37,107 nucleotides of DNA from positions 1-37,107 of the IMG/VR virus record IMGVR_UViG_3300010153_000032; one strand, given 5' to 3'. This DNA comes from a virus. This document shows positions 1 through 37,107 of this stretch, one piece after another. Each line of letters begins with the position of its first letter. The stretch's first letter is position 1. The notes below the pieces were generated by a model that did no database searches, had not been told where the DNA came from, and saw only the letters and a program-made list of their open reading frames with translations. Both the position numbers and the translations under genes were made by a program.

Positions 1-1
1 A

Positions 2-3000
2 ACATTACAAATAACTGGATCTCTATCTTTAACAGCAGGAGATGCATCAGCAAGTATAGCACAACTAGAAATAGATTCGGGAAGTTTCGTTTCAACGATT
101 TCATCTTCTATCTCAGCTTCAAACTCATCAATCAATCAGAATGCTTACAGTATCGGTCTAACAGTTGCAACTAATACAGATCAATCAGCAAGTTTATCAC
201 AACTTGAGATAACAACTGGATCAATCAATGCATCTGTATCAGCACTGAACACAGTATCAGGTACATTAGAAGGTTCAGTATCAGCATTAGAACTTGCGAC
301 TGGATCAATTAACTTATCAGTACAAAATATACAAGGACTTACAACTGGATCACAGTTCTTCAATCAAGATTGGTCACAAGGATATGCGGGATGGAATAAA
401 GACCATTACCGTTCGGATGGCGCGGGAAGTGGTAATTACGCTGGCCTTGATTCGATTGGATCAAATTTAGATGAACTTTTTATTTCTGATGGAGCTACTC
501 ATCTTGCTGGAATAGCCTATACATCAGGTACGTTAGGATCAGCTCAGTCTGAACTTCTTACAAATCCAACATTCGCTAGTAATACCAATGGTTGGGCTGT
601 TATAGCTGCCTATCCAGGAGCAACCATATCACATGATGCTGGTAGATTAAAAATAACGGGTGGTGGTGGTTCATATGGTTGGCAGGGAATCTATCAATCG
701 TTCTCAACAGAAGTAGGAGCTACTTACGAAGTAGTGGCGCACCTAACACCACAATATGGAACGGGAACAACCAACGCACAACCAGCCTATCTTAGAACAT
801 CTCATGGAGCTACAGCAAATCCACATGGTACTCCATCTGGTGAATACTTACATGTTTATGCAGCTGCAGGTAATGCTCTAGCAGTAGAAAGAGTAGCTTA
901 TTTCGTAGCAAAAGATACTACCACTCATTTAAGTTATATGGTACATCATGACGATATAGCATATATAGATGATGTATCGGTTAAAAAAGCTACAATGAAA
1001 TTTGCACACCTTGCGTCTGGATCAGATTTAACCGGATCAAGATTTGGTAAAGCAATGGAGTTCAGATCTACAGCAACTTCAAGTAATTACGCTAAAATAG
1101 TAGGATCTGAAGCCTTTCCAGTTGATACTTCAAGAGTTTATCAAGGACGGGTTAAGTTTAGAGTTTCTCATAAAGGATCTGCCGGCCATACTTCAACAAA
1201 CTTCTATGCAGGATTTATATGTTTAGATGAATATGGTAACCATATAAGTGAAGATCCAGGCACACATAGATATTTCATAGCTTCAAAAGCTATCAATCCT
1301 CAAACTGATCCCCACAGATGGTATGATTTTAGTGGATCAATCACGGGAGAAAGCACATCTTCAACTGGTGTTGCAACTCATGCAAAATCTGCAGATGGCT
1401 CTTGGCCAACAATAGCTGCAGCAATTGACAACAATGCAGCTGATAACCAACATGGAGGGGATCCTTATAACGTATTCAAGACAGGAACCAAGTATGTAAG
1501 ACCAATGATGATAGTCAATCATCATCAAGATGACACTGCAATGCAGATAGATGGTTTCACTATTATAGATGTGACTTCTGCTGTACAATCAAGCGCAAGT
1601 CTTTCAGTTACTGCAACGAATATAACATCAACTGTTGAAACGTTGCAAGGAGACGTCACTAGTATTGAACAAACAACAGCCAGTATAGCTCTTAATGTCT
1701 TATCAGCAAGTAACGCAGCACATTTAATGATCAACCCACAAGGAGTACAAATTTCAGGTTCATCTTTAGAGTTTAGTGGATCTTCATTCTTCTTTGGAAT
1801 TGGAACACCAGCAGATGCTGCAACTCAAGAAGGTGCATTCGTATCTGGTTCGGGTGGTAACATAGAAATATCATCTTCCAACTTCCATCTACAAGCATCT
1901 GGTAGTGCAATCTTCAGTGGATCGATATCAGCAAGTCAAGGTGATATTGCAGGATGGAGTTTAACAGACGGACGATTTGCATCAGACAACATCGCTTTAA
2001 GTTCATCCAATGAAGAAATATCAATTGGACCAAACAAAGAAATAATTTTAAGTGGTAGTGGAGCAGGACAATTAGCGGGTGGAGCTATTGAATTTGATAA
2101 ATTTGGTAATATACAAATCAACAATGCAGAATTGAGAGTAAGTGGCCAATCAGGACTACAACCAGATGCATATGATTCAGCAAATTCTAAATGGGTAGTT
2201 ATGGATACTATGGATTCTACAAATAGAATCTTCTATGCAACTTATGAACCAAATACACAAATAACAATAACATCTGCATCTGGTGAAATAATATCAGCAT
2301 CAGTACAACCAGAACAATATTTTGTAGGAGAATGGGGATATCAAGATTTACAAAGTGGTTATATAATTGATGCAGATAAACCAATACAGATAGTAACTGA
2401 TGATACGGGTAATGCAATATTGCCTTTCACAATGCTATCAAAAGAATTCTATATAAAATCACGTCGTGATGATTCTACTACTTCAGCTAAAATTAACATA
2501 TTCTCTCCATACGCATCAGCATCTGTAACAATGTCGCATTCAGATGTAAATGATGGATTATTTGCCGATGATTTCAACTTCTTTGGAGCTGATCCTGGCG
2601 TAACATCATCACTTGAGAACACTCAAAATTTTGGAAGGTATGTAAAAATTGAATCAGATCAACCAATATTAGCATATCATCGATATGGGGCATCATCTAC
2701 TACTGATTTGATGGGAGTATTCCCACCAAGTAAACAAGTCATAGCAGGTAAAGGTGAAACAATATTGCTACCAGTAGATGGATTCAGTCTAGGTGACGAA
2801 TATGAAAAAATAGTACCAACTGGCCAAACTGGTGGATCGTACGGAGACTATTACATTTCGAATACTCCATTCCAAATTATTGAAGATGGTGATGGAGCCG
2901 GCGCAGCTGGAAGATATGCAATCCCAGTTGAAATGTTAGGTGATAGATATATTGTTCCGCACGATGTAAATGGTTTCCAAATATTAAGTATTGAACCGAA

Positions 3001-5656
3001 TACAATCAAAGCATTCAAACTGCAAGGAAACGGTCAAACTGAATTATATGCAACTTATGATTTATCAGCGGCAAGTAAAGTTATACCATTATCTATAGAT
3101 GTGGGATCATCCACAACTGGAGGATCTGGTATCCACAATTCAGGAATGTTATTTGAAGGAACCGCACCATTTGCCTTAATGTCAACAACTGAAGATGGTG
3201 ATGAGTACATGGTAGTAGGATATAGAACTTCACAACAATCTACATACAGAGGAACAACATCAATATCAGGTGATAAAGTAAGAACTGGAAAAATACAATC
3301 TAATAACTGGAACAACAATGATGCAGGTTCATTGATTGACTTGAGTGTAGGTACTGCGCATTTAGGCGGTTCTGGATCCAATGCCAAATTCTATTTCAAC
3401 GAAGCAGGTGATCTCTCAATCACTGGATCTATCACAGCTGAATCTTCAACTATTACTGGAGATATCTACGCAGACAATATTACAACTAACAGTGGATCAA
3501 TTGCAGGCTGGACAATTACTGATAAGTATATTGCTGACGATGCTGGAAATTCTAGATTATATATAGCTAAAGATGCAACTGCAATATCTGCTACTCATCA
3601 CACGACAAGACCAGTCATATCAGCATATGATACAGCACATCCTGTAATGGTGAACATGGGTAATATATACAAAAATAGTGGTAATACTGGATTTGCATTA
3701 TTTGATGATTGGATCAATGATTCCAAAGCATTCGAATTCTCTGTAGATCATTCATCCGGAGTTCTAACAGCTGATATAGCTGGATGGTCGTTTGATACTA
3801 CTAAGCTATCTACCGGCACGGGAGCAACGTTTGTATCCATAGATTCAGCAAATCAAAAAATTAGACTCGGAGCAAAATCCAGCTTAACAAATGTTAATGA
3901 TGGTGTACATCTTGGAACTGATGGACTCGCAATAGGACCTGGTTCAATATTTAATGTCAAAGCATCCGGTATAGCTACAGCAAGCGCATTACTTGTAACT
4001 GGCGATTCCAAATTTGAAGGAGAATTATCAGTCGGTGCAAGATTGGGAATACCGCCTAGTGAAAGTCTTCAATTCTCTCATCTAATGAACTTGTCAGGAG
4101 GCCTCCATACTCCGCATGGAAATGTTTTCTACGGATTAAATCATGGAACTTTCAATCTTCAGGGTACTGAAACAAACACATTCGGCCAATATGAAATGCA
4201 AACTGGCTATGCACTAACTCCTAAATGGGTTAGTGGATCAGATGTAATAACTGGAGTAGCTATTGAACTAACTGGTGGAGCAACTGATGGAGATCATATT
4301 AGATGGGATGGTGCTTTTGTAGGTCCTCACATGACAGTGATGGTTTGGGCAAAGAATTCCAACAACACTAACACCCCTCGTGGATATCATTCCCATGAGA
4401 TGGTGTTTGGTATAAATGCTGATAATCCACAAACAGCTACTACTGGACATCCAACAGTAGTTGCAGGACAACACGGGGCTGCAAGTACTAAAGGCCCCAA
4501 TCTATACATGGTTGCCGGTGGACAGATTAACTGGAATTCAGGAGATAGTGAGAATAATAGATTTTATGCACACCCTTCCAATTCAATAGGATTACCCTAC
4601 CCAGGTGAATTAAATATGACACATCAAAGTTTGAAAGCTGATACTTGGCGACATTGGTGTGTTGATAATAATCCACTCACTGGAACTGCAAGTTTATATG
4701 TAGATGGTGAATTAGCTGGATGGGCAAAATACCGTAATAGTTTTACAGATGGAGGAGAAGTGATTCTTGGTGGGTATGGATATGATGATGGTTACTGTTG
4801 GACAGGACAATTGGCCGATTTCAGAATATATTCAGGATCTCTAACCGCAGAACAAATTAAATATATAAGTAATGCTCCAGCAAACATCCCAGCATCATCA
4901 ACTAACATATCAGGTGATAGAATAAAAACTGGTAATATAGAGTCAAATAACTGGACTGGGACTAGTGGAGAAAAAGGAACATTGTTTGATTTGGATAATG
5001 GTAAGTTAATCATGCGAACTAATACTCAAGATTATCTAAATTTTGATTCAACAGCAGGTACAGCCCAAATTGCAGGTTGGACTTTTAACCAACAAAAATT
5101 CTACTCAAACCCAGCTAACGAAATTCGTGGAATAAATATAAACAAAGATGAGGGGATCAGAGGAAGATTATCTGATGCACCACTTTCGATTTCTGGGTCA
5201 AATGAATTTGCTACTCTTAACTTTGGAATACAAATGCAAGAAGCTGCAGCTGAAACTGCTTGGGCTGCGAAAAATGCAGGTTGCTTCCTTATTGGATCAA
5301 GAATATTATTATCAAATGGTACTTGGAAATCTATACAAGATATTGAAATTGGCGACCTTATAAGAACAAAAGAAGGAACCAATACACCAGTATTAGATTC
5401 ATTTATTTGGAATGTAGATGATACAATTCCAATGTATACAAATGGTAAACTAACAGTAACAGATAGTCACCCATTATGGATCGACGGAAAATGGCAAACA
5501 GCTGATAAACTAGGTTGGGAAAGTAAAATGATATATGTAGATAATTTATATTATTTACAAACAGAAAATAATTACATAGTAGAAGGAATCCCTGCTACGG
5601 GTATTATATCACCAACGGCATTGGGTGTAAGCATAAAAAATAAAGGAGAATTATAA
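2..5656 (+). CDS. Giant tail fibre/adhesin with LamG and C-terminal Hint domain (5' end outside window)
   Basis: The frame is open from base 2 with no stop, so the GTG at 734 is an internal codon and the gene starts outside the window; at least 1884 residues are present. The N-terminal part has Ser/Thr/Gly repeats (TGSINASVSAL type), then a region resembling a carbohydrate-binding module (LLTNPTFASNTNGW, near base 550). Four IAGW modules occur near 1950, 3500, 3780 and 5070. Two ISGD(K/R)(V/I)(R/K)TG...SNNW modules lie near 3260 and 4910. A LamG/concanavalin-like domain spans about 4080-4880, with LYVDGELAGW and a closing ADFRIYSGSLTAEQI. The last 124 residues look like a Hint autoprocessing domain. 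Multidomain fibres of this kind sit at the tail tip or baseplate and bind the cell surface. The stop overlaps the next start (TAATG), implying coupled translation. The fibre role is well supported; the receptor cannot be read from sequence. Confidence 0.85.
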   Translation, partial: TLQITGSLSLTAGDASASIAQLEIDSGSFVSTISSSISASNSSINQNAYSIGLTVATNTDQSASLSQLEITTGSINASVSALNTVSGTLEGSVSALELATGSINLSVQNIQGLTTGSQFFNQDWSQGYAGWNKDHYRSDGAGSGNYAGLDSIGSNLDELFISDGATHLAGIAYTSGTLGSAQSELLTNPTFASNTNGWAVIAAYPGATISHDAGRLKITGGGGSYGWQGIYQSFSTEVGATYEVVAHLTPQYGTGTTNAQPAYLRTSHGATANPHGTPSGEYLHVYAAAGNALAVERVAYFVAKDTTTHLSYMVHHDDIAYIDDVSVKKATMKFAHLASGSDLTGSRFGKAMEFRSTATSSNYAKIVGSEAFPVDTSRVYQGRVKFRVSHKGSAGHTSTNFYAGFICLDEYGNHISEDPGTHRYFIASKAINPQTDPHRWYDFSGSITGESTSSTGVATHAKSADGSWPTIAAAIDNNAADNQHGGDPYNVFKTGTKYVRPMMIVNHHQDDTAMQIDGFTIIDVTSAVQSSASLSVTATNITSTVETLQGDVTSIEQTTASIALNVLSASNAAHLMINPQGVQISGSSLEFSGSSFFFGIGTPADAATQEGAFVSGSGGNIEISSSNFHLQASGSAIFSGSISASQGDIAGWSLTDGRFASDNIALSSSNEEISIGPNKEIILSGSGAGQLAGGAIEFDKFGNIQINNAELRVSGQSGLQPDAYDSANSKWVVMDTMDSTNRIFYATYEPNTQITITSASGEIISASVQPEQYFVGEWGYQDLQSGYIIDADKPIQIVTDDTGNAILPFTMLSKEFYIKSRRDDSTTSAKINIFSPYASASVTMSHSDVNDGLFADDFNFFGADPGVTSSLENTQNFGRYVKIESDQPILAYHRYGASSTTDLMGVFPPSKQVIAGKGETILLPVDGFSLGDEYEKIVPTGQTGGSYGDYYISNTPFQIIEDGDGAGAAGRYAIPVEMLGDRYIVPHDVNGFQILSIEPNTIKAFKLQGNGQTELYATYDLSAASKVIPLSIDVGSSTTGGSGIHNSGMLFEGTAPFALMSTTEDGDEYMVVGYRTSQQSTYRGTTSISGDKVRTGKIQSNNWNNNDAGSLIDLSVGTAHLGGSGSNAKFYFNEAGDLSITGSITAESSTITGDIYADNITTNSGSIAGWTITDKYIADDAGNSRLYIAKDATAISATHHTTRPVISAYDTAHPVMVNMGNIYKNSGNTGFALFDDWINDSKAFEFSVDHSSGVLTADIAGWSFDTTKLSTGTGATFVSIDSANQKIRLGAKSSLTNVNDGVHLGTDGLAIGPGSIFNVKASGIATASALLVTGDSKFEGELSVGARLGIPPSESLQFSHLMNLSGGLHTPHGNVFYGLNHGTFNLQGTETNTFGQYEMQTGYALTPKWVSGSDVITGVAIELTGGATDGDHIRWDGAFVGPHMTVMVWAKNSNNTNTPRGYHSHEMVFGINADNPQTATTGHPTVVAGQHGAASTKGPNLYMVAGGQINWNSGDSENNRFYAHPSNSIGLPYPGELNMTHQSLKADTWRHWCVDNNPLTGTASLYVDGELAGWAKYRNSFTDGGEVILGGYGYDDGYCWTGQLADFRIYSGSLTAEQIKYISNAPANIPASSTNISGDRIKTGNIESNNWTGTSGEKGTLFDLDNGKLIMRTNTQDYLNFDSTAGTAQIAGWTFNQQKFYSNPANEIRGININKDEGIRGRLSDAPLSISGSNEFATLNFGIQMQEAAAETAWAAKNAGCFLIGSRILLSNGTWKSIQDIEIGDLIRTKEGTNTPVLDSFIWNVDDTIPMYTNGKLTVTDSHPLWIDGKWQTADKLGWESKMIYVDNLYYLQTENNYIVEGIPATGIISPTALGVSIKNKGEL
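5282..5653 (+). other. Hint (hedgehog/intein-type) domain at the C-terminus of the giant fibre
   Basis: The domain begins with Cys 1761 (counted from base 2) in the context GCFLIGSRILL, the usual GC(F/L)xxG(T/S)xI opening of Hint domains. It continues with IQDIEIGDLIRT, matching the hxxhxhGDxh strand. It then has TVTDSHPLW, the TxxH block-B motif that activates the N-terminal scissile bond. The closing segment NYIVEGIPATG matches the intein C-terminal nYxVxGIxxHN pattern, but TG stands where His-Asn is expected. The thioester-forming and N-cleavage residues are therefore present and the splicing residues absent. I infer N-terminal self-cleavage, which would release mature fibre ending at Gly 1760, or transfer of its C-terminus to a nucleophile, as in hedgehog proteins. 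Confidence 0.72.
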
Positions 5657-6711
5657 TGGTATATATACCATATGGATCAGACAAGAGATTTAGAATATTG
5701 CTAAAAACTGTATCAGGAACCGAATATAGTTGGTTTGGAAACAGAGGTAATGCAGATGCAACTTCAACAGGAATCTGGGCTAATCAAAGTGATACAAGTG
5801 TATCTCCTGCAACAGTTATTCAAAAAATAAATAAGATGTGCAAATGTACTTATATAGATGATAGAAACGCAAACTATGGATCAGGAACGGGTGAAGTTGA
5901 CAGTGATTATGGTGGTGCCGATACATATTTTAACGGCGCAGAAAATATTTGGTTAGAAGCAGTAGCAGTACCAGAGACTGGGACTGCAAACCGTATTGTA
6001 TTTCGACACACGGATACTGCGGATACCTCAGATCCATTTGCAAAAGTTAAATTCTTTGGATCCACCGTCTGTAGTAAATTGGGACTATCTGAAGATGTTT
6101 GGTATCATGGAGCGGGGTTTAATCTCAGTGTAAATGAAGAAGTTGAGTCATTCTTTAGAGGAACGGTAGTTGCAGATGAATTTACTATTGTAAATAGAGG
6201 ATACTTCGGAAATAATGCGAGATTTAGTGGAGAAATGGTGTACGACGTCTCCGGTTCAGAAGCTCAACGTCAAGGAATATTATTTTCCACAGGTTCTGGA
6301 GTTTTTGGAAGGTTTGTATATGAACCATTTATATCAGGATCCCTTGTTGAAGCAGATTTGATTCGATCTAAAGGAGACGTTATTGCATTATATACATCTG
6401 ATGAAAGATTGAAGGATGATATACAGTATATTTTAGATCCTGTATCAAAGGTTAAACAATTGAATGGAGTAGAGTTCAAATGGAATGATAAACAAAAAAT
6501 ATATCCAGTAGGAACAAAAGACGTAGGAATTATAGCACAAGACTTACAGAAAATTTACCCCGAATTAGTGACAGAATCTTCAACTGGATATCTTGGAGTG
6601 AAGCATGATAGATTAGTAGCATTGCTTGTAGAAGCTGTCAAAGCGCAAAGTAGTGAAATAGAATTATTGAAATCAAGAATTACTAATATGGAGGATACCA
6701 ATGCCAAGTAA
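5656..6711 (+). CDS. Tail fibre/spike with C-terminal S74 intramolecular chaperone
   Basis: This 351-residue protein has a beta-rich N-terminal part and a C-terminal peptidase S74 (endosialidase-type) chaperone domain starting near residue 247. The motif SDERLKDDI gives Ser248 and Lys253, the same five-residue spacing as the catalytic Ser-Lys pair of known S74 domains. VGIIAQDLQKIYPELV and the final helix DRLVALLVEAVKAQ also fit the family. Such domains help fold a trimeric fibre and then cut themselves off just before the serine, so mature fibre would be about 247 residues. AAGGAGAA precedes the start, which overlaps the previous stop. Its place directly after the giant fibre suggests a partner or tip subunit. 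The S74 call is firm; the exact virion position is inferred. Confidence 0.88.
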   Translation: MVYIPYGSDKRFRILLKTVSGTEYSWFGNRGNADATSTGIWANQSDTSVSPATVIQKINKMCKCTYIDDRNANYGSGTGEVDSDYGGADTYFNGAENIWLEAVAVPETGTANRIVFRHTDTADTSDPFAKVKFFGSTVCSKLGLSEDVWYHGAGFNLSVNEEVESFFRGTVVADEFTIVNRGYFGNNARFSGEMVYDVSGSEAQRQGILFSTGSGVFGRFVYEPFISGSLVEADLIRSKGDVIALYTSDERLKDDIQYILDPVSKVKQLNGVEFKWNDKQKIYPVGTKDVGIIAQDLQKIYPELVTESSTGYLGVKHDRLVALLVEAVKAQSSEIELLKSRITNMEDTNAK

Positions 6712-7810
6712 TATCTCATTGATAGCTACTAAGGCCTTACGTGTAGATTCTGGAATAACGTATCAAAGTGCAAACGCAGGATTCAAAACAATCAATACTC
6801 AAGAAACGCTTGAATATACAAATGCAATGGATCCGAGTAATACAAATCAAGGTTATATGTCCGATTTTGAAAATTTCTCAAATACCGCAGGAACCTCACT
6901 CACGGGAGATATTCGGTATTATAGATATCAAGATGCGTCTTGGTATCCATACGGACATTCATCTTTCTTTCCATATGCCAGAATGTCAAATGATGACGCT
7001 TGTTTCATGTGGTCTCCAACTAAAGGAAAATATGGAAAACCAATGTTCGGTATAGTTCAAGGTCCTACCAATTCCACTGGTGGAGGAACTGGTACTGGAC
7101 AGGTAAATACTAATCAATGGAATAGTTCCACTAACAATTTTTTGATTGAAAGTAGCGATGCTTATATGAACAGAGATCTAGCTACTCAAGGCTTAGACGC
7201 AAATGATACTCATAATAATTCCACAACGGGGACACAGTATTGTAGAGCATACACACTAAGCTTCTGGTGCAGACAAATGAACCATACTAATTTAGGAACG
7301 ACTGAAACAAATCTTACCTCTATGTTTGGCCAAGGAACTTCAGGTTTTCATATGTGGTGGCCAATTAGTGAAGTAGATATGTGGTTGTTTTTTCCAGATT
7401 CTAGTGGAACTTGGAATGGAATCCATACTTCAACCATAGGAGTTGCTAACAAAGAGATTTATCACAATACATCTAAAGGAGGAGTTTATCACAGATTCAT
7501 CCCAACTCCTGGTTGGACTCACTACGAGTTTACAGTCATAGCCGATCTAGACCACTCAGGTGTTTCGCATAGATTTGACATGAACTCGGATTATTCAAAT
7601 TCTGGAACTGGAGCGTATGGATTCTATATGTATCCAGGAGCAATGGTGAGTAATGTAAAAATACATGCACGTAATATATCAATGGCACACGAATTTGACG
7701 CTCAAATAGATGCATTAACAGGTGGAGTTGGAATGACTGACTATGTAAATAATATCAGTTTGACTGGCACTTTTGATGATAATTATGTTTCTGGAGATGT
7801 ATTCGACTAA
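6701..7810 (+). CDS. Tail-fibre cassette protein, probable concanavalin-like fold
   Basis: A 369-residue protein with no named family I can assign. Residues around 185-195 read YTLSFWCRQ, like the opening strand of LamG/concanavalin-like domains (xTLSFWVK). Later GWTHYEFTVIADL and the VKIHARNISMAHEFDAQID ending also resemble LamG edges. It is rich in Trp, Tyr, Asn and Gly, as expected for a glycan-binding beta sandwich. Its start lies 11 bases inside the S74 fibre gene, with GGAGG at 6691-6695 as ribosome-binding site, and its stop overlaps the next ATG. This places it in the receptor-binding operon. It could be a fibre, a fibre adaptor or a baseplate decoration; the choice is open. Confidence 0.7.
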   Translation: MPSNISLIATKALRVDSGITYQSANAGFKTINTQETLEYTNAMDPSNTNQGYMSDFENFSNTAGTSLTGDIRYYRYQDASWYPYGHSSFFPYARMSNDDACFMWSPTKGKYGKPMFGIVQGPTNSTGGGTGTGQVNTNQWNSSTNNFLIESSDAYMNRDLATQGLDANDTHNNSTTGTQYCRAYTLSFWCRQMNHTNLGTTETNLTSMFGQGTSGFHMWWPISEVDMWLFFPDSSGTWNGIHTSTIGVANKEIYHNTSKGGVYHRFIPTPGWTHYEFTVIADLDHSGVSHRFDMNSDYSNSGTGAYGFYMYPGAMVSNVKIHARNISMAHEFDAQIDALTGGVGMTDYVNNISLTGTFDDNYVSGDVFD

Positions 7811-8475
7811 TGATATTTTATCTTGATAATAAACCTTTACACCGTGAATTAAAAAAAACTCCAACCAAGCCTGAGATTTTCAAATGGTGCAACCAAGTCA
7901 AACAGTTACAATTATTCCCAAAATATGAAGTATGGATCTGGGGATCGTCAACAAACACTGTTATGGAGTATGGAATGAATTGGAGAGGAGATTTTGACGT
8001 AGTAGTGGTATCTAAACATTTTGATTTGAAAGAGATTGCAATTTTTTTACATGAATGTTTTAACATAGCGGTGGATTTAGGATTCATCATGGATATTTCT
8101 TACCGTGTTGTTTATCCTAAACATATTATACCATGGAAACTTGAAGGAACAACATTTGTTAATTTGAATACAAACGAAACGTTTGAAGATCTTAAAGCAA
8201 AAGATCGTTATAAATTTATAGGTATGTTTACATTTGAACTTTTAATTCCATTTGGAAGTATAACAGCAGGTGAACCAAAATCTCCATTTAATGTAGATAA
8301 ATGGTGGGAGCATAGAACTGATAACAAAAAAGTTCATTTGTTGTATGGTAAAGATCAAATATTACACAACCTATGGAGATCCAGAGCAAGATATCCAGGA
8401 GTAAAATGGTGGAAACGGCACTTTGGTAGTATAGAACCATTATATCATCCACCAGTTAACATAATGGAATTATAG
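7810..8475 (+). CDS. Nucleotidyltransferase-fold protein in the tail-fibre cassette
   Basis: A 221-residue protein with the signature of the minimal nucleotidyltransferase (Pol-beta-like) fold. VWIWGSS at residues 41-47 supplies the hG(G/S) motif, GDFDVVVVS at 60-68 gives the metal-binding Asp61 and Asp63, and MDISY places a third acidic residue at Asp95. The gap between GS and DxD is 14 residues, at the long edge of the usual range. The C-terminal half is rich in Trp, Lys and Arg (WWEHR, WWKRHF), suggesting contact with nucleic acid or another polyanion. It overlaps the upstream stop by one base (TAATG), so it is made together with fibre proteins. It may modify a virion or host component, or be a structural relative without catalysis. 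The fold call is moderate; the substrate is unknown. Confidence 0.6.
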   Translation: MIFYLDNKPLHRELKKTPTKPEIFKWCNQVKQLQLFPKYEVWIWGSSTNTVMEYGMNWRGDFDVVVVSKHFDLKEIAIFLHECFNIAVDLGFIMDISYRVVYPKHIIPWKLEGTTFVNLNTNETFEDLKAKDRYKFIGMFTFELLIPFGSITAGEPKSPFNVDKWWEHRTDNKKVHLLYGKDQILHNLWRSRARYPGVKWWKRHFGSIEPLYHPPVNIMEL

Positions 8476-8484
8476 AATGAAACA

Positions 8485-8492
8485 TATTTATA
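8485..8492 (+). promoter_or_regulatory. TATTTATA element, candidate phage promoter
   Basis: TATTTATA (context ACATATTTATATATATGG) fills the 20-base gap between two genes and ends three bases before the ATG at 8496. That gene has no Shine-Dalgarno. It is one of nine copies placed upstream of gene groups in this window. If it is a -10/-7 element, the transcript would be leaderless. Confidence 0.5.
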
Positions 8493-8495
8493 TAT

Positions 8496-8810
8496 ATGGC
8501 AAATAAGATAAAATGGGAGGATGCAGATTTCAAGTGGGAAAAAGCTCCCACAACTGGAACACCATATACTTGGGACGAAGTAATACTTATAGAAGGAGTA
8601 GGTGCATCAGGATTAGGCACCGAAACAGCTTTAGAAATATTACCTGATGAGAAAAAGAAGAAGGTTATTAAGTTAGTCATGCGAAGAAGAGGAATTAAAA
8701 TGTATGACGAAGCTAAAGAAGTAAAAAATATAACGGCTCATGTTGAGTCGGTAGAAATGATTATCAAAGAAATAAAAGCAACAATGCTAGCGGAGAATGT
8801 CAATGTATAA
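8496..8810 (+). CDS. Conserved-looking small phage protein, function unknown
   Basis: A 104-residue charged protein. The N-terminal half has a Trp-rich stretch (IKWEDADFKWEKAP, then YTWDEVILIEGV) and the C-terminal half is helical and Lys/Glu-rich. I do not recognise a family. The ATG has no Shine-Dalgarno and lies three bases after a TATTTATA element; the in-frame stop at 8478 prevents an earlier start. Its end overlaps the next gene. Its position between the fibre genes suggests a small virion or assembly protein. Confidence 0.65.
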   Translation: MANKIKWEDADFKWEKAPTTGTPYTWDEVILIEGVGASGLGTETALEILPDEKKKKVIKLVMRRRGIKMYDEAKEVKNITAHVESVEMIIKEIKATMLAENVNV

Positions 8811-9405
8811 ATTATATACCGATAAAAAGGAAATGTTTGAATGTGATATTTCACTATCAGGAGCAAGTCTAAAAGATGCATCAGCTCGTTTAGTAGTTGA
8901 AACTGAGGATATAAGTTTATTATATAAAGGTACTATAGGATCTAAAGGAAATTGCAAAGTACCGGTACATAAATTACGTGGATTATTAGATGAATCTACA
9001 AAAGGAAAAATAAAATTAGAAATAATAGCAGAAGATACTTACTTTGTTCCATGGGAATCAGATTTTGCAGTGGAAACGTCAAAATCAGTAACTGTAGAAA
9101 TAAAATCACAATCTCCAAAAGTGATAAAAGAATCTTCAAAGCCAAAAATGGCAGTGAAAGTAAAAAAACCTCTAGAAGAAGATATTTTTATAGAAGACGA
9201 TACTCCAACCTTAACTGAAAAACAACATGCTATAAATTTATTGAAGCTTCTCATCAAAGAGAATATCAATATGAAAAACATATCAGTAAAAAAGAATCGT
9301 TTGAATAATATAGTAGCTACTTATATAAAAGAGAACCCGATCGACACATCTAAACGTGGAAAAATTTTAGGTAATGTTGTAAAAGTTCTTTCGAAACGTA
9401 AATAG
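8803..9405 (+). CDS. Unknown phage protein, N-terminal beta domain plus Lys-rich C-terminus
   Basis: About 200 residues. The first ~100 alternate as beta strands (YKLYTDKKEMFECDISLSG, ASARLVVETEDISLLYKG, GKIKLEIIAEDTYFVPW), like small domains I associate with marine T4-like structural clusters. A Lys/Pro-rich linker follows, then a helical basic C-terminal domain. An ATG at 8797 is possible, but CGGAG at 8791-8795 lies one base from it and seven bases from the ATG at 8803, so 8803 is the better start. It overlaps the upstream gene by eight bases. I do not recognise the family; assembly or adaptor roles are guesses. Confidence 0.65.
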   Translation: MYKLYTDKKEMFECDISLSGASLKDASARLVVETEDISLLYKGTIGSKGNCKVPVHKLRGLLDESTKGKIKLEIIAEDTYFVPWESDFAVETSKSVTVEIKSQSPKVIKESSKPKMAVKVKKPLEEDIFIEDDTPTLTEKQHAINLLKLLIKENINMKNISVKKNRLNNIVATYIKENPIDTSKRGKILGNVVKVLSKRK

Positions 9406-9417
9406 AGGTTTTAATAA

Positions 9418-12400
9418 ATGGCTCTACCAGACTTAACCGGCCAAAATATCCAAGATTCATATCAAAGGGTAATTCAAACTGATGGTACCTTGACATTCAA
9501 TGGTACTGGAAGCCGATTACCTATATCCTTCGATGGCGATGATGTAATCATACCAGGAGCAATTCACGCACAATCATATATAGTTTCGGAAAGCTACGTA
9601 GTAGTTACATCTGGTTCTACTATAATGGGTGATTCATTTGACGATACACATACATTTAGTGGAAGTGTACATATAAATGATAAAGTAGACACAGGATATA
9701 GTACTATCACTCCATCCTTATTTGTCAAGCAAGATGCAGTATCTAGAGGTTCAATTGCTAATGGATTTGGTGGATCTATAGATTTCCATATACAAAGAGG
9801 TTCAAATGCAAATGGATCAAGAACAGGAAGAATAGCTAGTTATCTAGTAGCTGGACAAGGCGGTATAAATGACCAATGGGGAATGAAGCTTGGTATCAGA
9901 AATGATGATACACAAGTAGATGCATTAACAATATATCCAGGCCTTCCCGATACTAAGGCAAGGGTTGGTATAATGAATACAACCCCATCATATTCACTAG
10001 ATGTAACAGGAGATGGTAATTTTACTGGTCAATTAAATTTAGGTGGAAATTTAGTAGGTGATAATGCTACCGACTTAACTGGTATGTCGGATGGTACATT
10101 CTCTGGTATCGTACAAGGTGCAACTGGTTCATTCGATTATTTGAAATCGCATAATGCTTCAACAACTGGATTAGTAGTACACGGATTCATATCAGCATCT
10201 GGTGATATAAGTTCGAGTGGAACAATAACTAGTTTATCTGGTTCATTTACTGAAGTAAATGCCCAAGAAGCTCATATTCAAGATTTCATTTCATTAGATG
10301 CAAATGGTAAAATAAAAACAACCTACCTTGTAAAATCAGATCTTTCAGCAGCTGTTGAAATAGAAGATACAGGAATAGACGTAACTGGCGAAATAACAGC
10401 TTCTGGTCGTATAAAAGTGCAAGGTATAAGTGCAAGTGGTAATATAATTGGAGATCAAATACACACAAATGGTAGCCATCTAAAATTATATAGTAATTCA
10501 CCTACAGATCAGAGAATATCTGGTTCTAGTAAAATAATATTTGCTTCTTCACAATACCAATTTACTCCTGACAATCTAAATAGTATGGCCCAAACTGCTT
10601 TTATGATGGTAAATGGAAACACATGTGTAAGTGGTGAATTTACAGCCTCGGCCAATTCACGGTTCGGTGGCTATACATCCAACCACGCTATTCACGATCA
10701 CCAAGCTCTTACTATAGGTAATTCTGACAAAGGAGCAAAAATAAAACTATTTTCTGACCACACTGCTGGAAACAGAACAGTAGAGATGGAATTCTCAGCT
10801 AGTGGCGGCCACCAAGGATATACAATTGGATTAGATAGACAAACTAATACTTTCGGAATAACACCAGGAAGTAGTATGGGATTGGGACCAGTATTTACTG
10901 TGAATGCAGCTGGTAATGTAACAGCATCAGGTGATATAAGTTCAAGTATAACATCCACTGGTTCATTCGGTAGAGTTGAATCTACCACACTAGAAGCTAC
11001 CACTGGTTCATTTGATTATCTTATGGGAGATGAAAATTCAACAACTGGATTAGTGGTAGATGGATTCATATCAGCTTCTGGAGTTATAAGTGCAAGCGCT
11101 GATGTAATTTCAAGTACCGCGGTGAAGGTTGGCGGAGGAGGAGCTTTTTCAGAACTAAGTTTCTCTAATTTGAAAATAGGAGGCTCTAACATTATCAATA
11201 AATCAGCATCCTATTGGTCTATAGGAGGAAACATTGCAGGATCGCTCGAAACTGGTGCACTTAGAGTTAATTTACCTGTAACAGCTTCAGGTGATATTTG
11301 GGTAAGTGGTTCTGGTACAACCGGTGGTAACATTAAACTGAAAAGTAACGGATCAGTAACAGCATCAGGCGATATAAGCTCAAGTGGAACAGTAACAGCA
11401 GAACATTTTTATTCTAGTGATGATATAGTAGCTGATGGAGATATAAGTGGAAGTGGAGATGTAATTGGTAGTGATTTATACACTGACAATTATATAAAAT
11501 CCACAGCAATGAATAACACTTGGATTTATTTCAAGAAGGATGGTAGTGACCAAAAAATCATTATGAAAGCTGATAATACTCAATTCTTTACAGCTGCAAA
11601 GAATGGTAGTACCCCTCATGAAATTAACTTCAACTCAGATGCTCTCGATGTGGATTATACATTCAAGACGGATTCTAATAACCCTGCACTGAAGATGATT
11701 GGTTCTTCTGGTGATATAGGAATGCATGGTATAGGTACACCAGAAGCCAATGTACATATTGGTGGTAATGTATTAACAGATTCACATATCACAGCGTCAG
11801 GTAATATAAGTTCAAGTGGGTATGTACGTGGAAGAGTTGGACATTTTGGAAATGCCCCATGGACTACAGAAATAAATGAAAGATATGTACACATACATAG
11901 TACCGGTAGTGCTTATTTAAGATTAACATCAACCGGAAACCAAAATCAAGTAATAGAATTTCATAATAATCAAGAACCTGATTTTGTAATAGGTAATTAC
12001 TTTAACGATGGTGGGTTCCAAGTAAGATCAGATAATAAAACATTTTTAACTATAGGAGCAAATGATGGAGATGAAATAGAAGCAAGCGGAAGCTTAAATG
12101 TAACATCGCACATAACAGCATCAGGAAATATAAGTGCAAGTGGAGGTATAAGTGCTTCAAATATCCATTTACCACCACTAGGTCGAGTTACATTTCAAAC
12201 AGATCAATATATAACAGGACAAAATAATAACATTACTATAATTGGTGATGACAAAATTAAATTATATGCAGATACAGCTGTTGAATTCAGAGACGCTAGT
12301 CTTGAAACTTGGGTATCTATTGACCCTAATGCAGGTCATATCACAGCGTCAGGTAATATAAGTTCAAGTGGAACAATAGAAGCTTCTTCTTTTATAGGTC

Positions 12401-12930
12401 AAAGAATTAACATAGCACTAGCATCAGCAAATATATCAGCACCAACTCCAAATAAACTTTTCTATGGTGGTTCAAACGGACTTGTTAGTAATACTTGGAA
12501 TGTTCAAGTTTCATATGGAACTGGAATAACGGGAACCATTAGTCCTCCAATTGATGTACCACCACATTATATAAACAATTTACATATACTACCATGCGGT
12601 GTTAAAGATGTAACATTGAAATCATATCATAGAATAGGTGACAATGGTGCTAGTCAAATTCCATCTATATGGATATATACTGGAAGCATGCAAAATGATG
12701 CTAACGATGATATAACAATGGGATTCGCAGCTTCTCAATCAATACTCGGAGGACCGGGTACAGAAACAAATGGTACTGGTACTCATCAATATCATATAGA
12801 AATAACCGGAAGTAGATCATTCACACCAAATCCAGGAGATAATCTAATAGCTGTTGCACTTCTTAATCAAGGTACAGGAACTCAAGCATGGAGATTTAAT
12901 TATAGATTAGATGGAATAACAACGGAGTAA
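9418..12930 (+). CDS. Long repeat-containing tail fibre
   Basis: An 1170-residue, Ser/Gly/Thr-rich protein built from short repeats of the type (I/V)TASG(D/N)ISSSG, seen at least seven times between about 10190 and 12380. Larger insert modules of beta character lie between repeats, including two versions of a GSFDYL...STTGLV module. Such repeats form beta-rich stalks in trimeric fibres, and I associate them with marine phages of flavobacteria. The last ~170 residues are non-repetitive (from NIALASANISAPTP to YRLDGITTE) and are probably the distal, receptor-contacting head. The ribosome-binding site is weak (AGAGG at 9404-9408). No S74 or Hint domain is seen here, unlike the two fibres upstream. 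The fibre assignment is strong; distal or proximal placement is unknown. Confidence 0.82.
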   Translation: MALPDLTGQNIQDSYQRVIQTDGTLTFNGTGSRLPISFDGDDVIIPGAIHAQSYIVSESYVVVTSGSTIMGDSFDDTHTFSGSVHINDKVDTGYSTITPSLFVKQDAVSRGSIANGFGGSIDFHIQRGSNANGSRTGRIASYLVAGQGGINDQWGMKLGIRNDDTQVDALTIYPGLPDTKARVGIMNTTPSYSLDVTGDGNFTGQLNLGGNLVGDNATDLTGMSDGTFSGIVQGATGSFDYLKSHNASTTGLVVHGFISASGDISSSGTITSLSGSFTEVNAQEAHIQDFISLDANGKIKTTYLVKSDLSAAVEIEDTGIDVTGEITASGRIKVQGISASGNIIGDQIHTNGSHLKLYSNSPTDQRISGSSKIIFASSQYQFTPDNLNSMAQTAFMMVNGNTCVSGEFTASANSRFGGYTSNHAIHDHQALTIGNSDKGAKIKLFSDHTAGNRTVEMEFSASGGHQGYTIGLDRQTNTFGITPGSSMGLGPVFTVNAAGNVTASGDISSSITSTGSFGRVESTTLEATTGSFDYLMGDENSTTGLVVDGFISASGVISASADVISSTAVKVGGGGAFSELSFSNLKIGGSNIINKSASYWSIGGNIAGSLETGALRVNLPVTASGDIWVSGSGTTGGNIKLKSNGSVTASGDISSSGTVTAEHFYSSDDIVADGDISGSGDVIGSDLYTDNYIKSTAMNNTWIYFKKDGSDQKIIMKADNTQFFTAAKNGSTPHEINFNSDALDVDYTFKTDSNNPALKMIGSSGDIGMHGIGTPEANVHIGGNVLTDSHITASGNISSSGYVRGRVGHFGNAPWTTEINERYVHIHSTGSAYLRLTSTGNQNQVIEFHNNQEPDFVIGNYFNDGGFQVRSDNKTFLTIGANDGDEIEASGSLNVTSHITASGNISASGGISASNIHLPPLGRVTFQTDQYITGQNNNITIIGDDKIKLYADTAVEFRDASLETWVSIDPNAGHITASGNISSSGTIEASSFIGQRINIALASANISAPTPNKLFYGGSNGLVSNTWNVQVSYGTGITGTISPPIDVPPHYINNLHILPCGVKDVTLKSYHRIGDNGASQIPSIWIYTGSMQNDANDDITMGFAASQSILGGPGTETNGTGTHQYHIEITGSRSFTPNPGDNLIAVALLNQGTGTQAWRFNYRLDGITTE
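10121..11090 (+). repeat. Two diverged copies of a ~90-base module inside the repeat fibre
   Basis: Bases 10121-10211 and 11001-11090 encode two versions of the same segment: GSFDYL, a short variable stretch, STTGLVV(H/D)GFISASG, then a repeat unit. The copies match at most bases in their core but differ in the variable stretch. They look like a segmental duplication that lengthened the fibre. The span given covers both copies and the unrelated sequence between them. Confidence 0.7.
11785..12371 (+). repeat. Exact 35-base direct repeat in the fibre gene
   Basis: Bases 11785-11819 and 12337-12371 are identical over 35 bases and encode HITASGNISSSG. The spacing is 552 bases, a multiple of three (184 codons), so recombination between them would delete or add 184 codons without breaking the frame. 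Confidence 0.85.
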
Positions 12931-12934
12931 TAAA

Positions 12935-13435
12935 ATGGCAAGACAAAAAACAAAATCGTCAGATAAATTTGGATCGGGTGGATCAAAAGACAACTCCCCA
13001 GAAGAAAAATTCTTTATAGGAGATCCAGATATACAAATAGATGCAGAATGGAAAGCAATGGATATGTTAAGAACATCACTAGATGACTTAACTGATGTAG
13101 TAAATGCCAATGACGCAGCATCTGGATCATACGCAGATCTTAAAAAAGATTATATCACATCCTCAGGATCATTTTCATCTCGAGTAACTACAAATGATGC
13201 TAAAACAGGAATATCAACTAAACAAATTGATGCCATTGCAGCCAACACAGCTAAGACTGGAATATCAGCTGGTCAAGCAAAAGCTATAACTGAAAATACT
13301 AAAAAAGTATCTGCAACTGTAACAAGTAATGTGCTTGCAGGAATAACATTAGTAGTAACTAAAAAAGGTGAGCTGATTATTACAGCCGGAGCAGGTGATG
13401 AAGCAAGAAAATATACAATTGCACCAGATGAGTAA
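12935..13435 (+). CDS. Small virion-associated protein, helical repeats
   Basis: A 166-residue protein. The N-terminus is basic and Ser/Gly-rich (probably disordered). The middle has two related helical repeats, NDAKTGISTKQIDAIAANT and AKTGISAGQAKAITENTKK, and the C-terminal ~35 residues form beta strands (ITLVVTKKGELIITAG). I associate such repeats with tail or baseplate accessory proteins of T4-like marine phages. GGAG inside the end of the fibre gene serves as ribosome-binding site, so it follows fibre translation. A fibre adaptor or chaperone is plausible but unproven. Confidence 0.62.
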   Translation: MARQKTKSSDKFGSGGSKDNSPEEKFFIGDPDIQIDAEWKAMDMLRTSLDDLTDVVNANDAASGSYADLKKDYITSSGSFSSRVTTNDAKTGISTKQIDAIAANTAKTGISAGQAKAITENTKKVSATVTSNVLAGITLVVTKKGELIITAGAGDEARKYTIAPDE

Positions 13436-13438
13436 GAT

Positions 13439-13927
13439 ATGCCAACAGTAGAATCATCATACGCACAAGACAACGACTCTGTATCATCAATCAATGGTGA
13501 TGTTATTAGACATAATAATCTAACATTAGCTAGTTACGATGACTTATCTGTCCCTTCAGGAGCAGAAATTTCAGGTATACGCCTCGTGTGGACAGGAGGT
13601 GCAGCTGAATGGGATGAAGACTCAACAGTAATGCGGGTATATAATGGTGATGCTTGGTCAGATTATCAATCTGCAGCTGACGGTGAAACAGTTACTAATT
13701 GGCCAAGTGTTGGTACTACAATTTGGGATGGAGGAAATGATTTATGGGGCCTGGATTGGGATTATAATAAAGCTAATAGTATAAAAACTCAATTTTATGT
13801 TGAAGGAGACACAGCATACCACGATGCTTTCGAGATCAAAATATATTATAGTGTTGTTTCAGCAGGACCAATTCATATACCGAGTGGTAAGATAACAATA
13901 GCAGGTGGTAAGATAACTATAGGATAA
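13439..13927 (+). CDS. Beta-sandwich-like small virion protein
   Basis: A 162-residue protein, almost all predicted beta structure with many Trp and Asp residues (IRLVWTGGAAEWDED, LWGLDWDYN, FEIKIYYSVVSAG). The pattern resembles jelly-roll or carbohydrate-binding folds used in tailspike tips. The last 25 residues hold a tandem repeat, IPSGKITIAGGKITIG. It starts three bases after the previous stop with no separate ribosome-binding site, so it probably relies on coupled translation. I cannot name a family. Confidence 0.62.
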   Translation: MPTVESSYAQDNDSVSSINGDVIRHNNLTLASYDDLSVPSGAEISGIRLVWTGGAAEWDEDSTVMRVYNGDAWSDYQSAADGETVTNWPSVGTTIWDGGNDLWGLDWDYNKANSIKTQFYVEGDTAYHDAFEIKIYYSVVSAGPIHIPSGKITIAGGKITIG

Positions 13928-13937
13928 GAGGAATAAT

Positions 13938-14231
13938 ATGTCAATACATGATATGAATAGTGATGATTTCGAAATAGCCGACACTGGTTCACACTCGATG
14001 ACCTGGCAATGGTGGCATGAAATAGTAGAAGCTTCTGATAGAGAGAAAGAACTGGTAAAATCAGGAAGTTATGTAAATTATGTAGTGTGGAAAAGCGTAA
14101 CGATAGATAAGCAAGTAGTTCAGCAATTCCATCACAAGCAAAATAATAATAGAATATCTGAGTATAGTAGCTCGTTACGATCGTATGATTATAATGACTC
14201 TATACCAACAATAACATTCAGTTTGGTGTAA
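13938..14231 (+). CDS. Small unknown protein in the fibre operon
   Basis: A 97-residue protein with an AAGAGGAA ribosome-binding site upstream. It is acidic at the N-terminus, with a Trp-rich stretch (MTWQWWHEIVEA) and a His/Gln/Asn-rich middle (QFHHKQNNN). No known family is recognised. Its position directly before the beta-helix tailspike suggests a chaperone or attachment subunit, which is only a contextual guess. Confidence 0.58.
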   Translation: MSIHDMNSDDFEIADTGSHSMTWQWWHEIVEASDREKELVKSGSYVNYVVWKSVTIDKQVVQQFHHKQNNNRISEYSSSLRSYDYNDSIPTITFSLV

Positions 14232-14235
14232 ATAA

Positions 14236-15852
14236 ATGGCCGTTAAATATATAGATTATAGAGCAGATGGTAATGATGATGGTTCATCGATTGCAAATGC
14301 ATTCCCAACTTGGACGTTAGCAAAAGCTAATGTATCAGCAGGAGATATTATCTACATAGCACCGGGTACATATAACGAATCAGTTACATTGACTGCAGAC
14401 GGAACAGCTGTTGAAAAAATAAAATGGATCGGTGATGTAAACTCTGAAATATTTACAAGCGTCACTCCTGGAATCGTTATGTTGACTCAATCTGATACGA
14501 ATGAAGTACTAGAACCGGCAGATGATAGCGGTCCTACATTAAATATGAATGGGATAGACTTTCAAGAATTTTACAATATAACATTTGTAGGACCTGGAGA
14601 CGCATCAAACGACCTAACTGGACATAATGCAGCAGTATACTATTCAGAAGCTGATGGCTCATACTTCAGGAACTGTCACTTTCAATCAGGATTTGCAGGT
14701 GTCTCATATCCAAAAGATGGAACATTTGTGGAGTGTTTATTTACAGGATGTTTCGTTGGAATTTATGGGGTTGGATCTGCAAATAGACCAATAGTAGTAA
14801 ATTCTGTAGCAATGTGTGGAAGTAATGGGTTTACAATCGTAGCAGCTTACAATACTCTAGCGATCGCAGGTAAAAGAGGATTTCAAAATTCAAATATATA
14901 CGGATGTGCAACAGCAGGAGGAGAATATGGATATTATTCAACCTCCAACAACTCAGTAGCTGATAATTCAGTTAGTTGGTGTAACTATTTTGCATTCGCA
15001 GCGAGTGCAACTAATAAAGTGAATCTAAGGGGAAGTGTTTCTTATGGATCTACATATCGAGCATTCTCAAAGTTATCAGGTTCGGGACACTATCATCATG
15101 GAGGACAACAAGCTACAGATTATGAATGCCATGCAACTTTTGTAGCTTCACCCACAACGACAATCCTACCAGACTATACATCCTTTATGAAATTACGAGA
15201 TGTATTTATTCCATCGCATGGAAAAGGTATGGTTGTATCGGCGAGTCAACCAATCGCGCAGGACTTTGAATATGGATCAACCTCATGGGCAGCATTCAGT
15301 TCAGCATCTGATATGAATGGTAATATTGTTGACTCCTTAGTTCATCCGTACGAACCTTTTTATGGCCGTGATTATAAAGGAACTGAAAGAGTTATCTCAG
15401 ACACAGGATTTCCATCACCACCTGGACTACATGCAATTGTTCCATTGCAAGCGGTAGGAATGGTAGATGCTACTTCATCAGCTGCACCTACAGGAATGGT
15501 TTCTCAAAGTGCACCAGCTCTTATACATAGAGGTAGAGGAGAATCGATATTTGAAGTTCCTATGCCAAGTGGATCCTATTTCACAGCTAGTGTGAATGTA
15601 AAACATACAGGATCAACCGCAGCATCATATGCAAGGATGGTTGTAAGTAGTTCGAGGATAAACCAATCCTCCGGATCTATATTTGGATCATTTGCAACTG
15701 GATCAACACAATCTACTAACGATTTCACTTTTACTAAAGTAGAGTTACGAATAGATCCAGTGGGATATGATACAACATATGTATTGAAGCTTCAATCACC
15801 ATCAACTGGGTCATATGCCACAGCAAGTTTTAGTGATTTAAGGATAAACTAA
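14236..15852 (+). CDS. Tailspike with right-handed beta-helix (pectate-lyase-like)
   Basis: A 538-residue protein. Residues 1-60 match the start of DUF1565/pectin-lyase-like helices (YIDYRADGNDDGSSIANAF, then GDIIYIAPGTYNESVTL). Residues about 100-300 contain repeated short strands with stacked Asn, Cys and Gly (FYNITFVGPG, SYFRNCHFQSG, FVECLFTGCFVGIYG), typical of a parallel beta-helix. After ~400 there is a separate beta-sandwich-like C-terminal domain (SYFTASVNVKHTG, then TKVELRIDP). Beta-helix spikes often bind or cut capsule or surface polysaccharide. I see no catalytic residues that fix an enzyme class. It closes the receptor-binding cassette and is followed by a new promoter-like element. 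Confidence 0.78.
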   Translation: MAVKYIDYRADGNDDGSSIANAFPTWTLAKANVSAGDIIYIAPGTYNESVTLTADGTAVEKIKWIGDVNSEIFTSVTPGIVMLTQSDTNEVLEPADDSGPTLNMNGIDFQEFYNITFVGPGDASNDLTGHNAAVYYSEADGSYFRNCHFQSGFAGVSYPKDGTFVECLFTGCFVGIYGVGSANRPIVVNSVAMCGSNGFTIVAAYNTLAIAGKRGFQNSNIYGCATAGGEYGYYSTSNNSVADNSVSWCNYFAFAASATNKVNLRGSVSYGSTYRAFSKLSGSGHYHHGGQQATDYECHATFVASPTTTILPDYTSFMKLRDVFIPSHGKGMVVSASQPIAQDFEYGSTSWAAFSSASDMNGNIVDSLVHPYEPFYGRDYKGTERVISDTGFPSPPGLHAIVPLQAVGMVDATSSAAPTGMVSQSAPALIHRGRGESIFEVPMPSGSYFTASVNVKHTGSTAASYARMVVSSSRINQSSGSIFGSFATGSTQSTNDFTFTKVELRIDPVGYDTTYVLKLQSPSTGSYATASFSDLRIN

Positions 15853-15853
15853 C

Positions 15854-15861
15854 TATTTATA
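15854..15861 (+). promoter_or_regulatory. TATTTATA element, candidate phage promoter
   Basis: TATTTATA (context AACTATTTATATAAAGATG) begins directly after the tailspike stop and ends five bases before the kinase ATG. No Shine-Dalgarno is present. The position at a functional boundary supports a promoter that starts the enzyme block. Confidence 0.52.
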
Positions 15862-15866
15862 TAAAG

Positions 15867-16568
15867 ATGATTAAACTAACAGACATATTAAACGAAGGTG
15901 TTTATGACCCAGGTATATTCAAAGCTGTATTCACAGCAGGTGGTCCTGGATCAGGAAAATCTTACGCGGCATCAACACTATTTGGTATGCCGGAAAGAAT
16001 GCCTTTTGTATCAGCACAAGGACTAAAAGGTGTAAACTCAGATTCAGCGTTTGAAACGTACATGGAAAAAGCAAAAATGACAACCGATTTGCAAAAATTA
16101 ACAGGTAGTCAGTTCAAAAAAGCTATGGAGTTGAGAGATAAAGCAAAACGAGTTACTGTAAAAAGAATGAATGATTTTATCAATGGGAAGTTAGGAATGT
16201 TAATCGATGGTACGGGTAAAAACTATCCTAAAATTGAAAAAATGGTAACTGCACTTCGAAAGGAAGGATATGATTGCTATATGGTATTTGTAAATACTGA
16301 TCTGAGTGTAGCACTACAGCGAAATGCAGAAAGAGAACGCGTACTTCCAGAAAAATTAGTAAAAGATTCATGGCATGCAGTACAAAACAACATGGGTAAA
16401 TTTCAATCATTGTTTGGAAGTAGTAATATGTTAGTTGTAGACAACTCAGAAAAGAAAAAATTTCCAGATGTAGTCAAAAAAGGTGCAAATAAATTTGTTA
16501 AAAGACCAGTAAAGAATCATGTTGCCAAGGATTGGATCAAAAAAGAATTGGAGTTGAGAAAATCATGA
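15867..16568 (+). CDS. Zeta-toxin-like P-loop kinase with possible capsid-targeting leader
   Basis: A 233-residue P-loop kinase. The Walker A motif GGPGSGKS is at residues 25-32, followed by GVNSDSAFE, which matches the substrate-side Asp region of zeta toxin and polynucleotide-kinase relatives. LIDGTGKNYPKIEKM and RNAERERVLPEKL fit the later strand and the arginine-rich lid. Zeta-type enzymes phosphorylate small molecules such as UDP-sugars; relatives act on nucleic acid ends, so the substrate is open. The N-terminus MIKLTDILNE|G ends in LNE before a small residue, like the ten-residue leaders of T4 internal proteins cut by gp21. No Shine-Dalgarno is seen. It overlaps the next gene by four bases (ATGA). 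No antitoxin partner is visible. Confidence 0.75.
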   Translation: MIKLTDILNEGVYDPGIFKAVFTAGGPGSGKSYAASTLFGMPERMPFVSAQGLKGVNSDSAFETYMEKAKMTTDLQKLTGSQFKKAMELRDKAKRVTVKRMNDFINGKLGMLIDGTGKNYPKIEKMVTALRKEGYDCYMVFVNTDLSVALQRNAERERVLPEKLVKDSWHAVQNNMGKFQSLFGSSNMLVVDNSEKKKFPDVVKKGANKFVKRPVKNHVAKDWIKKELELRKS

Positions 16569-18916
16569 GTTTAGGTAAGTATTTAGCAGAACAGGTCATC
16601 AATGAAGACTCTAAAATTAAAACTATTGTAGCAATCTATCCAGGTAGATTTCAACCTATGGGTGCACATCATGCAAAAACGTACAAATGGCTTCAATCCA
16701 AATTTGCAGATACATGGGTAGCTACTAGTGGTAAGGTATCTTTACCAAAATCTCCTTTTTCATTTGGAGAAAAAATGAAGATAATAAAATCTCATGGAAT
16801 TACAAAGGTAAAGAAAGTAAAAAGTCCATACAAAGCTGAAGAAATTCTAAAAAAATATGATCCAGAAACTACAGCAGCTGTATTCATGTTTGGTAAAAAG
16901 GATGCGGGAAGATTAAGCGGTAAATTCTTTAGACCTTGGAAAGGTAAAGCTGAAGTTGGATATAAAGAAGGTGCATATATAATAGAAGCACCACATGTTA
17001 GTATGAATGTACCTGGATATGGAGAGATGAGTGGTACTGCGATAAGAAAAGCTCTAGGCGATAAGGAGTTAGATCCTAAAACCAAAAAGAAAGTATTCAA
17101 AGGTATATTTGGCCACACTAAAAACTATGATATGATTACAGATAGATTGGAATCATTGAATGAGGTAATCGAAGAGTTTTGTCAAGAATTCAATATTTCA
17201 AAATACCTAGCAGAATCGACTATTCAAGCAGGGGGAGTACCAACAGATGACGGCCCAAGATATTTCAGATCTAGTATGAAGGGATATAAGACAGAAACTA
17301 GAAAGCAAGCAAATAGACTAGGATGGGCAGTCGTTGATTATATTGTAGGTGGGTTAGAAAAACTTGAAACTCACGCCACAGATTATCCAAATAGAATTCA
17401 TATGCATACAGGAGCACCAGTAGGACCAGTTTCATTTGCTCCTGCAGGTATACAAGAACCAACTGATAGGTCAGATCGAACGGACTTTAGAGGTTCTAAA
17501 TCATATAACATGTGGAAAAAACATATTGATAAAGTAGTTAATACGTTAGGGTGGAAATTTGTAGATTGGAGCGGTGAAGATAAGAAAAATATAATAGATA
17601 CATCTAAAAAAGAACCAAAAAAGCAAGAAAGATCCAAATATGCAGCAGCTGGAATAAAAGCTGATGTAAAAGATGTAAAGAAACGAGAAAGACAAGCAAA
17701 AAAGCTATCAGAAGGACTTTTATTAGAAGGCGGAGCTTATGGTCATATGTCACATCCCTTTGATGATAAAGGTTTAACGTTTGGAGACTTCAAAGAAATT
17801 ATAAAAATATCACTTCAAGGTAATTTGGATCTTGAACAAGGAGCGACTGAAAAAACTGACGGACAAAATTTATTTATAACTTGGGACGGTAAGTTAAAAG
17901 CAGCAAGAAACGGTGGAGATCTTAAAAAAGGTGGAATGGATGCTAAGGCAGTAGCAAAGAAGTTTGCTGGTAGAGGTAATATAGAGAAGGCATTTACATA
18001 TGCAATGAAAGATCTTTCGAAAGCAATTGGCAGTTTAAGTGATAAACAAAAAGAAAAAATATTTGATGGTGGAAATAATTGGGTAAATATGGAAATCATG
18101 TACCCAGCATCATCAAACGTAATAATGTATGATGCACCATACTTACAATTTCATAATGTTCTAAAATATAAAGATGGAACTGCAATTGGAGCGGTTTCAG
18201 ATGGAGCAAGAATACTTGCTGGAATGATTCAACAAGTAAATCAAAACGTACAAAAGAATTTTAGTGTAATTGGACCAAAAATATTAAAAGTTAAACCACA
18301 TCAAGATTTCTCAGCAAAACAATCTTACTTTCTTGCAAAAATAAAAAAGTTAATGTCACCGTATAATATGAAAGACACATCAACATTTGCAGAATACCAT
18401 CAAGCTTGGTGGGAAGAATATGTAATTAAAAATTTAGGCGATTTAAGCAATGAAGTAAAATGGCCACTTATTCGTAGATGGGCATTCTCAGAGAAATCGT
18501 TTAGATTGAATGCAAAAAATATTCCATATCCAGATATTCTTGAAAAAGCTAAACAAATCGATAAACAAAAGCATCAAGCACAAGTAAAAAAGAATATGTT
18601 GCCATTTGAAAAATTATTCTTCGAACTTGGAGCGGAAGTACTAAAGAATGTTGAAAATTTCCTAGCTGCAAACCCAGATAAAGCAATTCAAAATATCAGA
18701 AAGCAAGTAGCTGCAGCTGTTAAGCACGTTCGTAAAGGAGGTGATCTAAAAAACATTAACAAGCTGAAAGCTCAATTGGAAAAAATTCAAGGTATTGGTG
18801 GATTCAAAACGATAGTACCATCAGAGGGATTAGTATTTATATATAAGGGAAACACTTATAAATTGACGGGTGCATTCGCTCCAATAAATCAAATTACTGG
18901 AATGTTATACTTCTAG
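16565..18916 (+). CDS. Cytidylyltransferase-type domain fused to nucleic-acid-ligase-like domain
   Basis: About 783 residues. An ATG at 16532 is in frame, but 16565 overlaps the kinase stop as ATGA with GGAG upstream and is preferred. Residues 20-165 form a cytidylyltransferase/NMNAT-like domain: GRFQPMGAHH at 27-36 (HxGH-type site) and SGTAIR at 156-161. Residues ~390-783 resemble covalent nucleotidyltransferases: K430-T-D-G (motif I, adenylated Lys), RNGG near 448 (Ia), NMEIMYP with Glu510 (III), EGLVFIY with Glu754 (IV) and YKL with Lys766 (V). This suggests an ATP-dependent RNA or DNA ligase. Between the domains lie KLSE|G and LLE|G, matching gp21 cleavage sites, so the protein may be split. 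The N-terminus also carries LAE and INE. Fused cytidylyltransferases occur in T4-like cyanophages; the substrate is unknown. Confidence 0.78.
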   Translation: MSLGKYLAEQVINEDSKIKTIVAIYPGRFQPMGAHHAKTYKWLQSKFADTWVATSGKVSLPKSPFSFGEKMKIIKSHGITKVKKVKSPYKAEEILKKYDPETTAAVFMFGKKDAGRLSGKFFRPWKGKAEVGYKEGAYIIEAPHVSMNVPGYGEMSGTAIRKALGDKELDPKTKKKVFKGIFGHTKNYDMITDRLESLNEVIEEFCQEFNISKYLAESTIQAGGVPTDDGPRYFRSSMKGYKTETRKQANRLGWAVVDYIVGGLEKLETHATDYPNRIHMHTGAPVGPVSFAPAGIQEPTDRSDRTDFRGSKSYNMWKKHIDKVVNTLGWKFVDWSGEDKKNIIDTSKKEPKKQERSKYAAAGIKADVKDVKKRERQAKKLSEGLLLEGGAYGHMSHPFDDKGLTFGDFKEIIKISLQGNLDLEQGATEKTDGQNLFITWDGKLKAARNGGDLKKGGMDAKAVAKKFAGRGNIEKAFTYAMKDLSKAIGSLSDKQKEKIFDGGNNWVNMEIMYPASSNVIMYDAPYLQFHNVLKYKDGTAIGAVSDGARILAGMIQQVNQNVQKNFSVIGPKILKVKPHQDFSAKQSYFLAKIKKLMSPYNMKDTSTFAEYHQAWWEEYVIKNLGDLSNEVKWPLIRRWAFSEKSFRLNAKNIPYPDILEKAKQIDKQKHQAQVKKNMLPFEKLFFELGAEVLKNVENFLAANPDKAIQNIRKQVAAAVKHVRKGGDLKNINKLKAQLEKIQGIGGFKTIVPSEGLVFIYKGNTYKLTGAFAPINQITGMLYF

Positions 18917-18917
18917 A

Positions 18918-18925
18918 TATTTATA
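18918..18925 (+). promoter_or_regulatory. TATTTATA element, candidate phage promoter
   Basis: TATTTATA (context TAGATATTTATATAGGG) lies just after the stop of the ligase-fusion gene and 13 bases before the next ATG. A second copy at 18834-18841 lies inside the upstream coding sequence and encodes part of VFIYKG, so it may be coincidental. Confidence 0.5.
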
Positions 18926-18938
18926 TAGGGAAAATTAT

Positions 18939-19622
18939 ATGGCTAAACAATCACAAATAAAATTAGATAACATGTTGAAAAGTATCAGTGAAGCAACTGT
19001 AACTGGTGCTGGATCAACTGGTACTGGTATTCTAACTGGTGATGCTTGGCCTGATGGTATATATGTTAAAGCAGGAAGGAGAAAAATTTTATCTCCATCT
19101 GGATTGATGAGAGGTATGACGCAAATGGATTTTCCATTAGCTGATGCCATATATGATAATGATGAAGAATATGCAGGCGAACTTAGAGATGATACACCTC
19201 CACTAAGCCCAGTTCAAAGAGTTTGGAGAGGAACTGGACCAAATAAATATCAAATTCCACCTGAGAGTTTGAACGGAACACATCTAGCAAATGGTAAAGA
19301 AGAAAACTGGTGGTGGGCTGGTCACATATCACCAGACAGTGCACCAGAACAAGGAACACCAGAAAAATCTGGAAGAGACGGTGATAGATTCACATCAGAT
19401 TATTTAAGAGTACAAGATAAAAATACATCCATACATAAATTGGATAAAAAGAAAAGATATCATAGCGGCACTATTGTAAAAAGTCAAGCTCCTGTAAAGA
19501 AATACGCAGATAGAGTATCTTTCAATAAATCAAAACTAAAAAATCAACCTAAGGACTGGTGGAATCTTGGAGGCAAAGGTCCTATGCAGGATGGAAAAAT
19601 AAAATTAAAAGATTTAATTTAA
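18939..19622 (+). CDS. Unknown phage protein with possible capsid-targeting leader
   Basis: A 227-residue protein of no family I recognise. It is rich in Gly, Trp, Pro and Lys, with NWWWAGH near the middle and basic C-terminal repeats. The first 17 residues end in KSISE before ATVTG, an IxE|A pattern like the T4 prohead protease site. If cut, the mature protein would be about 210 residues. It begins after a TATTTATA element with a weak AGGG site. The neighbours, an enzyme fusion upstream and a zinc-ribbon protein with the same leader type downstream, suggest a group of head-internal proteins. This is inference from the leader motif. Confidence 0.62.
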   Translation: MAKQSQIKLDNMLKSISEATVTGAGSTGTGILTGDAWPDGIYVKAGRRKILSPSGLMRGMTQMDFPLADAIYDNDEEYAGELRDDTPPLSPVQRVWRGTGPNKYQIPPESLNGTHLANGKEENWWWAGHISPDSAPEQGTPEKSGRDGDRFTSDYLRVQDKNTSIHKLDKKKRYHSGTIVKSQAPVKKYADRVSFNKSKLKNQPKDWWNLGGKGPMQDGKIKLKDLI

Positions 19623-19633
19623 GGAGAACATAA

Positions 19634-19933
19634 ATGGGAAGAGTAGATTCATACAACGCTAATAATGCTACAAGTCAAGTTGGAGTGCAAAGTCGGTTAG
19701 GTGGCACATCAAGAGTACACACGATAGCTGCTTCAACACAATTTGATTTATCTGGTTCAGACGCAGGTAATCATGGATTCTTGCAAGATGTTGCATCAGC
19801 TAATACAAAATATCACTTTTGCGATGGATCCATACTGGCAGGTAATCTGTTAGCAGTAGATACAGTATATGAATATGAGTTAAGTAAAATTGTAACTCAT
19901 AGTGGAACACAAGTAGTAGTATTCTGGAAGTAA
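19634..19933 (+). CDS. Small beta-rich phage protein
   Basis: A 99-residue protein with a strong ribosome-binding site (AAGGAGAA). It looks like a compact beta barrel: alternating strands VHTIAASTQFDLSGSDAG, KYHFCDGSILAG, VYEYELSKIVTHSG and QVVVFWK. Size and composition resemble capsid decoration or other small virion proteins, but no family is recognised. It sits between two proteins with IxE leaders and has none itself, so it may be a surface rather than an internal component. Confidence 0.6.
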   Translation: MGRVDSYNANNATSQVGVQSRLGGTSRVHTIAASTQFDLSGSDAGNHGFLQDVASANTKYHFCDGSILAGNLLAVDTVYEYELSKIVTHSGTQVVVFWK

Positions 19934-19937
19934 AAAT

Positions 19938-20516
19938 ATGAAAAAGGCTATATCAGAAGCCAAAGTTCAGCGTATGCGAAATCTTGTCACTGGCAAACAC
20001 AACGCAAAAACTGGAACACAAATTGGTTATAAAAAGAAAGAAGAACGACATGTCGAGGGAGATGTGTGGGAAGAACGAGGAAAGACTTGGACTATAAAAA
20101 ATGGTATCAAGCAAAACTTCACAAAACTTACTGAACTGCGAAAGTCGATTAGGACACCATTATGTTGTCCTGAATGTGGCAATCGCATGAAAAAACGGTT
20201 AGATAAAAAATTCTACAAACTTAGAAAGAAGTGCTTTGATTGCAATGTTGCAGACGAACATAAAATGAGATTGGAAGGAACATATGACCAATACGAACGT
20301 AAAACTATTGGCAATAAACTCGATACTATGTATGAAAATGTAAAAGATGTATTCAAAGAATATGTAGAGAGTGTGAACAAAGATTATATAACAGAGTCCG
20401 GACATAAGGAAGAATGGTTCGGAGGATTAACTAAAGAGCAATATCAACAAATGTCAGATGTTGAGTTGGAAAAATTAAAAACTAAGATAGATAATTATAA
20501 AAAAGGAAAAGAGTAA
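19938..20516 (+). CDS. Zinc-ribbon protein with ISE|A leader, head-associated candidate
   Basis: A 192-residue basic protein. Residues 77-102 hold a zinc ribbon: CPECGNRM (Cys77, Cys80) and CFDC (Cys99, Cys102). This supports binding of one metal and perhaps nucleic acid or protein. The N-terminus MKKAISE|AKVQRM has an IxE|A site seven residues from the start, like a short T4 capsid-targeting peptide. The rest is helical with many Lys and Glu. To my recollection T4-like phages carry proteins with a similar ISEAKVQRMRNLVTG opening, but no function is known to me. The gene is tightly linked to both neighbours. A DNA-binding internal head protein or a late regulator are both possible. Confidence 0.7.
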   Translation: MKKAISEAKVQRMRNLVTGKHNAKTGTQIGYKKKEERHVEGDVWEERGKTWTIKNGIKQNFTKLTELRKSIRTPLCCPECGNRMKKRLDKKFYKLRKKCFDCNVADEHKMRLEGTYDQYERKTIGNKLDTMYENVKDVFKEYVESVNKDYITESGHKEEWFGGLTKEQYQQMSDVELEKLKTKIDNYKKGKE

Positions 20517-20518
20517 AC

Positions 20519-20809
20519 ATGAAAAAGTTATGGAAAGTACTAGCAGCTATAGGAGCTATTGTTGTTGGTATATTAGCAGTATCGTCAAAAGGTGATAAGA
20601 AACAATTCAAGAAAGATTTGAATAAAAATAAAAAGAAAATTGACGATGTCAAGAAAAAATCATCTGCAGTAGAATCAAAAAAGAAAGAAACTAAGAAGAA
20701 TATATCTAAGACAAAATCAAAAATAAAAAAGACTGCTTCTAAGAAAAAATCAACAACCTCAGCAAAAAATAAAGCCAAAAGCTTTAAGAAAAAATACGGA
20801 AAAAAATAA
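20519..20809 (+). CDS. Small membrane-anchored Lys-rich protein
   Basis: A 96-residue protein with one N-terminal transmembrane helix (LWKVLAAIGAIVVGILAV) and a long tail in which about a third of the whole protein is Lys (35 of 96). The tail has no hydrophobic segment. It lies three bases after the zinc-ribbon gene, and its stop overlaps the next start (TAATG). Coupling with a signal-peptide protein suggests an envelope or lysis pair, for example a holin or spanin component. A role binding DNA or membrane phospholipid through its positive charge is also possible. I recognise no family. Confidence 0.62.
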   Translation: MKKLWKVLAAIGAIVVGILAVSSKGDKKQFKKDLNKNKKKIDDVKKKSSAVESKKKETKKNISKTKSKIKKTASKKKSTTSAKNKAKSFKKKYGKK

Positions 20810-21189
20810 TGAAGAATATCTTAATTATAATGTTGAGTATGTTTTCTCTAAATCTATTTTCACAAGATACAGTAAGCATACCACAATCAGAGATAGATGA
20901 AATTATAGCTGTCATGGATACGTTGATGGAACAAGATTCAATAAACAATATCCTTATAGAACAACAGCAATTACAGATACATAATTTCGAAACATTGATG
21001 AAGCAAGATAGTATGTTGCTAATGTACAAAACGCAGGAAATATGTTTATTGAATGATCAAATTGATCTTTATAATAAGAGATTGAATCAAGTCGATAAGT
21101 GGTATAACAAAAGATGGGTTGGAACGATATTGGGAGTAGTCGGCACAGCAGCCATTATCCATGTGATCGACTATTCTTTGCCACGATAA
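20809..21189 (+). CDS. Envelope protein with signal peptide, coiled coil and C-terminal membrane helix (spanin-like candidate)
   Basis: A 126-residue protein. Residues 1-19 form a signal peptide, MKNILIIMLSMFSLNLFSQ, with the FSQ ending common in flavobacterial secreted proteins. Residues ~25-100 are amphipathic and coiled-coil-like (SEIDEIIAVMDTLMEQDSIN). Near the C-terminus WVGTILGVVGTAAIIHVI is a transmembrane helix. Small proteins of this plan (DT(V/I)S(I/L)P after the signal) occur in flavobacterial phages as I remember them, often near lysis genes. I infer a periplasm-spanning or lysis role, coupled to the Lys-rich membrane protein. It is the best host clue in the window. No lysozyme is seen nearby. 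Confidence 0.66.
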   Translation: MKNILIIMLSMFSLNLFSQDTVSIPQSEIDEIIAVMDTLMEQDSINNILIEQQQLQIHNFETLMKQDSMLLMYKTQEICLLNDQIDLYNKRLNQVDKWYNKRWVGTILGVVGTAAIIHVIDYSLPR

Positions 21190-21214
21190 TATAATGTAAG
21201 GTAAATAAAATATA

Positions 21215-21222
21215 TATTTATA
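21215..21222 (+). promoter_or_regulatory. TATTTATA element upstream of terminase
   Basis: TATTTATA lies in a 39-base intergenic gap and ends six bases before the terminase ATG. No Shine-Dalgarno is visible. The same TATAGTATG ending recurs after the element at 24724, which supports a shared start-site context. Confidence 0.52.
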
Positions 21223-21228
21223 TATAGT

Positions 21229-22812
21229 ATGGCCAAACAAAATCTCAAAAGTATAATATCATCTGAATACACTAAGTGTGCAAAGGATCCAGTATATTTC
21301 ATGAAGAAATATTGTATGATCCAACATCCCACACGTGGAAAGATACACTTTAATCTATACCAATTTCAAGAAAGAGCTCTGGACGAGTTTGCAAATAACG
21401 ATTACAACATCATATTGAAATCTAGACAGTTAGGAATATCCACCTTATCAGCTGGATATTCATTGTGGTCGATGATATTTAATCAAGACTTCAATGTGTT
21501 AGTAATTGCAACCAAACAAGAGGTGGCTAAAAATCTAGTTACTAAAGTAAGAGTAATGCACGAATATTTACCTAGCTGGTTAAAAGGTAATACTATAGAG
21601 GATAATAAGTTAAGTCTCCGTTTTGCAAACGGATCTCAAATCAAAGCAGTATCAGCTGCAGGAGATGCAGGTAGATCGGAAGCATTATCATTACTCGTAA
21701 TGGATGAAGCAGCTTTTATTGATAAGATTGGAGAGATATGGGCTTCTGCACAACAAACATTAGCAACTGGTGGTAAGTGTATTATATTATCAACACCAAA
21801 TGGAACTGGAAATTTTTTCCACAAAACATGGGTGAAGGCTGAAGCAGATGAAAATAAATTCAATACTATAAGATTACATTGGACAGTACATCCAGAACGA
21901 AATCAAGATTGGAGAGATGAGCAGGATTCACTATTAGGTCCTAAAATGGCATCTCAAGAATGTGATTGTGATTTTATATCATCTGGTCATACCGTAGTAG
22001 AAGGAAATCTACTTCAATGGTTCAAAGAAACGTATCAATTGGATCCACAAGAACGTAGAGGGATTGGTGGTGATTATTGGATCTGGGAATATCCAGATTA
22101 TTCAAAGAATTATATGGTCGTTGCCGACGTCGCGAGAGGAGATTCATCAGATTACTCTACATTTCATGTGATGGAGGTAGAGACTGTTTCCCAAGTAGCA
22201 GAGTTTAAGGGACAGCTATCGACTAAGGAATTTGGAAATATGTTAGTCAACGTTGCAACAGAATGGAACAATGCATTGTTAGTTGTAGAGAATGCAAACG
22301 TAGGTTGGGCAGCTATTCAAGTAGCTATTGATAGAGAATACAAGAATTTATACTATACATATAGAAACGATGGTGTTACTGACTTCGAGGTAGCTATGGA
22401 TAAGGGATATGATCTAAAAAATAAGTCCCAAATGGTTCCAGGTTTCACAACATCAGCAAGAACTAGACCACTTTTGATATCGAAACTAGATATTTATTTC
22501 AGAGAAAAGGAATGTGTTGTCCGTTCTAAACGGTTGATAGACGAGTTGTTTGTCTTCATTTGGAATGGTTCAAAAGCGGAGGCGCAACAAGGGTATAACG
22601 ATGATTTGGTGATGGCATTTGCTATTGGTTTATACGTACGTGATACAGCACTCAAGTTAAGACAACATGGTTTGGATCTAAATAGAGCAGCTCTTTCGTC
22701 GTTGGGCAACTCTAAAACTAAAAGTGTATACACATCAAACGACAATTACGTTCCAGGACAGTGGGACACAAATATGGGAGATCATACTGAAGATCTCACT
22801 TGGTTATTATAG
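21229..22812 (+). CDS. gp17: Terminase large subunit (DNA-packaging ATPase/nuclease)
   Basis: The 527-residue T4 gp17-type packaging motor cuts concatemeric DNA and pumps it through the portal into the prohead. The ATPase domain has the adenine-binding YQFQERALDEF region, the Walker A-like SRQLGIST at 65-72, the Walker B LLVMDEAAF at 156-163 with Asp159-Glu160, and the coupling motif LSTPNGTGNF near 188. The RNase H-like nuclease has VADVARGD with Asp300, LVVENAN with Glu354 and GYNDDLVMA with Asp458-459, matching the expected three acids. The Walker A lacks the usual GK(T/S) lysine; Ile is there instead, with Lys64 or Arg66 as likely substitutes, as in other phage terminases. T4 gp17 is longer (610), so the N-terminus is shorter here. 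No small terminase is seen in the window. Confidence 0.96.
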   Translation: MAKQNLKSIISSEYTKCAKDPVYFMKKYCMIQHPTRGKIHFNLYQFQERALDEFANNDYNIILKSRQLGISTLSAGYSLWSMIFNQDFNVLVIATKQEVAKNLVTKVRVMHEYLPSWLKGNTIEDNKLSLRFANGSQIKAVSAAGDAGRSEALSLLVMDEAAFIDKIGEIWASAQQTLATGGKCIILSTPNGTGNFFHKTWVKAEADENKFNTIRLHWTVHPERNQDWRDEQDSLLGPKMASQECDCDFISSGHTVVEGNLLQWFKETYQLDPQERRGIGGDYWIWEYPDYSKNYMVVADVARGDSSDYSTFHVMEVETVSQVAEFKGQLSTKEFGNMLVNVATEWNNALLVVENANVGWAAIQVAIDREYKNLYYTYRNDGVTDFEVAMDKGYDLKNKSQMVPGFTTSARTRPLLISKLDIYFREKECVVRSKRLIDELFVFIWNGSKAEAQQGYNDDLVMAFAIGLYVRDTALKLRQHGLDLNRAALSSLGNSKTKSVYTSNDNYVPGQWDTNMGDHTEDLTWLL

Positions 22813-22824
22813 GAGAAAAATAAA

Positions 22825-24693
22825 ATGGCGGATACTACGTTTTTCGGAAGGTTAAAAACATTATTCAATACTGGAACAATAATGCGTCGAGGATTAGACG
22901 GACGAGTTCGAGTAACGGATACAAATAAACTGCAATCGGTTGGAAATTTAGCAACTAATAAGATTGTAGATAGATATTCAAGATTGTTCGGATCTCAAAC
23001 ACAACAATCATCATTTGGTACAGCAGCAAACTTCCAATCGATGAGACTACAATTATTTACAGACTATGAATCTATGGATGAGGATTCAATCATATCATCA
23101 GCTTTAGATATATATGCAGACGAATCTTCATTAAAGAATGAATATCATGATGTTTTGAATATCGAATGTGAAAATGATGAAGTTCAAAAGGTATTACATA
23201 ATTTATTCTATGATGTTCTCAATATAGAATTTAATCTCTGGCCGTGGATTCGTAACATGGTAAAATATGGTGATTTCTTTTTGAAATTAGACATAACAGA
23301 GAAGTTTGGAGTCACAAACGTCTCACCAGTTTCATCATATGAATTATTCAGAGAAGAAGGATTCGATCCAAACGATCCTGAAGGAGTACGTTTTGTGCAT
23401 GAAACCTTAATGGGAACTAACATGAGCTCATCCGGACAAAATAAAACCCATTACGAGAATTATGAAATAGCTCACTTCAGACTATTGTCAGATACAAACT
23501 TTTTACCTTATGGTAAATCGATGATTGAAGCAGCTAGAAAGGTTTGGAAACAGTTAACTCTTATGGAAGACGCAATGTTAATCCATAGAGTAATGAGAGC
23601 TCCAGAAAGAAGAATATTCAAAATTGATATAGGTAATATACCACCAAATGAAGTAGAAAACCACATGAACCAAGTTGTCAATAAGATGAAGAAGGTTCCA
23701 TTTGTTGATAGACAAACAGGACAATATAATCTTAAATTCAACATGGAAAATATGTTAGAAGATTACTATCTTCCAATAAGAGGTGGACAATCAGGAACAG
23801 AAATAGACACATTATCTGGAATGGAATTCACTGGAATTGAAGATATAGAGTATTTAAGGAATAGAATGCTAGCAGCACTTAAAATTCCGAAAGCATTCTT
23901 AGGATATGATGAGAATATCGAAGGAAAAGCAACTCTAGCAGCAGAGGATGTTCGATTTGCAAGAACGATAGAAAGAATTCAAAAGATTGTTGTATCAGAA
24001 TTAACAAAAATTGCAATCGTTCACTTATATTCACAAGGATTTGATGATGAAAAATTAGTTGATTTTGAATTAACATTGACAAATCCATCAATGATATACG
24101 AACAAGAAAAGATTTCTCTTTGGAACGAAAAAGTAAGCCTTGCAGCATCGATAAAGTCAGATAAGATACTATCATCTGATTGGATATATGAAAATATTTG
24201 GGGAATGAGTAAAGAGGAGATAGAATCCCAGAATGAAGGATTAGCTAAGGATGCAAAGGAAACTCACAGGTTGACTCAACTAGAGGATGAAGGTAATGAT
24301 CCACAAGTAACGCAAGAATCTTTTATAAATGGAGAGCCAAGATATAAATCAGCTTTTGATTTGAGTGAATTAGAAGAAGACGAGCATGAAGAAGGAGCTT
24401 TAGGTAGACCAAAAGAAAGAACTAAATACAATACAGATAAGCATGTACGAGATAGAGATCCAATTGGTAAAAAAGCTCGTGGAAAAGGAAGGGATGCTGA
24501 TAGAACTGTAAAACATAAATATAAAAACGGAAGTGCACTAGCGCGAGAAGCTAAATTATCAACGGCAAAATCTATAAAAAATCGAATGCCAGCTGGTAAA
24601 ACTAAAAATATAATAAAAGAAACGTTTAGCATTAAGCAGGACCAAGTTGAACCTAGGTTATTGGACGAACGAAACTTAATAGACTTGGACTAA
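22825..24693 (+). CDS. gp20: Portal vertex protein
   Basis: A 622-residue T4 gp20-type portal, the dodecameric ring through which DNA enters and leaves and on which the prohead is built. It follows terminase with only 12 bases between and has an AGGAGA site. Typical family segments include MDEDSIISSALDIYADES near residue 80, HRVMRAPERRIFKIDIGN near 255 and KIPKAFLGYDENIEGKA near 355. The core ends around residue 500. An added C-terminal tail of ~100 residues is highly charged (RPKERTKYN, KKARGKGRDADR) and may be disordered or contact DNA or the core. The protein is longer than T4 gp20 (524). Confidence 0.95.
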   Translation: MADTTFFGRLKTLFNTGTIMRRGLDGRVRVTDTNKLQSVGNLATNKIVDRYSRLFGSQTQQSSFGTAANFQSMRLQLFTDYESMDEDSIISSALDIYADESSLKNEYHDVLNIECENDEVQKVLHNLFYDVLNIEFNLWPWIRNMVKYGDFFLKLDITEKFGVTNVSPVSSYELFREEGFDPNDPEGVRFVHETLMGTNMSSSGQNKTHYENYEIAHFRLLSDTNFLPYGKSMIEAARKVWKQLTLMEDAMLIHRVMRAPERRIFKIDIGNIPPNEVENHMNQVVNKMKKVPFVDRQTGQYNLKFNMENMLEDYYLPIRGGQSGTEIDTLSGMEFTGIEDIEYLRNRMLAALKIPKAFLGYDENIEGKATLAAEDVRFARTIERIQKIVVSELTKIAIVHLYSQGFDDEKLVDFELTLTNPSMIYEQEKISLWNEKVSLAASIKSDKILSSDWIYENIWGMSKEEIESQNEGLAKDAKETHRLTQLEDEGNDPQVTQESFINGEPRYKSAFDLSELEEDEHEEGALGRPKERTKYNTDKHVRDRDPIGKKARGKGRDADRTVKHKYKNGSALAREAKLSTAKSIKNRMPAGKTKNIIKETFSIKQDQVEPRLLDERNLIDLD

Positions 24694-24723
24694 ACTGACA
24701 TAAAAGTGAGTCAAATACATATT

Positions 24724-24731
24724 TATTTATA
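24724..24731 (+). promoter_or_regulatory. TATTTATA element with start-stop codons downstream
   Basis: TATTTATA lies in the 69-base gap after the portal gene and is followed directly by GTATGTAG, which contains ATG next to TAG at 24734-24739. The true gene starts at 24763 after AGGAAAG. The sequence mirrors the TATAGTATG before terminase, where that ATG is the real start. Confidence 0.5.
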
Positions 24732-24762
24732 GTATGTAGGTACCAAAAATAGGAAAGAAATT

Positions 24763-25650
24763 ATGGCTAAATCAAAACATTCGAAAGTAAAAAATACAGG
24801 GATATTGTTTGAATTGCTAGCTCGCCAGCTGACTGCAGATACATTAAATGATGTGCAAAACCCAGCTGCAATAAAAATTATACGTGAATTTTTTGTAAAG
24901 AATACCGTATTAAAGAAAGAGCTACAATTATATCAGAGTCTAATGAAACAGAAATTTGATAGTGAACCAAAAGCATCACAATTCATAGACGCTGTGTTAA
25001 ATGAAAGACGTAAGCTTACTAACAAAACATTAGCTAATCAAAAATATAATCTGATTAAAGAAATTAAAAAGCATTATGATCTAGAAAAATTCGTTGCATC
25101 ACCAGTCGCGAAGTACAAACAATATGCATCCGCATATAGATTATTTGAATCATTATCTGATAGAGAGATTAACGATCCAAAAACAATTATGCAATGTAGA
25201 ATAACATTAGCTGAGAGTATAATTACTCATCGTGCTAAAGAAAATAAGGCTAAGCAGTCGATTGTTGAAAAGTTCTCAAGTCATGATGAGGATACAAGAT
25301 TATTGGCATATAGAATATTGGTAGATAAATTCAATAATAAATACAAAGGACTAACATCAGAACAGAAGACTCTTCTAGAGCAATATATCAATAATGTATC
25401 TAATAAAAAAACTCTCGCAGAATTCATAAACAAGAGAGCGAATAGTTTGTATAAAGCATTAAGCTCTGAAAAGAAAAGAGTAAAAGATAAAATAGTTACA
25501 ATCAAATTAAATGAAGTAATTAAACATCTAAAACCATTAACTACAATAAAATCCATCAAGGATAAGCATATTCTTAACATGATGAGATATTATGATTTGA
25601 AAACGGAGCTAAAGAATGTCTCTACAAGACGAACTAGACAAGTTGTTTGA
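24763..25650 (+). CDS. All-helical protein between portal and protease, probable prohead core component
   Basis: A 295-residue, Lys-rich, almost entirely helical protein (GILFELLARQLTADTLND at residue 13, then many amphipathic helices). I recognise no named domain. The place between portal (gp20) and protease (gp21) is where T4 has the small core proteins gp67 and gp68, and this gene and the two after it occupy that interval. Its 3' end overlaps the next gene by 35 bases. An internal or core role is inferred from position; a DNA-binding role is also possible. Confidence 0.66.
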   Translation: MAKSKHSKVKNTGILFELLARQLTADTLNDVQNPAAIKIIREFFVKNTVLKKELQLYQSLMKQKFDSEPKASQFIDAVLNERRKLTNKTLANQKYNLIKEIKKHYDLEKFVASPVAKYKQYASAYRLFESLSDREINDPKTIMQCRITLAESIITHRAKENKAKQSIVEKFSSHDEDTRLLAYRILVDKFNNKYKGLTSEQKTLLEQYINNVSNKKTLAEFINKRANSLYKALSSEKKRVKDKIVTIKLNEVIKHLKPLTTIKSIKDKHILNMMRYYDLKTELKNVSTRRTRQVV

Positions 25651-26101
25651 GGATTATCTTAAAGAAGATGAACTAGATGAAACAAGCACATCCGGAGCGA
25701 CTCCAGGATACCAAACTCCATTTGCATTTGGTGATGATAGTGAAGGATCCAAAAAGAAACGAAAAAACTATTCTACCTCAAGCACTGGATATAAAGTAGT
25801 AGGAGAAAATAAAATGAAGCACTCAGATATTATCAAACATACTTTAGGATTAAGTGAAGTAACGTATAAAACGTATAAGCAAGATGAGTCAATGTCTCAG
25901 AAGAAAAAGGTAAATCTTGCTATTAAAGAAATGAGTAGAAAGTTATACGAAATAGAACGAGCAGTTTCCCAAAATATAAAGTTAAAGACGGAAGTAGGTG
26001 TAGAAGGAAGATCTTATTGGAAAGCTACAAAGCAAAGATTGGGAAAGATTTCTGAACGTCTAGTTAAGATAGCAGGAAGTATTAGAGAGTTGGGATCGTA
26101 A
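25616..26101 (+). CDS. Prohead core-type protein, unknown
   Basis: A 161-residue protein starting 35 bases inside the previous gene, with GGAGC upstream. The first 20 residues are acidic and helical (DELDKLFEDYLKEDELDE|T), ending in LDE, a possible gp21 site. A Ser/Gly/Lys linker follows and then a helical C-terminal half (KKVNLAIKEMSRKLYEIERAV). It resembles head-assembly core components by position and composition only. Its stop overlaps the next ATG (TAATG). Confidence 0.62.
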   Translation: MSLQDELDKLFEDYLKEDELDETSTSGATPGYQTPFAFGDDSEGSKKKRKNYSTSSTGYKVVGENKMKHSDIIKHTLGLSEVTYKTYKQDESMSQKKKVNLAIKEMSRKLYEIERAVSQNIKLKTEVGVEGRSYWKATKQRLGKISERLVKIAGSIRELGS

Positions 26102-26448
26102 TGAAACAGCTCGATGAAAAATTATCTTCAGCAGCTAAGGTAGCTATTGGTGCATTGATATATCAGCAAGTCAAAAAGATGAAGCAGAATATCAATTTGG
26201 CAAATAAAAAGGCAGATCTTGCTAATAGTGAGATTGAAAAGAAGGAAAAAGAAATAAACGACCTTCAAAAGCGATTACAGACGGTAGCATCAGCGGGAGA
26301 AGACTTAGGGAAAGCTATTATCAACAGGCCTAGCGGTGGATTTGAAAAATCTCAATTAGATCAGATACGAAAGATGATTAGAAAAGAGGTTGGAAGGATT
26401 CTTTTTGATATTTATAAACTAAGAAACGCGTGGGCAAATAGATCCTAA
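26101..26448 (+). CDS. Coiled-coil prohead-region protein
   Basis: A 115-residue protein with a clear coiled coil in the middle (NLANKKADLANSEIEKKEKE, then INDLQKRLQTV) and a basic helical C-terminus (KSQLDQIRKMIRKEVGRILF). It begins MKQLDE|K, an LxE site that could be cut by the protease encoded next. It is coupled to the previous gene by TAATG and lies 11 bases before gp21. The position matches a T4 gp67/gp68 core role. TATTTATA also occurs inside its end (26409-26416) and could serve gp21, but it may simply encode DIYK. Confidence 0.62.
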   Translation: MKQLDEKLSSAAKVAIGALIYQQVKKMKQNINLANKKADLANSEIEKKEKEINDLQKRLQTVASAGEDLGKAIINRPSGGFEKSQLDQIRKMIRKEVGRILFDIYKLRNAWANRS

Positions 26449-26459
26449 GGAGACAACAA

Positions 26460-27071
26460 ATGGCAAAAGAACTTTTAATAGATTATACAACATTCCAAAT
26501 AACACCTCAGATGATTAAAGAATCTGAAGAAGCTAACGGAGGACGTGTTATTGTACAAGGAGTGTTGCAAAGATCTGGAGCAAAAAATCAAAACGGAAGA
26601 GTTTATCCAAAAGATATTTTAGCTCGTGAAGTGGAAAATTATAAAAAGGTTCAAATAGCTGAGAGAAGAGCTCTTGGAGAATTAGATCATCCAGAATCAT
26701 CTGTAGTAAATTTACAAAATGTTTCACACAACGTACAAGATGTATGGTGGAAAGGAGATGATGTAGTAGGAAAAGTAGAGATTCTAGGAACACCGTCAGG
26801 AAATATACTAAAAGAATTACTAAAAGCAGGTATTAAATTAGGAATATCTAGTAGAGGGTTAGGATCAGTTAAATCAATAGGTGAAAACACGGTAGCGGTA
26901 GAAGATGATTTTGAATTGATATGTTGGGACTTTGTTTCAAATCCTTCAACGCATGGAGCTTTTATGGCACCAGTAAATGAAGGTGTAAATAACCAAGCAA
27001 GTGAATGGGACGTATGTGATAAGTATTGCAAAACGAATTCAATCATTCGTGATATATTAGGAGATCTATAA
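26460..27071 (+). CDS. gp21: Prohead core protease
   Basis: A 203-residue T4 gp21-type serine protease (prohead assembly peptidase, similar in size to T4 gp21). It digests the scaffold and trims capsid subunits at (L/I)xE sites before DNA packaging. ALGELDHPE places the catalytic His at residue 77 and GISSRGLGS the nucleophile at Ser130 or Ser131. The N-terminal RVYPKDILAREVENY and late WDFVSNPSTHGAFM are family hallmarks. The C-terminal region contains VNEGVNN, which may be part of self-removal. A strong AAGGAGA site precedes it, and its stop overlaps the next ATG. The assignment is firm. Confidence 0.94.
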   Translation: MAKELLIDYTTFQITPQMIKESEEANGGRVIVQGVLQRSGAKNQNGRVYPKDILAREVENYKKVQIAERRALGELDHPESSVVNLQNVSHNVQDVWWKGDDVVGKVEILGTPSGNILKELLKAGIKLGISSRGLGSVKSIGENTVAVEDDFELICWDFVSNPSTHGAFMAPVNEGVNNQASEWDVCDKYCKTNSIIRDILGDL

Positions 27072-27361
27072 TGAGTAAATATGTAAATAAAAACGGTAAA
27101 TTCAATCATGGAAAGTGGTTAAGAGAAAAATCAATACAAGGATCGTTAAATGAAAACGCTGGTAGTGATTTTCAAAAGCAGTTTGAATTCAAAGCTGATG
27201 AGTTTATGGAAACTTACCTTACTCACTTCGAAATGATGGTAGATGAAGATAAAATGCCGAGAAGTGAATTTAATAAATTAGACAAAATGTGGACGTCTTG
27301 TAAAAAAACAATGGAAAAAATGACCGATCAACTTAAAAAGACATCAACAAAGTACCTTTAG
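27071..27361 (+). CDS. Small head-module protein, unknown
   Basis: A 96-residue protein coupled to the protease by TAATG. Near residue 35 SLNE|NAGSD resembles a cleavage site of the neighbouring protease. The remainder is helical (FKADEFMETYLTHFEMMVDE) and Lys-rich at the end. The position between protease and scaffold suggests a small core or internal protein. I know no family. Confidence 0.6.
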   Translation: MSKYVNKNGKFNHGKWLREKSIQGSLNENAGSDFQKQFEFKADEFMETYLTHFEMMVDEDKMPRSEFNKLDKMWTSCKKTMEKMTDQLKKTSTKYL

Positions 27362-27371
27362 GAGAAATATA

Positions 27372-27887
27372 ATGAAATTAAAAAAAATATACGAATCGTT
27401 TGAAAGCGATAGACCAAAAGTAACGAAGGAAGATAGAAAGGCTTTCTTAGAAAACATTAGCAATTTCTCCTCGTTCGGAAAAAATATCTATAGAGAAGCT
27501 TCTCTAAAAGAAACAGTACAATCTATCAAAGAATTAACGGAAACAGCAGGACATATAGCTTTATCAGAAGGTGATGATTGGTTCGACAATATGTCAGTAA
27601 AAAGAGATATGACTGAAGTATCTCGAGCGACTAAATTATTTGAAAAAGCAGCAAAAGAAATGAGCGTTCTACAACAACGTACTGAATCTTTATATGAAGA
27701 GATAGGTATGAGATTATCTAAATATTTCGATATGAATGAAGCTACAGATCACATAGATGATACAGAAGCTGCAACTAAATTCGATGCAATGAAAGATAAA
27801 GATGTAGATAATGATGGTGAAGTAGACGATCAAGACTCTTATTTACATCATAAATTAGGTGTAGTAGCAAAAAAATCGGATAAGTAA
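27372..27887 (+). CDS. Head-module protein with EF-hand loop
   Basis: A 171-residue protein with an AGGAGA site. Residues ~55-67 contain LTETAGHIALSE|GDDW, with LSE before Gly, a likely gp21 site. A helical middle region follows. Near the C-terminus, Asp144, Asp146, Asp148, Gly149, Val151, Asp152 and Asp155 form a textbook 12-residue calcium-binding loop (DVDNDGEVDDQD). To my recollection a similar motif recurs in proteins of T4-like marine phages. It may bind calcium in the capsid or prohead core. The function is otherwise unknown; the loop itself is clear. Confidence 0.68.
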   Translation: MKLKKIYESFESDRPKVTKEDRKAFLENISNFSSFGKNIYREASLKETVQSIKELTETAGHIALSEGDDWFDNMSVKRDMTEVSRATKLFEKAAKEMSVLQQRTESLYEEIGMRLSKYFDMNEATDHIDDTEAATKFDAMKDKDVDNDGEVDDQDSYLHHKLGVVAKKSDK

Positions 27888-27892
27888 ATTAA

Positions 27893-28489
27893 ATGGCACG
27901 TGTAACTAAATCTACGTTAAAAGGATATTTTCAAAAGGGAAGTATTCCATCTCAAACAGAGTTTGAGAGTTTAATTGATACGACAGCAGCACCAACATCA
28001 ACATCTGTGGATTATGGTACTGGAGTTCAAGGGACTGGTGATACATACCAACTAGATATAGCAGAACTCAATGGCGAAAAAATCACAACGGTTATTATGG
28101 ATCTTCAAGGGTTGAGTGGATCAGCTGCGGATAATGGAATTATAGGAATAAGTGGATCAGACTCTAGCTATCTATTAAAGTGGGATACTGCGATTCATGG
28201 GAATCTATACAAAGTTGACTTAGGTTGTGGAGAAACCTTAGCTGGATCGGTGAATGATGTAGATCTTGCATTCTCAGCTTCAATTCAAAGTACATTTGCA
28301 ACTGTGACTCAAAGTAATGCAGTAATACTTACTTCAGATTCAGCACGAGACTCAGGTGAGTTCAAAACTACATCAACTATAACGGGAGTGCCATCTACCG
28401 ATGATTATATATACATGACGAATGGTACATCAGGAACTGCGGGTATATACACAGCAGGAAAACTTATTATAAAATTCTACGGAATATAG
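27893..28489 (+). CDS. Capsid- or fibre-associated beta protein
   Basis: A 198-residue protein. Its first 30 residues, VTKSTLKGYFQKGSIPSQTE then FESLIDT, form a short helical anchor that recurs at the start of marine-phage structural proteins. The remainder is Ser/Gly/Thr-rich and beta, ending GTAGIYTAGKLIIKFYGI. The place in the head module favours a head fibre or capsid decoration rather than a tail fibre. No strong ribosome-binding site is seen. No cleavage leader is seen. The promoter of the bS21 unit starts directly after its stop. Confidence 0.64.
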   Translation: MARVTKSTLKGYFQKGSIPSQTEFESLIDTTAAPTSTSVDYGTGVQGTGDTYQLDIAELNGEKITTVIMDLQGLSGSAADNGIIGISGSDSSYLLKWDTAIHGNLYKVDLGCGETLAGSVNDVDLAFSASIQSTFATVTQSNAVILTSDSARDSGEFKTTSTITGVPSTDDYIYMTNGTSGTAGIYTAGKLIIKFYGI

Positions 28490-28520
28490 TTGCAAAATCA
28501 AAAAATATTTCTTATATTTA
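28490..28520 (+). promoter_or_regulatory. Bacteroidetes-like housekeeping promoter for bS21
   Basis: TTG at 28490-28492, immediately after the upstream stop, is followed by 20 bases and TATATTTA at 28513-28520. This resembles the Bacteroidetes primary-sigma consensus (-33 TTG, -7 TAnnTTTG). The last base differs (A for G, although G follows next). It differs from the TATTTATA elements used elsewhere and suggests expression by the host polymerase. Confidence 0.5.
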
Positions 28521-28553
28521 GTATAAATAAATTTATTAACAAAAATTGTACGT

Positions 28554-28907
28554 ATGCAAAAAGACAAAGGCAGTAGCCAAGATGGAAGGAGAGATAGTGG
28601 TCCTCCTCACAAAAATTTCAAAAAAGGATTTCGTAGACCAAGACGTGGTAAACACGAATACTTCATACCAGGAGCACTTGGTATAAAGGTATTGGATGGT
28701 AATATTGAGCTAGCACTCAAAAAACTCAAAAAAGAGATGAAGGAAGCTGGAGTAATATCGGAGTATAGAGAACGTAGGTATTACACTAAAAAATCTCAAG
28801 TAAAGAGAGTTAAGATGGAAGAAGCTCAACGTTGGCAAAAGAAGCTTGATAGAGATAGAGCTAGATATGATAGGAATACAGTCTGGGATTTCAGAAAAAT
28901 CCGATAA
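28554..28907 (+). CDS. rpsU: Phage-encoded ribosomal protein bS21-like
   Basis: A 117-residue, very basic protein. Residues ~43-100 match bS21: VLDGNIELALKKLKKEM, AGVISEYRERRYYTKKS and KRVKMEEAQRWQKKL correspond to its helical and basic blocks. A 42-residue Gly/Arg/Lys-rich N-terminal extension and a short C-terminal extension make it about twice the normal length (~65-70). bS21 sits near the anti-Shine-Dalgarno end of 16S RNA on the 30S platform and influences start choice. Phage bS21 genes are known, including in a pelagiphage. This copy has its own promoter-like signal, no Shine-Dalgarno, and a perfect terminator, so it is a separate unit within the late genes. It could replace host bS21 on ribosomes. 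The family call is good; the effect is inferred. Confidence 0.85.
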   Translation: MQKDKGSSQDGRRDSGPPHKNFKKGFRRPRRGKHEYFIPGALGIKVLDGNIELALKKLKKEMKEAGVISEYRERRYYTKKSQVKRVKMEEAQRWQKKLDRDRARYDRNTVWDFRKIR

Positions 28908-28924
28908 TTATAGCTAAAATGAAG

Positions 28925-28955
28925 AAAAAGAGTAGAGAAATCTACTCTTTTTTTA
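28925..28955 (+). terminator. Rho-independent terminator after bS21
   Basis: A perfect 12-base-pair stem (28925-28936 with 28941-28952) closes on a GAAA loop and runs into a T-tract to 28954. It lies 18 bases after the bS21 stop. Because the left arm begins AAAAA, it could also stop transcription on the other strand, but no minus-strand gene is present. Confidence 0.92.
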
Positions 28956-28965
28956 TATGTATATA

Positions 28966-28973
28966 TATTTATA
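28966..28973 (+). promoter_or_regulatory. TATTTATA element upstream of scaffold gene
   Basis: TATTTATA (context TATATATTTATATGTG) lies 11 bases after the bS21 terminator and 129 bases before the scaffold ATG. Placement after a terminator strongly suggests that it restarts transcription for scaffold and capsid. Confidence 0.6.
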
Positions 28974-28980
28974 TGTGAAT

Positions 28981-29070
28981 ACACTATCAATGATATAGTG
29001 TCTAACGAAATCAACAATAATATTGTTAGATTTCTTAAACAAATTCTATTATAGCTCATCAATAGCTATA
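28981..29070 (+). promoter_or_regulatory. Structured leader of the scaffold/capsid transcript (three hairpins)
   Basis: Three inverted repeats stand in a row: 28981-28987 with 28995-29001 (7 bp); 29007-29018 with 29022-29034 (12 bp with one bulged base); and 29050-29056 with 29064-29070 (7 bp). They lie between the TATTTATA element and the AGGAGA ribosome-binding site. An alternative pairing of 29001-29006 with 29025-29030 competes with the second. None has a T-tract. They may stabilise the messenger or regulate translation; no known RNA family is recognised. Confidence 0.55.
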
Positions 29071-29102
29071 TTTCCAATTAAACATAATATAGGAGAAAAG
29101 TA

Positions 29103-30239
29103 ATGGACAAATTACTAAAAGAAGCAATCGCTGATGCTAAAGCTGTTAGAGAAACTGCTATAGCAAACGCAAAACTAGCTCTTGAAGAAGCGTTTACGCC
29201 AAAACTTCAATCTATGTTATCTGCAAAAATCCGTGAAGAAGAAGAAGAGGAAGTTGAAGATGTACCGGTTGAAGAACCAGTAGCTGAACCAGCTTTAGAT
29301 TCTGAAGAAGAAGGGACTTACGAAGGAGAAGAAATGGAAATGTCTACTGGTGATGAAGAAGGCCACGAAGATGAAGAAATGGAAACTGCTGAAGAAGAAG
29401 AAATGGAAGCTCCAGCAATGGACGCAGCTGAAGAAGAAGGTGAAGAAATGGCACCGGAAATGGATGCGGCTGAAGAAGAAGAAGCTCCTGCAGACGATAT
29501 GGAACTTGAAGCAATCATTAGAGAACTTGAAGATGAAATGGGAACTGAAGAAGAAATGGAAGATGAAGAACCAGTAGCAGAACAATCTGATTCATCAGGT
29601 GTTGGTAACGGCGACAATAAAGTTGTTGTAGCTGACGGCGATGATGAAGAAAAAGCAGAGACTGAAACTTCACCTGGAAACACCATGGGATCTGAAGACG
29701 AAAACATGGACAAGATTTCTGAGAATGCAGAAGAAGGCGAAGAAGAACCAGTTGATCTAGAAGAAATCATCAAATCATTATCAGAAGACCAGTATACTGC
29801 TGGTGTAGATGACGGTGAAGCAGGTGAATCAGTAGAACAACCTGAGTCTCCAGTGGCAGAAGAAACTAAAAAACTGAAAGAAGCGTATGCTACTATCAGA
29901 TTTATGAAAGATAAACTTTCTGAAGTTAATTTGCTAAACGCTAAACTATTATTTACAAACAAATTGTTTAGAAATAATGGTCTTGACGAAGGTCAAAAAC
30001 TAAGAGTGATCGAAACTTTTGATAGAGCGGGATCAGTTAGAGAAGTAAAATTAGTTTACTCTACATTAGCTGAATCGCTTAAATACGATGCAAAAGCGAC
30101 GAAGAAAGTTAAAAAAATTACAGAAGGTTTAGCATCAAAACCTTCAAAATCAACAAAACCTGCTGCTAAAGCAACACCTCTTAACGAAGGTAATGTAATG
30201 GCTGATAGGTTTAAGAAACTAGCTGGATTGATAAAATAA
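29103..30239 (+). CDS. gp22: Prohead core scaffold protein
   Basis: A 378-residue, highly acidic protein. The N-terminal helix (KLLKEAIADAKAVRETAIAN) is followed by ~200 residues dominated by Glu, Asp, Met and Ala, then a helical C-terminal region with NLLNAKLLFTNKLFRNNGL, typical of T4-like gp22. It forms the assembly core inside the prohead and is digested by gp21. Cleavage-like sites ITE|G and LNE|G are present near the C-terminus. It lies directly before the capsid gene, as in T4, and has a strong AGGAGA site. The acidic tract is longer than I expect for T4 gp22 (269 residues in total). Confidence 0.86.
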   Translation: MDKLLKEAIADAKAVRETAIANAKLALEEAFTPKLQSMLSAKIREEEEEEVEDVPVEEPVAEPALDSEEEGTYEGEEMEMSTGDEEGHEDEEMETAEEEEMEAPAMDAAEEEGEEMAPEMDAAEEEEAPADDMELEAIIRELEDEMGTEEEMEDEEPVAEQSDSSGVGNGDNKVVVADGDDEEKAETETSPGNTMGSEDENMDKISENAEEGEEEPVDLEEIIKSLSEDQYTAGVDDGEAGESVEQPESPVAEETKKLKEAYATIRFMKDKLSEVNLLNAKLLFTNKLFRNNGLDEGQKLRVIETFDRAGSVREVKLVYSTLAESLKYDAKATKKVKKITEGLASKPSKSTKPAAKATPLNEGNVMADRFKKLAGLIK

Positions 30240-30272
30240 TATCAACAGCTATAATTTATTAGGAGATAATAT

Positions 30273-32012
30273 ATGAACGTTTCAGGACTAATACAAGATG
30301 CTGGTAATACATACAACAAGCAACTTGACAAGACTCGTGCATTAGTAGGAAAATGGGATAAGACCGGATTATTAGAAGGTATTGACCATGATTATGACAA
30401 GCACGGAATGGCCGTTCTTCTAGAAAACCAAGCTCGTCAATTGATTGATGAAGCTTCAACTGGTGGCAGAGGCACAGGCGCTTCTGGTTACGAGGAATGG
30501 TCGGGCGTTGCTCTTCCATTGGTAAGAAGAATTTTTGCCGAAATCGCTGCAAAAGATTTTGTTAGCGTACAACCAATGAACTTACCATCAGGTCTAGTTT
30601 TCTGGTTAGATTTCAAATATGGTGGTTCAGTAGCTGGAGGAGCATTAAATGGTGCCTTCACTTTGAACGACACAACACAAACTCAAGCGGGTACTTTACA
30701 TGGTACTACTGACGCTGCTGGTGATCCAACTGGTGGTTTATATGGTGCAGGCTCGTACGGTTTTTCTATTAACAATATAGCAATTGATGACTTAGGTACA
30801 GTAGATGATCAATGTGCAACTGCAGCTGTAACTACAGCTCCACAGTTATTCTCAGGATCTTCTGCTTTAGCTACTGACGCAGTATTTAACTGGGATTCAG
30901 ATTTCTCTGCATCTTATCAATCTACACAAGGTGCAACAGGAACTGGTGATGATACTATTAAGGTAATTAGAGTATTAGCATCTGATATCACTGATATGGA
31001 CAAGGAAGGTATAAGAGCATTTGTTCTTAAATCTAACGGTACTGGTGAAATCGCTGCTACTTTCCCTCAATTTACTAAATTAGTTGCTGCTGACGGTTCA
31101 GCTGGAACAACTCACGTACAGTTTGTTGTATCTGGTTCTATAACTGGTGGTGAAACTGACTTAGGTATTGAATACCACAAAGCTCCAACTGATGTTAACA
31201 GAGGTGACTTTGAGCAAGATCAAGCAGGAACTCATGCAAATGCTGAAACTGACTTAGGTATTCCAGAAATTGATGTACAATTAAGAAGTGAAGCAATCGT
31301 TGCTAAGACTAGAAAGCTGAAAGCTGTATGGACTCCTGAGTTCGCACAAGACTTAAACGCTTACCACTCTATCGACGCTGAAGCTGAATTAACTTCTATG
31401 TTATCTGAGTACGTTTCTATGGAAATTGACTTAGAAATCTTAGACATGTTATTCAGAAATGCTTTAACTAAAGACTACTGGTCAGCTAAAATTGGTGAAA
31501 CTTATGATGCTGGAACTTCAACATTCTCAGCAGCTGCTGCAGGACCTGAAGCTTATAATCAAGGTACTTGGTTCCAAACTTTAGGTACTAAGATCCAAAA
31601 AGTTTCTAATACTATTCACCAAAAAACTATGCGTGGTGGTGCAAACTTCTTAGTTTGTTCTCCAAAAGTTGCAACTATTCTAGAATCAATTCCAGGATAT
31701 GCTGCTGATACTGATGGAAACAAATCTGACTTTGCAATGGGTGTTCAAAAAGTTGGTGCTCTTAATTCAAGATACCAAGTTTACAAAAACCCTTACATGT
31801 TAGAAAACCAAATCTTAATGGGCTTTAGAGGTGGACAATTCTTGGAAACAGGTGCTGTTTATGCTCCATATGTTCCATTGATTATGACTCCTCTAGTTTA
31901 CGATCCGAAAAACTTCACTCCAAGAAAAGGTGTGATGACGCGTTATGCGAAAAAGATCGTTAGACCAGAATTCTATGGTGTTGTACAGATTAAAGGTTTA
32001 GACGCTATTTAA
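30273..32012 (+). CDS. gp23: Major capsid protein
   Basis: A 579-residue T4 gp23-type capsid subunit (HK97 fold). The N-terminal propeptide ends at LIDE|A (Glu60-Ala61), the expected gp21 cleavage site; LLE|G at 35 is another. EEWSGVALPLVRRIF and VSVQPMNLPSGLVFWLDF after the cut are family hallmarks, and KAVWTPEFAQDL and the C-terminal YAKKIVRPEFYGVVQIKGL also fit. The mature shell protein would be about 519 residues. An AGGAGATAATAT start context and apparently highly favoured codons imply strong expression. A terminator follows 28 bases after the stop. Confidence 0.97.
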   Translation: MNVSGLIQDAGNTYNKQLDKTRALVGKWDKTGLLEGIDHDYDKHGMAVLLENQARQLIDEASTGGRGTGASGYEEWSGVALPLVRRIFAEIAAKDFVSVQPMNLPSGLVFWLDFKYGGSVAGGALNGAFTLNDTTQTQAGTLHGTTDAAGDPTGGLYGAGSYGFSINNIAIDDLGTVDDQCATAAVTTAPQLFSGSSALATDAVFNWDSDFSASYQSTQGATGTGDDTIKVIRVLASDITDMDKEGIRAFVLKSNGTGEIAATFPQFTKLVAADGSAGTTHVQFVVSGSITGGETDLGIEYHKAPTDVNRGDFEQDQAGTHANAETDLGIPEIDVQLRSEAIVAKTRKLKAVWTPEFAQDLNAYHSIDAEAELTSMLSEYVSMEIDLEILDMLFRNALTKDYWSAKIGETYDAGTSTFSAAAAGPEAYNQGTWFQTLGTKIQKVSNTIHQKTMRGGANFLVCSPKVATILESIPGYAADTDGNKSDFAMGVQKVGALNSRYQVYKNPYMLENQILMGFRGGQFLETGAVYAPYVPLIMTPLVYDPKNFTPRKGVMTRYAKKIVRPEFYGVVQIKGLDAI

Positions 32013-32040
32013 TAGTTAACTATTGATAATTGATTTATTA

Positions 32041-32070
32041 AGAGACCCGCCTAGTGCGGGTCTTTTTTTT
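32041..32070 (+). terminator. Rho-independent terminator after the capsid gene
   Basis: AGACCCGC (32043-32050) pairs with GCGGGTCT (32056-32063) around a CTAGT loop and is followed by a run of T to 32070. The stem is unusually GC-rich for this genome. It ends the scaffold/capsid transcript. Confidence 0.94.
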
Positions 32071-32093
32071 GCTTGTATATACGTATATTTTGA

Positions 32094-32101
32094 TATTTAT
32101 A
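32094..32101 (+). promoter_or_regulatory. TATTTATA element upstream of phoH
   Basis: TATTTATA (context TGATATTTATACTAAAGG) lies 24 bases after the capsid terminator and 53 before the phoH ATG. The pairing of terminator and element repeats the arrangement at 28925-28973. Confidence 0.58.
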
Positions 32102-32154
32102 CTAAAGGATATATTATCCTTGTAATCCTAAACCCAAATAATAGGAGAGTTCAC

Positions 32155-32832
32155 ATGGCAAAGTACAAATTCGCAAACGATCGTCCAAAAAACAACAAAA
32201 AAGGTTACAGATTCTTACTATCACTTAACGAAGAACAAAAAAAAGCAAAAGGAGAGATTTACCACAACACAATTTCAACAATTATCGGAAAAGCAGGTTC
32301 TGGAAAAACATTACTAGCGTGTCAAATTGCACTACATCAATTACTTGAAAAACACATAACAAAAATAATAATAACAAGACCAACAGTGTCTAAAGAAGAT
32401 ATGGGACATCTACCTGGAAACATTAAAGAAAAGATGGATCCATGGGTAGCTCCGATATATTCAAACATGTATCAGTTATTAAGAAAGGAAAGAATTGATA
32501 AAATGATTCAAGATGGGCAAATAGAAATAGTGCCGGTATCGTATATGAGAGGTAGAACATTCTTAAACAGTTGTGTTATTGTTGATGAATGTCAGAATCT
32601 AGATAACCAACAAACCTTCATGATTGTGCAAAGAATCGGTAAAGGAAGTAGAATGATGTTCTGTGGAGATAGTGATCAGGTGGATTTGAAGCGACAGATG
32701 GATAGTGGATTAGCATTCTTGTCAAAAATTACAAATGTAGAAGGATTACATACGATTAAACTGTTAGAAAATCATAGACACCCAATACTAGATAATTTGA
32801 TTCCAAAATATACTGAAAAGGGTATATCATAG
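32155..32832 (+). CDS. phoH: PhoH-like ATPase
   Basis: A 225-residue PhoH-family P-loop ATPase. Walker A is GKAGSGKT at residues 45-52 and Walker B is VIVDECQN; GDSDQVDL and ENHRHP late in the protein fit family motifs. PhoH genes are widespread in marine phages; the role is unsettled, with suggestions of RNA-linked or phosphate-stress functions. An earlier in-frame ATG at 32023 would place the coding region through the terminator, so I choose 32155, which has AGGAGAG five bases upstream. It sits between capsid and neck genes in its own unit. Confidence 0.93.
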   Translation: MAKYKFANDRPKNNKKGYRFLLSLNEEQKKAKGEIYHNTISTIIGKAGSGKTLLACQIALHQLLEKHITKIIITRPTVSKEDMGHLPGNIKEKMDPWVAPIYSNMYQLLRKERIDKMIQDGQIEIVPVSYMRGRTFLNSCVIVDECQNLDNQQTFMIVQRIGKGSRMMFCGDSDQVDLKRQMDSGLAFLSKITNVEGLHTIKLLENHRHPILDNLIPKYTEKGIS

Positions 32833-32833
32833 A

Positions 32834-32841
32834 TATTTATA
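32834..32841 (+). promoter_or_regulatory. TATTTATA element upstream of neck genes
   Basis: TATTTATA (context AGATATTTATATATACAC) starts two bases after the phoH stop and 31 bases before the next ATG. No terminator lies between, so read-through from phoH is possible. Confidence 0.52.
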
Positions 32842-32872
32842 TATACACAAACTAGACTCTAAAGGGAAGTAT

Positions 32873-34024
32873 ATGGCAACTACAAGAATATGGGATGGAA
32901 CAGCAACGTTCACTAGTGGATCGAGTACTCCATTCGGTTTATACGATTCAGATAGTGAATTTCAAACGGAAGCAGTATCAACAGCAAAATGGTGTTGCAA
33001 AAGAATGGGATATCCTATTGTAGATATTGAATTAAATCAAGACGGATTATTTGCATGTTTCGAAGAAGCAGTATCAGAATATGGAGCGCAGATAAACTTT
33101 CTCAATATTAAAGATAATTTACTGCAAATGCGTGGATCATCAACTGGAAATGAATTGTCAGGTAATAATATTACACCATCTTTAGCTAGAGTGATTGAAT
33201 TATCACAAGGATATGGATCTGAAGCAGGTGTGGGTGGAAACATTGATTATTTTAGTGGATCCATTTCTGTAACAAGTGGTAGTCAAGTATACGATCTTGA
33301 TGATTCGTCAGTAACAACATACGAATCAGGAACACCTGGAACAGATAGTATTGAAGTAAAAAGAGTATTTCACCAAGAGAGTCCAGCTATATCTAGATTC
33401 TTTGACCCATTCATGGGAACAGGACAAGGATCGCAAGCTATGTTAAATCAGTTTGGATTTGGAGGATCTGCAGCAACTAGCTTTTTAATGATGCCAATGA
33501 ATGCAGATTTGTTAAGAATACAAGCAATTGAATTTAACGACCTCATTAGAAAATCAGCATATACGTTTGAATTGGTAAATAATAAATTGAAAGTATTCCC
33601 ATCTCCGCAAGAAAACTATACAATGTATTTTCATTACATCAGAACAAGTCAAAGGAAACCAAGTGTATCAGGAGTTGGTAGTATAAGCGATTTTAGTGAC
33701 ATACCATACAACGCATTAACGTATAGTTCAATAAACGATGCGGGAAAACAGTGGATACGAAAATATGCATTAGCTAGTTCAAAAGAATTGCTAGGAACAA
33801 TTAGAAGTAAATATGGATCCATTCCAATTCCAGGAGCTGAAACCACTTTGGATGGAGATACTCTTAGGTCTGAAGCTGCGACTGAAAAGTCAGAGTTAAT
33901 TGTTCAACTTAGAGAAGATTTAGAATTAGCATCAAAACGGAATTTAATGGAACGTGAAAAGGAAATATCTGAATTCCAACAAGAACAACTTAACAGAGTT
34001 CCATTACATATATACATGGGGTAA
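32873..34024 (+). CDS. gp13: Neck protein, gp13-like
   Basis: A 383-residue protein resembling T4 gp13-type neck proteins. After a short Thr/Ser-rich opening, the block FGLYDSDSEFQTEA, RMGYPIVDIELNQDGLFACF and EEAVSEYGAQINFLN are what I expect for this family in marine phages. A Gly/Ser-rich insertion near residues 125-160 is not expected in T4. Gp13 and gp14 close the filled head and form the collar where the tail joins. The order 13-14-15 is conserved here. The weak site AGGGAAG precedes the start. Confidence 0.82.
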   Translation: MATTRIWDGTATFTSGSSTPFGLYDSDSEFQTEAVSTAKWCCKRMGYPIVDIELNQDGLFACFEEAVSEYGAQINFLNIKDNLLQMRGSSTGNELSGNNITPSLARVIELSQGYGSEAGVGGNIDYFSGSISVTSGSQVYDLDDSSVTTYESGTPGTDSIEVKRVFHQESPAISRFFDPFMGTGQGSQAMLNQFGFGGSAATSFLMMPMNADLLRIQAIEFNDLIRKSAYTFELVNNKLKVFPSPQENYTMYFHYIRTSQRKPSVSGVGSISDFSDIPYNALTYSSINDAGKQWIRKYALASSKELLGTIRSKYGSIPIPGAETTLDGDTLRSEAATEKSELIVQLREDLELASKRNLMEREKEISEFQQEQLNRVPLHIYMG

Positions 34025-34027
34025 TTT

Positions 34028-34633
34028 ATGGCTTTATTTGGAGGAGATAGAGATGTAGCACTTGTACGCACTCTTAATAGAGAGCTGCTAAATAATATCG
34101 TAGATACTACTATCGATATATTCAAGATATCCCTATATGATACTAATACTAATTTATACGGTGAATCGTTAAGAAAAATATACAAACCAGGAGTTAGAGT
34201 AGCCAGTTTAATCACTCACGAAGACCAAGCATGGTCTTCAGATGAATTCGGACCGGATATGACTCAAACCGCGATGTTTGCATTTCTAAAATATGAGTTA
34301 GAAACGGTAGCTGATGTAGTATTGGAAGTAGGTGATGTAATAGCTTGGGATGAAAAGTATTGGGAAGTGGATGGTGTAACTGAAAATCAATATTTTATGG
34401 GTAAACACGAAAAGACTACAACTGCAAAAGAAGATAGAAACATTGGTGATATGGTAGTAGGAGATCCAGAATACGGAACACCGCTACAGATAGGAGGATA
34501 TCAAGAAGTATTCGGATCTAGTTTATCTATAATAGTTAATACTCACCAATCGAGACGAAGCAAGTTGAAGATAGAAGAAATACGAAATGGTTTCAATAGA
34601 ACGACCAAGGGATTGGGGATTAGAGGAATATAA
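34028..34633 (+). CDS. gp14: Neck protein, gp14-like
   Basis: A 201-residue protein following the gp13-like gene by three bases. LYGESLRKIYKPGVRVASLI and FLKYELETVADVVLEVGDVI, then WDEKYWEVDGVTENQYFMGK fit the gp14 neck family as seen in marine T4-like phages. The C-terminus is basic (SRRSKLKIEEIRNGFN). It would join gp13 in the collar between head and tail. T4 gp14 is 256 residues, so this is a short version. Its stop overlaps the next start (TAATG). Confidence 0.78.
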   Translation: MALFGGDRDVALVRTLNRELLNNIVDTTIDIFKISLYDTNTNLYGESLRKIYKPGVRVASLITHEDQAWSSDEFGPDMTQTAMFAFLKYELETVADVVLEVGDVIAWDEKYWEVDGVTENQYFMGKHEKTTTAKEDRNIGDMVVGDPEYGTPLQIGGYQEVFGSSLSIIVNTHQSRRSKLKIEEIRNGFNRTTKGLGIRGI

Positions 34634-36348
34634 TGTCAGATCGAAAGAGAGAAATAAGAGGATCAGCTATGGGAGCTGTAGTGACGGGAACTGACCCTCT
34701 AAATAAGTTAACAGGTGCACCTCAATCTAATATTGCAACTAACCGTGGTGATCAAGTAAAACGGGATGATACTGTTAAGAATTATTATCTAGGTCTGTAT
34801 GATATAGATGAATGTATTCAATATTATTTTGATAATATAATTCAACCGACGGTAGATGATGGCGATGAATACGTAAAAGTACCAATGATATACGGATCAC
34901 CAGAAAGATGGGTATCTGTACAAGAAAATGGATATCTTAGAGATCAACAAGGAAAACTGCAAATACCTGCGATTGTTTATAGAAGAACAAGTGTTGCAAA
35001 GAATAGAAATTTAAGTAACAAATTAGATGCTAATAACCCACACTTTCACTATACATTTCAAAAACAATACAATAATAGAAACAGATATGATAACTTCGCA
35101 GTATTAAATGATATAAAACCAAGCACTGAAAATTATAACGTCGTAATACCAGATTTCGTCACATTAACGTATGAATGTATTATATGGACAGAATATGTAG
35201 AGCAAATGAATAAAATAGTTGAATCTATAAACTATGCAGAAGATTCATATTGGGGAGATCCAGAAAAATTTAAGTTTAGAGCGTTAGTTGAAGATTTCTC
35301 ATCGGAAACAGAATTAGCAGCAGATGTAGATAGAACAGTCAGAACAGCATTTACCATTAGTATGGAAGGATACATAATTCCAGATTCTATGAATAAAGCT
35401 CTTGCAGATCAAGAAGTAAAAACATTCGGACCAGTACAAACGGTATTTAATACTAGGGCTGTAGTTGAACAAGGTGGTCAGTTAATTGAAATTGAGGAAA
35501 GTCCTCCAACCACAATACCGGAAGAAGTTGTATTCGAGAATAATTATGCAGTAGAATTTGATGGAGTAGATGATTGTATAAATCTCGGAAATAATGCACT
35601 AATAAAACCTACTGATAATCTGACATATTCTATTTGGGCAAAACTGGCAGATTGGAGCGGACTTGGCCAACATCAGATAGTTGTACCGATAGGATGTGTT
35701 TCAACTGGAGGATGGAAGATAGAGCTCAGAGGAAGTTGGGCTCTAGGTGATGCCATCAAAGTTTCCAGTGATATACGAGTAACGGATACTGGTGCGGGAT
35801 CAGGCGGATATCTACATACTATAGGTACCCTAGCACTTGACAGTCAATTTGATGTAAACGGATACTCCACAGCTTTAGCTGATAGTAATGGATGGCATCA
35901 CTTTGCTATGAGTTATCAAAAGGCAACAGGAGTGCACGCATTATACATGAATGGAGTACTAATAGGTCAAGGCCAAGCAGCAGCTGGAGCTGATATATCT
36001 TATCTTAATGCATCTGCGCAAGTAATGTTAGGAGGTGATTGGGCTTCTTCTACTTCTGTTGAATCGCCATTCGCTGGCCAGTTGGATGAAGTTGCTATAT
36101 GGAATGACGTACTATCTGCAGATGAAATAGAAGCAATCTATAATAATAAAGTTCCATTTGATCTTACATCTAATAATGGACTCTATGACAGTAGTGCATC
36201 ATTACGAGGATATTGGAGAATGGGCGATCCTAGCGGAACCTGGTCTTTCCCAACGATCAAAGATGTACATACTGCACATCCATCATTTACGACTTACTTT
36301 GATGGAACTATGATTAACATGTCAGCAGATGATATTGTAACAATTTGA
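34633..36348 (+). CDS. gp15: Tail completion protein (gp15-like) fused to C-terminal LamG domain
   Basis: A 571-residue protein. The first ~285 residues fit a gp15-type tail sheath stabiliser/completion protein by size and by position after gp14, with segments YYLGLYDIDECIQYYFDNII and MEGYIIPDSMNKALADQEVK. A Pro/Glu linker follows (EESPPTTIPEE at 288-298). Residues ~303-520 are a LamG/concanavalin-like domain: YAVEFDGVDDCINLG, LTYSIWAKL, GWHHFAMSYQ, HALYMNGVLIGQ and QLDEVAIWNDVLSADEIEAI. T4 gp15 is only about 272 residues, so the lectin-like half is an addition that would be displayed at the neck. The LamG assignment is strong; the gp15 assignment rests more on context. Confidence 0.78.
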   Translation: MSDRKREIRGSAMGAVVTGTDPLNKLTGAPQSNIATNRGDQVKRDDTVKNYYLGLYDIDECIQYYFDNIIQPTVDDGDEYVKVPMIYGSPERWVSVQENGYLRDQQGKLQIPAIVYRRTSVAKNRNLSNKLDANNPHFHYTFQKQYNNRNRYDNFAVLNDIKPSTENYNVVIPDFVTLTYECIIWTEYVEQMNKIVESINYAEDSYWGDPEKFKFRALVEDFSSETELAADVDRTVRTAFTISMEGYIIPDSMNKALADQEVKTFGPVQTVFNTRAVVEQGGQLIEIEESPPTTIPEEVVFENNYAVEFDGVDDCINLGNNALIKPTDNLTYSIWAKLADWSGLGQHQIVVPIGCVSTGGWKIELRGSWALGDAIKVSSDIRVTDTGAGSGGYLHTIGTLALDSQFDVNGYSTALADSNGWHHFAMSYQKATGVHALYMNGVLIGQGQAAAGADISYLNASAQVMLGGDWASSTSVESPFAGQLDEVAIWNDVLSADEIEAIYNNKVPFDLTSNNGLYDSSASLRGYWRMGDPSGTWSFPTIKDVHTAHPSFTTYFDGTMINMSADDIVTI

Positions 36349-36356
36349 GATAATAT

Positions 36357-36578
36357 ATGATTTATGTAATATATAATATGGCTGATGTAGCAGCAATTGA
36401 ATTCGATAAAATACAACAAGAAAGCCAAGATACTTTGAGGCTATCAAACGATAAAACTAAAACCGTTCTTAAATTCAAAGGTGAAATGCCAGATTTTTTA
36501 TCTGGTCTGCCACAGTACAATCATTCGGATATTTTATCATTGATGAATACCGCAGAATGGACAACAAATCCTGAATAA
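36357..36578 (+). CDS. Small unknown protein between gp15 and gp18
   Basis: A 73-residue protein. GAGATA upstream supports the ATG at 36357; an in-frame ATG at 36378 (MADVAAIEF) is the alternative and would give 66 residues. The sequence is acidic with FKGEMPDFLSGLPQYNHSDIL in the middle. No family is recognised. It is too short and unlike a typical small terminase, although T4 has that gene nearby. An 66-base gap with no clear terminator follows. Confidence 0.5.
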   Translation: MIYVIYNMADVAAIEFDKIQQESQDTLRLSNDKTKTVLKFKGEMPDFLSGLPQYNHSDILSLMNTAEWTTNPE

Positions 36579-36644
36579 GATCAGGTGTTTGGTTCAACTG
36601 TTATATATGTATATACAATAAAACTATAATAAGGGAGTTATAAA

Positions 36645-36926
36645 ATGGCAACAGAAGAAAAAAAGTTTGATTCAGAAGAATTAGCAAAGATTAAAGATTT
36701 ACAAACAAAATATCAAACCATCACTGCTAAGATGGGACAATTAGAAGTAGATCGACTATTATTAGAACAAGCAATGCAAAGATTGGACAATTCAAAAGGT
36801 GAATTAACAGCAGAATATGAAGCTACTCAATCTGACGAAAAACAATTCGTTTCAGATCTAAATGGTAAATATGGTGCAGGTAATGTTAATATCCAAACGG
36901 GTGTATTTACTCCAAACGAAGCTTAA
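36645..36926 (+). CDS. Conserved-looking coiled-coil protein before tail sheath
   Basis: A 93-residue protein with AAGGGAG upstream. Residues ~10-72 form a coiled coil (EELAKIKDLQTKYQTITAKM), and the end has KYGAGNVNIQTGVFTP. I recall a similar small protein with a KYG-G-x-hxxxTGxFxP ending in T4-like marine phages, with no known function. Its place before the tail sheath gene suggests an assembly or tail chaperone role. Confidence 0.66.
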   Translation: MATEEKKFDSEELAKIKDLQTKYQTITAKMGQLEVDRLLLEQAMQRLDNSKGELTAEYEATQSDEKQFVSDLNGKYGAGNVNIQTGVFTPNEA

Positions 36927-36953
36927 AATAATATGTTTTGATTTACTTCTGCA

Positions 36954-36961
36954 TATTTATA
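36954..36961 (+). promoter_or_regulatory. TATTTATA element upstream of tail sheath gene
   Basis: TATTTATA is embedded in a 6-base-arm inverted repeat (GCATAT-TT-ATATGC, 36951-36964). Two more palindromes follow before the ATG: 36965-36975 (GGTCG-A-CGACC) and 36982-36995 (14 bases). AGAGGAG supplies the ribosome-binding site. The combination looks like a promoter with operator-like symmetry. Confidence 0.55.
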
Positions 36962-37010
36962 TGCGGTCGACGACCTATATAAATTATCGATAATTAGAGG
37001 AGTAAAAAAC

Positions 37011-37107
37011 ATGGCTGAAAGAATTGTAAGTCCTGGTGTATTCACCCGAGAAAAGGACCTTTCGTTTATACCACAAGGTGTTGCAGAAATAGGTGCAGCA
37101 GTAATTG
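37011..37107 (+). CDS. gp18: Tail sheath protein, N-terminal fragment (runs off the window)
   Basis: The first 32 residues are visible. SPGVFTREKDLSFIPQGVA at residues 7-25 is the typical N-terminus of T4-type tail sheath proteins in marine phages. The sheath polymerises around the tail tube and contracts to drive it into the cell. AGGAG with an AT spacer precedes the start. The rest lies beyond the right edge, so domains and length cannot be judged. Confidence 0.9.
   Translation, partial: MAERIVSPGVFTREKDLSFIPQGVAEIGAAVI

Follow-up and report, generated by a model that had tools for sequence, protein, structure and literature searches.

Why should a virus place a gene for ribosomal protein bS21 that lacks a Shine-Dalgarno (SD) sequence among late genes that are led by one? 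No ribosomal protein is commoner in phages than bS21, and the Bacteroidota retain an anti-Shine-Dalgarno (ASD) sequence that most of their mRNAs never use; in bS21 of the Bacteroidia type, Tyr54 stacks against A1534, diverting the ASD tail. The question is raised by a 37,107-base IMG/VR virus record, the whole of which was analysed and is here called the window. It is the late block of a T4-like myovirus, with terminase, portal, prohead protease, capsid and tail genes directed along the + strand. By PHROG annotation, the order in the block is terminase (21229), portal (22825-24693), prohead protease (26460-27071), bS21 (28554-28907) and major capsid (30273-32012), all on the + strand. bS21 therefore sits within the terminase-portal-protease-capsid block on the same strand as the structural genes, as a lone gene between an ORF ending at 28489 and another starting at 29103. 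Elsewhere amid the structural block, at 15867-18916, a P-loop kinase-like ORF (GGPGSGKS) overlaps a nucleotidyltransferase-like ORF (PGRFQPMGAHH). The bS21 unit and its downstream border comprise the following features.

28489..28521, + strand: early-type promoter, with GTTGC at 28489-28493, a spacer of 19 nt and TATATTTAG at 28513-28521 (matrix of early promoters from Flavobacterium phage immuto)
28522..28553, + strand: SD-less leader of bS21 from the inferred transcript start, with no AGGA, GGAG or GAGG
28554..28907, + strand: phage bS21 gene from ATG to stop, 117 aa (PF01165; PHROG 21469, ribosomal protein S21)
28554..28673, + strand: basic N-terminal extension of about 40 residues, ending in the motif EYFIPGA (alignment with relatives and Flavobacterium johnsoniae bS21)
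28683..28832, + strand: bS21 core domain (PF01165 match)
28830..28835, + strand: codons of Arg93 and Trp94, Arg93 being aligned to F. johnsoniae Tyr54 (ungapped alignment)
28923..28954, + strand: intrinsic terminator of bS21, a 14-bp stem with a GAAA loop and a T-run
28962..28973, + strand: late motif TATATATTTATA ahead of the next gene, matching TATTTATA

An earlier sequence-only reading of this DNA had called the gene bS21-like, and the call is upheld by the PHROG assignment to ribosomal protein S21 and by a PF01165 match of 50.2 bits against a curated cut-off of 27 (E = 2e-13). The extra N-terminus described there also exists, at about 40 residues by alignment rather than the 42 given, and a C-terminal tail is present beyond the core. 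AlphaFold predicts helices at residues 51-65, 67-75 and 80-109, in line with expectation for bS21 but with a pTM of only 0.32, and the extension is a low-confidence region without confident predicted structure. The identical protein occurs in two further contigs, and homologues with 74-80% identity are found in the relatives L004 and L005; searches with the protein gave no match among isolate phages at 1e-5 and none in the bacterial genomes scanned. A gene located between head genes, with a basic extension that lacks confident predicted structure, might be expected of a protein that acts outside the ribosome, for example in RNA binding or in the virion, and Chen et al. suggested possible packaging of phage bS21 into particles (PMC9723584). 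The bS21 core is nevertheless well kept and a pelagiphage bS21 enters ribosomes (PMC6375957), and we judge such an extra-ribosomal role very unlikely.

The signals flanking the gene were recognized correctly from the sequence: a host-like promoter of its own, the absence of an SD and a terminator. Scored with a matrix of 20 immuto early promoters, the bS21 promoter reaches 21.7 bits, lower than the lowest training site of the matrix (33 bits), compared with 7.6 bits for the next site in the window and 12.5 bits for the best of 100 shuffles. In the related contigs G003 and G004, the top matrix match likewise lies upstream of bS21. The label 'early-type' derives from the positions of such sites in immuto, which lie at 22-76 kb, mostly in a small-gene cluster and never in the structural half, where the motif TATTTATA is common; the class is defined by sequence, not by measured timing. 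Since the element TATATT[TA] lies upstream of only 17 of 40 extended bS21 genes, a separate early-type promoter is a property of the window clade and several others, not of the whole family. A T4-type late promoter for bS21, TATAAATA at 28522, was considered and dropped, as it is not kept in relatives and the late motif of the family is TATTTATA on the coding strand. The latter occurs 12 times on the + strand of the window and once on the - strand, and is enriched upstream of genes across the terminase family.

The bS21 leader contains no SD core and pairs with the ASD tail at +0.9 kcal/mol. At the other end of the unit, the 14-bp hairpin and T-run of the terminator fold at -16.2 kcal/mol (z -6.0) and are kept in L004 and L005. 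The leader that follows bS21 (28950-29102) is 95-96% identical over about 155 aligned nt in two relatives, a conservation greater than that of bS21 itself, and forms two hairpins, with paired changes in the second stem in L213.

A gene was scored as having an SD when AGGA, GGAG or GAGG lay at -19 to -4 relative to the first ATG of its greedily called ORF, and internal ATGs served as the control; errors in start-site choice dilute the signal. An SD core precedes 20 of the 37 window genes, and AGGAG or GGAGG precedes 11 of 37, as opposed to 13% and 2% of internal ATGs. AGGAG sites were located by the SD scan at the following positions.

22811..22815, + strand: AGGAG SD of the portal gene, 22825-24693
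26448..26452, + strand: AGGAG SD of the prohead protease gene, 26460-27071
27059..27063, + strand: AGGAG SD of the gene at 27071-27361
27360..27364, + strand: AGGAG SD of the gene at 27372-27887
29091..29095, + strand: AGGAG SD of the gene at 29103-30239, downstream of bS21
30261..30265, + strand: AGGAG SD of the major capsid gene, 30273-32012

The proposal that the late genes mostly carry AGGAG holds for the near neighbours of bS21 (the genes starting at 27071, 27372, 29103 and 30273) and is somewhat overstated for the window overall, at 11 of 37. AGGAG spacing in the clade is sharply canonical (6-7 nt), and the window SDs have pairing energies of -6 to -9 kcal/mol, none of them at or below -13 kcal/mol.

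This pattern extends across the family, for which relatives were gathered as 160 loci from two terminase scans. The window terminase shares 58-60% identity with its counterparts in immuto, a phage without bS21, and in Mel-JY01, which carries bS21 in the same gene block. Loci bearing bS21 (n = 53) have an SD at 41.6% of 872 genes (control 7.7%), and loci without it that are covered from TerL to MCP (n = 23) have one at 5.5% of 382 genes (control 13.0%), where calls of absence refer to the terminase-capsid stretch and to whole contigs only where these were searched. Cultured Bacteroidota phages without bS21 (immuto, 6H, FCL-2, P12002L, phi38:1 and phiST) show SDs at 2-7% of genes. Among extended phage bS21 genes, 0 of 40 have an SD of their own, compared with 30 of 34 next downstream genes, 25 of 39 next upstream genes and 235 of 506 (46%) other same-strand genes. 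The binomial p of 2e-11 for this contrast overstates independence, because the genes are mutually related; the contrast between SD-less bS21 and its SD-led neighbours is plain despite this kinship. A similar division follows promoter type: across nine contigs, first genes behind early-type promoters have an SD in 10 of 78 cases and a strong SD in none, versus 50 of 106 with 21 strong SDs for first genes behind the late motif (p 6e-7). G009 alone, with its overlapping motifs left unseparated, showed no early/late difference in SD; this contig also contains a tmRNA-like match and tRNA-Arg, and the bS21-bearing relative G013 (L128, L129) encodes 24 tRNA genes and a tmRNA (tag GDTSLAIAA). The length of the N-terminal extension was rejected as a predictor of SD use, with which it correlates only weakly (rho 0.26, p 0.03).

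The sequence-only reading had pointed to replacement of the host Tyr thought to contact the ASD. The replacement itself is confirmed by ungapped alignment with the F. johnsoniae protein, in which Arg93 occupies the place of Tyr54, inside one continuous predicted helix (AlphaFold, low overall score). Arg followed by Trp is characteristic of the window clade, the same pair occurs in L028 and L029, and the 43 distinct family proteins, also aligned without gaps, have Arg (23), Tyr (13), Phe (1) or other residues (6) at position 54. As a cause, however, the replacement is not supported, since phages of the same family that keep Tyr54 use SDs too. SDs are found at 32% of genes where residue 54 is aromatic versus 44% where it is not (p 0.014, uncorrected for kinship). 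Because aromatic-54 phages use SDs, Tyr54 does not divide SD-using from SD-less phages, and its loss was rejected as a general switch. The aromatic residue in about a third of the family would accord with a host-like function in which the phage protein continues to mask the ASD, a role put forward for freshwater Bacteroidetes phages (PMC9723584); yet the window protein has Arg at this position, and a hidden ASD would not read the SDs of the window's late genes, which makes this function extremely improbable here.

The host of the phage is probably a member of the Bacteroidota, as the same reading had supposed, judging by strong but indirect evidence from the promoter match, the terminase kinship to Flavobacterium phage immuto, the Tyr54-bearing sister phages and the MAG bins. 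Bacteroidota-type upstream elements number 37 in immuto (3.2 expected), and promoters of this type number 17, 17 and 16 in the SD-using contigs G009, G043 and G044 (2.6-3.8 expected), whereas 30 kb of a pelagiphage control contained none and showed clear SD use. Six of the eight taxon-named MAGs holding terminase relatives are Bacteroidota, MAG binning of phage contigs being unreliable; among terminase loci in Bacteroidota MAGs, L376 and L383 are SD-rich. Were the host instead an ordinary SD-using bacterium outside the Bacteroidota, Arg54 and SD-led genes would be unremarkable. The C-terminal part of the phage protein is indeed similar to proteobacterial bS21, two terminase relatives fall in bins assigned to Pelagibacteraceae and Maricaulis, respectively, Microcystis is the recorded source of Mel-JY01, and the SD-using relatives G014 and G016 lack Bacteroidota-type promoters. 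Such a host is nonetheless improbable, given the match of the bS21 promoter to immuto early promoters, the promoter counts and MAG assignments above and the sister phages with Tyr54, a residue whose conservation is considered unique to Bacteroidia (PMC9976891). Mel-JY01 (L017, PP395634.1) has 19 promoters of the form TTG, about 20 nt, TATATTTG (1.2 expected), and 12 by another Bacteroidota-type pattern (5.5 expected); in view of these promoters, its listed host assignment may be wrong.

An SD-less bS21 gene amid SD-led virus genes suggests that the virus re-tunes the host's ribosomes in its own favour. In Bacteroidia, the ASD is hidden in a pocket formed by bS21, bS18 and bS6, and in F. johnsoniae the loss or truncation of bS21, or the change Y54A, increases translation of strong-SD mRNAs, weak-SD mRNA not being helped by Y54A (PMC9976891). 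In the window phage, host polymerase would transcribe the bS21 unit early, and unmodified host ribosomes with an occluded ASD would translate its mRNA, for which no SD would be needed. Phage bS21 would then displace host bS21 on 30S subunits and make the ASD more available, and AGGAG-led late mRNAs would be favoured. The effect would arise from the extension and the divergent C-terminal helix as a whole, not from loss of Tyr54 alone. We give a nearly even chance to the reading that the bS21 unit is a stand-alone early-type transcription unit whose product re-tunes Bacteroidota ribosomes toward SD-led late genes. That an SD-independent early bS21 switches ribosomes from SD-blind to SD-reading, with the SD serving as a tag of late phage mRNAs that host mRNAs lack, is a tentative proposal with the balance somewhat against it.

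Retuning, as first put forward for this locus, is supported in part: comparison bears out the probable Bacteroidota host, the SD-less bS21 behind an early-type promoter, the SD-led late genes, the SD-poor early-type genes and the want of SD use in bS21-less relatives, but not Tyr54 as the cause. It draws on the early-type promoter, on the co-occurrence of bS21 and SDs in the family, on the counts of 0 of 40 against 30 of 34 and on the early/late split. Against it count the few evolutionary contrasts, the exceptions G027, G008, three huge phages and crAss001, and the SD-using relatives with Tyr54. The window SDs (-6 to -9 kcal/mol) are also weaker than the strong SDs that depend on bS21 in F. 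johnsoniae (PMC9976891), bS21 is expressed late in other Bacteroidetes phages (PMC9723584), and E. coli ribosomes with pelagiphage bS21 are nearly inactive (PMC6375957).

A different account is that phage bS21 substitutes for the host protein, or supplements it, for another purpose, such as 30S capacity, evasion of host defence or bypass of rpsU autoregulation, and the late SDs depend on some other trait of the lineage. The terminase tree has one deep split and one nested SD-poor subclade and yields only three independent pairs; about two of them fit the link and none contradicts it, a number that does not suffice for significance. One pair rests on a subclade that includes G027, the main exception to the trend, which is SD-less with an Arg54-type bS21 just outside the locus (L319-L324); G026, searched over its whole contig, is SD-less with no bS21 in 136 kb. 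Three of four huge phages with a short, host-like Tyr54 bS21 are SD-less, as is G008, and together with G027 they rule out the presence of bS21 alone as sufficient for SD use. crAss001, without bS21, makes modest use of SDs (24% versus a control of 14%). With so few independent contrasts, the link between bS21 and SDs is suggestive, and host or lineage could explain it. A bS21 serving another purpose would fit a link that rests on very few evolutionary events, SD use by Tyr54-bearing phages, bS21 without SDs in G027 and some SDs without bS21 in crAss001. The 0 of 40 own SDs against 30 of 34 in the next gene and the early/late split form a tighter tie than shared ancestry alone predicts, and we consider this account rather unlikely.

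Phage bS21 and its proposed takeover of ribosomes are already known, including the proposal that it gives phage mRNAs an advantage (PMC6375957, PMC7162821, PMC9723584). The available text of the literature searched contains no report of a phage bS21 gene that lacks an SD while the late genes around it are SD-led, the literature being a body with most subscription papers and all bioRxiv preprints outside it. The freshwater Bacteroidetes phages of Chen et al. 2022 (PMC9723584) resemble the window phage in carrying bS21 amid terminase, portal, protease and capsid genes, in their Bacteroidetes hosts and in a proposed ribosome entry favouring phage transcripts. According to the available text of that report, their bS21 lies on the opposite strand, is expressed at a late stage and in all cases has an aromatic residue 54, unlike the same-strand Arg54 gene of the window with its early-type promoter and SD-led neighbours. 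Pelagibacter phage HTVC008M (Mizuno et al. 2019, PMC6375957) is likewise a myovirus with bS21, which enters E. coli ribosomes, such ribosomes being nearly inactive; its host is an alphaproteobacterium, and the 30 kb examined show clear SD use and lack promoters of the Bacteroidota type.

As in the autoregulation of bS21 in F. johnsoniae (McNutt et al. 2023, PMC9976891), bS21 content would decide the reading of SD mRNAs in the proposed retuning. There, rpsU is typically the sole strong-SD gene; the phages show the reverse, an SD-less bS21 among SD-led genes. If retuning is true, the switch inverts the host circuit, where rpsU stands out by bearing an SD. Phage genomes that apparently divide, around an SD-less bS21, into early genes poor in SDs and late genes led by them would connect the role of phage bS21 with the unused ASD of the Bacteroidota. 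The N-extended rpS21 of huge phages (Al-Shayeb et al. 2020, PMC7162821) also has a basic, aromatic N-terminal extension, proposed to aid ribosome takeover, and the available text of that study connects it neither with bS21 leaders that lack an SD nor with late genes that carry one. In the 735-kb phage L358 (LR756501.1), a strong SD, aaaggaggataa, stands before a short bS21 of the Tyr54 type, as it does before host rpsU, and 20% of nearby genes have an SD.
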